Of a stretch of DNA of 46,228 nucleotides, positions 1 through 46,228 are shown in pieces. This stretch comes from a virus, in IMG/VR virus record IMGVR_UViG_3300048042_000046, positions 1 through 46,228 of that record; one strand, given 5' to 3'. Made by a program: the position numbers and the translations under genes. A model generated the notes under the pieces. That model was not told where the DNA came from, searched no databases, and saw only the letters and a list, made by a program, of their open reading frames with translations. The first letter of the stretch is position 1. Every line of letters starts with the position of its first letter.

Positions 1-7
1 CGCAGAA

Positions 8-601
8 ATGATAATAGCGTCGGGTGCATTAAGACAATTAGAACGACATTGGGAAGATGAAGAAAAAGTGGATGATGAAGAAAAAATTGGTCAAGCTAAA
101 ACTCAAACAGAACCTAAACAAGAACCCATACAAAAATCTGAAAATAATGTATCAAAAGATGCTATCAATAAAGCTATACAACTATTAAATCGTCCCAATG
201 GTAAGCAAGCTGCAATGAATTATTTACGACAATTGGCTGGCGAACCAACCAATAATACAAATAATGCTATTACGGCAAGTAATGGAAAATCATATTATTT
301 GACAGTTGGCGCAAATGGTGATAGGATTTGGCATAATTCAGCTAACGCAGCAGATGAAGCCAGTGGAAATATAGAACGTGAGTTAGAAGCTAAATCAAAT
401 AATCTAAAAGAGTCTATCAGAAAACTACGTAAGATACTAGAAACAGCATCAAGTGGATCAACAGCATCTGGTAGTATAGCTAGTGTCGCTAATCCAATGG
501 GTGCAACAATTTCTAGAACCCCTAATCTTTTTGGTTACGTACCATATCAATCTTCTGTAAAATTAAAAAAGCGTAAGAAACAACCTAAGAATACGTCTTA
601 A
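8..601 (+). CDS. Hypothetical protein, possibly 5'-truncated
   Basis: Not recognised. The frame is open to the left edge, so the ATG at 8 may be internal and the gene may begin outside the window. The visible 197 residues are hydrophilic: an acidic/lysine-rich segment (about residues 15-50), a central Asn/Gly-rich part with a GKSYYLTVGANGDRIWH stretch, a predicted helical segment rich in Glu/Lys/Leu (about 120-145), and a basic tail (KLKKRKKQPK). It lies just upstream of a virion-type gene and ends before a late promoter, so a head or tail accessory role is possible, by context only. Confidence 0.6.
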   Translation: MIIASGALRQLERHWEDEEKVDDEEKIGQAKTQTEPKQEPIQKSENNVSKDAINKAIQLLNRPNGKQAAMNYLRQLAGEPTNNTNNAITASNGKSYYLTVGANGDRIWHNSANAADEASGNIERELEAKSNNLKESIRKLRKILETASSGSTASGSIASVANPMGATISRTPNLFGYVPYQSSVKLKKRKKQPKNTS

Positions 602-613
602 ACGCACCGTTTA

Positions 614-621
614 TATAAATA
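614..621 (+). promoter_or_regulatory. Late promoter (TATAAATA)
   Basis: Exact match to the T4-type late promoter box TATAAATA, 40 bp before the next start codon and in a gap between genes. A good ribosome site (AAAGGAG) follows at 648-654. The box probably drives strong late transcription of the 264-aa protein downstream. Confidence 0.7.
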
Positions 622-660
622 ATTACGCAATAACAATTTTGCATATAAAGGAGAATTAAT

Positions 661-1455
661 ATGACAGATAGAGTAAATGGAGGCGTATTTGCTGGTGAAT
701 TCCTTACCGGTAATATGAACTTCTTCAGTTTTGCTACTACAGTTCCAGTTGGTCAGACCAACGTAACTACACCAGTAGAAGACTTGAATACATACCAGAC
801 TTACGAGACATTAGGCGTATGGACACCAGTAAGTGTAACTAACGCTTTTGGTGGTTCAACTACTTATAGTACACTAGATACATATCTAGATGCTTTCTAT
901 CAGCAGGTAAACTTAGACAACCTAATTGAAGTATTTGCTACTCGCGCAAATCCAGTTGCAATTAGCGTCAAGACTTTCCCAACTAGCATCAACGGTGCAA
1001 CTGTAGTTGGTAACACTAGCGTTATATTCAGTCAGATGGGTTATCAGAATGCTATTAGTCCTACACCTACTAGTGTATTTGGTCAGGCATATTCAGTAAG
1101 TCCAACTATATACATTGTTAACATGGCAACTGAAAAGAGTTTGTTATGGACTGCAGGTAACGTAACTGGTAACTACAGCGGAACTCCAGCTAACAACACT
1201 AACGAAAATGGTTACAACATTCTAAGTAATAACCTATTGTACGGCGGAGTAGATGGAAGAATTGCGTTTGATAATCAGGATACACAGGTTATCAATGCGT
1301 CGTCAAATACAACTACATTTGCAACTAATAGTTACTTTGCTACAGCAAACACTGTTGCTCCATGGGTTGGAATTTGGGATGCTTCAGGAAGCACTGGAAA
1401 CGTAAACGTAATGGCAAACCAGTTGTTCTTCGACGGTGGATCAAACCTAGCTTAA
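661..1455 (+). CDS. Putative abundant virion protein (Thr/Asn/Ser-rich)
   Basis: 264 residues, not assignable to a named family. It is rich in Thr, Asn, Ser, Gly and Val with very few Lys and Arg, no signal peptide and no hydrophobic segment, a composition typical of beta-rich virion proteins. Codon use differs from its neighbours: AAC, TAC, TTC, CAG and GTA are strongly preferred although the region is AT-rich, as expected for a very highly expressed gene. It sits alone between an exact TATAAATA late promoter with an AAAGGAG site and a strong hairpin terminator, so it is a monocistronic late unit. A decoration, tube or fibre-type structural protein is a reasonable inference; a scaffolding role cannot be excluded. 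Confidence 0.7.
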   Translation: MTDRVNGGVFAGEFLTGNMNFFSFATTVPVGQTNVTTPVEDLNTYQTYETLGVWTPVSVTNAFGGSTTYSTLDTYLDAFYQQVNLDNLIEVFATRANPVAISVKTFPTSINGATVVGNTSVIFSQMGYQNAISPTPTSVFGQAYSVSPTIYIVNMATEKSLLWTAGNVTGNYSGTPANNTNENGYNILSNNLLYGGVDGRIAFDNQDTQVINASSNTTTFATNSYFATANTVAPWVGIWDASGSTGNVNVMANQLFFDGGSNLA

Positions 1456-1482
1456 TAGTTAGGTATTGTTACTTAATAATAC

Positions 1483-1509
1483 AAAAGGGTGTCTTTCGAC
1501 ACCCTTTTT
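1483..1509 (+). terminator. Rho-independent terminator
   Basis: Perfect 11-bp stem AAAAGGGTGTC / GACACCCTTTT with a TTTC tetraloop and a T-run. It closes the upstream late unit. Because the stem starts with A's, it can also terminate the convergent methyltransferase gene on the minus strand. Confidence 0.9.
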
Positions 1510-1533
1510 CATTTGAATAATTTTTGAAATAGT

Positions 1534-2085
1534 TTAAATTTTATGGTGTAACCAACTTCCGACGAGTTCCCCATTATAAATTTTATAAGTTGGCAGCATT
1601 TCTTTTACGGCTTTTTCAACACCGTTTGCATGACCTTCAACATAATCATGCCCACCTAAGTACCCTCCTTTTTTAATTTTAGGTAACCAAGCGATTATAT
1701 CAGCCTTAACATATTCATATTCATGGAGTGCATCAATCCATACAAAATCTAAACTCTCATTAGCATATGATTTTGCTATTTCTGGTGTTACCCCAGATAT
1801 TGGAGTAAAATATCCATCTGCTAGTTTCATTCTGATAATAAAATCAACCATGTGATTACTATTATATCCATGACCTCCTTCATTACGGCCATCCCACGAA
1901 TCTATACAATCAAAACTGATTTTTTTACCACTATTGGCTATTTCTACTGCCATAAAAGCGGCACTTCTACCATGATATACTCCGACTTCTACAAAATGTG
2001 CAGTATTAATAGCTTCGCTTACCATTAAATTGTATATTTCTTGGTAATCAAACCAACCCTTAATATCAGTATAAAAATGATCCAT
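1534..2085 (-). CDS. Class I SAM-dependent methyltransferase (Methyltransf_24-like)
   Basis: About 183 residues with a Rossmann methyltransferase pattern. Motif I is FVEVGVYHGRSAAF near the N-terminus, followed by an acidic strand end (FDCIDSWDG), then LDFVWIDALHEYEYVKADI and GGYLGGHDY, as in the Methyltransf_24 family often found beside glycosyltransferases. The substrate cannot be told. The start at 2085 is chosen because GGAGG lies 8 bases before that ATG; the frame stays open to an ATG at 2124 without such a site. It is the only minus-strand gene in the first 11 kb and shares a terminator with the convergent structural gene, so it looks like an inserted cargo gene. Confidence 0.8.
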   Translation of the reverse strand: MDHFYTDIKGWFDYQEIYNLMVSEAINTAHFVEVGVYHGRSAAFMAVEIANSGKKISFDCIDSWDGRNEGGHGYNSNHMVDFIIRMKLADGYFTPISGVTPEIAKSYANESLDFVWIDALHEYEYVKADIIAWLPKIKKGGYLGGHDYVEGHANGVEKAVKEMLPTYKIYNGELVGSWLHHKI

Positions 2086-2176
2086 TATGCTATCCTCCAT
2101 AGACTCTATATTTAATTTGATCAATGAATTAACTAAACATACATGTTTTCTTTTGTGATTAGCTAAATATTAAGTT

Positions 2177-2347
2177 ATGAAAACCAACACCTCAAAGCTT
2201 GACGACGTATTTGACGAATCAGTACAATATAAAATTCAATTTGTACGAACAAATGGCAAACTAAAGATGGTCCGCCGTAAAGTAACCCCAGCAGAGATTA
2301 AAGAACCTGAGAAACAATTGTTTCCTATCAGCAATGAAAGATCATAG
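2177..2347 (+). CDS. Small conserved-looking hypothetical protein
   Basis: 56 residues, starting MKTNTSKLDDVFDES, with a basic middle (GKLKMVRRKVTPAEI). It overlaps the next gene by 14 bases in another frame, an arrangement usual in this genome and suggestive of translational coupling. No family recognised. A CTAAATAT box lies immediately upstream (2163-2170), too close to the start to leave a leader. Confidence 0.6.
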   Translation: MKTNTSKLDDVFDESVQYKIQFVRTNGKLKMVRRKVTPAEIKEPEKQLFPISNERS

Positions 2348-3128
2348 AATCATGAAATCCCTAAAAGATTATTTACAAATTTCGAATTCAGAACCTAAAG
2401 TGGGTAATGATGTTGTGATGGAGGATGGAACAATGAGACCTCTTAAGAAATATGCACAGGTAGACTTAGCCGGTGCAGAGGGCTTGTACGAAACTAACAT
2501 TGATCGTTGGAGTCGAAATGCTAAACACCACTTTGCTAAAAGTGAATTAGTATCAGCAAATGACCAACCAGAATTTGAAGAAGGAGATGTTGCGCTATAC
2601 GAAGGTAAAGAAGTATCTATAAAAATTCCACAAGGACCAAAGAAGACTATAGGTATTATGCTTGATAATCATCTCAGAATGGTGCATCAGACTAAAGTAA
2701 CTAAGTTAGAAGAAATGGTAATGGGCGGATTAAAGAGCGTTACTCCATTGAATCGTATTATGCAGTTAGCCGGATTAGAACATTCTGGATCAGTTGAGCA
2801 TATTACTGAAGATGAAGTATTAACCGAAACTGATGCAGAAGGTATGCTAGCACAACTGGTAACTGCAGCACAAAACATGCCACAATATAAGAATAATCCG
2901 GACTCAGCGAAGTTGTATGTAATTGGAAGTGTGCTAAGTCAAATAGCTACTGATATCAATAACAATAAATTCCAAACTGCTGGGGCGCTAGCCAAAATGA
3001 ATGAATTGCAACCATTGGGAGCATTAGGAGCAGATTTAATTAAGACCGCACAAACATTGGGTCAGGCAAATCCAGCGGCGAATGCAATACCTCAGGCAGC
3101 ACCAGCTGCACCAATACAAGGACAATAA
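2334..3128 (+). CDS. Hypothetical protein, possible virion or assembly protein
   Basis: 264 residues, no firm family. The N-terminal half contains a MEDGTMRPLKKYAQVDLAG segment and an acidic EEGDVALYEGKEVSIKIP strand pair. The middle (about 110-160) is helical. The C-terminus is an Ala/Pro/Gln-rich low-complexity tail (about 240-264). It overlaps the 56-aa gene upstream, and its stop overlaps the start of the 70-aa gene downstream (TAATG), so the three form an operon. Position among structural genes suggests an assembly or virion role. A second in-frame ATG at codon 7 is an alternative start. Confidence 0.6.
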   Translation: MKDHRIMKSLKDYLQISNSEPKVGNDVVMEDGTMRPLKKYAQVDLAGAEGLYETNIDRWSRNAKHHFAKSELVSANDQPEFEEGDVALYEGKEVSIKIPQGPKKTIGIMLDNHLRMVHQTKVTKLEEMVMGGLKSVTPLNRIMQLAGLEHSGSVEHITEDEVLTETDAEGMLAQLVTAAQNMPQYKNNPDSAKLYVIGSVLSQIATDINNNKFQTAGALAKMNELQPLGALGADLIKTAQTLGQANPAANAIPQAAPAAPIQGQ

Positions 3129-3340
3129 TGCGATTTTTAGAAATAACAAGTGGATTGCGAGTTCCGATTAGTAACGATGAACAAGTTGTATTACAGATAA
3201 TACGTGATCATCGCGATCCATTTCCTAAATCTAAACTTAATATTAGAGAAAAAGAGATCGCCAGAAACCTAGTGCATAAAGGTTTTGTTGATAGAGTATT
3301 GATTGAAAATAAGATATATTTCATTTATAATGAAGTGTAA
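3128..3340 (+). CDS. Small hypothetical protein
   Basis: 70 residues, starting by TAATG overlap with the gene before it. Sequence such as NIREKEIARNLVHKGFVDRVLIE resembles a short winged-helix-like helix-turn fold. Similar small proteins occur in T4-like marine phage virion regions as far as I recall, but I cannot name a function. Confidence 0.6.
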   Translation: MRFLEITSGLRVPISNDEQVVLQIIRDHRDPFPKSKLNIREKEIARNLVHKGFVDRVLIENKIYFIYNEV

Positions 3341-3372
3341 TGTCGATTAATATAAAATAACAGGAAATTGAT

Positions 3373-3488
3373 ATGATATTGATGACGCTAGATTTCCAGA
3401 AATACGAATTGAGGCAGAAAAATTAGCTAGCAAGCTTAATCAAACGTTAAATATAAGCTCAAACATCTGGTGGGTAGAAAAATCATGA
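3373..3488 (+). pseudogene. Small gene with a frame break at its start
   Basis: The frame 3372-3488 encodes 38 residues that look like real protein (DDARFPEIRIEAEKLASKL, then NISSNIWWVEKS). Its TGA stop overlaps the next ATG as ATGA, the layout of real gene pairs here. Yet the frame has no ATG, GTG or TTG. A properly placed ATG (3373, seven bases after AGGA) lies in a different frame, which stops after 17 codons. A one-base gain or two-base loss between 3376 and 3380 would join them. It may be a mutation, a sequencing error or frameshift translation. Confidence 0.5.
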
Positions 3489-4153
3489 CCATAGTTTCAA
3501 ATGAAAGTAAAGATGCCATGCAGCGAATTTTAGACGCAATTAATGGCAAACCTAAAGCATTAGCTCAAACTAAAAAAGAAATAGCCGAGGCAAATGATCC
3601 ATTGGCTGATCTGGGATCCCCTGGTCAACCTTCAAGTCAGGCGATTAGTGCAATGGCTAAAGTCTTAAGTAGGCTTAATAACGTAACATCGCAAGTATTA
3701 ACTGAGAGTGAATTTGATCCTCAATTAAATGAAGCCATTCATACAAAACGTATAGCTAACAGAGTAACAGTTGGTAGCTATGAAATTATGATTAAAGAAG
3801 ATGAAAATCGAATTGCAGGAAAACAATTCTATGGGATATATCATAGTCAAAGTGGCGATGTTATAGCAGATGACATTACTTTATATGAAGTTGCTCTAAC
3901 AGTTGTTAAGCAATTGAACAACGGAAAATATGTTAACTCAACTATAGTAAGAAAACTATTTGAAATGGATGACAAATATACGTCGCAGAAAATCTCTACA
4001 ATTCAATATAAACAACGAGCGGTTACATTTATGAAAAAGGGCGATGCTAATAAAAGTGGAATATTTGAAAGCAGATATCAATCTAGTATTAGAAATTTAG
4101 GTGCAACTAAACAAGAAATTAAGAAACTAATCATCGAAAGTAAACGACTTTAA
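3485..4153 (+). CDS. Hypothetical protein
   Basis: 222 residues from the ATG at 3485, preferred because it overlaps the preceding stop as ATGA; a GTG at 3470 is possible. The N-terminal third is Ala/Ser/Lys-rich and helical (SKDAMQRILDAINGKPKAL). The middle part (about 85-160) looks folded, with alternating strands and helices (VGSYEIMIKEDENRIAGKQ). The C-terminus is basic. The stop overlaps the start of the Fe-S carrier gene (TAATG). Probably part of a late virion operon; function not recognised. Confidence 0.65.
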   Translation: MTIVSNESKDAMQRILDAINGKPKALAQTKKEIAEANDPLADLGSPGQPSSQAISAMAKVLSRLNNVTSQVLTESEFDPQLNEAIHTKRIANRVTVGSYEIMIKEDENRIAGKQFYGIYHSQSGDVIADDITLYEVALTVVKQLNNGKYVNSTIVRKLFEMDDKYTSQKISTIQYKQRAVTFMKKGDANKSGIFESRYQSSIRNLGATKQEIKKLIIESKRL

Positions 4154-4470
4154 TGACTATACAAATTACAGACTCTGCGGCCAATAAATTCAAATCTATG
4201 ACTAGTGACCAAAATATGTTTCCCAGAATCGAAATAGTTGCTGGAGGATGTAATGGATTCGAAAAACGATTCTCTATGAGCAAACCTGAATCTGATGATG
4301 TTGTAATGAAATTACAAAATGATACATTCATAGTTTTAGACGAATACAGTTACGAAATGTTAGATAAGAGCGTTGTAGATTACAAGCAAAGTATAACAGG
4401 TAATTTTTTCAGTATAGAAATCCCTGAAGCAGTTAGTTCTTGTGGATGTGGATCTAGTTTTAGCTTATAA
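4153..4470 (+). CDS. A-type Fe-S cluster carrier (IscA/ErpA/HesB-like)
   Basis: 105 residues spanning the complete HesB/IscA fold. It carries the three conserved cysteines at the family positions: Cys33 in AGGCNGF and Cys97/Cys99 in the SSCGCGSS end (IscA of E. coli uses 35, 99 and 101). Proteins of this family take up and deliver Fe-S clusters to target apo-enzymes in the cytoplasm. The gene is translationally coupled to the preceding one (TAATG) and followed by a late promoter. Similar genes are known from some marine phages as auxiliary metabolic genes. The client protein in infected cells is unknown; use as a virion-associated metal protein is an alternative. Confidence 0.9.
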   Translation: MTIQITDSAANKFKSMTSDQNMFPRIEIVAGGCNGFEKRFSMSKPESDDVVMKLQNDTFIVLDEYSYEMLDKSVVDYKQSITGNFFSIEIPEAVSSCGCGSSFSL

Positions 4471-4491
4471 ACCTTTCCTTTATGCCAGTCT

Positions 4492-4527
4492 GATAAATAA
4501 ATATTAGCAATAAATACCCGATTCGGG
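4492..4527 (+). promoter_or_regulatory. Late promoter GATAAATA with 5' hairpin
   Basis: GATAAATA at 4492-4499, a one-base variant of the T4 late box, 38 bp before the start of the large structural gene. The leader contains a short GC hairpin, CCCG-ATT-CGGG (4517-4527), directly followed by AAAGG and the ATG at 4538. The hairpin could protect the 5' end or affect ribosome entry. Confidence 0.6.
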
Positions 4528-4537
4528 AAAGGTTAAT

Positions 4538-7500
4538 ATGTTTATCAATACGTTTGAAAACAGCAATGAATATAAATTAAAGCAAATTCTGGCTACACTA
4601 AAGGACGTCTACGGTGTAGAGTTAAAACTTAACGAGCGTTCAGATGAAGACCTACTTGCATTAAGACAGAGTAGTGAAGTAGTCAAGAACAGCATCGTAA
4701 GTGAAAGTCAATTCAACACGTACAATACAAATCCAGAATATACTAAGAACATGCTTATTATGGAGGCTGTTCATCTATTCCTAACTGAGATAGCACCAAA
4801 GCGTACTAGAAAGACCAAAGTAAAAGAAAATGCGGTTCCAAGTACACCACCAAGTCAGCCAATAAAGCCAGCAACTACGGCAACTAGTTCCCCACAAACT
4901 CCTGGTACTTTAACAGTACGAAAAGGAAATGACACTAAGGTAATTCCTGCAGCTCAGCTAGCAGGATTACAAGCACAGGGTTATCAAGTAGTTGGTGCAG
5001 ATGATCCAAATCAAGGACAAGCTCAAGGACAACCACCAGTAAGTGAAGATGATAGTAATGTATCATCTTTTGCTAAGGTACAGAATGATGCATTATTGAG
5101 TAAACACGGTCTTGACGTCCAGGATTCGAGTTTTAGTAATTACCCTCCTAATGTACGAGCAAAGCTTAAGGCTCAAAAAAAAGAACTTCTAAAACAATAT
5201 GGACTCGCAGTAGATCCGGGTCCTACTGATATAAGAGATAATTCTGCCTTGATGGCACTTGCGGCAGAATTTGGTGTTGATCTTACTCCTAGAGGTATCC
5301 CTTCTAACAGTAATGACCTTGCGCCAGTTGTTAAACCAAATAACGTTGCTAAATTTACTGGTAATTCAAAGCCAATAAATCCGTCAGCAAAACCTAACAC
5401 TGACAATGTTACTAAGTTCTCACCGACTAAGTTTTCTGGAGTTAAACCCGACCAATTTGAGGGCGTGCGAGGACCAAAAGTTGCAGATAGAGGTGTGTCA
5501 CGTAAAAAATTAGACACAGATCAAGGTCGAGGTTTATCACTTACACCATATAGGCAGCCTGGAGAAAAGTTTAAATCAGAGTTAACCGCAAATGCGGCAG
5601 GCCCAGTTGTTGATTTTATGAACAAAGGTGGTAAAGTGACTAAAGTTGCTGCAAAAAGTATGAAACTCCCAGCAAAGAAGCCTGAAAATACTAGTTTATT
5701 CAATCGATATGGTATTACTTCGGAATCTAAGAAAGTAAATGAAGCAATACAGTGGGATGCAACCAAGTACCAAGGTCATGCAGCATTAAAAGCTGAAATA
5801 AATGGTAAGACAGCTTATATCACTGCTAAAGATATGGACGATCTAGATGACGACGGAATGAAGCTTAGCCGAGAAGGCGCTCAATATGTTGCTTATGTTG
5901 ACGGAAAGAAGATTTGCAAAGATAAATCAAAATCTGTCGTAAAGAAAGCAATTATGGATTATGTAAAAAAGAAGCCAGTGAAAGAATCATTGGACCTAGA
6001 AAAAGATTATCAAGCAAGTATGGCGAGAGCAGAATTGTATCGTAATACAAAATATGCAATGGAAATGATGAAATTAATTAGACCAGACGACAATGTCCAA
6101 TCTTGGATATCATCTAGTTTAGTTAAAGCTGCTGATTATTTAGAACAGGTATTCCAATATATGGATTATTATACTAAATTTGAACCAGAGCAAATGTCAC
6201 CAGAAGAGACATCATTGGATGTAGCAGACGTGGCACCAGAAGATACAGGGTTAGGTGAAATGGATAGTTCAACAACAGGTGAACTTGCCCGAGAAAACCT
6301 ATTACAAATAGTTGAATATAGTACAAAGTTATTCAATATTTTAAAACCTGGTGATAAATTAGAAGGCTGGGTAGCAATGAAGCTAACTAGTGCCAGTAAC
6401 GATATAAGTAATGCTAAGCATTATTTAGACTATATCCAATTTGAGAAACATGCATCTGATCATATATCAGATATGGAAGGACCCATAAATGAGAAAACTG
6501 CTATGATTAAAGGACAAACTAGAAACAGATTAAGAGAAACAGATTCAATAGGCCAGATGCTTATGAAGATGATGGTAACAGAAGACCAAGACTTGGCACA
6601 AGCACAAGCATTACTAGCTGCTAAAAGCTTAAGTGATGATTTGTTAAGTATGGCTGAAAAGATTTCAAAGATGAGTGTCGACGACCTTATACCATTGGTT
6701 GACAGCATTAGAGATCAATTTGGTCCAGAAGCGGCTGATTCATATAGTTCAATGATGAAACAATCACTTGAAGCTTTATTAACTGCGGTAACTGAAGCTA
6801 AGACGACTAGTGACAATGCTATCACTCAACTACAAGGTGGTGAGATACCAGGTGCAGGTGGAGATTTGGGTGGTGATGCCGGTTCAGCACCTCCAAGTCC
6901 AGATGACTTAACAGGCGGAGACAATATGGGAACTGGTGGTCCAGCTATTGCACCAGAACCACAGAATCCACTTGGTAGAGTTAGAAAAGACGAATTAGGT
7001 GAAGCCTGGAAAGCAAAAATGAATACCCCTGAAAAGAAGAAGGGTATGTGGAACGGTTACACTGTTGCTGAGCTAAAGGCTAAAAAAGCAAAGCTAATGG
7101 ACAAAGAAGAGCGTACCGCTGCTGAGCAAACCAAAGTTAAAGAAATTAACTTTGCTATCCGCGCTAAACAAAAGAATAAATGGGGTGCTGTTAAGGAATC
7201 AGATTTCGTAACAAATCCAGATAAAGAAAATGATTATGCTAATATAAGAGCTCAAAGTCCAGGATCTAATAGTAGAAATTTAGGTGATAACCCTGAACTA
7301 GCGGCACTAATGAACAAATACGGAGTTAGTCAAGGACCAAAAGGCAATGAAGAAGTAGACGAAACTCCCGATCAGATGCCAACCAGTAGTAAGGAAAATG
7401 ACTACGCCAAGATACGAGCACAGAGCCCTGGACCAGATAGTCGTGATGTAAGTAGTAACCCTGAACTAGCGGCATTAATGAACAAATACGGAGTTAGTCA

Positions 7501-8692
7501 AGGATCAAAGGTAAATGAATCTGAAGATTCAACATTTAAGCCTAAGCAGACTCAGAAGGCAGAAACACCGCCAGTTAAAAAGAAGGAAGGTGGTTCTGCT
7601 AAGGGAAAATTTGCTACATCACAATTACAGGAAATTAAAGCTTTTTTAAATGATAAAATATCTTACAACAATTTGTCATTGTCATTACGTGAAAAGCTAG
7701 AATCAATGTATGGTGTATCTGATTCTGATTCAGGAAAAGGTGAAAAAATTCATAGTAAACTTACTAGCGCAGTAAACAAAGGTGACTTCGGCCACAGCTT
7801 TGTTGGTTATGTACGAGAAGGTACTTTAACTGAAAAGAAGTTAAAAGCAGTTTGTACTCCTCGTAAGTCAGCCGAAGATCGAAATAATAAGATGTCAGAG
7901 TTTGATGTTCGCAACATGAAGAGACCGGTAAAGAAGGATACTGATAATATCAAGCTTAAGGAAGAAGAAAAGGCAAAAACTAAGAAGGATAAAGAACCTT
8001 TTAATAAAGCTGAATATTTTGCTAAGAAAAATGCTGATAAGAAGAAAAAAGAAACTACTAAGAAAAAGGTAGATGAGTCAGCACCTCCAGGTAAGAAGGC
8101 ACAATCTTTTATTAAGGATAGTAAATCATCTTTTAAAGAGAAGTACGGTAAGAAGTGGCAGGAAAGACTTTATGCCACTGCATGGAAGAAGTTTGGCAAG
8201 AAGGATGAGAGTTATGTAAATGCAGCAATGCAATTAGAAAATAACAAATCGGCCCTAGCTAAACTTGAGACCGTGTTTGGAACACATAAAAAGGTCTATA
8301 AGAGCATGGTTAATGAAGGTAAAGCCGACGATCCATTGAATCTAGGTTACGGATTAGAAGGTGAATTGCTTGTTAAGCAGATGGGTGATGTTAAATCAAC
8401 TATTACTAAGCTAGCTGAGATGATTAAGAACGAAGTCAAAGCTGGTGCAATTGGATTGATTTTAGCAGAACAAGCTGCTGATAAGATAAACACAATTTCG
8501 GCTGCTAAGACCGTTGCTCCTTGGGGAGTTGCATGGAAGTCTGCATTAGGTAAGAGTCAAGCAAAGTTTTTTGAAAGCAAATCCGATAGAGATTATTGGG
8601 TAAGCTTAAAGACTCTTAGTGAATCTAAATTAATTGATCCTGAACATTTCGATGTACAATTAAGTAAATTATACGAAACTTATAGCCAATAA
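4538..8692 (+). CDS. Very large mosaic virion protein
   Basis: 1384 residues, the largest gene here, under a late promoter. It alternates folded modules with Pro/Gly/Ser/Lys-rich linkers: an N-terminal helical domain (1-85), a long disordered part (90-400), a small domain with AKDMDDLDDDGMKLS (about 415-480), two related helical repeats (about 490-550 and 585-640), a third helical domain (about 680-760), a Lys-rich module ending ELKAKKAKLMDKEER (about 830-890), a duplicated 38-residue repeat (896-933, 952-989) and a basic FKEKYGKKWQERLYATAWKK module (about 1190-1210). The module style resembles large structural proteins of marine T4-like phages. No enzyme motif seen. It may be an internal or injected head protein, but this is unproven. 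Confidence 0.75.
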   Translation: MFINTFENSNEYKLKQILATLKDVYGVELKLNERSDEDLLALRQSSEVVKNSIVSESQFNTYNTNPEYTKNMLIMEAVHLFLTEIAPKRTRKTKVKENAVPSTPPSQPIKPATTATSSPQTPGTLTVRKGNDTKVIPAAQLAGLQAQGYQVVGADDPNQGQAQGQPPVSEDDSNVSSFAKVQNDALLSKHGLDVQDSSFSNYPPNVRAKLKAQKKELLKQYGLAVDPGPTDIRDNSALMALAAEFGVDLTPRGIPSNSNDLAPVVKPNNVAKFTGNSKPINPSAKPNTDNVTKFSPTKFSGVKPDQFEGVRGPKVADRGVSRKKLDTDQGRGLSLTPYRQPGEKFKSELTANAAGPVVDFMNKGGKVTKVAAKSMKLPAKKPENTSLFNRYGITSESKKVNEAIQWDATKYQGHAALKAEINGKTAYITAKDMDDLDDDGMKLSREGAQYVAYVDGKKICKDKSKSVVKKAIMDYVKKKPVKESLDLEKDYQASMARAELYRNTKYAMEMMKLIRPDDNVQSWISSSLVKAADYLEQVFQYMDYYTKFEPEQMSPEETSLDVADVAPEDTGLGEMDSSTTGELARENLLQIVEYSTKLFNILKPGDKLEGWVAMKLTSASNDISNAKHYLDYIQFEKHASDHISDMEGPINEKTAMIKGQTRNRLRETDSIGQMLMKMMVTEDQDLAQAQALLAAKSLSDDLLSMAEKISKMSVDDLIPLVDSIRDQFGPEAADSYSSMMKQSLEALLTAVTEAKTTSDNAITQLQGGEIPGAGGDLGGDAGSAPPSPDDLTGGDNMGTGGPAIAPEPQNPLGRVRKDELGEAWKAKMNTPEKKKGMWNGYTVAELKAKKAKLMDKEERTAAEQTKVKEINFAIRAKQKNKWGAVKESDFVTNPDKENDYANIRAQSPGSNSRNLGDNPELAALMNKYGVSQGPKGNEEVDETPDQMPTSSKENDYAKIRAQSPGPDSRDVSSNPELAALMNKYGVSQGSKVNESEDSTFKPKQTQKAETPPVKKKEGGSAKGKFATSQLQEIKAFLNDKISYNNLSLSLREKLESMYGVSDSDSGKGEKIHSKLTSAVNKGDFGHSFVGYVREGTLTEKKLKAVCTPRKSAEDRNNKMSEFDVRNMKRPVKKDTDNIKLKEEEKAKTKKDKEPFNKAEYFAKKNADKKKKETTKKKVDESAPPGKKAQSFIKDSKSSFKEKYGKKWQERLYATAWKKFGKKDESYVNAAMQLENNKSALAKLETVFGTHKKVYKSMVNEGKADDPLNLGYGLEGELLVKQMGDVKSTITKLAEMIKNEVKAGAIGLILAEQAADKINTISAAKTVAPWGVAWKSALGKSQAKFFESKSDRDYWVSLKTLSESKLIDPEHFDVQLSKLYETYSQ
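7223..7504 (+). repeat. Duplicated 38-codon repeat within the structural gene
   Basis: Two copies, 7223-7336 and 7391-7504, both encoding KEND-YA-(N/K)-IRAQSPG, then S-R and NPELAALMNKYGVSQG. They are separated by 18 codons. Most differences are third-base changes, so the duplication is old and kept under protein-level selection. The end of the unit (NKYGVSQ) is echoed once more near 5700 (NRYGITSE). Confidence 0.85.
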
Positions 8693-8704
8693 AGGCAGGT
8701 ATTA

Positions 8705-9040
8705 ATGAGATATGCAGATTTACAGGTTTTAGGTAGTACTCCGGATGAAGCCAAGACAAGTATTATTGATTTAGTATCTGTCGCTGCTGGTAATAATAGA
8801 ACTGAGATTCCAATGAGTGAAATTCTTTCTGTTATGCACCAGCAGGGTTGGGATTTGTCACGACGTATGATTATGGATATTCTTCAAGACAATGAAATGA
8901 TTGAACGTATCACTAAGGATAGTATTATTCTCAAAAATGAAAATCAAGTTGATCCAGCTGACGTAATAGATAAAGAACATCAACGAGGCGTAGAACACGT
9001 CGATAAGCTTGCAAAGAAGGCAATGAATAAGAGTAGATGA
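8705..9040 (+). CDS. Small hypothetical protein, possible winged-helix fold
   Basis: 111 residues, 12 bp after the giant structural gene, with an AGG-containing ribosome site. The segment IPMSEILSVMHQQGWDLSRR followed by MIMDILQDNEMIERITKDSIIL resembles a small winged-helix arrangement, after which the tail is basic and helical. It is encoded between two virion genes and is probably co-transcribed with both. Function not recognised. Confidence 0.65.
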   Translation: MRYADLQVLGSTPDEAKTSIIDLVSVAAGNNRTEIPMSEILSVMHQQGWDLSRRMIMDILQDNEMIERITKDSIILKNENQVDPADVIDKEHQRGVEHVDKLAKKAMNKSR

Positions 9041-9049
9041 GTGTAACAT

Positions 9050-11539
9050 ATGGCCAATGAGATTTTTATAAGTGCAAATGATGCTAGACAGAATCCCATT
9101 AGGGAACACATAGTTCATACTGAAGGCAGAATTATAGAAAATGCTGTATTAGATGCAGTTCAATATGGATTGTATAGTACTATAGTGTCAGACGGATCAC
9201 CAATGACGCAAAGCACTATTATTTCAAATGTTGTTATACATGTTGATACGTATTTTAATACATTTGAAATTCCAAATCATTTATTTGCAACTGGTGAAAT
9301 AGTACAGGTTACTAGTACAGGGTTGTTACCCGATCCATTAGCAAGTACAGCAAAATATTATGTAATATATATAGATCCCAATCATATTAAATTAGCTACT
9401 ACATTACCTGATGCTTTAAGTAGACGTCCTATATCAGTAATAATGGGCCAATCAGTAAATTCTATAGCAATAACCGATTCAGGTGAAGGTTACTTAATGG
9501 CACCTTCTATTACAATTACTGGTGGTAATGCTACAGTATTAGCTAGCGCAACGGCACAATTAGCATCATATGGATCAATTTATAGTATAGGTGTATTAGG
9601 TAACGGTGGTGGATTTACCAACGTACCAACTGTAACTGTATTACCACAAGGATCTGGCGCAACGGCTGGTACCATATCATTAGGATTGGTTGGTGCTGTA
9701 CCGGCAGTAGGTGGTACAGGTTATCGCTTAGGAGATACATTAGGCATAGTAGGTGGTACAGGCACAGCATCAACGGTAATCATTACACAGATTGGTGCAG
9801 GCGGTGTTGTTCAAACAGTTGGTCTTGCAAGCTCAGGATCATATACAGCATTACCAACATTATCAGCAGACACAACTACTTCATATTCAGGGTATGGCTC
9901 AGGATGTACTTTAAATCTAACAATGGGTATTGTAAGTATAGCAGTAGCATCTGGCGGTTCAAATTATATAGTAGCACCAATAGTAATTATTAGTGGTGGG
10001 GCGGGCGCAAATGCATCAGCAGCCGCATTGATTAATCTAGGTTCAGTATATCAAATTGATATGATTAATGCAGGAAGCGGATTTACTTCATTTCCGACTG
10101 CTACGTTCTTAAATGGAGAGAATGCTACAGCTATAGCAATATTACAGCCTACAGGCGTAAGTGCAATTAACGTTACGGCTAGCGGTGGTAATACTTATAC
10201 TTCATCACCATCTATCACAATACAACCAATAGGAAGTGGTGCTGTACCAGGACTAGTATCAATGTCTATTACTTGGGCCAAGATTGGATATCCAGGTCAA
10301 GGTTACCTTGTTGGTGATACTATATCACCAGTTGGTGGAATGGGAACTAGTGCTGCCGTTATATTAGTTAATCAGGTTGGTCCTGCAGGACAAATAGTAG
10401 GATATTACTTAATCAATAGTGGAGTTTATACTCAATTACCTATGCTAGACGAAGTTGCTGTTACAGGCGGATCTGGATTTGGCGCAACATTACATATGTC
10501 TGCAAGCGTTTACGGAATAGCCGTAGCAGCAGGCGGCGAAGGTTATCAAGCACCACCTATTGTTAATATAACAGATAATACAGGAGCCGGCGCCGCGGCA
10601 ATAGCAAATATTAACAATAGTCAAGTAATTTCATTTACTATGACTAATTTAGGAATGCAATATAAAGACATACCAAATGTTACAGTAACAAATGGTAGTA
10701 ACGTAATAGTTACACCTTATTTGTTTTCAAGTAACGTTGCATCATTTAATGTTAGCGTCGGTGGTACAGGTTATACTACAGCTAATACAAGTATTATTGT
10801 AACGGGATCAGTATCAAATTCAAATGCTACAGGAAATGTTGTTATAGCAGACGGAATAATTACAGGTGTGACACTTACTAATAGTGGGAATTTGTATGTA
10901 GGTACACCAACTGTTACTATAAATGGTGATGGTACAGGGGCTACAATTTCTGCATTGTTAACTCCGACAGCACTAGATTATATTAGTGTTAGTAATGTTG
11001 GTATTAATTTTAATATAGTGCCAAACGTTATAGTCAGTGGGGATGCTACAGCTACAGCAAGTTTGGTCCCTACTGGAGTAAACTCTATAAATGTAACATT
11101 TGGCGGCGATACTTATACTGGAACTCCGAATGTTATTGTTTCACCTAATCAGGTTTCAAATATTAATGTTATTGCACCAAATACTGTAATAACAATAGGT
11201 TATGCATTAGGTTCTATATCAATAAACAATGGTGGGGCAGGATATCAAACAGCACCAACTATAAGTATTAGCGCACCACAGGATCCAAATGGAAATGTTG
11301 CTACGGCTACAGCTAATATTGGTGTCAATAGTGGAACTATAAGTGTAATATCTTATCCATCAAGTTTAGATTATTTTGCTGTTTGGAAAGGTTATACTGT
11401 TAGTGATTCTACTATTATTAGACCATACACAAATAGAATGGATACTGTAATTCATTACTTTACTAATTTTGGTTACAAGATTAATAGGCAAACTAACCCA
11501 GTTACTGGAAATACAATTCAATGGTGTATTTACTGGTAG
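9050..11539 (+). CDS. Glycine-rich beta-repeat virion protein (fibre or baseplate type)
   Basis: 829 residues. After a small N-terminal domain (1-135) the protein is made of many degenerate repeats with the pattern SGGxGYxxxPxVTI followed by GxGATAxA (for example DSGEGYLMAPSITITGG and NNGGAGYQTAPTISI). These form a long beta-structured shaft. The C-terminal 55 residues are different and rich in aromatics (IRPYTNRMDTVIHYFTNFGY, ending CIYW), as for a trimerisation or attachment tip. Such repeat proteins are common in large marine phages and are virion components. It has almost no Cys or Lys in the repeats. Exact placement on the particle is unknown. Confidence 0.75.
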   Translation: MANEIFISANDARQNPIREHIVHTEGRIIENAVLDAVQYGLYSTIVSDGSPMTQSTIISNVVIHVDTYFNTFEIPNHLFATGEIVQVTSTGLLPDPLASTAKYYVIYIDPNHIKLATTLPDALSRRPISVIMGQSVNSIAITDSGEGYLMAPSITITGGNATVLASATAQLASYGSIYSIGVLGNGGGFTNVPTVTVLPQGSGATAGTISLGLVGAVPAVGGTGYRLGDTLGIVGGTGTASTVIITQIGAGGVVQTVGLASSGSYTALPTLSADTTTSYSGYGSGCTLNLTMGIVSIAVASGGSNYIVAPIVIISGGAGANASAAALINLGSVYQIDMINAGSGFTSFPTATFLNGENATAIAILQPTGVSAINVTASGGNTYTSSPSITIQPIGSGAVPGLVSMSITWAKIGYPGQGYLVGDTISPVGGMGTSAAVILVNQVGPAGQIVGYYLINSGVYTQLPMLDEVAVTGGSGFGATLHMSASVYGIAVAAGGEGYQAPPIVNITDNTGAGAAAIANINNSQVISFTMTNLGMQYKDIPNVTVTNGSNVIVTPYLFSSNVASFNVSVGGTGYTTANTSIIVTGSVSNSNATGNVVIADGIITGVTLTNSGNLYVGTPTVTINGDGTGATISALLTPTALDYISVSNVGINFNIVPNVIVSGDATATASLVPTGVNSINVTFGGDTYTGTPNVIVSPNQVSNINVIAPNTVITIGYALGSISINNGGAGYQTAPTISISAPQDPNGNVATATANIGVNSGTISVISYPSSLDYFAVWKGYTVSDSTIIRPYTNRMDTVIHYFTNFGYKINRQTNPVTGNTIQWCIYW

Positions 11540-11546
11540 CCTGACA

Positions 11547-12239
11547 TTATATTGATGAATTCCGTTTTCTTTCATAATAAGCGTTAACAGAATCTCGTAA
11601 TTTTTGTCTATGTTCTAAAGTCTTAGGACCTTTAGTACTATTATTTGGTTTACCTAATTTAATAGCTCGTAATTTAGCTCTAATTTCTTCGGATACTATT
11701 TTTCCTTTATGTGCTGCTCCAACTTTTGCAGCATGCTCAAGAGATTTTGGTCTACCTTTTAGTTTTGATATAGTCTTTAATTTCTTTCCTTTTAATGGAC
11801 TAATATATCCATTTGCTCTTTTTAACATTTTTGTTTTTATAGTTTTAGCTATGGTTTCTGGGGATCTCGGTATACCTTTATATGGCGATGGCCCTCTATT
11901 TGGATATTTTATACCTTTATTGTTTGGTGGTTGATCACCACCTTCATGTTGATTATTAAGTATTCCTGTACCAAGATCTTTTCTTCCCCACCATTCTATA
12001 ATTCTACGTTCTAACGCTAATGCTCCTATTTCTGTGAGATTACTCTCTAGAATTATTATTTGATTGATATTTGATGGAAGTAAATCTATGCCATTTCTTC
12101 TTTTATGAGATTCCCATGCGCGTTCATTTTTGCCTTTACCTATATAATAAGGTGTACCAGCCTTAGCTGTGATTGAATCTTTACTTCTGATATATGCGTA
12201 TACATAATATCCTTGTGGATATTTGGAATAAATATTCAT
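11547..12239 (-). CDS. Free-standing GIY-YIG homing endonuclease with NUMOD3 motifs
   Basis: 230 residues. The GIY-YIG nuclease domain is at the N-terminus (YYVYAYIRSKDSI, then GTPYYIGKGKNERAWESHK, with the later catalytic Glu region). From about 105 onward come several NUMOD3-type DNA-binding repeats (PLKGKK, LKGRPKSLEHAAKVG, HKGKIVSEEIRAKLRAIKLG). Enzymes of this class cut related phage genomes that lack the gene and spread by repair copying. It lies antisense between a virion gene and a 92-aa gene and has its own structured leader (12240-12308), which is shared with the decayed GIY-YIG gene near 25 kb. It appears intact. Confidence 0.92.
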   Translation of the reverse strand: MNIYSKYPQGYYVYAYIRSKDSITAKAGTPYYIGKGKNERAWESHKRRNGIDLLPSNINQIIILESNLTEIGALALERRIIEWWGRKDLGTGILNNQHEGGDQPPNNKGIKYPNRGPSPYKGIPRSPETIAKTIKTKMLKRANGYISPLKGKKLKTISKLKGRPKSLEHAAKVGAAHKGKIVSEEIRAKLRAIKLGKPNNSTKGPKTLEHRQKLRDSVNAYYERKRNSSI

Positions 12240-12308
12240 GCTGTTGCTCCTAATAAGCTATAGAGCTAGTAGATGTTGATAGCATCGTGACTAGCATGAA
12301 TATTTATC
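12240..12308 (-). promoter_or_regulatory. Structured late leader of GIY-YIG gene (copy 1)
   Basis: Read on the minus strand: a GATAAATA late-type box (12308-12301), a stem-loop pairing CTAGT with ACTAG and GATG with CATC, then CTCTATAGCT, a variable base, and ATTAGGAGCAACAGCATG containing the ribosome site AGGAG. The same order occurs at 25246-25179, with a different but still pairing stem. Confidence 0.7.
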
Positions 12309-12317
12309 AAGGTTTAA

Positions 12318-12596
12318 ATGAAGCAATGGAATAAGATGCGATCAATATTACACGGACCAGAAGCGTTCCTACTTAAGAGTAAGAAACCCAGAATACAAGA
12401 ATTAGTTGCTAAAGCAACGAGTATGTCTGTTGAAGAGATTGAAAAACTTGATGAAAAAGCTGATATCAAACGTGGCTTAGTCAACATTAAAAAATCATTT
12501 GAACAAAATGCATCAGTATTTAGAGCAGAATTACTAGCTGATATGATGATTGCGAAGCATCATCCTGAATTCAATAGACAAACTATTAAAAACTAA
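12318..12596 (+). CDS. Small hypothetical protein
   Basis: 92 residues, highly charged and helical (IQELVAKATSMSVEEIEKL and DIKRGLVNIKKSFEQNAS). AAGG lies 7 bases before the ATG. It ends 12 bp before the nuclease gene and is probably its operon partner. No family recognised. Confidence 0.6.
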   Translation: MKQWNKMRSILHGPEAFLLKSKKPRIQELVAKATSMSVEEIEKLDEKADIKRGLVNIKKSFEQNASVFRAELLADMMIAKHHPEFNRQTIKN

Positions 12597-12608
12597 CTAT
12601 AATATTGC

Positions 12609-13277
12609 ATGTTAATAAATCCTCTTTACAATTATCAGAAGCTTACGCGAGAAGACGGCGGAGCAGATGGTAGAAAATACTTACTGTCAGATGGGAATAA
12701 AGTACCAAGTGTGACCACCATACTTTCGGCTACAAAAGATATGAAACATTTGCACGCTTGGCGAAAGCGAATAGGTGTTGATAAAGCTCAACAAATTACA
12801 ACAGAAAGCGCTAATTTAGGTACCACCGTTCACAATCATTTAGAATGTTATGCACTAGGTAAAGAACGTCCCGGTGGTAATAACTACGGACGCCTAATGG
12901 CTAAGCGTATGTCTGATGTTATTATTGATCAAGGTTTAATACACGTAGATGAAGTCTGGGGAGTAGAGGCCCAATTACATTTTGAAAATCTCTGGGCAGG
13001 GACGACAGATCTCTCAGGTTTGTTTAAAGGCAGATCGGCTATTATGGATTTCAAGAATACTATTAAGCCTAAGAAGCGAGAATGGGTAGAAGATTACCTA
13101 CTTCAGTTGAGCGCCTATATACTTTGTCATAATTGGATGTTCGATACAAATATTGAGCAAGGAGTTATTTTTATGGTTAGTCGTGATTGTGATTATCAAG
13201 AATTTATTATTCAAGGTGATGAGTTAGATCATTATAAACTTGAATGGATAAAACGAGTTGATAAATATTATCCATGA
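12609..13277 (+). CDS. PD-(D/E)XK-superfamily exonuclease
   Basis: 222 residues with the PDDEXK_1/MGME1-like order: PSVTTILSATKDM near the N-terminus, GTTVHNHLECY (helix with the first catalytic Glu), GTTDLSGLFKG (catalytic Asp region) and IMDFKNTIKPK (the D-x-K catalytic motif), followed by YLLQLSAYILCHNWMF (the usual Q-x3-Y helix). Such phage enzymes degrade or trim DNA ends in replication, recombination or host-DNA breakdown. It follows the 92-aa gene by 12 bp. A Cas4-like Fe-S version is unlikely because the cysteine cluster is absent. Confidence 0.85.
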   Translation: MLINPLYNYQKLTREDGGADGRKYLLSDGNKVPSVTTILSATKDMKHLHAWRKRIGVDKAQQITTESANLGTTVHNHLECYALGKERPGGNNYGRLMAKRMSDVIIDQGLIHVDEVWGVEAQLHFENLWAGTTDLSGLFKGRSAIMDFKNTIKPKKREWVEDYLLQLSAYILCHNWMFDTNIEQGVIFMVSRDCDYQEFIIQGDELDHYKLEWIKRVDKYYP

Positions 13278-13289
13278 GCCATAATATAC

Positions 13290-13307
13290 GCTAAATAATT
13301 ATTTAGC
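13290..13307 (+). promoter_or_regulatory. 18-bp perfect palindrome with late-type box
   Basis: GCTAAATAATTATTTAGC is a perfect palindrome just before the second GIY-YIG gene (start 13318). It contains CTAAATAA, close to the late box, on both strands. It could be a promoter, an operator or a 5' RNA hairpin. Ribosome site AAGG lies at 13308-13311. Confidence 0.45.
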
Positions 13308-13317
13308 AAGGTAATTA

Positions 13318-14178
13318 ATGTATTATGTATATGTACTCACAGATCCAATTAATAATTTACCATTTTATATAGGCGTCGGCAAAGAAAATAGAAAATCTGG
13401 CTGTGTTAGAGAAAAACAACATATCATTGATGCTATTAGATTAAGAGAAGGTAAGAAACTTCTACGACCAAATAGACATAAATTATACACTATATTGAAA
13501 ATATTAGATCAAAATTTAGAAGTTACGATTGATATAGTTGCAAAATTTGATAATGAAATAGATGCATTTATCGAAGAAATAAAATTAATAAAACAACATG
13601 GTAGATCAGATTTAGGACTTGGACCATTAACAAATTTAACTGATGGTGGCGAAGGAGGAGTTAATCCATCTATTGAAACAAGACTTAAACAATCATTATC
13701 TAAAAAAGGTAAACCAAGCCCACTAAAAGGTAGAACTGATCTTGGTCCATATACAGAAGAACGTTGCAAAAATATTTCTAAAGCAAACAAAGGCAGACCA
13801 AGTCCTTTAAAAGGTAAAAAAGGTAAACAAGCTTGGAATAAAGGATTAACTAAAGAAACAAGTGAAAATGTTGCAAAATATAGTGTATCGAATCCTAATA
13901 AAGGATTTAAAAAAGGTCATACAATAACTAAAAAGGGAACTAAATTAGTTAAAGATAAAAGTGGAAATAAATTTAGGGTTTCTATTAATGACGAAAGAAT
14001 TACCACCGGAGAATTAGAAGGTATACATAAAGGTAGGGTAGCTCATAATAAAGGGAAACCTGGTATACATAAAGGCAAAACATATGAGGAAATATATGGA
14101 CCTGAAAAAGCTGCCGAACTAAGAGAAAATAGACGATTAAGTAATTTAAGAAGATGGAATAAAATACTTAATCAGTAA
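13318..14178 (+). CDS. GIY-YIG homing endonuclease with NUMOD3 motifs
   Basis: 286 residues. The N-terminal nuclease domain (MYYVYVLTDPINNLPFYIGV, with VREKQHIIDAIR and later FDNEIDAFIEEIKLI) carries the GIY-YIG signature as YVYV and FYIGVG. From about residue 110 there are repeated NUMOD3 elements (GKPSPLKGR, KGRPSPLKGKKG, HKGRVAHNKGKPGIHKGK) that bind DNA. It is sense-oriented between the PD-(D/E)XK gene and a convergent SprT-like gene, whose end it overlaps by 11 bp. It differs clearly from the 11.5-kb copy and lacks its leader, so it arrived separately. Confidence 0.92.
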   Translation: MYYVYVLTDPINNLPFYIGVGKENRKSGCVREKQHIIDAIRLREGKKLLRPNRHKLYTILKILDQNLEVTIDIVAKFDNEIDAFIEEIKLIKQHGRSDLGLGPLTNLTDGGEGGVNPSIETRLKQSLSKKGKPSPLKGRTDLGPYTEERCKNISKANKGRPSPLKGKKGKQAWNKGLTKETSENVAKYSVSNPNKGFKKGHTITKKGTKLVKDKSGNKFRVSINDERITTGELEGIHKGRVAHNKGKPGIHKGKTYEEIYGPEKAAELRENRRLSNLRRWNKILNQ

Positions 14179-14569
14179 TAGGTTTACATTTATATAAGCC
14201 TGGATATTTCTTTCCAAACTTTCTCATTATTATACCTGCAATTGAATTTGCCCAATTCTCATGCTTACTTCCGGTTTCACCGCTACTAGGATGCAACTCG
14301 CCATTTAGATGTTGCTTATAATGCACTAATTCATGTGCAAGAGTCCTCATAATGTCTAGCGGATGGCGATTCATAATCTCTAATCTAATAGAACCATCAT
14401 TTGGATTGAATCCTCCAAATGATGGTTGATCGCTATCATTAAGGTTTGTAGTTAACCATTCAATCTTTGGTAGTGATTCTAAATTTAATTCTTCTTGACA
14501 AAATTTTAAGAATATTTTCATTGCTTTCGCAAATATTTTATAGTTGTCTGACGGTGTACTCTTGGCCAT
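14168..14569 (-). CDS. SprT-like zinc metallopeptidase
   Basis: 133 residues with the zinc-binding HExxH motif in RTLAHELVHYKQHLNGE and a further HENWANSIA stretch that may supply the third ligand. This matches SprT-like/WSS-type peptidases that are frequent in T4-like marine phages. Their substrates are usually unknown; a role in virion maturation or in removal of DNA-bound proteins has been proposed for relatives. It is divergent from the tailspike gene and convergent with the GIY-YIG gene. Confidence 0.8.
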   Translation of the reverse strand: MAKSTPSDNYKIFAKAMKIFLKFCQEELNLESLPKIEWLTTNLNDSDQPSFGGFNPNDGSIRLEIMNRHPLDIMRTLAHELVHYKQHLNGELHPSSGETGSKHENWANSIAGIIMRKFGKKYPGLYKCKPITD

Positions 14570-14590
14570 CAGTTATTTACCAATACTATT

Positions 14591-14609
14591 GATAAATATC
14601 AGACAGTCT
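14591..14609 (+). promoter_or_regulatory. Late promoter GATAAATA
   Basis: GATAAATA at 14591-14598, followed by the odd palindrome CAGACAGTCTG (14600-14610) and then GGAG before the tailspike ATG at 14621. Same layout as other late units in this window. Confidence 0.6.
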
Positions 14610-14620
14610 GGAGTTAGAAG

Positions 14621-16201
14621 ATGGCCATAGTAAGTATAAGCCGCATGCAAGTTAGAAGAGGTCTTAAAGTAGATCTACCACTTGCGTTATATGACGGTGA
14701 ATTTGGTTGGTGTTTAGATACAAGAGAATTGTTTATAGGGAATGGTCCAACATTCAATGGTAATAGTGAGATACTAACACAATGGGGACCAAATGATCAA
14801 CTAATTGTTCATGCATATCAAGGAAGTACGACAATTCCGGCAAATACCGGGCAGTTTCCTAATGCAGCAACATATAGGCCATTAGGGCAAATACTTGATG
14901 ATGTTGTTAGTGTTAAAGATTATGGTGCAACAGGTGACGGAGTCACTGATGATACCGATGCAATTCAAGATGCTATAAATGATGTATGGAATAGTACTAC
15001 TGATAATCTCAGTGGACAGGCATCATTTAAAGCTATATATTTTCCAGCAGGAAACTATTTAATAAGCAATACAATTTATGTAAGACCATATGTTGGATTA
15101 GTAGGCGAAGGGTCAACTAGAACAATATTTGTCATGAATACAATGGTTAACAATCCAACTTGTCTCATATCAACAGCAGATAGTATGGGACAAACACAAA
15201 GTTCAATTGGTTTAAATGGTGCCGTATTACCAACTGGTATATTGATTAAAGGTATTCAAGTTAATTCTCATGTTAGTGCAAGCCTAAATGGAATTGTATT
15301 ACAACGTACACGTGATACGCAATTAGACGATATAGCTGTAGTAGGTGCTTGGCAAACAGGTCAGAATCCAGTTACAAATAATACTATACCATTTACGGCT
15401 GGTATTGTTATACAGACATTAGGTTCATTGCATAATTGCGATGCTATAACTATAACAAATTATTATGCTAAGAATATAGCTGTTGGATTATATTGCAATG
15501 ACGTAGCCAGATATATAGTCCTTGATAAATTTGATATTAACTCATGTTTTAGAGGTATTGATTTAGATCTCAATAATGTAGAGAGTACCAATGGCCCTAG
15601 TTATACGAGAGTTGTAAATGGAACATTTAGAAATTTGGACGATAGTGGCATTTATGCCGTTGCACCAAACTGTGGAATGATAAGTGCAAATAATGCATTT
15701 GATACTGTTGGAGTTGTTGATTCTGTAATACCGATTATGTTTAGTACGAGTACAAGTGGCTGCGCAAGTATAAATGATATGTTTTCTAATATACAAGGTA
15801 ATTTTGTAAGTATTGGAAATCCACAGCTTAATGTGTTTGTCTCACCACAACAAGTTAGTATAGCAAGCAATGTTCCTATACCAATTGGTCCAATAACACT
15901 ATTAGATAATTCTACTGCAGTATCAACTGGTATAAGTTGGCCAGCTGTGTCATTTACTAATATTTTTGTCAATTACAGTATTACTAGAGGATTAACTATC
16001 AGGTCTGGAAAATTGATGATAGTAAGCAATGGAACATTTGTTGACTTTGAAGATGTTACTGTAGATTTAAATGCTGAGCATTATGGTACGGTAGGGGTAA
16101 CATGGTCTATGGACGTAGTTGCGAATGCCGCAGTACTGTATTATACTACTACTAGTACTGGTACAAACGCTACATTAACTTATATAGAAACGAAATGGTG
16201 A
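14621..16201 (+). CDS. Tailspike with pectate-lyase-like beta-helix
   Basis: 526 residues. The first 50 (VSISRMQVRRGLKVDLPLAL through FIGNGPTFNGNS) resemble the N-terminal virion-attachment module found in many phage fibre proteins. Then VSVKDYGATGDGVTDDTDAI (about 100-118) is the classic start of a Pectate_lyase_3 right-handed beta-helix, which continues to about 420 with short Asn/Gly/Ile-rich coils. The C-terminal 100 residues form a separate beta-rich tip. Such proteins bind and often cleave host surface polysaccharide. Driven by a late promoter and a GGAG ribosome site. Enzymatic activity cannot be read from sequence alone. Confidence 0.85.
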   Translation: MAIVSISRMQVRRGLKVDLPLALYDGEFGWCLDTRELFIGNGPTFNGNSEILTQWGPNDQLIVHAYQGSTTIPANTGQFPNAATYRPLGQILDDVVSVKDYGATGDGVTDDTDAIQDAINDVWNSTTDNLSGQASFKAIYFPAGNYLISNTIYVRPYVGLVGEGSTRTIFVMNTMVNNPTCLISTADSMGQTQSSIGLNGAVLPTGILIKGIQVNSHVSASLNGIVLQRTRDTQLDDIAVVGAWQTGQNPVTNNTIPFTAGIVIQTLGSLHNCDAITITNYYAKNIAVGLYCNDVARYIVLDKFDINSCFRGIDLDLNNVESTNGPSYTRVVNGTFRNLDDSGIYAVAPNCGMISANNAFDTVGVVDSVIPIMFSTSTSGCASINDMFSNIQGNFVSIGNPQLNVFVSPQQVSIASNVPIPIGPITLLDNSTAVSTGISWPAVSFTNIFVNYSITRGLTIRSGKLMIVSNGTFVDFEDVTVDLNAEHYGTVGVTWSMDVVANAAVLYYTTTSTGTNATLTYIETKW

Positions 16202-16209
16202 GTATAATA

Positions 16210-16229
16210 AATTATTTGATTTAATAATT
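16210..16229 (+). repeat. AT-rich hairpin before TnpB gene
   Basis: Perfect 7-bp inverted repeat AATTATT / AATAATT around a 6-base loop, just after the tailspike stop and before the TnpB gene. It may be the left-end hairpin of the TnpB element or a weak terminator. No catalytic TnpA gene is present nearby. Confidence 0.4.
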
Positions 16230-16251
16230 AAAATAGGTTACAATTTATTTT

Positions 16252-17391
16252 ATGACTACAATTACTCGTATATCTACATATAATCCAAAATTAGCAAACG
16301 CTACCAAACGATTGTTGTTAACAAATCCATTTGAATTATATAAAACTGAATTGCAACGGGTAGTTGATATATTGTTGTATCAAGACGATATACCTACATT
16401 TCTACCAACAGAATTTACGAAACAAATTAAATTTCCAGCAAGATTAAGTCAGGTATTAGCAAAGCAAGCAAGTTCAATTGTTAGATCAATACATTCTAAA
16501 ATTAATAAAGCAAATAAATCAACCAATAAAAAGAAATATCAAAAAGAACTACTTAATAAATTCAATGATAAAACATTGAATATTGAAATTAATAATTTTA
16601 GTATTGAGCTTGATTCAAGATTTATCGATATACAATTAAATAAAACTACTTCTTTGTGCGATCATTGGATTAAAATACGAATGTTTAATACAAAAACTTT
16701 CTTTATTCCAATGAAATTAACCAATCACATGAAAGATCTGATTTCTCGCGGATTTCAATTGAAAATTAATTCATTACGAATTAATAATAATGGAACAATT
16801 GGATTGTATTTCTATAAAGAACAAAAATTAAAAACAAGTATAAAATCAATTAGTATTGATATTGGTAGAAATAAATTAATAGTTGATAATAACAATAATC
16901 AAGAAACAACACATATAACTGGATTAAAAATAAAAGAGTTACTTGAGTTAATAAAGAAAAGAAAATCAAATAGTAAACAATTCAATAGAACAAGAAAACA
17001 AATAAAAGATCAAATAAATTACTCATTGAAACATGATATTGATTGGGATAATATTGATCAGTTGTTTATTGAAAAATTAACTGATATCAAGAGAAATAAA
17101 AAATGGGGTAAGAAAAATCAACATTGGTGTGTTGGTTATTTACTCAATAAAATAGAACAATTATCTGAAGAAAACGACGTTCGGCTAACTCAGGTAAATG
17201 CAGCATACACTTCACAAATATGTAGTATATGCGATTTTGTAGATAAAAACTCAAGAAATTATCAAGGGTTCTTATGTACAAATTGTGGAATAATGATGGA
17301 TGCAGATCATAATGCAGCTATTAATATCTACAACAGAGGAATAAATCGCTCCTTTGATTCAAAATGTAGAAGTGCGATAATAAATGGATAA
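16252..17391 (+). CDS. TnpB (IS200/IS605-type RNA-guided nuclease)
   Basis: 379 residues with the full RuvC set: Asp203 in SIDIGRNK, Glu274 in FIEKLTDIK, Asp352 in DADHNAAINI. It also has the four-cysteine zinc finger (CSICDF and LCTNCG) before the last motif. The N-terminal part is divergent, rich in Lys/Asn, and AT-rich even for this genome. TnpB proteins cut DNA guided by an RNA (omega RNA) made from the 3' end of their own gene, and this helps the element persist. No TnpA transposase lies nearby, so this copy may behave as a homing nuclease. It sits between tailspike and RNR genes and appears intact. Confidence 0.9.
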   Translation: MTTITRISTYNPKLANATKRLLLTNPFELYKTELQRVVDILLYQDDIPTFLPTEFTKQIKFPARLSQVLAKQASSIVRSIHSKINKANKSTNKKKYQKELLNKFNDKTLNIEINNFSIELDSRFIDIQLNKTTSLCDHWIKIRMFNTKTFFIPMKLTNHMKDLISRGFQLKINSLRINNNGTIGLYFYKEQKLKTSIKSISIDIGRNKLIVDNNNNQETTHITGLKIKELLELIKKRKSNSKQFNRTRKQIKDQINYSLKHDIDWDNIDQLFIEKLTDIKRNKKWGKKNQHWCVGYLLNKIEQLSEENDVRLTQVNAAYTSQICSICDFVDKNSRNYQGFLCTNCGIMMDADHNAAINIYNRGINRSFDSKCRSAIING

Positions 17392-17396
17392 TCCAT
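17384..17396 (+). repeat. Palindrome at TnpB end, possible omega-RNA/right-end element
   Basis: ATGGAT-A-ATCCAT spans the TnpB stop codon and supplies the ATG of the next gene. In IS605-type elements the guide-RNA scaffold overlaps the 3' end of tnpB and ends at the right element border. The following GTGCGGTTCGGAC may belong to it. The border is not determined. Confidence 0.35.
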
Positions 17397-17863
17397 TCCT
17401 GTGCGGTTCGGACTATTTAAATAAGCATTGGCGCATACTTAGAGCGCAACTAACCTCAGACAAACTTGATCTGGAACATCTTGAAATCGTTGTAAAATTT
17501 TGGAGTAAAGCTCCGATTTCTGCTCCTTACCTAGACTGGGATCGACCTGATAATTGGGCGGATCCTTGGGAATTTGTAACAGAGATGAATTTTGACGAAA
17601 GTGGTATAGCGATAGGGATGGAGTATTCATTATTATTAGCAGAAGATCACAGATGGGCATCTGATAGGTTACATTTGAGTCTGATAGCTTCATCTGATGG
17701 ATCTAAACAGTTATTAGTTTTAGTAGTCGATAACACATATGTACTTAATTACAGTTATGGTGTAATAATGCCTTTCGACCAAGCCAGTAATGAACTTGTG
17801 ATACAACAAGAATATGTGTATAGTAATAAGATGCACAAAATTCAAAGAATAAACTTATCTTAA
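17384..17863 (+). CDS. Hypothetical phage protein downstream of TnpB
   Basis: 159 residues, not named. The motif YLDWDRPDNWADPWEFV, followed by DESGIAIGMEYSLLLA, is of a kind I associate with conserved proteins of marine myoviruses. The only possible start is the ATG inside the end of the TnpB gene, so the first residues (MDNPFLCG) probably come from the inserted element rather than the ancestral gene. It overlaps TnpB by 8 bases. Function unknown. Confidence 0.65.
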   Translation: MDNPFLCGSDYLNKHWRILRAQLTSDKLDLEHLEIVVKFWSKAPISAPYLDWDRPDNWADPWEFVTEMNFDESGIAIGMEYSLLLAEDHRWASDRLHLSLIASSDGSKQLLVLVVDNTYVLNYSYGVIMPFDQASNELVIQQEYVYSNKMHKIQRINLS

Positions 17864-18000
17864 AATAAAATAATTTATTAGAGTAAATACGTTCGTGTCT
17901 GACTTATTACAATCGTCTAGTTTAGTTACAAGACTATTACATTTAGTAATTAATTATAGACATATTATATATTTTTATTACATAAGAAAGAGGAAGATTA

Positions 18001-20220
18001 ATGTACCAAGATACTAAACAATTTCTGTCAGACGCAAAATTTTACGAAGGATATGCCAGATATAACGACGAATTAATGAGATATGAGACCTGGAACGAAG
18101 CTGTAGATCGTGTAATGGATATGCACATAGAATATTATGCTTCTAATAAGTCTTCAGAATTGGCTCAATATATTGAAGAAGCAACAATCGCATATAAAGA
18201 AAAAAGAGTATTAGGGGCGCAACGAGCATTGCAGTTCGGTGGCGAACAATTATTGAAACATCAAATGCGTTTATATAACTGTGTCTCTTCTTATGCAGAT
18301 CGACCAGAATTTTTTGGTGAGCTATTTTATTGCTTATTGTGTGGTGCAGGCGTAGGATTTTCAGTCCAAGGCCATCATGTAGCCAAATTACCTAATATTA
18401 TAGCTAGATCAAAACAACCAAAAACGCATATCGTTGATGATTCAATTGAAGGTTGGGCTACTGCGCTTGATGTTCTAATGTCGTCATATTTTAATGGTGG
18501 TGGTAAGCATCCTGAATATGCAGGTCGCAAAGTATATTTTGACTTGAACCAAATTCGACCTAAGGGATCGAAAATATCTGGTGGATTTAAAGCGCCGGGC
18601 CCAGAACCATTACGGCTTGGATTAGATCGTATTGAATATATACTTCAGGGTATTGTGTTATCACAAAAGAATTTACATGATAAATTAGTTAAATTACGTC
18701 CAATTCAAGTATATGATATTTGCATGCATGCCGCAGATGCAGTATTGTCAGGCGGAGTACGTAGATCAGCAACAATTTGTTTATTTTCGCCAGATGATTC
18801 AGAAATGGCATCAGCAAAAATGGGTAAATGGCTGATTGATAATCCGCAGCGAGGTCGATCGAACAATTCAGCTGTTATTGTTCGTAATAATACTACCAAA
18901 GAAGAATTTCATAATTTAATGAAAAGCATTAAAGAATATGGAGAACCTGGATTTGTGTTTGTTAATTCAACAGAACATTTAACCAATCCATGTGCAGAAA
19001 TTGGAATGTTTCCACAACATAATGGTGTTTCTGGATTCCAGGGATGTAATCTTTGTGAAATTAATGGGAGTATGTGTGTAAATGAAGAATCATTTTATAG
19101 TGCATGTCGTGCCGGCGCAATTTTAGGAACTCTTCAGGCAGGCTATACTGATTTTAAATTTGTTTCGGATGCAACTAAAAAAATATTTGATAGAGAAGCA
19201 TTATTAGGAGTTTCTATTACAGGTTGGATGAATAATCCTGATATTTTATTTAATAAGACTATATTAGAAAAAGGTGCCGCTATTATTAAGCGGGTTAATG
19301 AAGATGTTGCAAAATTATTAGGAATTAATCCAGCTGCTCGTACTACTACAGTTAAACCATCAGGAAATGCAAGTGTATTATTAATGACAGCTTCGGGTAT
19401 TCATAGTGAACATGCGCCAATGTATTTAAGGCAAATACAATTGAATAAAGAAACAGAAGTTGCTCAATTATTAAAGAAAACAAATCCATATATGATTGAA
19501 GAATCAGTTTGGTCAGCAGGTAATACAGATTTTATTGCTGCGTTTCCAATAATTGCTAAAAAAGGATCATTTTTTAAGGATGATTTTATCGGAATTAAGC
19601 ATCTTGAACTTATTAAAATCGCACAAAAGCATTGGGTTGATGCAGGAACAAATGTTCAATATTGTGTAGATCCAACAGTAAGACATAATGTTTCAAATAC
19701 TATAACGGTAGATAATTGGGATGAGGTTGAGGAATATGTATTCAACAATCGAAACTTTTTTGCAGGTATATCATTTTTATCAATGAGTGGTGATAAGGAT
19801 TATGAGCAAGCTCCTAATACTCAAGTGTTTACAGCAAATGAAATTGTTAATATGTATGGCACAGGTGCAATTTTTGCGTCTGGATTAGTAGTCGAAGCTT
19901 TAAAAGCATTTGATACATTATGGACAGCATGTACTACGGCAAAAGGTATAGGTGAAGATATTTCGTCAGATGATAATGTTAATTTATTAAAAAAAGATTG
20001 GGTTCGACGTTTTCATAAGTATGCATTGAATTATTTTGACAATAATGAAACTAGAGCACAATATTGCTTAAAGGATACTTATAATCTTCATAAATGGGAG
20101 AAGATTCAACAAAATCTTGTAGGTATTGATTGGATCAGTCAGCTGATTGAGAAAAAATTTGTTGCAATTGACACAATGGGGGCAGCAGCGTGCGTAGGAA
20201 CGAACGGATGCCTGATTTAA
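18001..20220 (+). CDS. nrdJ: Adenosylcobalamin-dependent (class II) ribonucleotide reductase
   Basis: 739 residues, the length of monomeric class II ribonucleoside-triphosphate reductases. Key features: Cys94 (LYNCVSS) and Cys349 (GCNLCEI) as likely redox partners, NPCAEIG with the thiyl cysteine Cys331, the substrate motif TTTVKPSGNASVLLMTASG and RRSATI. A C-terminal cysteine pair, Cys731/Cys737 (ACVGTNGCLI), reduces the active site. It converts ribonucleotides to deoxyribonucleotides for phage DNA synthesis and needs vitamin B12 from the host or environment. AGAGGAAG precedes the ATG by 6 bases. A glutaredoxin gene lies 1.6 kb downstream. Cys331 and Cys349 assignments follow family motifs. 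Confidence 0.93.
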   Translation: MYQDTKQFLSDAKFYEGYARYNDELMRYETWNEAVDRVMDMHIEYYASNKSSELAQYIEEATIAYKEKRVLGAQRALQFGGEQLLKHQMRLYNCVSSYADRPEFFGELFYCLLCGAGVGFSVQGHHVAKLPNIIARSKQPKTHIVDDSIEGWATALDVLMSSYFNGGGKHPEYAGRKVYFDLNQIRPKGSKISGGFKAPGPEPLRLGLDRIEYILQGIVLSQKNLHDKLVKLRPIQVYDICMHAADAVLSGGVRRSATICLFSPDDSEMASAKMGKWLIDNPQRGRSNNSAVIVRNNTTKEEFHNLMKSIKEYGEPGFVFVNSTEHLTNPCAEIGMFPQHNGVSGFQGCNLCEINGSMCVNEESFYSACRAGAILGTLQAGYTDFKFVSDATKKIFDREALLGVSITGWMNNPDILFNKTILEKGAAIIKRVNEDVAKLLGINPAARTTTVKPSGNASVLLMTASGIHSEHAPMYLRQIQLNKETEVAQLLKKTNPYMIEESVWSAGNTDFIAAFPIIAKKGSFFKDDFIGIKHLELIKIAQKHWVDAGTNVQYCVDPTVRHNVSNTITVDNWDEVEEYVFNNRNFFAGISFLSMSGDKDYEQAPNTQVFTANEIVNMYGTGAIFASGLVVEALKAFDTLWTACTTAKGIGEDISSDDNVNLLKKDWVRRFHKYALNYFDNNETRAQYCLKDTYNLHKWEKIQQNLVGIDWISQLIEKKFVAIDTMGAAACVGTNGCLI

Positions 20221-20239
20221 AATGATTTGGTTTATTATA

Positions 20240-20268
20240 TAAGAATGACCAGACGAAGGATTATGAAT
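20240..20268 (+). pseudogene. Remnant 3' end of a GNAT-like gene copy
   Basis: The frame here ends in codons for K-D-Y-E then TGA, overlapping the next ATG as GGATTATGAATGA. Exactly the same arrangement ends the full-length gene at 20935 (D-E-D-Y-E, TGA, overlapping ATG). It is best explained as the tail of an earlier tandem copy. Confidence 0.5.
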
Positions 20269-20935
20269 GATATTAGAAGATTGGCCAGACGAAGGATTAA
20301 TGTATGATAGTAGAAAATCATTTTATGAATCTTGGATATCTGAATCACCACAAAGATTATATGCAAGAAACGATTTTAATGATTTATTATATAACCTAAC
20401 AGGAATTATGAAACTATATCAAAGTAAAGAAATATTACCAAATTTATATTTTGTTGAAGGATCACAGGTAGTATTTGTTTATTACAAACAAAATAATGAA
20501 ATTACAACTATAGTTGAGCTTGAAAAGAAACCTCAGGCTATATGGGTAACTAATATAGCAAAAAAAGAAGAATATAAAAATAAACCTCCATTTATGTCTG
20601 ACATATATAAAGAGATATTATCAATTGCAAATAAAAGATCTTTGATGGTTATAAGTGATAAAATGATTACTGATAGTGGATTAAATGTATGGAAAAAATT
20701 AATGGCAAATGGATATACTATTTCTGTTTATGATACAACAAAATCTGGTCCATCGTTAATAAAATTAAGTAATATAGTTGATTTGCAAAATTATATTTCT
20801 GATAATCAATTATATCAGAAATATAGATTTATTTTATCTGAAAATTCAAATTGGGTTAGTCATTTATTAGAATTTTTTATAATTAGACGAACAAGAGAAC
20901 TTGCAGGAATAACATCAGATGAGGATTATGAATGA
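20267..20935 (+). CDS. GNAT-like hypothetical protein (full copy)
   Basis: 222 residues. The arrangement of a strand-rich N-terminal part, VIELEKKPQAIW-like strands and the helix YKEILSIANKRSLMVISDKM followed by GLNVWKKLMANGYTISVYD is that of a degenerate GNAT acetyltransferase fold. A clean acetyl-CoA pyrophosphate loop is not obvious, so activity is uncertain. The N-terminal block RKSFYESWISESPQRLYARN recurs in the next gene (RKDFYESWVLESSQRLYYRN), showing tandem duplication. Starts by ATGA-type overlap with a remnant copy and overlaps the next start by 4 bases. Confidence 0.65.
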   Translation: MILEDWPDEGLMYDSRKSFYESWISESPQRLYARNDFNDLLYNLTGIMKLYQSKEILPNLYFVEGSQVVFVYYKQNNEITTIVELEKKPQAIWVTNIAKKEEYKNKPPFMSDIYKEILSIANKRSLMVISDKMITDSGLNVWKKLMANGYTISVYDTTKSGPSLIKLSNIVDLQNYISDNQLYQKYRFILSENSNWVSHLLEFFIIRRTRELAGITSDEDYE

Positions 20936-21117
20936 CGATAATTAAAGAATGTGAAGAAAGTTATAATCATAGAAAAGACTTTTATGAATCTTGGGTATTA
21001 GAATCATCACAACGTTTATATTATAGAAATGATTTTGATGTTATATTAAATAGTCTTATTGGATTTATGGAATTATCTCAACCAGTATATGATTTTGAAC
21101 AATTGAACGGATTATAA
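20932..21117 (+). CDS. Truncated paralogue of the preceding gene
   Basis: 61 residues aligning with the first 60 or so of the 222-aa neighbour: RKDFYESWVLESSQRLYYRN, then NDFD and GFMELSQ. It lacks the whole GNAT-like body. Coupled to the gene upstream by ATGA overlap and ends 1 bp before the glycosyltransferase. Either a shortened duplicate that survives as a small protein, or a decaying one. Confidence 0.6.
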   Translation: MTIIKECEESYNHRKDFYESWVLESSQRLYYRNDFDVILNSLIGFMELSQPVYDFEQLNGL

Positions 21118-21118
21118 A

Positions 21119-21823
21119 ATGAGAATCGCAGTTATTACCCCATATTTTAAAGAATTGACAGGTGTATTGAACCGTTGTCATTACAGTGTTATGGATCAGA
21201 CGTATCCTAATGTTTCACATATTATGGTGGCTGATGGATATCCTAGTGCATGGGTTGGTGGTAAGATAATTGAACATATAACATTACCAGTTTCTCATCA
21301 TGATGCTGGTGCTACACCAAGAGCATTGGGTGCATTGAGTGCTATTAGCAGAGGTTACGATGCAGTAGCGTTTTTGGATGCAGACAACTGGTATCGTCGT
21401 GATCATATACAAATTATGGTTGATAAAATGTGTAATGAAAATTTAGATGCTGTTGTAGCGACTCGAACTATTCATGCAATTGATGGTACATTTATGTATG
21501 TAGATAATGTCGAAAGTAGAATTGATAACTCAGTTGATACTAACTGTTGGTTACTTAGTAAAAAGACTTTTAAATTTATGCCAGCTTGGATTACAGATGA
21601 AGCTAATCATTTAATAAGTGATATGATCTTTTGCAAAGTTTTGAAAGCTAATAAAGTATCAATGGCAGAAACAAATGAGGCTACGGTTTATTACACAAGT
21701 AATTGGGGATGGCATTATCAACAGGCTAATTTACCTATACCCCTTGATGCAGTATGGCTTGCAAAAGATTCACATGGAAATCATATAAAAGTAACAGAGA
21801 AAGAAAAGAGAGAATTAAAATGA
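21119..21823 (+). CDS. Family 2-type glycosyltransferase
   Basis: 234 residues with the GT-A fold of family 2 enzymes: IAVITPYFKELTGVLNRC at the N-terminus, SVMDQTYPNVSHIMVADG, then AVAFLDADNWYRRDH, whose DADN is the metal-binding DxD-type motif. NATR-like VVATRTIHAIDG and WGWHYQQANLP follow. It should transfer a sugar from a nucleotide sugar; the acceptor (host surface glycan, protein or modified phage DNA) is unknown. The ATG follows the truncated paralogue's stop by 1 bp, and its stop overlaps the glutaredoxin start (ATGA), so it is in the RNR operon. Confidence 0.85.
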   Translation: MRIAVITPYFKELTGVLNRCHYSVMDQTYPNVSHIMVADGYPSAWVGGKIIEHITLPVSHHDAGATPRALGALSAISRGYDAVAFLDADNWYRRDHIQIMVDKMCNENLDAVVATRTIHAIDGTFMYVDNVESRIDNSVDTNCWLLSKKTFKFMPAWITDEANHLISDMIFCKVLKANKVSMAETNEATVYYTSNWGWHYQQANLPIPLDAVWLAKDSHGNHIKVTEKEKRELK

Positions 21824-22080
21824 GAGCAGTTATATTTACAAAGGACAATTGTTCATATTGTTCAAAGGCAAAAATGTTAATGGTAGCTAAGAACATAGAT
21901 TACGAAGAATATATGCTCGACGTATATGGCCGAGATGATAGGGCATTGGCTCATTTCCAACATTGGGCAACATTAGAAGAGTTGTTAGAAAAAGCTCCTG
22001 GTGTTAAGACAGTTCCGCAAATTTGGTTAGACGAGAAATATGTCGGCGGATATACTGAATTAAAAGATTTAATTGATTAG
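21820..22080 (+). CDS. Glutaredoxin
   Basis: 86 residues, complete glutaredoxin. It has the N-terminal strand RAVIFTKDNCSYCSKAKML with the redox pair CSYC, the cis-proline motif KTVPQIWLD, and a C-terminal GGYTELKDL helix that binds glutathione. The start at 21820 overlaps the stop of the preceding gene (ATGA); longer readings upstream would lie inside that gene. It probably keeps the class II RNR C-terminal cysteines reduced. Length is normal for the family. Confidence 0.93.
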   Translation: MRAVIFTKDNCSYCSKAKMLMVAKNIDYEEYMLDVYGRDDRALAHFQHWATLEELLEKAPGVKTVPQIWLDEKYVGGYTELKDLID

Positions 22081-22100
22081 CCAGTAACAGATAATTGTGA

Positions 22101-22117
22101 TATACTACAGTAGTATA
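22101..22117 (+). promoter_or_regulatory. 17-bp perfect palindrome overlapping a -10 box
   Basis: TATACTAC-A-GTAGTATA is perfectly symmetrical and overlaps TATAAT at 22114-22119, directly before the AGGAG ribosome site of the 112-aa gene. It resembles an operator for a dimeric repressor placed on a promoter; a 5' RNA hairpin is the alternative. No clear -35 box was seen. Confidence 0.45.
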
Positions 22118-22132
22118 ATTTAGGAGTACAAT

Positions 22133-22471
22133 ATGTTAATACAAAAAGCGCCAGGACAAAATGATATAATTACAATCAAATTGATTACTGGAGATGAATT
22201 AGTTGCAAAATTAATAACGTTTGATCAAGATAAGATATCCATAACTAAACCAATGCTTGTAACGGTTGGTATGGATGAGAAGACTGGGCAAGTTGGCATT
22301 CAAATGTCACCATATTTTTTAATGACAGCTGATCATGATTCCAACTTTACAATTAAGACTTCTCATATTATAGTTTGTAATCTAGCTAGTGAAGCAGCAA
22401 AATCTGGTTATATACAAAACACTAGTGGATTGCGAATTACTGGTTCAACATCTAAAGGTCTTGTTATATGA
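22133..22471 (+). CDS. Sm-like-fold hypothetical protein
   Basis: 112 residues. ITIKLITGDELVAKLITFD followed by KISITKPMLVTVGMD has the strand pattern and GDE(L/I) turn of an LSm/Hfq-like barrel, an inference from pattern only. The part after residue 60 forms further strands. Ribosome site TAGGAG lies 7 bases before the ATG. Similar proteins occur in marine T4-like phages next to replication and nucleotide genes. RNA binding is possible but not shown. Confidence 0.6.
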   Translation: MLIQKAPGQNDIITIKLITGDELVAKLITFDQDKISITKPMLVTVGMDEKTGQVGIQMSPYFLMTADHDSNFTIKTSHIIVCNLASEAAKSGYIQNTSGLRITGSTSKGLVI

Positions 22472-22492
22472 TTATTAGCAAGAATAATTTGA

Positions 22493-22669
22493 ATGGCTAG
22501 ATCAACTGATGATTTTTTGCAAGCAAAATGGGTTTGTGAATTCTGCAATACTGGTTTTGATATAATACATGAAAAAGAGATTGAGCCATTCGAACAGGCT
22601 AAGAATTGTCCAATGTGTGATTATGTGTCTGGTCTTTTTGTTGCTTGTGATCGACGAGATAATGGCTAG
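22493..22669 (+). CDS. Small zinc-ribbon protein
   Basis: 58 residues with two CxxC knuckles: KWVCEFCNTGF and NCPMCDYVSG, spaced as in a rubredoxin-like zinc ribbon. It probably binds one Zn ion and acts in protein or nucleic-acid contacts. Short and easily missed; the codon pattern and cysteine pairs support it. Its end overlaps the start of the next small gene by 8 bases. Confidence 0.7.
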   Translation: MARSTDDFLQAKWVCEFCNTGFDIIHEKEIEPFEQAKNCPMCDYVSGLFVACDRRDNG

Positions 22670-22763
22670 ACATGCCAAACGAATGTTTATTATAGGTGCA
22701 ATCCAAATCAGCCTAATTTTGACGATCGTAGCTATAAGAATTTACAATGTATGTTGTCATTAA
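22662..22763 (+). CDS. Small single-span membrane protein
   Basis: 33 residues from the ATG at 22662, overlapping the stop of the zinc-ribbon gene. MARHAKRMFIIGAIQISLI has a basic N-terminus and one hydrophobic span (about 9-26). The frame runs back to an ATG at 22569 inside the zinc-ribbon gene, but that part is probably a shadow. Function unknown; a holin-like role is possible but unsupported. Confidence 0.4.
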   Translation: MARHAKRMFIIGAIQISLILTIVAIRIYNVCCH

Positions 22764-22788
22764 CTGCCAATAGAAGTAAATACCTACT

Positions 22789-23055
22789 ATGAAATATAAT
22801 TATCCAGATTTTAAATCAACACCAGGTGAGACTATGCAATGGAAACAAGGTCAGCCTTGCAGCTATTGTGGTAAACCTACAGATATTATATTCCATAAAT
22901 TTGCAAGCGGAAATAATGCCTGGGAGTATTTTGCTCCATTATATCACAATGTGGCAGAAAAAATAGGATTTTGCAATCCAATTTGTGTTATGGGATGGAT
23001 TGATTCGCAAGATCCAGAAAAGAAGGAAAAAATAGATGAGCCCGTTACTAGGTGA
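22789..23055 (+). CDS. Small zinc-binding hypothetical protein
   Basis: 88 residues. PCSYCGKPTDIIFHK contributes one CxxC pair and GFCNPICVMGWI a second Cys pair spaced four apart, an arrangement like treble-clef or FCS-type zinc fingers. Overlaps the next gene by 20 bases. Function unknown. Confidence 0.65.
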   Translation: MKYNYPDFKSTPGETMQWKQGQPCSYCGKPTDIIFHKFASGNNAWEYFAPLYHNVAEKIGFCNPICVMGWIDSQDPEKKEKIDEPVTR

Positions 23056-23299
23056 ACATGTAGTGTTGGTAATAACACTGATGTTTCCAAATTATCATAT
23101 TACTGAAACTATACCGTTTGATTCATATGCGGCCTGTCAGGTGGTTGTATTACAGCAACAAAAATCTGATTACAATCCTTTTCGTTTTCAAATAATAACT
23201 AGCAGTAATGATGGTAGCATAGAAGCTGATAAAGCAACAATAAAACCAGACATTCAAGTTAAATGTGAAACTTATAAGGTTGATAATAAAACTCCTTGA
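23036..23299 (+). CDS. Hypothetical protein
   Basis: 87 residues starting inside the end of the zinc-binding gene. A hydrophobic first half (GEHVVLVITLMFPNYHITET) may be a buried strand pair rather than a signal peptide. ETIPFDSYAACQVVVLQQQ follows. Its stop codon overlaps the -35 box of the promoter at 23296. Not recognised. Confidence 0.55.
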   Translation: MSPLLGEHVVLVITLMFPNYHITETIPFDSYAACQVVVLQQQKSDYNPFRFQIITSSNDGSIEADKATIKPDIQVKCETYKVDNKTP

Positions 23300-23324
23300 C
23301 AGAACATTGAAAAAATGTTATGCT
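23296..23324 (+). promoter_or_regulatory. Early sigma70-like promoter
   Basis: TTGACA, 17-bp spacer, TATGCT. It matches the family of early promoters seen later in the window (33-46 kb). It should start transcription near 23331, just before the 49-aa gene at 23350. Confidence 0.75.
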
Positions 23325-23349
23325 TTGTTTCTAATCAGGAAGATTGATT

Positions 23350-23499
23350 ATGGATAAGGTTCGTAAATCGACTGCAGAAAAGAAAATTAAGAAAGTGCAT
23401 CCAGATGATCTCTGGATGAATGAACAATATAGAGGCATATCCGAACTTGGTCCCTTAGCTGATGCTATTAAACAACTTAGTGAAAAGAGAAACAAATGA
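23350..23499 (+). CDS. Small hypothetical protein
   Basis: 49 residues, basic N-terminus (MDKVRKSTAEKKIKKVHPDD) and helical C-terminus (LGPLADAIKQLSEKRNK). First gene after a good sigma70-like promoter with AGGAAG as ribosome site; its stop overlaps the next ATG (ATGA). The strong context makes it a real gene despite its size. Function unknown. Confidence 0.65.
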   Translation: MDKVRKSTAEKKIKKVHPDDLWMNEQYRGISELGPLADAIKQLSEKRNK

Positions 23500-23705
23500 C
23501 TGATAGATATAATTATTTGATCGTGACATTTGAAAAAGACATGAGAGATGATGAAGCACAACCGATTATAAATGCTATAAGACAGATTCGTAATGTGCTT
23601 GATGTTCACCCAAATGTAGCAAATGCCACTGATATGGTAGCAGAGATACGAGCTAGAGACGCAATTAGTAATAAACTATGGGATGTTCTCAATCTGAGAA
23701 CTTAA
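23496..23705 (+). CDS. Small hypothetical protein
   Basis: 69 residues. The beginning RYNYLIVTFEKDMRDDEAQP and NAIRQIRNVLDVHPNVAN are of a ferredoxin-like alpha/beta type found in many small phage proteins. Starts by ATGA overlap with the 49-aa gene. After its stop, AACGTG-AAT-CACGTT followed by TATTTT (23730-23750) is a possible weak terminator. Confidence 0.65.
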   Translation: MTDRYNYLIVTFEKDMRDDEAQPIINAIRQIRNVLDVHPNVANATDMVAEIRARDAISNKLWDVLNLRT

Positions 23706-23780
23706 GGATTGAAGAGAAGCCCAAGTGGGGAACGTGAATCACGTTTATTTTCATGCTGTAAGATTTGGATGTCTTAGATA

Positions 23781-24236
23781 ATGTTTAAAAGAATTACAAA
23801 TGGTATAATAGTTACATGGTTAATATTATGGGCCGTCATAATAACGTATTACCCACAATTTTTAAATGAATCAAACGTATGTTTGGAAAATTTCTTACTT
23901 ATTGCGTTGGGATTGCTGTTAGTACTTACGTTGACATCAATATGGTTTATAATTTCATTATATGATAATTTGGTTATGTTACACTATACCAGAATGTTAC
24001 GCTTCCCTACAACAACGAAAGAATTAGTAGTATCTATGATTGTTATAATTGGCACGATGACACTGTTTGGATACTTTACACTATTGAAATTTATTATTCC
24101 GTTCGACTCAATTGGATTAGTATTTTTAAATGGTACTATAGTTACGTGTATCCTAGCCAATGTATTGTCGTTTATCGATGTACTATTAAGTACAATAACA
24201 TTTAACCGATTCAAGGGTGATGACTATGATAACTGA
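23781..24236 (+). CDS. Multi-span membrane protein
   Basis: 151 residues with about four hydrophobic spans: IIVTWLILWAVIITYY (about 9-24), NFLLIALGLLLVLTLTSIWF (about 37-60), VVSMIVIIGTMTLFGYFTLL (about 86-108) and IVTCILANVLSF (about 120-142). No family recognised. It might alter the host membrane (superinfection or lysis timing), but nothing proves this. It overlaps the next gene slightly. Confidence 0.65.
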   Translation: MFKRITNGIIVTWLILWAVIITYYPQFLNESNVCLENFLLIALGLLLVLTLTSIWFIISLYDNLVMLHYTRMLRFPTTTKELVVSMIVIIGTMTLFGYFTLLKFIIPFDSIGLVFLNGTIVTCILANVLSFIDVLLSTITFNRFKGDDYDN

Positions 24237-24714
24237 TCCAAGATTTAAATTTTTAGATAAAAATGATGTTGAAGATATTATTCGTAATTGCGATCTTGCT
24301 CATATTGATTTTAAAGATGGTGAGCAAGTTGTATTGATCAATACTGAGGCAGAATATAATAGACCTATGTTTATGTTTGACAAAGGATATTTTGATAATA
24401 TTAATGAAGTATTTATTACATCATTAGTATTTGCTCTCAGGTATAGGGACGGTAGTGTAAACTATTATTATAATATTGGATCGATATTTGAGGATATTGA
24501 TGAGGCTAGAAAAGATATAACTGAGGTATATGATTTTCTTCATGCTTATTTGGCAATTGAAGAGAATAATGCATATGGCTATGTCAGGATTGAAATTGAT
24601 GGCGCATATCGTACTGAAATTGATCTAAATATATTAAACAGCGAAGAATTAGCTGCATACGAATTGTTTAGCTATAGCATCATCAAATGTAAAGTTATTA
24701 AACATGTCCAATAA
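24226..24714 (+). CDS. Hypothetical protein
   Basis: 162 residues from the ATG at 24226, chosen because AAGGG lies 9 bases before it; GTG at 24217 and ATG at 24220 are alternatives in the same frame. Acidic, alternating alpha/beta sequence (FLDKNDVEDIIRNCDLAHI, then DGEQVVLINTEAEYNRP). Not recognised. Ends overlapping the next gene by 11 bases. Confidence 0.6.
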   Translation: MITDPRFKFLDKNDVEDIIRNCDLAHIDFKDGEQVVLINTEAEYNRPMFMFDKGYFDNINEVFITSLVFALRYRDGSVNYYYNIGSIFEDIDEARKDITEVYDFLHAYLAIEENNAYGYVRIEIDGAYRTEIDLNILNSEELAAYELFSYSIIKCKVIKHVQ

Positions 24715-24904
24715 GAATCAAACTGTAAATAATCCTATACCACGTAAGATTGTGCAAGTTACAGCTATGGCAGTTACGGTTTCTAATCCAAATGGAAGTT
24801 TTCTTGTATTATGTGACGATGGAACACTGTGGCATGTAGCTGGTTCAATTGGTCCGGGATTAGTATGGTATCAGATAGATACATCACCAATCAAAAGTGT
24901 ATAG
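24704..24904 (+). CDS. Small hypothetical protein with SH3/WW-like strands
   Basis: 66 residues. VSNPNGSFLVLCDDGTLWHV followed by GPGLVWYQIDTSPI is a compact all-beta segment seen in many small phage proteins. Start overlaps the preceding gene. Its 3' end overlaps the decayed minus-strand GIY-YIG frame by 14 bases, consistent with insertion of that element just behind it. Confidence 0.6.
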   Translation: MSNKNQTVNNPIPRKIVQVTAMAVTVSNPNGSFLVLCDDGTLWHVAGSIGPGLVWYQIDTSPIKSV

Positions 24905-25178
24905 AAACGGGAATGAAGTTTAAGCGGACACAAATTACTGGGTTAACACTGTAAATGACTCTTTTCGCTGGTAAAGCCATAGAAATATTGAGCTTATAAG
25001 GCCAAAGACCTCTGTATATACTTTTGATAAAATATATAACAATATTGGAGAGAATTGCTGACTTAAGTAATTTTCCAGATCCCATATAATCATAATTTAT
25101 ATTTTTAGTTTTATGTATTCCTACATATATTTTATTATTGATAAGATTAGTAGTTTGATATACAGTATAAATATACAT
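24891..25178 (-). pseudogene. Decayed GIY-YIG homing endonuclease
   Basis: The first 42 or so residues are a good GIY-YIG start (MYIYTVYQTTNLINNKIYVG, then IHKTKNINYDYMGSGKLLKS). After that, similarity to the family stops: the expected catalytic Arg/Glu helices and any DNA-binding domain are missing, and the remaining sequence (about 50 residues) looks like random translation. It is 95 aa against more than 200 for the intact copies here. Its leader is still almost identical in layout to that of the intact gene at 12.2 kb, so it degenerated after arriving. Confidence 0.75.
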
Positions 25179-25246
25179 GCTGTTGCTCCTAATTAGCTAT
25201 AGAGCAGATGGATGTGCCAACATCGCGATCTGCAATTATATTTATT
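25179..25246 (-). promoter_or_regulatory. Structured late leader of GIY-YIG gene (copy 2)
   Basis: Minus strand: AATAAATA box, then a hairpin in which GCAGAT pairs with ATCTGC and GATGT with ACATC, then CTCTATAGCT, one variable base, and ATTAGGAGCAACAGCATG. The stem differs in sequence from copy 1 but pairs again, implying selection on RNA structure. Confidence 0.7.
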
Positions 25247-25253
25247 TTAGTTA

Positions 25254-25282
25254 TTGACAAATTTTATAAAAAATGTTATAAA
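25254..25282 (+). promoter_or_regulatory. Promoter of the tmRNA gene
   Basis: TTGACA, 17-bp spacer, TATAAA. The predicted start is near 25289, which is where the tmRNA acceptor piece begins (25291). Confidence 0.8.
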
Positions 25283-25290
25283 TATTTTAT

Positions 25291-25581
25291 GCTATCGTTT
25301 GATGGTAATGAAATAGTATGATTCGGACCCGGGGGCGGTACCCGGCGCTCTCCAAAAATACATTGAGGTGTATTTTTTGGGGGCGAAATAGGATTCGACG
25401 GGTATATGAAGGATTGCAGTAGATAGCCGGGTAAGGAACAGACCGCATTAATAGAAATATTAATGAATTGTTCGAAGTCTAAATGCTAACGATAACAACG
25501 TTGGTTTTGAATTAAATCTGCCAATGGCAGCTTAATTTAATTGGGTTTAAAACCCACCTCGAAACAGAACGGGTTTTAAAG
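25291..25581 (+). ncRNA. ssrA: Permuted two-piece tmRNA (ssrA)
   Basis: The gene is circularly permuted: the 3' acceptor piece comes first (about 25291-25354) and the coding piece second (from 25379). The acceptor piece holds ATTCGGAC and a T-arm (CCGGG, 7-base loop GGCGGTA, CCCGG). Its end CGCTCTCC pairs with GGGGGCG (25379-25385) if one U bulges, giving G3-U70 and A73 for alanyl-tRNA synthetase. GATTCGACGGG after it is the conserved tmRNA D-loop region. GCTATC (25291-25296) pairs with GATAGC (25422-25427) as helix 2. A hairpin (CCAAAAATACA / TGTATTTTTTGG) joins the pieces and would be cut out. CCA is not encoded. It rescues stalled ribosomes by trans-translation and tags the unfinished protein. 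Confidence 0.92.
25485..25535 (+). other. tmRNA tag reading frame
   Basis: Sixteen codons from the resume codon GCT, encoding ANDNNVGFELNLPMAA, then TAA. The ANDN start is typical of alphaproteobacterial tags and the AA end is a ClpXP-type degradation signal; Met replaces the usual Val/Leu before AA. Confidence 0.9.
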
Positions 25582-25607
25582 AAAAGAGCAGGAAACTGCT
25601 CTTTTTT
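25582..25607 (+). terminator. Terminator of tmRNA gene
   Basis: AAAAGAGCAG-GAAA-CTGCTCTTTTTT: a stem with a GAAA tetraloop followed by T's, immediately after the tmRNA. Confidence 0.93.
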
Positions 25608-25624
25608 ATTGACCAAATTTCCTC

Positions 25625-25652
25625 TTGACTCTTAATTTAATGATCGTATAAT
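25625..25652 (+). promoter_or_regulatory. Strong sigma70-like promoter
   Basis: TTGACT, 16-bp spacer, consensus TATAAT. It lies after the tmRNA terminator and has no gene within 200 bp, so it should drive the non-coding unit that follows. TSS predicted near 25659. Confidence 0.8.
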
Positions 25653-25658
25653 AAATAT

Positions 25659-25845
25659 ATTAGAAGTTAGTTACATATGGGCTAGCTTCTAATATTATTA
25701 ATATGTAGAAAAGATTATACTTATGGTATCAATCACATGCAATTTGTAGAATTGATATCGATATAACTTATAGAATTTACACGAAAACAATAATGAAATT
25801 TAATATGTGAGGTAGTAGTGTTAAGTAGCTACTACCTCAAATTTT
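25659..25845 (+). ncRNA. Putative novel small RNA (about 190 nt)
   Basis: A stretch of about 190 bases between a consensus promoter and a strong terminator with no open frame longer than a few codons. Its 5' part folds into a 12-bp hairpin, ATTAGAAGTTAG with CTAGCTTCTAAT (one T-G pair), around 11 loop bases. The 3' end is the terminator hairpin. The middle is AT-rich with GATATCGATATAAC-type local symmetry near 25760. No known RNA family recognised. The neighbouring tmRNA suggests a phage RNA locus. Confidence 0.6.
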
Positions 25846-25846
25846 T
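25808..25846 (+). terminator. Rho-independent terminator
   Basis: Perfect 11-bp stem TGAGGTAGTAG / CTACTACCTCA with a 10-base loop and a T-rich tail (AATTTTTG). It ends the non-coding unit and isolates it from the topoisomerase promoter at 25853. Confidence 0.9.
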
Positions 25847-25852
25847 GACTGA

Positions 25853-25882
25853 TTGACAACCGTGGTCATATTATGCTATGTT
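25853..25882 (+). promoter_or_regulatory. Promoter of the topoisomerase gene
   Basis: TTGACA, 18-bp spacer, TATGTT, 25 bp before the start codon of the large subunit. GGGAACCAG ahead of the ATG gives the ribosome site. Confidence 0.65.
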
Positions 25883-25907
25883 GCAGTAATACTTTTACGG
25901 GAACCAG

Positions 25908-27713
25908 ATGAAAAAAACTTTATCAGATGAAATTAAGAAGCTTACACCATACCAGCATGTACGTTTGCGTACAGAAACCTATTTTGGTAGTCGTAATCCT
26001 CATACTCAAACTGTAGTTAATTGGACAGGTAAAAAACTTGAACCAGTTGAGATGACTTGGACCCCCGCTGTTTATTGTGCTTTTAGAGAAATACTAGACA
26101 ACTCACTTGATGAAGTAGTTGTTAGGGGGTTTGGCGATACTATTGATATCACTTATAATCCAAAGACATTTGAATTCTCTGTAGCAGATAACGGCCGCGG
26201 CATTCCAATAGATTGGGACGAGAATGAACGTATGCATAAGGCGACGTTGGCTATGAGTCATCTGATGACAGGTCGTAACTTTGAAGAGCGTGGCGAATCT
26301 GGTGGCATGAATGGAATAGGAGCAAGCGGCGTTAATTTTTGTTCTGAATATTTTGATGTTATTATTCAACGAGACAACACACGATTCGAACAACTATTTC
26401 GTGAAGGTAGTGAAATGTTTGATGAACTTGATGTTCGTGCACCAAAATTGTCTAAAGGTGGAGCTAAGAGTGGAACTTACATTAGGTTCAAGCTTAGCAA
26501 TACTGTATTCAAGAGAATCAAATTGCCAATTGACTTTGTCACTGCTAGGATATTCGAGCTAGCTGCCAGTTATCCAAAATTGAAATTCAATTTCAATGGT
26601 AAACGACTAGTAGTTAAACCAACGATTGAGAAAACAATATTCTCTGACAGAGATGTTATCATCATTGATATCAATGATGCTAAATTTAAGAGCAAATACT
26701 ATCTAGTTCCTGAATTTGCTACTGAAGGTGAATATGTATATTCAACTGTTAATCGTATTCCGGCATTCAATGGTGGCGAACACATCGATACATTTAAACG
26801 GTTATTTTATAGTGGGTTGATTAAGTCACTTGACCGTGAAAATCGTCGACGAGGATTAATACCTAATAAGTCAGACATCGCTGAAGGTTTACTTATTTAC
26901 AATATTACATATATGGAGGATCCGAGTTTCGACGGCCAAACTAAATCGAGATTAGTAAATGACAATATAAATGTTTACATCAAAACTGTATTAGATGATG
27001 AGGAAACATTTAAGATTATTATTAAGCAAAATAAAGAATGGATAGATAAAATATATCAAAGGTGTTCTGACAGGACACAGAAGAAAGATGATGCTGAAGT
27101 AGCTAAACAGGGACGTAAATTACTGCGAACTAAAGTTCCAAAGTTACTTGATGCTAATGGAAAAGACCGTACAAAGTGCATACTGTTGATAACTGAAGGT
27201 GATTGCATTGCAGAACAAACACTTGTTAAAACTGTTATTGATGGAAAATTAATAGATACCAAAGCTAAAGATGTAAAAGTGGGTGATATTGTACTATCCC
27301 ATAGAAATAAACTGCAATTTGTAACAAATACAAGTAAAAAAGTTACTAAATCAATTGTAATTCAAACATCGGTAGGAGAAATACTTGTTGGCGAAAATCA
27401 TAGGTTGCTAACTTATAATAAAAAATACCAAAATTTTGACTATACTTTGGCTAAAGATTTAGATATATCTACACACCAACTAGTTAAAAATAGATATTCA
27501 GATATGTCCTTTATGCATTTGATATATCATATTGATATTGATATTGATAATATTCTACCAGTTAAAATATTATACGGAGATGAAACCAACTTGTATGTAA
27601 TTGATTCTACTATTGATCATTTGTTCGGGGTGTATAATACAGAAGAAATGTTATTTGAAAAAATTACGGCATCTGAATTAAAACCAAAAATTCATGCTCT
27701 TGTTATGGGATAA
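25908..27713 (+). CDS. DNA topoisomerase II large subunit, N-part, fused to split intein N-half
   Basis: 601 residues. Residues 1-432 are the GHKL ATPase and transducer part of a T4 gp39/GyrB-type subunit (FREILDNSLDEVV, VADNGRGIPI, GGMNGIGASGVNF, then TKSRLVND), ending in the TOPRIM start KCILLITEGD. At residue 433 the intein begins with catalytic Cys (CIAEQTLVKT, block A), has VGDIVLSHRN and block B (VGENHRLL) and ends at a stop after 169 residues. The matching C-half is 1.4 kb downstream. Protein splicing in trans should join EGD to the Ser of SAKSMVGAV. The enzyme, with the gp52-like subunit, relaxes or unlinks DNA in replication. Confidence 0.92.
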   Translation: MKKTLSDEIKKLTPYQHVRLRTETYFGSRNPHTQTVVNWTGKKLEPVEMTWTPAVYCAFREILDNSLDEVVVRGFGDTIDITYNPKTFEFSVADNGRGIPIDWDENERMHKATLAMSHLMTGRNFEERGESGGMNGIGASGVNFCSEYFDVIIQRDNTRFEQLFREGSEMFDELDVRAPKLSKGGAKSGTYIRFKLSNTVFKRIKLPIDFVTARIFELAASYPKLKFNFNGKRLVVKPTIEKTIFSDRDVIIIDINDAKFKSKYYLVPEFATEGEYVYSTVNRIPAFNGGEHIDTFKRLFYSGLIKSLDRENRRRGLIPNKSDIAEGLLIYNITYMEDPSFDGQTKSRLVNDNINVYIKTVLDDEETFKIIIKQNKEWIDKIYQRCSDRTQKKDDAEVAKQGRKLLRTKVPKLLDANGKDRTKCILLITEGDCIAEQTLVKTVIDGKLIDTKAKDVKVGDIVLSHRNKLQFVTNTSKKVTKSIVIQTSVGEILVGENHRLLTYNKKYQNFDYTLAKDLDISTHQLVKNRYSDMSFMHLIYHIDIDIDNILPVKILYGDETNLYVIDSTIDHLFGVYNTEEMLFEKITASELKPKIHALVMG

Positions 27714-27724
27714 CATCCTTCCGT

Positions 27725-27732
27725 TATAAATA
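27725..27732 (+). promoter_or_regulatory. Late promoter (TATAAATA) of the inserted endonuclease
   Basis: Exact TATAAATA between the IntN stop and the endonuclease start, followed by GAAGGATATTG before ATG 27757. It gives the nuclease an expression time different from the sigma70-driven topoisomerase gene. Confidence 0.7.
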
Positions 27733-27756
27733 GCGTACATTACTGAAGGATATTGA

Positions 27757-29070
27757 ATGTATACATTAACAAATACAAATACTTTATTTGGTATTAAATC
27801 AAATAATATTAATGATTATAAAAAATTATCAAAAGCTATTAAGATTCATTTAAAACGTAACAATATATCAGTTAACGACATATTATTACGTATCGGTATC
27901 AATCTATATAAATGTTCATGGTGCAATAATGATAATAACGCATATTATTTAATATGTGATATAGACAGTAATATGGTTACTATTAAAGGTATTGATTATA
28001 ATTTTCTTAATAAGCTTAAAGCTAAATTTGTTTGTCATTTACCAAAATGTGAATATCATAATCTTAATCCAAATAGTATAGATTTTATCAGCCGAGCATA
28101 TGGCGTATCAGAAGATGATGCAAAAATTTATCTACACAAACGAAGTAAAAGTCCTTTTTATAAAGAGAATCATATAGATCAAGCACAATATAAACTTACA
28201 CAATCTGTTTATAGTTTAACAGATAAATCTGCTGCTACAATTAAAGCTAACTTCAGCAGAAGTTTAGAAGGATACATCGATAGGTATGGGGAGGATTTGG
28301 GTACATCAAGGTGGTTAGATATTAATAAAAGAAAAATAAATTCTATTGATAATTATCAATTATCTGGATTGACAATCCAAGACTCAATTCAAAAATATAA
28401 TGATTGGATATTTAAAACTACATGTAGTAAAGAGTCATATATTCAAAAATATGGTAATTTTAATGGTCCAATAGAATATATCAAAAGACTAGCAAATTAT
28501 GCGGCTATATCAACTGATACAATATCAAATCAAACTGAAGTAGTAAAATTTATATCAGATAAAATTGAAAATGACCCCTTAAGTGTATGTATAGATTATC
28601 CATTGCAATCTAAATTAGATAATAATACATTAATTACCGAATTGATTAAAAAATATAATATAACGTATGAATTAATAGAAAATACATTAAAAAACAGAGG
28701 TTATGGATATAAATCATTAATAGGAAAAAAATTAGGAAAATTTGGCATTATGTCGTGGACTAAAGATGGTATATTATTACGATCATCAGCTGAATATAGG
28801 TTTTATCAAAAATTATTAACCTTGCATTTAGATAAATTGCATGTTAAAATAGATACATGGTATCCTTGTAAAAAATTTAAATTTGATTTTTTCTTCCCTG
28901 AATTAGAAATATATATTGAAATAGCTGGAATGTGTAATTTAGTATCATATAAACTACAATTAGAAAAGAAAATAACCCAATATAATTGTTTGGTAGCATA
29001 TAATTATTATGATCAAGACATTATTTTAGAAAAAGTACGATTAATTGCTATACAAAAAGGATTATTATAA
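27757..29070 (+). CDS. Vsr-like homing endonuclease between the intein halves
   Basis: 437 residues. The C-terminal about 110 have a Vsr/PD-(D/E)XK-type fold: a LLRSSAEYRFYQKLL helix, then YPCKKFKFDFFFPELEIYIE with the Asp and Glu catalytic acids. The N-terminal half has a CSWCNN...CHLPKCEYH zinc-like cluster and repeated RYGEDLGTSRW/KYGNFNGPIEY elements likely to bind DNA. This is the class of endonuclease described inside fractured, split-intein genes in environmental phage sequence (Dassa et al. type). It has its own late promoter, and its stop overlaps the IntC start (TAATG). It would copy itself into unsplit topoisomerase genes. Confidence 0.85.
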   Translation: MYTLTNTNTLFGIKSNNINDYKKLSKAIKIHLKRNNISVNDILLRIGINLYKCSWCNNDNNAYYLICDIDSNMVTIKGIDYNFLNKLKAKFVCHLPKCEYHNLNPNSIDFISRAYGVSEDDAKIYLHKRSKSPFYKENHIDQAQYKLTQSVYSLTDKSAATIKANFSRSLEGYIDRYGEDLGTSRWLDINKRKINSIDNYQLSGLTIQDSIQKYNDWIFKTTCSKESYIQKYGNFNGPIEYIKRLANYAAISTDTISNQTEVVKFISDKIENDPLSVCIDYPLQSKLDNNTLITELIKKYNITYELIENTLKNRGYGYKSLIGKKLGKFGIMSWTKDGILLRSSAEYRFYQKLLTLHLDKLHVKIDTWYPCKKFKFDFFFPELEIYIEIAGMCNLVSYKLQLEKKITQYNCLVAYNYYDQDIILEKVRLIAIQKGLL

Positions 29071-29804
29071 TGAATTTATTTGACGAATTAGATATGTCTG
29101 CAATAGAATTAATTGATATTGATTCAATTAAATCATATGGATATACAAATTGTATAGACTTGTCAGTTGATAATGATGAAACTTTTACATTTGGTAATGG
29201 TATTATTAGTCATAATAGTGCTAAGTCAATGGTAGGAGCAGTCAGAGACCCAGATATTCATGGTGCGCTACCATTGAGGGGTAAAATTCTAAATGTCAGT
29301 GGAGAATCTCTCAAGAACATAATTGATAATCAAATCATCGCTGATATAATGACAGCAGTTGGATTGATTCTAGGGCAACCTGCAAACCATGCTGATTTAC
29401 GTTATGGAAAAGTATATTTGGCGGCTGATCAAGATCCAGATGGTGCTAACATTACAGCATTGTTGATTAATTTCTTTCATTTACATTGGCCTGAATTGTT
29501 TTCTCCAGAGAAAGAACCATTCTTTTATTCGTTCCAAACTCCGTTTATTATTCAAGAGAAGGGTAAGACCAGACACTATTGGTATGCTCATAACTATAAT
29601 GAATATAAAGCAGAAGATTGGAAGAATTGCCCAAAGCCAACAAGAGCTAAAGGTCTTGGCAGTTTAGAAGAAGTAGATTGGGTTTATAGCATTAAGAATC
29701 CACAGTTAATACCATTTATCGACGATGATGGTCTTACTGAAGCACTCAGTCTTATTTTTTCGCATGCTCGTGCAGACGATCGCAAGACTTGGATCTCTCT
29801 TTAA
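29070..29804 (+). CDS. Split intein C-half fused to topoisomerase II large subunit C-part
   Basis: 244 residues. Residues 1-49 are IntC, ending with block F/G (SVDNDETFTFGNGIISHN). The extein starts at Ser (29217): SAKSMVGAVRDPDIHGALPL, then RGKILN, the TOPRIM continuation, with DQDPDG (the DxD metal site) in YLAADQDPDGANI and the rest of the GyrB-like core. Spliced length is about 627 residues, near T4 gp39 plus gp60. The last codons (HARADDRKTWISL) overlap an antisense endonuclease and appear to replace older ones preserved 1 kb further on. The ATG is coupled to the upstream nuclease by TAATG. Confidence 0.92.
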   Translation: MNLFDELDMSAIELIDIDSIKSYGYTNCIDLSVDNDETFTFGNGIISHNSAKSMVGAVRDPDIHGALPLRGKILNVSGESLKNIIDNQIIADIMTAVGLILGQPANHADLRYGKVYLAADQDPDGANITALLINFFHLHWPELFSPEKEPFFYSFQTPFIIQEKGKTRHYWYAHNYNEYKAEDWKNCPKPTRAKGLGSLEEVDWVYSIKNPQLIPFIDDDGLTEALSLIFSHARADDRKTWISL

Positions 29805-30699
29805 AATCTTTTTCCCATATCTCTACTATATTATAACCTTTAAATTTTAAGAACATACTTCTATATAAGGTTTTTTGATAGAGTTCTCCCATATTACATT
29901 TAGTTCTTTGATTATATTCTAATGAATTGAATGTATTTGGATTACCATGCCAATAGTCTCCATAAAATTCATAAATGGTGTTAGTTATTGGATCATATCC
30001 ATCTACAAATTTTCCTTCAATAAAAACTTCTTGTATAATATTTGAATCATTTAATGAATTCAACCAATGTTGACTTGGTTTAGAGATACGATATCGGCAT
30101 TTAGGACATCCTGAACCAGATGCATGAGCTCCGACAAATTGATTGAATTCACCATGTTTTTTGCAAATGAATATAGCTTTTTCATGGGCATGGGTATAGA
30201 TAGTTTTACTGTAGTCATAGGTATTTTTATGAATTAACATACATTGATTAATATAATCTTCTGTTGTTTTTGTATTACTAATAGATTTATCATTATACCT
30301 GCAATCATTGCAAATAAATTTATTTTTAACTATTGAATTAATTGATGATTTAAATATTCCGTGGATGTTACAACATAAATCTATTTTTGAACGATAGTCA
30401 AGTTTACCAAAATTAATAATAGAAATTTGATTTTTACTTTTGTCTGAAAGAAATTCATTTAAATTAATAATTGATTTAAATGTTGCATAATTATTTGAAC
30501 TATTATCATATTGGCACTTCTTACAACCACTACCTTGTAAATGGTAACTAGCAACTTGATTAAATTCTCCGTGAATTTTGCAAATAATGATAATTTCAGA
30601 ATGACTATGTATATAATCAGATTTTGAATAATTATATCTATCTCCATGTATTTTTATTGCATTGTCAATGAATCGATTAGTCTTATTAATATTTTTCAT
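29752..30699 (-). CDS. DUF723-repeat homing endonuclease (Vsr/EDxHD-like)
   Basis: 315 residues. Repeated zinc-finger-like units, HGDRYNYSKSDYIHSHSEII followed by CKIHGEFNQ, GSGCKKC, and again NTYDYSKTIYTHAHEKAIFI with GSGCPKC, are the DUF723 type found in phage endonucleases. The C-terminus holds the nuclease domain: IIQEVFIEGKFVDGYDPITN followed by EFYGDYWHGNP (the acidic catalytic region) and RSMFLKFKGYNIVEIWEKDF. It is antisense to the topoisomerase and overlaps its end by 53 bases. It appears intact and probably homes into the 3' end of the topoisomerase gene. Confidence 0.85.
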   Translation of the reverse strand: MKNINKTNRFIDNAIKIHGDRYNYSKSDYIHSHSEIIIICKIHGEFNQVASYHLQGSGCKKCQYDNSSNNYATFKSIINLNEFLSDKSKNQISIINFGKLDYRSKIDLCCNIHGIFKSSINSIVKNKFICNDCRYNDKSISNTKTTEDYINQCMLIHKNTYDYSKTIYTHAHEKAIFICKKHGEFNQFVGAHASGSGCPKCRYRISKPSQHWLNSLNDSNIIQEVFIEGKFVDGYDPITNTIYEFYGDYWHGNPNTFNSLEYNQRTKCNMGELYQKTLYRSMFLKFKGYNIVEIWEKDFKERSKSCDRLHEHAKK

Positions 30700-30778
30700 A
30701 ATATTATTATATCATTGATATAATATAATAACAAATGATCATAAAAATAAATATTTGACGCATTATGGTTTTTATGTT

Positions 30779-30838
30779 ATTATTCAATATAATGCGCGAA
30801 CAGATGATCGTAAAGATTGGATAGCATTAAATAAATGA
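30779..30838 (+). pseudogene. Orphaned original 3' end of the topoisomerase large-subunit gene
   Basis: The frame reads I-I-Q-Y-NARTDDRKDWIALNK then TGA. It is clearly equivalent to the current end of the gene 1 kb upstream (SHARADDRKTWISL), although most synonymous sites differ. Its TGA overlaps the ATG of the next gene (ATGA), the native coupling. Thus the antisense endonuclease inserted before these codons and brought a substitute end. Confidence 0.8.
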
Positions 30839-31158
30839 CAATTGTGGGAAATATTCCTGTTAACATAATCGTTGATTTATATAATCAACGATTACCACCA
30901 AAGGAATCTAAGGCTATAGCTGATGCATACATAGGTCGAAATGAACTATCTTTACAATGTATATCTATGAAATTATGGCCAGATACTATGTCAAGGTTAG
31001 AAGAATGGGCAGGCAACCATGGTGTGACTGATAATCTAACTAATGTATTATATACATATGCATGTATAGTGTACGGTGGTATCAAAGTTACATTGTTTAT
31101 TAAATGGTCTGATCTTGAAACACAAACATTGTTTGATCTAAGTACTAATTTTTATTAG
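30835..31158 (+). CDS. Hypothetical protein
   Basis: 107 residues. The ATG overlaps the stop of the orphaned topoisomerase end. A predicted alpha/beta protein with an LYNQRLPPKESKAIADAYIG segment and the C-terminal FDLSTNFY. The closing ...FIKWSDLETQTLFDLSTN resembles the end motif of the small paralogue family at 43-45 kb. Not recognised; located between the two topoisomerase subunits. Confidence 0.6.
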   Translation: MTIVGNIPVNIIVDLYNQRLPPKESKAIADAYIGRNELSLQCISMKLWPDTMSRLEEWAGNHGVTDNLTNVLYTYACIVYGGIKVTLFIKWSDLETQTLFDLSTNFY

Positions 31159-31210
31159 TGAGGTAAATCAAAACTATGATAACCTATCGCTATGTAAGTA
31201 TAATAGAGAG

Positions 31211-31239
31211 TTGTATGATGAACGCAGACCTGCTATAAT
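31211..31239 (+). promoter_or_regulatory. Promoter of gp52-like subunit
   Basis: TTGTAT, 17-bp spacer, TGCTATAAT (extended -10 with perfect TATAAT) 25 bp before the start. AAAGGAAATT provides the ribosome site. Confidence 0.75.
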
Positions 31240-31263
31240 TACAAACAAAGGAAATTATTTTCG

Positions 31264-32640
31264 ATGGCACAACAAAAATTGCAACCACAACAAATGAAAT
31301 CGTCTGAATATATTCTAGATATAAGCAGGGAATATAGCATATATGTATGCCAATCTAGAGGTATTCCTAGTATTTGTGATGGCCTTAAAGATGCACAACG
31401 AAAAGCATTATTTGTTATTAAACCAATGACTGAAAAAATTAAGACAGTTTCTCTTGCTGGTTCTATGATATCCAGTAATACGTACCTCCATGGTGATGCA
31501 TCGGCAGCAGAAACACTTAGTTTGATGGGCGCAACATATTGTAACAATGTTCCGTTATTACATGGTATAGGAGCGTTTGGAACTAAAGTCGGACCAACCG
31601 ACTGGGGTGCTGCAAGATATACTTATCTCAAGAAATATAACGTAACAGAAGCTTTAATATATCCTGATTTTGACATCATTCCAATGAAGGAAAACTACGA
31701 TGGTAGTGTTATGGAACCAACTAACTTCCTTCCGCTTATACCTATTGTGCTATTAAATGGTATTAGTGGTATTGCAGTAGGTTGGAGTACACAAATACTG
31801 CCAAGAAACTTAGATGATATTATTGCTGCTACATTAGCAGCAATAGATAACAAAAAAATACCCACGCTAATTCCGACGTTTGACTATTTAGATTGCAAGA
31901 CTGCAAATATAGGTGTTAACAAATGGGAATTTACAGGTAAAGTTAGAATCGATGGTAATACAGTTTGGGTGGAGGAATTACCTCCAACTTTGAATCTTGA
32001 GGAATTCAAAGCTCGTTTGAATCAAATGGAAGAGGATGAAAAGATTCAAACATACATTGATCGTAGTACAAAAGAAATTAAGATTGAAATAAAATTTAAA
32101 AGAGGAACAATCAACGGTTGGACAGAAGAGATTGCTATTAATTTTCTCAAGCTTCGTAGCAAGACGACCGAACGTATTGTTGTACTTGATTGGGATGGCA
32201 ATAGTATTAAACAGTATGAATCGGCTGAAGATGTAGTTAAGGAATTTGTTGCTTGGCGATTAGGCTTTTATAAAAAGCGTTATCAGTTGATGGTCGATGA
32301 CGTAACTGAACAGTTGAATTACAATATAGCACTTAAGGAATGTTTTGATGGAAAGCTACCAAATTTCTTACCCAAGGCTCAAAATAAGCAAGAAATAATT
32401 GTTGAGATCCAACGGTTGTGTAAAAAGTTAACTATTACTGATGACCAAATGAATCGCATTGCATCATTACCTAGTTATAAATGGGCTAAAGATGGTTATC
32501 AAGAAATAGTTAATACATTGCTTAGTTTGACTAAGACTCTGGCTGACTATCAAGCAATTCTCAATGATCAACAGAAGCTACGGGACATTTACAAGAAGGA
32601 AGTAATGGCACTGAAAAAATTGCCAAAAATTGTTAGGTGA
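31264..32640 (+). CDS. DNA topoisomerase II medium subunit (gp52/GyrA-like)
   Basis: 458 residues, near the 442 of T4 gp52. Features include SREYSIYVCQSRGIPSICDG, then LKDAQRKALFVI, a YLHGDASAAETL stretch, and the active-site Tyr region WGAARYTYLKKYNVTEALIY. The GyrA core continues with GIAVGWSTQILPRNLDDIIA and a coiled-coil C-terminus that contains the primary dimer gate (KKRYQLMVDDVTEQLNYN). It cleaves and rejoins DNA with the large subunit. The C-terminal GyrA wrapping domain is absent, as in T4. It has its own consensus promoter. Confidence 0.93.
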   Translation: MAQQKLQPQQMKSSEYILDISREYSIYVCQSRGIPSICDGLKDAQRKALFVIKPMTEKIKTVSLAGSMISSNTYLHGDASAAETLSLMGATYCNNVPLLHGIGAFGTKVGPTDWGAARYTYLKKYNVTEALIYPDFDIIPMKENYDGSVMEPTNFLPLIPIVLLNGISGIAVGWSTQILPRNLDDIIAATLAAIDNKKIPTLIPTFDYLDCKTANIGVNKWEFTGKVRIDGNTVWVEELPPTLNLEEFKARLNQMEEDEKIQTYIDRSTKEIKIEIKFKRGTINGWTEEIAINFLKLRSKTTERIVVLDWDGNSIKQYESAEDVVKEFVAWRLGFYKKRYQLMVDDVTEQLNYNIALKECFDGKLPNFLPKAQNKQEIIVEIQRLCKKLTITDDQMNRIASLPSYKWAKDGYQEIVNTLLSLTKTLADYQAILNDQQKLRDIYKKEVMALKKLPKIVR

Positions 32641-32903
32641 TACATGGATGATAATGTGGGATATTCTGTAGGTCTCGATGGAATACAGCGTTATTTTAGA
32701 GATGGTAAAGTTCATAACAGTTATGGACCAGCTATAATTGACGCGTATGGTAATAAGTATTGGTACCTAAATGGTAAAGACATTACTTATGAGGTTTACT
32801 GTTGGATGAGAAATAATAATATAACATATCCGTGGGATAAAGAAACACAAATGATGTTTGAATTGATATGGTGTTAAAAAAGCTACCAAAAATAATAAGG
32901 TAA
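32611..32903 (+). repeat. Tandem duplication copying the 3' end of the gp52-like gene
   Basis: 32611-32640 encodes LKKLPKIVR and stop; 32874-32903 encodes LKKLPKIIR and stop in the matching frame, though it is no longer part of a gene. Each is followed by a gene of the same MORN-like family. A roughly 263-bp tandem duplication including this tail explains both copies. Confidence 0.8.
32644..32877 (+). CDS. MORN-like repeat protein, short copy
   Basis: 77 residues: GYSVGLDGIQRYFRDGKVHN, then SYGPAIIDAYGNKYWYLNGK, two repeats of the pattern ...W-x2-NGK-x2-H-x3-GPA. The C-terminus (NNNITYPWDKETQMMFELIW) ends in an F-x-L-x-W motif also found in the 43-45 kb family. It follows the gp52-like stop by 3 bases. 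Function unknown; relatives of this repeat form small beta-sheet proteins. Confidence 0.65.
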   Translation: MDDNVGYSVGLDGIQRYFRDGKVHNSYGPAIIDAYGNKYWYLNGKDITYEVYCWMRNNNITYPWDKETQMMFELIWC

Positions 32904-32912
32904 TATATATAT

Positions 32913-33359
32913 ATGAATCATATCGTTGATCAAAATGGTAACGAATATTGGAAAAATGAGAATAATCAATTTCATTGTGAAGATGGTCCAGCAAAATTAT
33001 ATGTAACCGGTAGAAATGAATATTGGTTACATGATAAACTTCATCGAATAAATGGTCCAGCAATTATCAGAGCTGATGGTACACAACTTTGGTTCAATAA
33101 TGGAAGGCGATATAGAATTGATGGTCCTGCTATATTATGGTTCAATGGTACACAAGAATGGATAATAAATGATATTAATATCACAACAGATATATTCATA
33201 TTTCAAGCGAAATATTACATAATATATCCATGGATGTTTAACGAGCAAATTTCGATTATTTTAAATACTCGTAAAACAGAAATATTAACTGATATTTTAA
33301 AAATCATAAAACAATACCAAAATGTTAATATAGCAATACCATTTATATATATGCATTGA
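32913..33359 (+). CDS. MORN-like repeat protein, long copy
   Basis: 148 residues. Four repeats are visible: NEYWKNENNQFHCEDGPAKL, then NEYWLHDKLHRINGPAIIRA, QLWFNNGRRYRIDGPAIL and QEWIINDINI. The unit is W-x3-N/D-x2-H/R-R-x-GPA. The C-terminal YIIYPWMFNEQISI corresponds to the YPW segment of the shorter copy, so both descend from one gene. Translation starts behind AAGGTAATATAT. The repeat suggests a folded beta meander used as a binding scaffold. Confidence 0.7.
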   Translation: MNHIVDQNGNEYWKNENNQFHCEDGPAKLYVTGRNEYWLHDKLHRINGPAIIRADGTQLWFNNGRRYRIDGPAILWFNGTQEWIINDINITTDIFIFQAKYYIIYPWMFNEQISIILNTRKTEILTDILKIIKQYQNVNIAIPFIYMH

Positions 33360-33435
33360 AGTTACTTGGTATTAATTGGCCAGAATTTAAAATTATTGAA
33401 AAAAGCATATATGCAGAGAGTAAAAATAATTTTGA

Positions 33436-33464
33436 TTGACACCAAATGCAATTAATGTTATTGT
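33436..33464 (+). promoter_or_regulatory. Early sigma70-like promoter of tilS
   Basis: TTGACA, 17-bp spacer, TATTGT, same type as the early promoters at 37612, 41633 and 45621. It starts transcription about 25 bases before the TilS ribosome site. Confidence 0.75.
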
Positions 33465-33498
33465 TGACATGGATTAATTTAGGATCGGAATCAATATA

Positions 33499-34437
33499 AT
33501 GCTTGATGTAAAATGGTTGGTCGCTCAATTGAAGTCTGATAATGCTTTAATTGGGGTGTCAGGTGGCGCGGATTCGATGGCGCTTCTCCATATGATTGCA
33601 TCAGATCGTAATAAATTCTCATGTAATTTCAAGGTGTTGCACGTCGATCATCAAATTAATCCTGAAAGTAGCATGTGGTCCAAGACTGTAGAAGATTATT
33701 GTATTAGTCTTGACATGCCTTGTGAAGTAGTAAAAGTTGATATTACTAAATGGGGTAATAATCAGGAGCAGGCTGCTCGACGAAGCAGATATGATGCCTT
33801 TTCAAAACAAAATTTCAAAAATGTGATTTTGGCCCATCACGCAGATGACCAAGTTGAAACGTTTTTCTTGAAGCTGTTCAGAGGTAGTGGTCCTAAGGGA
33901 TTGCGTTGCATGATCCCTGTATCACCTTGTTGGTTTGATGATAGCAAAATTGTTATCAGACCACTACTTGAATTCTCTAAATTTCAACTAGAGGATTACG
34001 TTGAAAAACATAATATTCCTCATGTCATTGATCCGAGCAATATCGATACTAGCTTTGATCGAAATTGGATTCGACATGAATTGATGCCATTCATTCAAGC
34101 ACGGAATGAAATTGTTGATATCAATGTTCGAAAGGTTGCATCGATTCAAAACGAATCATATAATTTGATGAGTGATCTCGCTAGGATTGACTTTAAAGCA
34201 ACTGCATTGTCAAATGATACACTTGATTGGAAAAAGGTTAAGGAACTTAGTATAAGTCGTATTAAGAATTTAGTGATGTTTATTTGTGCTGAAAATAATG
34301 TTATTGACCTTAGTATTCATCATGTTGAATCATTTGCTAAAGGATTAGTGGATGCTGATTCCGAGAGTAAAAATGAATTGCGGATGAAAAATTTTCATAT
34401 CTCAAAAGTTGGAAAACGTATTGTTATCAACAAATAA
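33499..34437 (+). CDS. tilS: tRNA(Ile)-lysidine synthetase (TilS)
   Basis: 312 residues. The N-type ATP pyrophosphatase P-loop SGGADSMALLHM is at residues 21-32, followed by VLHVDHQINPES, NQEQAARRSRYDAF and AHHADDQVETFFLKLFRGSG (typical TilS core), then PLLEFSKFQLEDYV and IDPSNIDTSFDRNWIRHELM. TilS converts C34 of tRNA-Ile(CAU) to lysidine so that it decodes AUA rather than AUG. It lacks the long C-terminal domains of E. coli TilS (432 aa) but keeps the catalytic part. Expressed from its own promoter and followed by a strong terminator. AT-rich phages use AUA heavily, so a benefit is plausible. Confidence 0.92.
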   Translation: MLDVKWLVAQLKSDNALIGVSGGADSMALLHMIASDRNKFSCNFKVLHVDHQINPESSMWSKTVEDYCISLDMPCEVVKVDITKWGNNQEQAARRSRYDAFSKQNFKNVILAHHADDQVETFFLKLFRGSGPKGLRCMIPVSPCWFDDSKIVIRPLLEFSKFQLEDYVEKHNIPHVIDPSNIDTSFDRNWIRHELMPFIQARNEIVDINVRKVASIQNESYNLMSDLARIDFKATALSNDTLDWKKVKELSISRIKNLVMFICAENNVIDLSIHHVESFAKGLVDADSESKNELRMKNFHISKVGKRIVINK

Positions 34438-34445
34438 TATAACGT

Positions 34446-34471
34446 AAAATAGGGCCATTTGGCCCTATTTT
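34446..34471 (+). terminator. Bidirectional terminator after tilS
   Basis: Perfect 11-bp stem AAAATAGGGCC / GGCCCTATTTT with a 4-base loop, A's on one side and T's on the other. Confidence 0.9.
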
Positions 34472-34506
34472 AATGACCGTAATACACCATGCTAAACCTT
34501 GTAAAC

Positions 34507-34514
34507 TATAAATA
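34507..34514 (+). promoter_or_regulatory. Late promoter (TATAAATA)
   Basis: Exact TATAAATA inside the larger palindromic stretch CTATAAATATTATAG, 25 bp before the exported peptidase gene. Late expression suits a lysis function. Confidence 0.65.
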
Positions 34515-34538
34515 TTATAGTTAACATAAGGTATAGTA

Positions 34539-35315
34539 ATGAAGAGATTTCTAGTTGTATTACTTGCATTATTTGTATTTTGTATATCAGGACCTGATGC
34601 ATTTGCAAGGCATCATACACAACATCATAGACGATATCATTTAACTCATAGACATATAGTACAATTAAAAATTACAAAAAAGATAATAATTGTTACTCCA
34701 ACTAAAACTGTATATGTGCAAGTATTTCGAGGAGGCAGATCAAACAAAATAAATGTCTTTTCAGCTGATCCTACCGTGCAAATTCTAACTACACCAACTT
34801 TTATCAATAAGTTGGGTATGACTACCCCTAAAAAAGTATTACTTATTAATGGACAAAATATTATTGCAAGAAAAGAAGATATAGAAGGTCCAGGATCAAT
34901 AGGTATAGCAACTAAGTATGTTGGATTTGATGCGCATGCTAACAAAAAAGATTTGATAGAATTATTTAAAACTACTATTCATCAAGCAGTTGACCCTACA
35001 GTTACTCCTTGGTGTGCTGCATTTGTTAATGCGATGTTATCAAAACTTGGTATGAAGGGTACTAATAGTTTAGCTGCTGGTAGCTTTACTACATGGGGTA
35101 AACCAACAACTCAACCAAAGAAGAGTGACATTGTTCTTTTACACTTTAATAATAAAGCGGCATTGAATGGTATTTCTCATGTTACTTTCTACATAGATAC
35201 AGTAGTGATTAAGGGTACTAAGTATGTTAAAGTATTAGGTGGCAATCAGGATCATAGTGTCAGAGTCTCTTATTATCCAATCCACAATGTGGTTCAATAC
35301 CGTACAATAAGTTAA
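34539..35315 (+). CDS. Exported CHAP/NlpC-like peptidase, candidate lysis enzyme
   Basis: 258 residues. A Sec signal peptide is visible: MKRFLVVLLALFVFCISGPD with an AFA cleavage site (about 22-24), then a His/Arg-rich mature start. The catalytic part is C-terminal: TPWCAAFVNAMLSKLGMKGT with the nucleophile Cys, SHVTFYID with the His, and VLGGNQDHSVRVSYYP, the pattern of the TIGR02594/CHAP-type cysteine peptidases that cut peptidoglycan peptides. Export by the host Sec system and a late promoter fit an endolysin that needs no holin for translocation. Alternative: a virion or cell-wall remodelling enzyme. Confidence 0.8.
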   Translation: MKRFLVVLLALFVFCISGPDAFARHHTQHHRRYHLTHRHIVQLKITKKIIIVTPTKTVYVQVFRGGRSNKINVFSADPTVQILTTPTFINKLGMTTPKKVLLINGQNIIARKEDIEGPGSIGIATKYVGFDAHANKKDLIELFKTTIHQAVDPTVTPWCAAFVNAMLSKLGMKGTNSLAAGSFTTWGKPTTQPKKSDIVLLHFNNKAALNGISHVTFYIDTVVIKGTKYVKVLGGNQDHSVRVSYYPIHNVVQYRTIS

Positions 35316-35321
35316 TTTTAG

Positions 35322-35349
35322 TTGACAAATAATTAAATTGTGTTAGCAT
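35322..35349 (+). promoter_or_regulatory. Early sigma70-like promoter
   Basis: TTGACA, 16-bp spacer, TAGCAT. It begins the early-type region; AGGAG precedes the ATG at 35379. Confidence 0.65.
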
Positions 35350-35378
35350 TTAATTATAAGTTAATTAGGAGTACAAAC

Positions 35379-35750
35379 ATGCCCTGTAATGATAGTCGAG
35401 ATGATTATGGCGTAACGGTGCCTGATAAAGAGTACAACGATCTTAAAGATACCGAGGCAATGCTTTGTGGAATTACTAAAGTTCTTGAAAGCCACCGTGA
35501 CCAGTGTATTATCGGTGTTGAAAATAACGGTGGTGAAAACATTCTTGACAATGTACTCAATGATGTAGATTGGAAAGAAGTTGGCACGTCTAAGAAGAAG
35601 TTTTATGCTTGGTGGACCAAGCATAAGGCTGCTGACGCTGCTAAAAAAGCTGACAAAGAATTAATTTGTGACAAGGCAAATCGAGTAAAAGCAGCTCTTA
35701 AAAAACTCACCCCAGAAGAGCGAAAATTACTTGGGATTAACGATCGTTAA
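35379..35750 (+). CDS. Hypothetical protein
   Basis: 123 residues from the ATG at 35379, which has AGGAG at the proper distance; an earlier TTG-type start would lie in the promoter. Mainly helical: a stretch DKEYNDLKDTEAMLCGITKV, an acidic middle and a Lys/Ala-rich C-terminus (WTKHKAADAAKKADKELICD, then LTPEERKLLG). Small early proteins of this sort are often inhibitors of host enzymes. No family recognised. Confidence 0.65.
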   Translation: MPCNDSRDDYGVTVPDKEYNDLKDTEAMLCGITKVLESHRDQCIIGVENNGGENILDNVLNDVDWKEVGTSKKKFYAWWTKHKAADAAKKADKELICDKANRVKAALKKLTPEERKLLGINDR

Positions 35751-35905
35751 AGGATCACAAATTGTATACCATTGATGGTGTGTATCAGAAGGAATTGGCA
35801 ACAAAAATCGAAGGTGTAATAAGTCAAAGAATATGTAGGTATCGGGCACAAATGGTGCTATAGTTAGATTGTAGTGAAACCCTTAACCAACTGATTGGAA
35901 ACATA

Positions 35906-36160
35906 ATGTCAAGCTTGATTACCGGTAACCGCCCTGCTAGAATAATGCATACGCTCAAGAATACTACAATGCCAATTTGGATTGGAATGGTTACTGAGGC
36001 TTTTAAACAGCGTGAGTTTAATCCTGGAGAAATTACTAAGATTGCGTTTAGGCAGGCATGGGAATCAGGTCATACTCCGATGTCATTTGTTGATGGTGTA
36101 ATTTTTAGGCATCAGCGTGAGGTCCGCAACTCTGAAGTTAAACGATTGAACGACAAGTAA
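35906..36160 (+). CDS. Small hypothetical protein
   Basis: 84 residues with an amphipathic basic sequence (MSSLITGNRPARIMHTLKNT, then WIGMVTEAFKQREF). Preceded by about 155 bases without a gene, in which I see no clear promoter. Not recognised. Confidence 0.55.
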   Translation: MSSLITGNRPARIMHTLKNTTMPIWIGMVTEAFKQREFNPGEITKIAFRQAWESGHTPMSFVDGVIFRHQREVRNSEVKRLNDK

Positions 36161-36180
36161 GATTGGACCAGAAGACATTC

Positions 36181-36549
36181 ATGACTGCCAAATTAACAAA
36201 ATCGTATTTGCTTGTATTTACAGGGCAGGGCGATATAATTGGTAAACTGGTCAATGAAGAAGCCTGGAACTGGCTGCAAAATAGTCAGTTACAAGTACCT
36301 AATAGTATGATCAATGACTATATTGCTGAATTTAAAGAATTTGATAAAGCGCTTGATTACCAAAAAGCAAAAGTTGAAATAGAAGCATCAAAAGATGACC
36401 GCTTTAACGAGAAAGCTTTGTGCATTGCTGCATCGAGATTTAATCACAAAGCATATCACGAATACGATCATACTGCAATACGTCTCATTAAGTTCATAAA
36501 CAAACACCATCTTAATGTAGAACACGAATGGCAAGGATACGACCTATAA
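36181..36549 (+). CDS. Hypothetical protein
   Basis: 122 residues from the ATG at 36181; a TTG at 36163 is possible but lies against the preceding stop. Helical, charged, with EFKEFDKALDYQKAKVEIEA and a His-rich C-terminus (RFNHKAYHEYDHTAIRL). Not recognised. Confidence 0.6.
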   Translation: MTAKLTKSYLLVFTGQGDIIGKLVNEEAWNWLQNSQLQVPNSMINDYIAEFKEFDKALDYQKAKVEIEASKDDRFNEKALCIAASRFNHKAYHEYDHTAIRLIKFINKHHLNVEHEWQGYDL

Positions 36550-36562
36550 TGGAAGATTTTAG

Positions 36563-36590
36563 TTGACCTTTTCTCCAAAGATGCTAATAT
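36563..36590 (+). promoter_or_regulatory. Early sigma70-like promoter
   Basis: TTGACC, 16-bp spacer, TAATAT. The ribosome site AGGAG and start at 36610 follow shortly after. Confidence 0.8.
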
Positions 36591-36609
36591 GCATGATAGG
36601 AGAATTTCC

Positions 36610-36849
36610 ATGTTGTTAAATGTCGGATTTCTTATTAACATCCACTGGGGCAACACGAGAATGCCAGGCAGTTTGCGATTTTGTCAGACTACACTAAAGT
36701 CAAATAGCCACAAAGCTGATGTTCACATCAATCATGATATAAAGCGCATGTATGGTGTGAGTTTTGGTGACGGGGTGTTCATTGGTGTTCTCGTTTGTGA
36801 TAAACGCAAAACCACTTACACTGCTGTTGATCCCGCAAAATTTCTGTGA
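36610..36849 (+). CDS. Small hypothetical protein
   Basis: 79 residues from the ATG behind TAGGAG; the frame opens further upstream but that part overlaps the promoter. Strand-rich (FLINIHWGNTRMPGSLRFC, then YGVSFGDGVFIGVLVCD). Not recognised. The next gene repeats the same leader sequence GATAGGAGATT. Confidence 0.6.
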   Translation: MLLNVGFLINIHWGNTRMPGSLRFCQTTLKSNSHKADVHINHDIKRMYGVSFGDGVFIGVLVCDKRKTTYTAVDPAKFL

Positions 36850-36862
36850 TAGGAGATTGTCC

Positions 36863-37072
36863 ATGTATATGTTCCTTGCGAAAGCTAAAATTAACAAATA
36901 TGAATATATGCGTGAGGATGAGTTTGATACCATAGATGATATGCGTATCGTTATGGCTAACACCATTGATGAGGCTAGTGACAAATATCACAAATTTTGG
37001 GCTGATCAGGATGACCAGTATGGTAGCAATTATACTATTAATCAATTGGATATAACTGCCACTATTCTCTGA
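36863..37072 (+). CDS. Small hypothetical protein
   Basis: 69 residues; start chosen from TAGGAG 8 bases upstream. Acidic, with a helix TIDEASDKYHKFWADQDDQY. Its sense is supported by ribosome sites before and after. A 134-aa antisense frame over the same region is a shadow. Not recognised. Confidence 0.6.
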   Translation: MYMFLAKAKINKYEYMREDEFDTIDDMRIVMANTIDEASDKYHKFWADQDDQYGSNYTINQLDITATIL

Positions 37073-37082
37073 GGAGTTTGAT

Positions 37083-37340
37083 ATGAACGACATACTGCGT
37101 TTGGATCGGAACCTAACAGTTAAGCGCCTTCCTGATGAATTCCAGGGAGAAGAAATAATCAGGCTAATTGTGTGGGAACTCATTTACATTCGTGACCAGG
37201 ATGAGCCTGCTAAGACCATTAGTGATATTATGGAAGGCACACAGAAACAAATTATCAAACTTTTCAACAAAAATCGAGAATGGTATGCGCGCGATAAGTA
37301 TGAATGTGTATTAATGCGCGTAGGTGTTGGCAAACATTAA
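37083..37340 (+). CDS. Small hypothetical protein
   Basis: 85 residues, GAGGAG 7 bases before the ATG. Helical: LPDEFQGEEIIRLIVWELIY and TISDIMEGTQKQIIKLFNKN. Part of the operon from the promoter at 36563. Not recognised. Confidence 0.6.
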   Translation: MNDILRLDRNLTVKRLPDEFQGEEIIRLIVWELIYIRDQDEPAKTISDIMEGTQKQIIKLFNKNREWYARDKYECVLMRVGVGKH

Positions 37341-37352
37341 CTAAGGGACACA

Positions 37353-37601
37353 ATGGAAGCGTTAAATGAACTAGAATGTTTTGTGGAGAGCTATGATAAG
37401 AAGAAATCAGAGCTCAATTTTAAGGCGTATCTTACTCAAAATAATCCCCGGCTGACAGATGAGCTATTAGTGTTTAACACGAGATTGAACACTGAATCTC
37501 CGGGTGATTGCGACCTGCCATTGACGAAAAAGTTAATGCAGGAGCGGGCAACTTATTATTCGAAATTGTGCAAATTGATTGAAAAAGGTTTCAGTCTTTG
37601 A
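37353..37601 (+). CDS. Small hypothetical protein
   Basis: 82 residues, helical and charged, probably a coiled-coil N-terminus (MEALNELECFVESYDKKKSE). AAGGGA before the ATG. Last gene of the operon from 36563. Not recognised. Confidence 0.6.
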   Translation: MEALNELECFVESYDKKKSELNFKAYLTQNNPRLTDELLVFNTRLNTESPGDCDLPLTKKLMQERATYYSKLCKLIEKGFSL

Positions 37602-37611
37602 TAGATTTTGG

Positions 37612-37639
37612 TTGACCTTTTGGCTATAGATGTTATTGT
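37612..37639 (+). promoter_or_regulatory. Early promoter of the pilin operon
   Basis: TTGACC, 16-bp spacer, TATTGT with TGTTATTGTA context. It precedes a run of co-directional genes (37685 to about 39563) that includes the two Flp-type pilins. Early expression of the pilins is therefore predicted. Confidence 0.8.
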
Positions 37640-37684
37640 ACTTTTATAGGCAGATAGCTGCTAACAACTAACAGAGAGTTTAAA

Positions 37685-37978
37685 ATGGCTTCCTCGAAAA
37701 TGGTTTCCAAGGTTGATATTATTGTGTCTGCCATTATTCAAGGTGACTTCTCCCTTGATGAGTTGCGCGTTATCAATAACGTGCTTAGGGTTGCTCACCG
37801 CAATAAAAGCGTGATAGCTACGCGCAATTTTGAAGCTGGTGAGACGGTTCAGTTTACAGGAAAGTCCGGAAGGATTTACACCGGCAAGGTGAAGAAGGTC
37901 AATATCAAGAACATCGTTGTTACGGTTTCTCCTACGGTTAGCTACAAGGTTCCGGCTGCGATGTTGCGTGCGGTGTAA
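37685..37978 (+). CDS. KOW-like small beta protein
   Basis: 97 residues. The first half is helical (SKVDIIVSAIIQGDFSLDEL, then RVINNVLRVAHRNKS); the second half has GETVQFTGKSGRIYTGKVKK followed by VNIKNIVVTV, an SH3/KOW-like barrel found in many T4-like phages. It may bind nucleic acid or the ribosome. Visibly higher GC than the 16-33 kb part. First gene after the promoter at 37612. Confidence 0.65.
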   Translation: MASSKMVSKVDIIVSAIIQGDFSLDELRVINNVLRVAHRNKSVIATRNFEAGETVQFTGKSGRIYTGKVKKVNIKNIVVTVSPTVSYKVPAAMLRAV

Positions 37979-38013
37979 TAAACAACTCACACTTTAAACA
38001 GAAAGTTTAAAAA

Positions 38014-38145
38014 ATGTATGACTCATTATATAGAATACTATATTACACTCTTTCGAACTGTCCTACCAATGAGCATCTGGCGATGCTTTTAACGGGCTTT
38101 GGAATTGTGGGCGTCTACGGCGTTTACAATTCAATTAGAAACTAA
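38014..38145 (+). CDS. Small membrane protein upstream of the pilins
   Basis: 43 residues: MYDSLYRILYYTLSNCPTNE, then a glycine-containing hydrophobic span LAMLLTGFGIVGVYGVYN. One probable transmembrane helix. It starts behind AGAAAG and ends 26 bases before the first pilin. Too short for family assignment; its position suggests it works with the pilins. Confidence 0.5.
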   Translation: MYDSLYRILYYTLSNCPTNEHLAMLLTGFGIVGVYGVYNSIRN

Positions 38146-38171
38146 TATCCCAATTCAATGGAGAATGGTCA

Positions 38172-38327
38172 ATGATTAAGAAGTTCATCAATAATAAGTC
38201 TGGTGCTACAGTGATCGAGTATGCACTCATTGTGGCAATTATGGCACTTGGTTTGATTGTAGTGCTGTCTAATCTCAGTGGGCATGTGAGCTCAGAGTTT
38301 TCGGAAGTCAGCGGAGTACTGAAATGA
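38172..38327 (+). CDS. Flp-type (type IVb) pilin 1
   Basis: 51 residues. The N-terminus is the Flp pilin hallmark: short basic leader MIKKFINNKSG, then ATVIEYALIVAIMALGLIVV, with Glu5 and Tyr6 of the mature protein in the Gly-x4-Glu-Tyr rule. A host prepilin peptidase would cut after Gly11. The hydrophobic helix is followed by a small C-terminal region (NLSGHVSSEFSEVSGVLK) as in Flp/Fap pilins, which are about 50-60 residues. GGAGAA lies 6 bases before the ATG. Its TGA overlaps the next ATG. No Tad secretion genes are nearby, so it should use the host machinery. Confidence 0.88.
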   Translation: MIKKFINNKSGATVIEYALIVAIMALGLIVVLSNLSGHVSSEFSEVSGVLK

Positions 38328-38494
38328 TTTCAGTAATTAAAAACTTCATCGACGATCAGTCTGGCGTAAGTGCCATTGAATATTCATTGATTGCTGGCGT
38401 ATGCATGGTGGCATTGGTTGTGGTTATCGACCACCTCGGACTACGTATGCATGGTGAATTCTTAGAAGTTACCAGCATCCTGCGATCAAAATAA
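38324..38494 (+). CDS. Flp-type (type IVb) pilin 2
   Basis: 56 residues, translationally coupled to pilin 1 (ATGA). Leader MISVIKNFIDDQSG, then VSAIEYSLIAGVCMVALVVV, again with Glu5 and Tyr6 after the cleaved Gly14. A Cys sits in the hydrophobic helix. The C-terminal part (DHLGLRMHGEFLEVTSILRS) differs from that of pilin 1 apart from a shared F(S/L)EV motif, so the two may be paired subunits or an old duplication. Probably assembled into, or blocking, the host Tad pilus. Confidence 0.88.
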   Translation: MISVIKNFIDDQSGVSAIEYSLIAGVCMVALVVVIDHLGLRMHGEFLEVTSILRSK

Positions 38495-38506
38495 CATAAG
38501 GCGATA

Positions 38507-38785
38507 ATGTTAATTTTTATTGTGAAATACGATATTGTCTGTGAGGATGGGCAGGTAATAACTGAATCGTCTTGGGTTGAGACCCTATCTACTCAAGATG
38601 AGGTTAAGGCTGCAGTATTAGCACATTATCGAAACAAAAACAATCAGATCAAAATTGACAACTTTGAGTTTATTGATGATGTGACCAAATTTATTAAGCT
38701 TGAGCATATATCTAATCATTCAAATCTTGAAGAGATATTAAAAAGACAGGAGATTAAACGTGCCGAAGACGCAATCAAAATTTGA
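38507..38785 (+). CDS. Small hypothetical protein
   Basis: 92 residues, 12 bases after pilin 2, behind AAGGCG. FIVKYDIVCEDGQVITESSW is strand-rich; the C-terminus is helical (NLEEILKRQEIKRAEDAIKI). Overlaps the next gene by 26 bases. A widespread early-region type in phages; function unknown. Confidence 0.6.
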   Translation: MLIFIVKYDIVCEDGQVITESSWVETLSTQDEVKAAVLAHYRNKNNQIKIDNFEFIDDVTKFIKLEHISNHSNLEEILKRQEIKRAEDAIKI

Positions 38786-39125
38786 ACAATTTCAGAAGAC
38801 TAACTCATACAATGAGTTAGTCCGGGATCGTAAATTAGATGAAGAGGGAATATGGCAGGTATATGGCGAAGATGCTAAAGATCTTGGGGGAAGTTATCAG
38901 CCTCCATTTTTGGGATTGTTTTCGGGCAAGCTTATTGATGTGATATGTTATGCAGTTGAGCTTCCTCGATTCTGGGAATGGGGTCCCGGCGGCGCCATCA
39001 AAAAGCTCGGTGAGCCAATACCAATTACGGCAGAAAGTGTCCGTGAACGGACCAACGATCTAGAGCAAATTGAGCAATTGACGATGAAGCTTGAGGCTCT
39101 CAAAAAGAAGAATGGTATCCGATGA
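38760..39125 (+). CDS. Hypothetical protein (GTG start)
   Basis: 121 residues. Starts at GTG 38760 behind AGGAG, inside the end of the preceding gene. The middle has QVYGEDAKDLGGSYQPPFLG and FWEWGPGGAIKKLGEPIPIT, a conserved-looking aromatic/Gly region. C-terminal coiled coil (DLEQIEQLTMKLEALKKKN). Not recognised. ATGA overlap with the next gene. Confidence 0.6.
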   Translation: MPKTQSKFEQFQKTNSYNELVRDRKLDEEGIWQVYGEDAKDLGGSYQPPFLGLFSGKLIDVICYAVELPRFWEWGPGGAIKKLGEPIPITAESVRERTNDLEQIEQLTMKLEALKKKNGIR

Positions 39126-39382
39126 TATATACCAAAGGTAGCATAGAGTACAGAGCAGTTGAAATGATTGCTCGATCTGGGAAACCCTATGTATGTAGGC
39201 GAGGTGGCGGCTGGATTGAATACAAGGATGTTGGTATCGGATGGCTAACATATAAATTTTTACTCCCTGGGTTCAAAACAATTGAACAATACAGTGAGGA
39301 AATGGCTGCTGAACAAGCCAAACGGTTTAAGAGAAACCTGCTAAGGAAACTAAAGAAGCACAAGGATCAAACTTATGAGTAA
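39122..39382 (+). CDS. Small hypothetical protein
   Basis: 86 residues, ATGA overlap with the gene before. SGKPYVCRRGGGWIEYKDVG forms a likely beta sheet; the C-terminus is a basic helix (AKRFKRNLLRKLKKHKDQTY), as in nucleic-acid binding proteins. Function unknown. Confidence 0.6.
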   Translation: MIYTKGSIEYRAVEMIARSGKPYVCRRGGGWIEYKDVGIGWLTYKFLLPGFKTIEQYSEEMAAEQAKRFKRNLLRKLKKHKDQTYE

Positions 39383-39563
39383 GTCCGTTGCGTATATTGA
39401 GGGTTATCTAAAATATAGTCAGTTGTCAAGGGAAGATTTAGCACAATCTCTTAGATGGATTGTCGTTACACATTGTCAATACGATTACGAGGCATATCAT
39501 GATTGGATCGAAGGGTTCAGTGATGCCGAGGCAGATAAATGGGGTGTTCGGCGGGCAATTTAG
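39375..39563 (+). CDS. Small hypothetical protein
   Basis: 62 residues, overlapping the preceding gene by 8 bases. SVAYIEGYLKYSQLSREDLA, then a Trp/His-rich end (HDWIEGFSDAEADKWGVRR). Compact helical protein of the early-phage kind. Last gene before the promoter at 39567. Confidence 0.55.
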   Translation: MSKSVAYIEGYLKYSQLSREDLAQSLRWIVVTHCQYDYEAYHDWIEGFSDAEADKWGVRRAI

Positions 39564-39566
39564 TGG

Positions 39567-39594
39567 TTGACAAAATATCTGCAGGTGCTAATAT
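39567..39594 (+). promoter_or_regulatory. Early sigma70-like promoter
   Basis: TTGACA, 16-bp spacer, TAATAT, followed by GGGAG and the start at 39623. Confidence 0.8.
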
Positions 39595-39622
39595 GCTTTG
39601 GTAACGACGGGAGTTAGTATCG

Positions 39623-40021
39623 ATGGCTTATGTTTCTCAAACTCTTAAAGCGCGACTTGCACCCAAGGTTAAGGAAATTCTTGCGAAATACAAATTGAAG
39701 GGACGGTTGTCAGTCCGTAATCATAGCACATTGGTGCTGAATATCATGTCAGGTGAGATTGATTTTGTCAAGAATTATTTTGATAATATGAGTGGTGATC
39801 GTCGTCATTCAGACAAGATGCGTGGGTATATCGACGTTAACGTTTACCATTATACCAGACATTTTGATGGTCCGGCATACGATTTCCTCAATGAAGTTTA
39901 TGCTGCGATGATGGATGGCAATTGGGATAACAGCGAGCCGCAGTTTGATCACTTTGATAAAGGTTGGCACGTCTCAATATGCGTCGGTCGATGGAATAAT
40001 CATTACGGTTTGATGAAATGA
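39623..40021 (+). CDS. Hypothetical protein (conserved phage type)
   Basis: 132 residues. The order KARLAPKVKEILAKYKLKGR, SVRNHSTLVLNIMSGEIDFV, INVNVYHY-like YIDVNVYHYTRHF and FDKGWHVSICVGRWN resembles proteins widespread in phages and plasmids (LPD29-like, as far as I recall). Function unknown. First gene after the 39567 promoter; stop overlaps the next start. Confidence 0.65.
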   Translation: MAYVSQTLKARLAPKVKEILAKYKLKGRLSVRNHSTLVLNIMSGEIDFVKNYFDNMSGDRRHSDKMRGYIDVNVYHYTRHFDGPAYDFLNEVYAAMMDGNWDNSEPQFDHFDKGWHVSICVGRWNNHYGLMK

Positions 40022-40293
40022 TGTATAAGGTTGAAACTCATTTAATAGCTACAAAAAATGATACTCCAGTCAAAAGAATACGTTGGCTGGAGGATCAATT
40101 TGGCCGAAATGGTACCAAACTTAGAAATACAGCTGATGGTTATATCCCATTCAAAGGTGCCACCTTTGAATGGGTTTGGCAAAATTATGTTAATCCGCAT
40201 TATCCGCATAAGAATTTTAATGGATACAAAGTGTACGTTGCATTTGAATCTGAAGATGATGCAATATTATATAGTTTAACTTGGAATAATTAG
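40018..40293 (+). CDS. Small hypothetical protein with F-x-L-x-W-type end
   Basis: 91 residues, starting at either ATG of ATGATG (40018 or 40021). YKVYVAFESEDDAILYSLTW ends in the strand-helix-strand pattern that also closes the proteins at 41321 and 43399-44666. This motif recurs in phage small proteins. Function unknown. Confidence 0.6.
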   Translation: MMYKVETHLIATKNDTPVKRIRWLEDQFGRNGTKLRNTADGYIPFKGATFEWVWQNYVNPHYPHKNFNGYKVYVAFESEDDAILYSLTWNN

Positions 40294-40301
40294 GAGAATG
40301 C

Positions 40302-40877
40302 ATGCCGTACGGTAAAGAAATACATTTTGGTTTTGTTGGACCTGAAAAGTCATTTGCATTTGCTACAAGAATCAGGTCTGAAATGCTTGATAATAATGAC
40401 AAATCTATAACGCTTGAGAAATTTATGAAGGTTAATACTGGCAAGAAAAGATTTACCAGTGGAGTATCACTAAAGGATGTTGGCTTCAATCCGAAGCTTA
40501 AAATAGCTTTTATTAATACCGTTCATGCATTTGGATGGACTACTGGGACTTTAGTTGATAGTACACTTCCACCTGATCAATATATTGGGGTAATTTCTCC
40601 TTGGGGTAATCGTGCTGCCAGTGTCTGGAGTCTTGATTGTCAATATGATCCACATGAAAATTATGAAATTCCAGAAGAATTAACACTTGGTGTGAATTTA
40701 TCAGCCAGATACTTTCCGTCTATTCTTGATATGAAAGATGAACATGGTACAATGGGATCATGCATTGTATTGGATAAGGAATTCTTTGATAAGGTTGAAA
40801 TTTGCAAGCGGGAACTTATAGCACAAATTCCTGAATTGTACGATGGTGAAATCTATATTCGAGATATATTTTATTAA
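40302..40877 (+). CDS. Hypothetical protein
   Basis: 191 residues, AGGAGAATGC before the ATG. Mixed alpha/beta; KKRFTSGVSLKDVGFNPKLK and DQYIGVISPWGNRAASVWSL, DPHENYEIPEELTLGVNLSA are distinctive, but I recognise no family. The longest early protein in this block, so probably a specific host-directed function. Confidence 0.6.
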   Translation: MPYGKEIHFGFVGPEKSFAFATRIRSEMLDNNDKSITLEKFMKVNTGKKRFTSGVSLKDVGFNPKLKIAFINTVHAFGWTTGTLVDSTLPPDQYIGVISPWGNRAASVWSLDCQYDPHENYEIPEELTLGVNLSARYFPSILDMKDEHGTMGSCIVLDKEFFDKVEICKRELIAQIPELYDGEIYIRDIFY

Positions 40878-40892
40878 AAGAGGTGATTTGTA

Positions 40893-41324
40893 ATGTCTAG
40901 GTGTTATATTATAGTACAGCGTAGTGATGGCAAAGTTGCTGAGATCTATTGTCATTCAGGTGGATCTGTTGAAGAGAATGGAGTCGATCTCCTCAATCAT
41001 TATAATACACAAGAATTAGCAGAAGCATTGGTTGCTCCAGGTGATCTATCTTTTCTTGCTGCAAATTGTACAAAACCTGAGGGGCATTCTTTTAATACTC
41101 CGATTGAAGGTTATTGTGTGTATTATAGTCGTGATGGAGGTGATCCCATCTGGCCATCACAGTATGATAATATGACAGCAACTATTAGTGATAGTATAGA
41201 AAATTGTGGTGAATTTGGCGGCGAAGAGTTTATCTGGATGGATGGTAAATGGTGGTGGCCAGATAAGAATAGGCGAGATGAACCACTTATTCCGCTTACG
41301 CGAGCACTAGGTATCGATCAATGA
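40893..41324 (+). CDS. Hypothetical protein (widespread phage family)
   Basis: 143 residues: MSRCYIIVQRSDGKVAEIYC, then HSGGSVEENGVDLLNHYNTQ and LVAPGDLSFLA. This layout (a repeated Tyr/Cys strand, HxDG/HSGG turn, LLxHYN helix) is found in many phage proteins of unknown function. AGGTGA precedes the ATG. Its end (WWWPDKNRRDE) is unusually Trp-rich. Coupled to the next gene by ATGA. Confidence 0.65.
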   Translation: MSRCYIIVQRSDGKVAEIYCHSGGSVEENGVDLLNHYNTQELAEALVAPGDLSFLAANCTKPEGHSFNTPIEGYCVYYSRDGGDPIWPSQYDNMTATISDSIENCGEFGGEEFIWMDGKWWWPDKNRRDEPLIPLTRALGIDQ

Positions 41325-41647
41325 TATCACCCATTACTTCTAGAATTGTTGGTCATCCACTTCGTCATGAAAGTAATTTACCTTCATTGGACCATTTAAC
41401 ACGTTATAATCCAGAAATACATGATATACAATTTAATTTTGGTAATGATTATAATCATAATAATAATACTATGATATTATTTGAACGCTTTTGGCGCTCT
41501 AATGGTATGTGTGATATTTTTGAAGTTGCTGAAGTCGTAAGGGATCCCATAGATGAAATTAATCCATCTTACATTCAACGAACATATCTCATTGCACGAT
41601 TTGAAAATGCCGAATCGGCGCTAGCTTTTCGGTTGACAATTTTGTAA
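41321..41647 (+). CDS. Small hypothetical protein with F-x-L-type end
   Basis: 108 residues. The closing ARFENAESALAFRLTIL is the strand-helix-strand motif shared with neighbours at 40018 and 43399-44666. Starts by ATGA overlap. Its last codons overlap the promoter at 41633. Confidence 0.6.
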   Translation: MISPITSRIVGHPLRHESNLPSLDHLTRYNPEIHDIQFNFGNDYNHNNNTMILFERFWRSNGMCDIFEVAEVVRDPIDEINPSYIQRTYLIARFENAESALAFRLTIL

Positions 41648-41660
41648 AATATGTTATTGT
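41633..41660 (+). promoter_or_regulatory. Early sigma70-like promoter
   Basis: TTGACA, 16-bp spacer, TATTGT (ATGTTATTGT), within the end of the preceding gene. Drives 41683 onward. Confidence 0.8.
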
Positions 41661-41682
41661 ATATCTATGAATGAGGATATCA

Positions 41683-41910
41683 ATGGTTACCGAACGTGAA
41701 ATCCACTTTATTAGTTTGATAGCAGTTCTCAAAGAATTAAGTAAGGATGATCAAGCCATATTATGGAATCAAGAAATTACTGAATTAGCTGAATCTGCGA
41801 TCAATTTGACAAATAGTGCTGATGTTCTACGTTCTTGGGTAGGTGAAGTTGATCGCCAAGGTGGATCCTTTGATGACCGTGAGATAATTGGATCAACCGT
41901 CTGGCACTAA
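41683..41910 (+). CDS. Small hypothetical protein
   Basis: 75 residues from the ATG at 41683, with GAGGA 7 bases upstream; the ATG at 41671 is less well placed. Helical: EIHFISLIAVLKELSKDDQA, then ESAINLTNSADVLRSWVGEV. Not recognised. Confidence 0.6.
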   Translation: MVTEREIHFISLIAVLKELSKDDQAILWNQEITELAESAINLTNSADVLRSWVGEVDRQGGSFDDREIIGSTVWH

Positions 41911-41923
41911 TAGGAGAAATAAC

Positions 41924-42088
41924 ATGTATTTGGTTTTTGCTGGTTATGACTATCATCCGTCAGGCGGATGGGATGATCTTATTGGAAAGTATGATACTCC
42001 TGAGGAAGCTGTAGAAGCTGCTGAACTTCACGAGGGTGATTGGGCACATATTGTTGATCTTGCAACGGGTGAAAAGATTGACCTTTGA
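41924..42088 (+). CDS. Small hypothetical protein
   Basis: 54 residues behind TAGGAG. MYLVFAGYDYHPSGGWDDLI, then DTPEEAVEAAELHEGDWAHI, a compact alpha/beta fold of a type common in phages (it begins with YLVFAGYDYYPSGG in relatives as I recall). Function unknown. Confidence 0.65.
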   Translation: MYLVFAGYDYHPSGGWDDLIGKYDTPEEAVEAAELHEGDWAHIVDLATGEKIDL

Positions 42089-42100
42089 TTGGATAGTACA

Positions 42101-42424
42101 ATGGATTTAATTGATCATCTTGCACGAATGTTTAATGTTCAGCCTGGCCGTATTGTGCCTCAACAGCATGTCACTAGTAAGCCTATGCAGGTATTGTGGC
42201 CTGTTCAGGTAAAATTACTAGTTGGTCCATTACATCTTCCAACTACGTATACACAGATGGGTAAGCCTTCTAAGCGACAACCTAAGCCTATGAAGATTGG
42301 TGATATTGCTTATGCCAAATTGTATCCCGATGGTCTCATTAATTTGTATCCTTTTTCAATGGCTGGTGCTGGATATGAACTGGTGACTGATGCACGCGAG
42401 GGCGTCCATTATAGCTTTATTTGA
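42101..42424 (+). CDS. Hypothetical protein
   Basis: 107 residues; ATG at 42101 preferred over a TTG at 42089. Pro-rich N-terminal half (GRIVPQQHVTSKPMQVLWPV) and a C-terminal YAKLYPDGLINLYPFSMAG. Not recognised. Confidence 0.55.
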   Translation: MDLIDHLARMFNVQPGRIVPQQHVTSKPMQVLWPVQVKLLVGPLHLPTTYTQMGKPSKRQPKPMKIGDIAYAKLYPDGLINLYPFSMAGAGYELVTDAREGVHYSFI

Positions 42425-42436
42425 AGGATTAATAAC

Positions 42437-42799
42437 ATGAGTATTCTATACATTGAGACTATAGGCGACGTTGATCGTGAAATTGCTGTTAGGGAGCAGG
42501 AGTTAAAGGAGCTTCGAGAAACTAAGACCAATATGGCTAAGGATGTTGAGTCTAATAGCTACGAAGGTCAATTAGCTATATTTTTGCACGATAACCTTTG
42601 CCATCACAATCATGCAGATGGGTGCGATTGGGGATATAATATCAAGAATGGTGTTCATTCTTGGAATTCATTTGCTCATCAAAGGTATTGGAATGCTGCT
42701 GTGAATATTATCAATCGAGCCGCCAGCCATGGGCGTAGTACCAAAGACACCGTCAGAGACGTTACTGATATGATTGGTATAATTAAGGCCTGCACATGA
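42437..42799 (+). CDS. Hypothetical protein with His/Cys cluster
   Basis: 120 residues. N-terminal coiled coil (DVDREIAVREQELKELRETK), then HDNLCHHNHADGCDWGYNIK, a His/Cys-rich possible metal site, and WNSFAHQRYWNAAVNIINRA. Proteins with this HDxLCHxNHxDGCxW segment occur in other phages. AAGGATT before the ATG; ATGA overlap with the next gene. Confidence 0.65.
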   Translation: MSILYIETIGDVDREIAVREQELKELRETKTNMAKDVESNSYEGQLAIFLHDNLCHHNHADGCDWGYNIKNGVHSWNSFAHQRYWNAAVNIINRAASHGRSTKDTVRDVTDMIGIIKACT

Positions 42800-43173
42800 T
42801 ATTTCCTGATAAACGTGGCTTAAAAAATAGGCTCAATAGCTTTACAAAGAAGTTTCAGAACGCTCATCGCGATGGGAAATCAATTTACGTTATTGATTGC
42901 CGTTGGCATCCATGCAAAGTTCTTACATTTGGTTGGCACCCACAAGATGTGTGGGGAGCGTCGCTTGATGTTGAATCATTGGTCGATAGCTTAGTAAGTA
43001 GCTGCTCTATGTTCCACTGTGGAATAACTGATGTTGATGAGAAGAAGGCATTTGAGATGCGGGATTATTTTCGTAAACATGGTGAACATCGTTATATGAT
43101 TGATATAATTGGATACTCTGAAACAGAATTGGGCGAGCTTGAGGATGCATTGGGCGTACCGCGAAGTACCTGA
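42796..43173 (+). CDS. Hypothetical protein
   Basis: 125 residues, ATGA overlap. Basic N-terminus (FPDKRGLKNRLNSFTKKFQN); YVIDCRWHPCKVLTFGWHP has a Trp/Cys cluster; the C-terminus is helical. Not recognised. Confidence 0.6.
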   Translation: MIFPDKRGLKNRLNSFTKKFQNAHRDGKSIYVIDCRWHPCKVLTFGWHPQDVWGASLDVESLVDSLVSSCSMFHCGITDVDEKKAFEMRDYFRKHGEHRYMIDIIGYSETELGELEDALGVPRST

Positions 43174-43183
43174 AAGAATTCAA

Positions 43184-43399
43184 ATGAAACAGATTAAGTA
43201 TTCTCGTAAACAAAAGTTGCGTATTACCCAAAATGGTGTTATAGTTTATACTACAATTGGTCAACTTGATAAAGTATTTGGTGATCATAGAAGTATAGCA
43301 GCGACGAATTGTGCATTGCGTGATTTAAGTGAATTTGGTGGTAAGAACATATCATTGATATATGGTGGTCATCCCGTTAATGTTGAGTTGTTAGATTAA
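43184..43399 (+). CDS. Small hypothetical protein
   Basis: 71 residues from the ATG at 43184 (GAAAGAA upstream); a longer reading from 43109 would lie inside the preceding gene. KQIKYSRKQKLRITQNGVIV, then TTIGQLDKVFGDHRSIAATN. Stop overlaps the ATG of the first family member at 43399 (TAATG). Confidence 0.55.
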   Translation: MKQIKYSRKQKLRITQNGVIVYTTIGQLDKVFGDHRSIAATNCALRDLSEFGGKNISLIYGGHPVNVELLD

Positions 43400-43698
43400 T
43401 GGAACCTACTTACAATGAAGTAGATAATAGACTCAATGCTGCCAGATTGATAGAGTATATTAATCAACAGTCTGTTATATTCACAATTCAGTATGATGAT
43501 GATATAGATCGAGCTACAAAATGGTGTTATGAAAATGTTGGTGATGAACGCATGACACATCCGATGTATGAATGTGCTGACGGAGCACTTGATTTTTTTG
43601 AAGGTGATTGGGCACAAACTGCTATCGGTATTCAAGAATATTCTTTTTGGTTTTCTAAAAAAACCCATAGAATTCAATTTAAACTAATTTGGTGTTAA
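43399..43698 (+). CDS. Paralogue family member A
   Basis: 99 residues. LIEYINQQSVIFTIQYDDDI, WCYENVG, then THPMYECADGALDFFEGDWA and FWFSKKTHRIQFKLIWC. These blocks (W-C, HP-x4-(E), FEGDWA, FWF, F-x-L-x-W) recur in the next three genes. Starts as TAATG with the gene before and is directly abutted by the next. Function unknown. Confidence 0.7.
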   Translation: MEPTYNEVDNRLNAARLIEYINQQSVIFTIQYDDDIDRATKWCYENVGDERMTHPMYECADGALDFFEGDWAQTAIGIQEYSFWFSKKTHRIQFKLIWC

Positions 43699-44028
43699 AT
43701 GCCTCTATCTCTTTATAATGCGCGCTCTGACCGTGAAAAAGCTTATGATTATAAGCAATTATTGGAGACTATTATTAATCAGAGTGTAAGAATGCCTAAG
43801 GTAGGGAAGTTTAATCTTACTACTGTAGTGCAATGGTGTAAAGTAGAGTGTGGAGCAGTTCGTAAAATTCATCCAATTTACCAAATTGAAATACCGACAT
43901 TACGTAATAATGGCAATAGAGGAAATTGGGCATACACTATCAATGATGATGACCATGTTACTTTTTGGTTTAAAAAATACGAACACCAATACTTGTTTAA
44001 GATAACGTGGGCAAATGGTAAATTCTAA
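43699..44028 (+). CDS. Paralogue family member B
   Basis: 109 residues, starting immediately after member A. QWCKVECGAVRKIHPIYQIE, then RGNWAYTINDDDHVTFWFKK and FKITWANGKF. Most diverged member: GDWA has become GNWA, and the FEG turn is lost. Function unknown. Confidence 0.65.
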   Translation: MPLSLYNARSDREKAYDYKQLLETIINQSVRMPKVGKFNLTTVVQWCKVECGAVRKIHPIYQIEIPTLRNNGNRGNWAYTINDDDHVTFWFKKYEHQYLFKITWANGKF

Positions 44029-44048
44029 TTAAATCAGATTGGACCCTA

Positions 44049-44342
44049 ATGCGTGATGTAGTTCATAGGGAAAGATTGATTCGATTGATCAGGTCTCAAT
44101 CTGTGGTGTTTGATCCGATTAAGCATAATACGAGTCCAGTAGTAGTAATTAATTGGTGTAAAGAGCGCCTTGGCCTAATGCGGCCTCGTCATCCTCTTTT
44201 TGAGGCGTATGATGGTTGGATTGATTATTTTGATGGTGATTGGGCTTGTACTTGGAACGCACCAGGATATGATGCATCAATTTGGTTGTTCTGGTTTCAT
44301 AATGAAAACGACATGGTTGAATTTAAATTATGTTGGTTATAG
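44049..44342 (+). CDS. Paralogue family member C
   Basis: 97 residues. INWCKERLGLMRPRHPLFEA, YFDGDWACTWNAPGYDASIW and FWFHNENDMVEFKLCWL match the family blocks. GATTGGACCCTA precedes the ATG, a leader-like string seen before other starts in this region (GATTGGACC at 36161). Function unknown. Confidence 0.7.
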   Translation: MRDVVHRERLIRLIRSQSVVFDPIKHNTSPVVVINWCKERLGLMRPRHPLFEAYDGWIDYFDGDWACTWNAPGYDASIWLFWFHNENDMVEFKLCWL

Positions 44343-44345
44343 AAA

Positions 44346-44666
44346 ATGACAAGTAAGAATTTTCCAAGAAAAATTAACGCCGATAAATATAGAAAAGTTG
44401 TTGATAAACATTGTATTCATTTTTATGAACCTATTAAACATATACTATATATTAATGAAATGGAACAGTATTGTTTAGCTAATTTTGGAGAACCGAGAAG
44501 TAAACATCCATTAGATGAAGTTATACATGGCTATGTAAGTAACTTTGAAGGTGATTGGGCAGTACAATGGATCTACTCTAACATTACCGGTTCTGGTTCT
44601 AACGTATTCTGGTTTAAAAATCGAGAAGATAAAATGTTGTTTAATTTAACTTTTTTTGATGGTTGA
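44346..44666 (+). CDS. Paralogue family member D
   Basis: 106 residues, 3 bases after member C. INEMEQYCLANFGEPRSKHP, NFEGDWAVQWIYSNITG and FWFKNREDKMLFNLTFF keep the family blocks. More AT-rich than the other three. Its stop overlaps the next promoter. Function unknown. Confidence 0.7.
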   Translation: MTSKNFPRKINADKYRKVVDKHCIHFYEPIKHILYINEMEQYCLANFGEPRSKHPLDEVIHGYVSNFEGDWAVQWIYSNITGSGSNVFWFKNREDKMLFNLTFFDG

Positions 44667-44691
44667 CTTATATCTTCGAATATGTTAATAT
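44663..44691 (+). promoter_or_regulatory. Early sigma70-like promoter
   Basis: TTGACT, 17-bp spacer, TAATAT, then AAGGAGACA before the small gene at 44714. Confidence 0.8.
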
Positions 44692-44713
44692 GGATCAATG
44701 AAGGAGACATGCT

Positions 44714-44878
44714 ATGATAAATGTGTACTCGTTTAACTTTCAGGAAATGATCTATCGAGGCGCTTTAATTGAAGAAGCACGATCTGCTGCAATACGCTCA
44801 GGATTTCAATGTACGTTAATTGGTGACGAGTTTATGGAAGTTTGGTCCCCAGTTGGCGGATGGCATAAGATCTTTTAA
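44714..44878 (+). CDS. Small hypothetical protein
   Basis: 54 residues: MINVYSFNFQEMIYRGALIE, then GFQCTLIGDEFMEVWSPVGG. AAGGAG lies 8 bases before the ATG and a good promoter precedes it, so it is probably real despite its length. Compact alpha/beta sequence; not recognised. Confidence 0.65.
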   Translation: MINVYSFNFQEMIYRGALIEEARSAAIRSGFQCTLIGDEFMEVWSPVGGWHKIF

Positions 44879-44910
44879 TAGCGTAAATACTTAATGAAAA
44901 GGTGAATATA

Positions 44911-45252
44911 ATGAAAAATGATGATAGCAAAGTTGTGGATTTTGATCTTGATGGTTCAGAGTTCGACGAAGGGGATGAAATGTTTAATGATCACGTTATG
45001 GTCGTTCACAGTCCTCAAGAATTATTCCAGCTAATATCGCGGTTGACAGGTGGTGTTGGACTGTCAGAAGAAGATGTAGGTCGAATGATGGCTGCAGCGG
45101 GACAGGGTATTGTGCCTGGCGAAGAAGTTGCGACTAATGATATAGGTGTTGATGTTTGGGGACCCGCTTTCAGAAATGATCCGCGAGATGCGCATGTATA
45201 TAATGGTCAATTAACGTCTATGACCAGATCAGTTTTTGATAGGATACATTGA
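44911..45252 (+). CDS. Acidic hypothetical protein
   Basis: 113 residues from the ATG at 44911 behind AAAAGG (a GTG at 44902 is the alternative). Very acidic N-terminus (DDSKVVDFDLDGSEFDEGDE); HSPQELFQLISRLTGGVGLS is a helix. Not recognised. Confidence 0.6.
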   Translation: MKNDDSKVVDFDLDGSEFDEGDEMFNDHVMVVHSPQELFQLISRLTGGVGLSEEDVGRMMAAAGQGIVPGEEVATNDIGVDVWGPAFRNDPRDAHVYNGQLTSMTRSVFDRIH

Positions 45253-45256
45253 TACA

Positions 45257-45607
45257 ATGAATGATTATGAATTAGATCAAAAATTCTTACTTGTATGGGA
45301 TATGTATGGGCTTGAAGCTATAGTTGATCTCAGCCTTCAGATCCAAGAAGAAGTAGAACATAAATTAAAAGAAGCCCAAGGTACACCTAAAGAATTTACC
45401 AGCACTATAAATTTTTGGATGTTGAGAGCCAGATGTAATCCTCATAGGAATTATGAGATTTATGCCGTTACGGTACCTGAGGATGTAACCAAAGAAATGT
45501 TAGCAGAATGGTTCAATGAATCTCCACAAACATTTGCTAATTTGATACGCCTCAGAGGTATAAAATTGCATGGATTGAAAAATGCAATGGAACCAGTTAT
45601 ACGTTAG
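45257..45607 (+). CDS. Hypothetical protein
   Basis: 116 residues from the ATG at 45257; an upstream TTG at 45236 would overlap the previous gene. ARCNPHRNYEIYAVTVPEDV is the most distinctive block. Not recognised. Followed by a new promoter. Confidence 0.6.
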   Translation: MNDYELDQKFLLVWDMYGLEAIVDLSLQIQEEVEHKLKEAQGTPKEFTSTINFWMLRARCNPHRNYEIYAVTVPEDVTKEMLAEWFNESPQTFANLIRLRGIKLHGLKNAMEPVIR

Positions 45608-45620
45608 CTGAATTTTCTGG

Positions 45621-45648
45621 TTGACAAAAATATAAGAGATGTTATTGT
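45621..45648 (+). promoter_or_regulatory. Early sigma70-like promoter
   Basis: TTGACA, 16-bp spacer, TATTGT (GATGTTATTGTAT), 30 bases before the last gene in the window. Confidence 0.8.
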
Positions 45649-45677
45649 ATTGGCTGATGAGACAACAGGATCACATT

Positions 45678-46228
45678 ATGCGACATTACAGCAAGTTCTA
45701 TAATCGCGCTCCTTCCGGTTGTATGCAACCTACACAATCTCCACATACTCGAAAGCATAAGGTCACGCCTGTGGTAATCGAATATGACTCTATTGATGTG
45801 TTTGCTGCATCTGTTGCAGCGTATCGTTTAAATCATTATACGTATTGCAAAGATCCAGTCAATACTATTGACCAAGTTACTGGTATCACTACCAATTACA
45901 ATGCCAACAAGATTATGATCAAAGACATCCTTGCTGATAACAGCTTTAAAGTTATCGACGCTGATCGCGAAGAAGGTGAGCTTATTCAAAGCTATTGGCG
46001 GATGAAGATGTTTGACAGTCTTAGTGGCCATTATGTTAGTCAGTTCATGCAGGCGTCAATTGATACCGCCAGTAAGGATATGATCAGATCAAATGATTTT
46101 CAAGCAATTGGAATTATTGCTAGCATGCCCGATAGTTATAAGCGGCACATGAAAAAGGATGAGCTCAATGAAATCAAAATGGATGCGCAATTAGTTAGCG
46201 TTCACGTTGGGACCATTGGTACTAACTT
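45678..46228 (+). CDS. Hypothetical protein, cut by the window end
   Basis: At least 183 residues, running off the right edge. Starts at ATG 45678 after an early promoter. SKFYNRAPSGCMQPTQSPHT at the start is disordered; IKDILADNSFKVIDADREEG, then SYWRMKMFDSLSGHYVSQFM and IGIIASMPDSYKRHMKKDEL are well formed. It resembles early/replication-region proteins of large phages that have a similar 'IASMP..Y' core, but I cannot name it. Confidence 0.65.
   Translation, partial: MRHYSKFYNRAPSGCMQPTQSPHTRKHKVTPVVIEYDSIDVFAASVAAYRLNHYTYCKDPVNTIDQVTGITTNYNANKIMIKDILADNSFKVIDADREEGELIQSYWRMKMFDSLSGHYVSQFMQASIDTASKDMIRSNDFQAIGIIASMPDSYKRHMKKDELNEIKMDAQLVSVHVGTIGTN

Follow-up and report, generated by a model that had tools for sequence, protein, structure and literature searches.

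A tailed-phage contig from IMG/VR was found to carry two short genes of the Flp pilin family, and the evidence supports their description as coupled paralogs that sit among phage genes and follow a promoter of a phage family. The window, i.e., the whole stretch of DNA that was analyzed, is the complete record of 46,228 bp. It is conceivable that a large tailed phage here makes two assembly-competent Flp prepilins that would be cleaved by the host and co-assembled into its Tad pili, limiting superinfection, a reading that we favor tentatively and judge slightly more apt to be wrong than right.

Two overlapping Flp prepilin genes

Pilin 1 (positions 38172 to 38327, + strand) encodes 51 aa with a predicted cut after Gly11, MIKKFINNKSG/ATVIEYALIVAIMALGLIVVLSNLSGHVSSEFSEVSGVLK (slash, predicted cleavage site), and a mature protein of 40 aa. 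Pilin 2 (38324 to 38494, + strand) encodes 56 aa with a predicted cut after Gly14, MISVIKNFIDDQSG/VSAIEYSLIAGVCMVALVVVIDHLGLRMHGEFLEVTSILRSK, and a mature protein of 42 aa, and its start codon overlaps the stop codon of pilin 1 in the sequence ATGA. These are exactly the coordinates and frames of the preliminary description of this DNA, which had proposed two ATGA-coupled frames of 51 and 56 codons. It had also read in them the Flp prepilin rule of a leader, a glycine, a Glu-Tyr pair and a hydrophobic helix, and both proteins keep it. The cleavage sites lie in the contexts KSG/ATVIEY and QSG/VSAIEY, placing Glu5 and Tyr6 in each mature protein, and the leader is short and basic in pilin 1 and weakly basic in pilin 2. 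The helix and the mature lengths agree with the roughly 40–60 residues expected of Flp/Fap proteins.

Membership of both ORFs in the Flp family is secure at the sequence level, with profile matches far better than chance would give. Both pass the curated threshold of 32.2 bits for the Pfam family Flp_Fap (PF04964), pilin 1 with 50.6 bits (E 1.7e-13) and pilin 2 with 37.2 bits (E 2.5e-9), so a lack of similarity to Flp profiles, which would have told against the earlier proposal, was not what the search returned. When the whole record was scanned for Flp_Fap, the two pilins were the sole matches. An NCBIfam search gave no Flp match for them, and a PHROGs search gave no corresponding family. In a phmmer search of the PDB, predicted mature pilin 1 aligned without gaps from residue 1 of two Caulobacter PilA filament structures, 8U1K (E 0.03) and 8U2B (E 0.1), weak values for a very short query of 51 aa.

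The pair resembles Flp/Fap (Tad, type IVb/IVc) major pilins such as PilA in the leader ending in glycine, the Glu5-Tyr6 pair, the hydrophobic helix and the Phe32 region; the mature phage proteins are slightly shorter than mature PilA, which has 45 aa (PMC11067988). Unlike host Flp/Fap pilins, they are encoded by a tailed phage as two coupled copies, share at most 50% identity with host proteins, combine Glu31 with Glu34, and have no adjoining tad locus; TadE had no match in the 46,228-bp record, and no tad gene was seen within the window. Neighboring tad/cpa assembly genes are usual for pilin genes in hosts and do not define the Flp/Fap protein family.

Phage context and promoter

The window encodes baseplate-wedge and virion structural families and a tail-lysozyme-like domain, together with a B12-type ribonucleotide reductase (RNR) and topoisomerase II. 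Because the topoisomerase subunit is closest to those of Sinorhizobium phage Phosso (469 kb, 55%) and Agrobacterium phage Atu_ph07 (490 kb, 50%), the source is likely a jumbo-type phage of an alphaproteobacterium. A contig from a different metagenome, L050, is essentially identical to the window over about 17.1–25.2 kb and ends short of the pilins; this identity indicates that the phage population is real.

Structural genes, the topoisomerase and tilS are common to the window and to the lake-type contigs G001, G003 and G004, and counterparts of the small co-directional genes from 35 to 46 kb are absent from those three. Flp was likewise absent from Phosso and Atu_ph07, from six topoisomerase-related contigs and from 50 RNR-related contigs, many of which are fragmentary, and the pair was found in no other IMG/VR record. 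The presence of the pair in related phages, proposed beforehand as a check along with purifying selection, was therefore not borne out among the relatives examined, whereas an unrelated lineage shows apparent selection of this kind on its Flp gene (see below).

A promoter-like site reported earlier at 37612 is indeed present (37612 to 37639, + strand; TTGACC-N16-TATTGT, with TG preceding the -10) and belongs to a motif family far above chance. Matches to TTGAC-N12..15-TGnTAnnnT number 11 on the + strand and zero on the - strand, as compared with a mean of 0.86 and a maximum of 3 in first-order Markov simulations. Most copies sit closely 5′ of a gene; the copy at 37612 heads the run from 37685 to 38494, and the family recurs both upstream and downstream of the pilin pair. 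The operon had been called early, and the host-type promoter and the region of small genes agree with that label, though “early” itself is deduced from promoter type and position.

All genes around the pair are on the + strand. A 97-aa ORF without a significant family (37685 to 37978) comes first after the promoter, followed by the 43-aa single-span protein that had been reported to precede the pilins; this ORF exists (38014 to 38145), with one predicted membrane span and no family match. On the 3′ side, a 92-aa ORF (38507 to 38785; weak PHROG match, 0.0038) is probably on the same transcript, and a 121-aa phage protein of phrog_33851 (38760 to 39125; 1.1e-15), with homologs in Rhizobium, Acinetobacter and Caulobacter phages, marks phage context downstream. 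As a separate observation, a leader resembling AACAGARAGTTTAAA lies right before the ATG of two successive genes (37665–37687 and 37996–38016) and may serve both in translation or regulation.

Elsewhere in the window, several GIY-YIG-like homing endonuclease ORFs break up the structural region at 11547–14178, including those at 11547–12239 (-) and 13318–14178 (+). A TnpB-like ORF of the IS200/IS605 type (16252–17391) lies between structural and replication genes and has a counterpart with 50% identity in the related contig G001 (L135). Homology to the topoisomerase large subunit is split at 25908–29804, where relatives match 25908–27713 and then 29070–29804, and the gap holds intein- or endonuclease-like sequence. 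Finally, four consecutive ORFs of 97–109 aa at 43399–44666 resemble tandem paralogs with common HPxxE and FWFxNxxDxxxFxLxW-type motifs.

Relation to host pilins and to Flp genes in other phages

Both pilins were compared with 117 host pilins drawn from a 385-genome sample (the class of an alphaproteobacterial MAG), plasmid records and further ones taken by place. As this sample was picked by similarity to the phage pilins, the contrast is conservative for identity; other bacterial classes fall outside it. Over 38 mature residues, pilin 1 reaches an identity of 0.50 with its nearest host protein and pilin 2 one of 0.42, against a median nearest-neighbor identity of 0.79 among hosts. Isolation as great as that of pilin 1 is seen in only three of the 117 hosts, and as great as that of pilin 2 in none. 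In a tree of 94 pilins over 45 columns the phage proteins stay unplaced, with long branches and most forks weak. The two share the leader IK[KN]FI[ND][ND][KQ]SG and an EFxEV block, which suggests that they arose by tandem duplication; dS between them is saturated. Their GC content of 0.42 is similar to that of neighboring genes. An unusual C-terminal charge was considered and dropped, since both pilins carry -1, inside the host range.

Despite this divergence, both pilins preserve Gly-1, Glu5, Tyr6 and, further downstream, Phe32. In PilA, the hydrogen-bond core of the Tad pilus is made up of Glu19 and Tyr20 (mature 5 and 6), which are required for assembly and not for processing (PMC11067988), and their retention in both phage proteins favors assembly-competent pilins rather than inert decoys. 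Both pilins also carry Glu at mature positions 31 and 34, a combination found in 0/117 hosts; Asp or Glu occurs at position 31 in 0/117 and Glu at position 34 in 9/117. The contacts of phage phiCb5 on PilA include residues 43, 48 and 51, equivalent to mature 29, 34 and 37, so that mature 34 corresponds to the contact Lys48, and the pilin of strain NA1000, with four differences including 43 and 51, is hardly bound by phiCb5 (PMC11067988). The two glutamates would fit an altered receptor face, a lead drawn from two probable paralogs and perhaps from one event.

Phage-borne Flp genes are recurrent and occur in unrelated phages. All three members of a T4-like IMG/VR lineage (G449, 183 kb; G450; G451) carry an Flp gene (L273:7998–8150, L277:7992–8147) and a TadE gene (L288:6782–7225, L277:9079–9495), and G449 encodes tail sheath, portal, terminase and DNA polymerase. 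Their Flp proteins reach or exceed the cut-off with 32.4 and 36.1 bits, and the genome search of G449 and G450 gave 31.0, just below it. Between G449 and G451, dN/dS is about 0.06 (NG86), with dS near saturation, and 29 of 43 differences fall at third codon positions; this Flp is apparently under purifying selection. These phages are like the window in being large tailed phages with an Flp-family pilin; unlike it, they have a single Flp of another sequence type together with TadE, and they are not closely related to it. A further candidate lies right after terminase and portal-like genes in marine-type contigs from three metagenomes (L370–L372; L371:3001–3246); at 30.5 bits it is just below the cut-off, matching only in its N-terminal half and being longer in its C-terminal part.

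Canonical Flp genes were found beside terminase or portal genes (L010:5470, L029:4056, L264:8001–8141), between DNA polymerase and primase/helicase genes (L018:12518) and near an integrase (L006), and L022 has one weak TadE match at its Flp gene. The idea that such contigs are host flanks was rejected, as no CpaA-D-like gene is nearby and terminase, portal or replication genes adjoin Flp in several of them; others are doubtful. In L010, L029, L264 and L018 the Flp gene is on the strand opposite to the adjoining phage genes, resembling independently transcribed cargo (“moron”) genes.

A tblastn search with pilin 1 gave a weak match among phages (MT836441, E 2) and 91 records among plasmids. With a canonical host Flp it gave zero against phages and also zero against plasmids, which voids the phage result, the query probably having been low-complexity-masked, and leaves the pilin 1 search as the informative one; the G449 Flp had no match among phages in a search that lacked a positive control. 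None of the diverged phage Flp proteins tested has a matching family in PHROGs v4, which shows that pilin genes of about 50 residues slip past phage catalogs.

Possible roles at the host pilus

Phages such as phiCb5 and phiCbK enter through Tad pili, which are widespread among Alphaproteobacteria. If the phage prepilins are made, the host prepilin peptidase would cut them after the glycine, and the products would enter the pool of pilins in the membrane and be built into the Tad pilus together with host subunits. Once incorporated, they would alter the pilus surface through the two glutamates at mature 31 and 34, or else the way in which the pilus extends and retracts; the phage would profit by excluding competing pilus-dependent phages or by changing the infected cell's surface state. 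We infer each of these elements, namely host, timing, processing, co-assembly, pilus effect and benefit, and exclusion through pili is proposed from family membership and precedents. An altered pilin alone can suffice, since the pilA stop60L mutant from a phiCb5-resistance screen is retraction-deficient (PMC13170226). Pilus-based exclusion is a known phage strategy from PfsE of Pf phage, which switches off type IV pili and keeps superinfecting phages out (PMC8764522). As unrelated big phages carry similar pilin genes, phages probably tamper with pili that serve other phages for entry. The broader scenario, in which Flp, in some cases along with TadE, was captured independently by several unrelated large phages that co-polymerize it into the host pilus, remodeling the receptor surface or freezing retraction, is possible but rather doubtful. 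Against co-assembly, the pair is dispensable for the phage group, given that it is missing from all related phages examined; exclusion is also less profitable to a soon-lysing virulent phage than to a prophage, and host pilins are in excess, so that a minor phage share might lack effect.

Other explanations account for part of this evidence. The prepilins could act as dominant-negative competitors, occupying the peptidase or the pilin pool or poisoning the growing filament and leaving fewer pili, whether or not they become part of a functional filament; a short substrate that costs little, encoded twice after a consensus-like promoter and with the cleavage site intact in both, would suit this. 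Glu5 and Tyr6, however, are dispensable for processing (PMC11067988) and their retention at high divergence points to assembly; we judge competition rather unlikely. The same residues would suit a phage that sustains or re-establishes piliation of its host in the course of infection, so that infected cells can attach to surfaces or spread, as would the presence of the TadE minor-pilin family in addition to Flp in the T4-like phages, yet the window has no TadE match, its pilins are diverged and not host-like, and a virulent phage has no obvious advantage in supplying them; we regard this as distinctly improbable. It is somewhat easier to imagine, though still improbable, that Flp-derived proteins were repurposed for the inner membrane, outside pili, in lysis timing or in blocking injection. 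The pilins are short and single-span on very long branches, and their neighbor at 38014–38145 is likewise single-span, but leader, Gly-1, Glu5, Tyr6 and Phe32 are kept in both.

The absence of the pair in relatives and the variable region of small genes would also be expected of a recent acquisition without benefit to the phage. Such passive cargo is very unlikely, considering that both frames are intact and above the family cut-off, that the genes are duplicated and too strongly diverged from hosts to be recent, and that Flp recurs in unrelated phages with a low dN/dS in one. Least credible of all is a chimeric assembly or host contamination of the metagenomic contig, despite its being a single contig, the pair occurring in no further record and L050 covering only about 17.1–25.2 kb. 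Phage-type genes and the same promoter family flank the pair, gene packing and GC match the surroundings, no tad gene adjoins, and the pilins are unlike any sampled host pilin. Contamination is unlikely and was discarded on divergence, phage context and promoters.

Tailed phages with an Flp gene have precedents in Vibrio harveyi prophages phi345 and phiGANI1709, where it was read as an adhesion virulence factor (PMC12482185), and in phiLM21-like prophages of S. meliloti, where it appears in a table (PMC12429752). Unlike these temperate prophages, with Flp as cargo or virulence factor, the phage of the window is of jumbo type, and its two diverged tandem genes follow an early-type promoter. A literature search, with most subscription papers outside its coverage, returned no Flp pilin in a virulent or jumbo phage and no use of the phrase “phage-encoded pilin” or of similar wording. 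Prophage Flp as cargo is already known; new is that a jumbo-type phage has Flp as a diverged, coupled pair, a finding with independent parallels in other phages. The proposed purpose is that of PfsE, keeping out pilus-dependent phages by way of the pilus, whereas PfsE, which is not itself a pilin, binds the platform protein PilC of type IVa pili (PMC8764522) and the window proteins are Tad-type pilins with a proposed effect. PfsE acts on the machine; the target of a phage-supplied pilin would be the filament, receptor and moving part at once.
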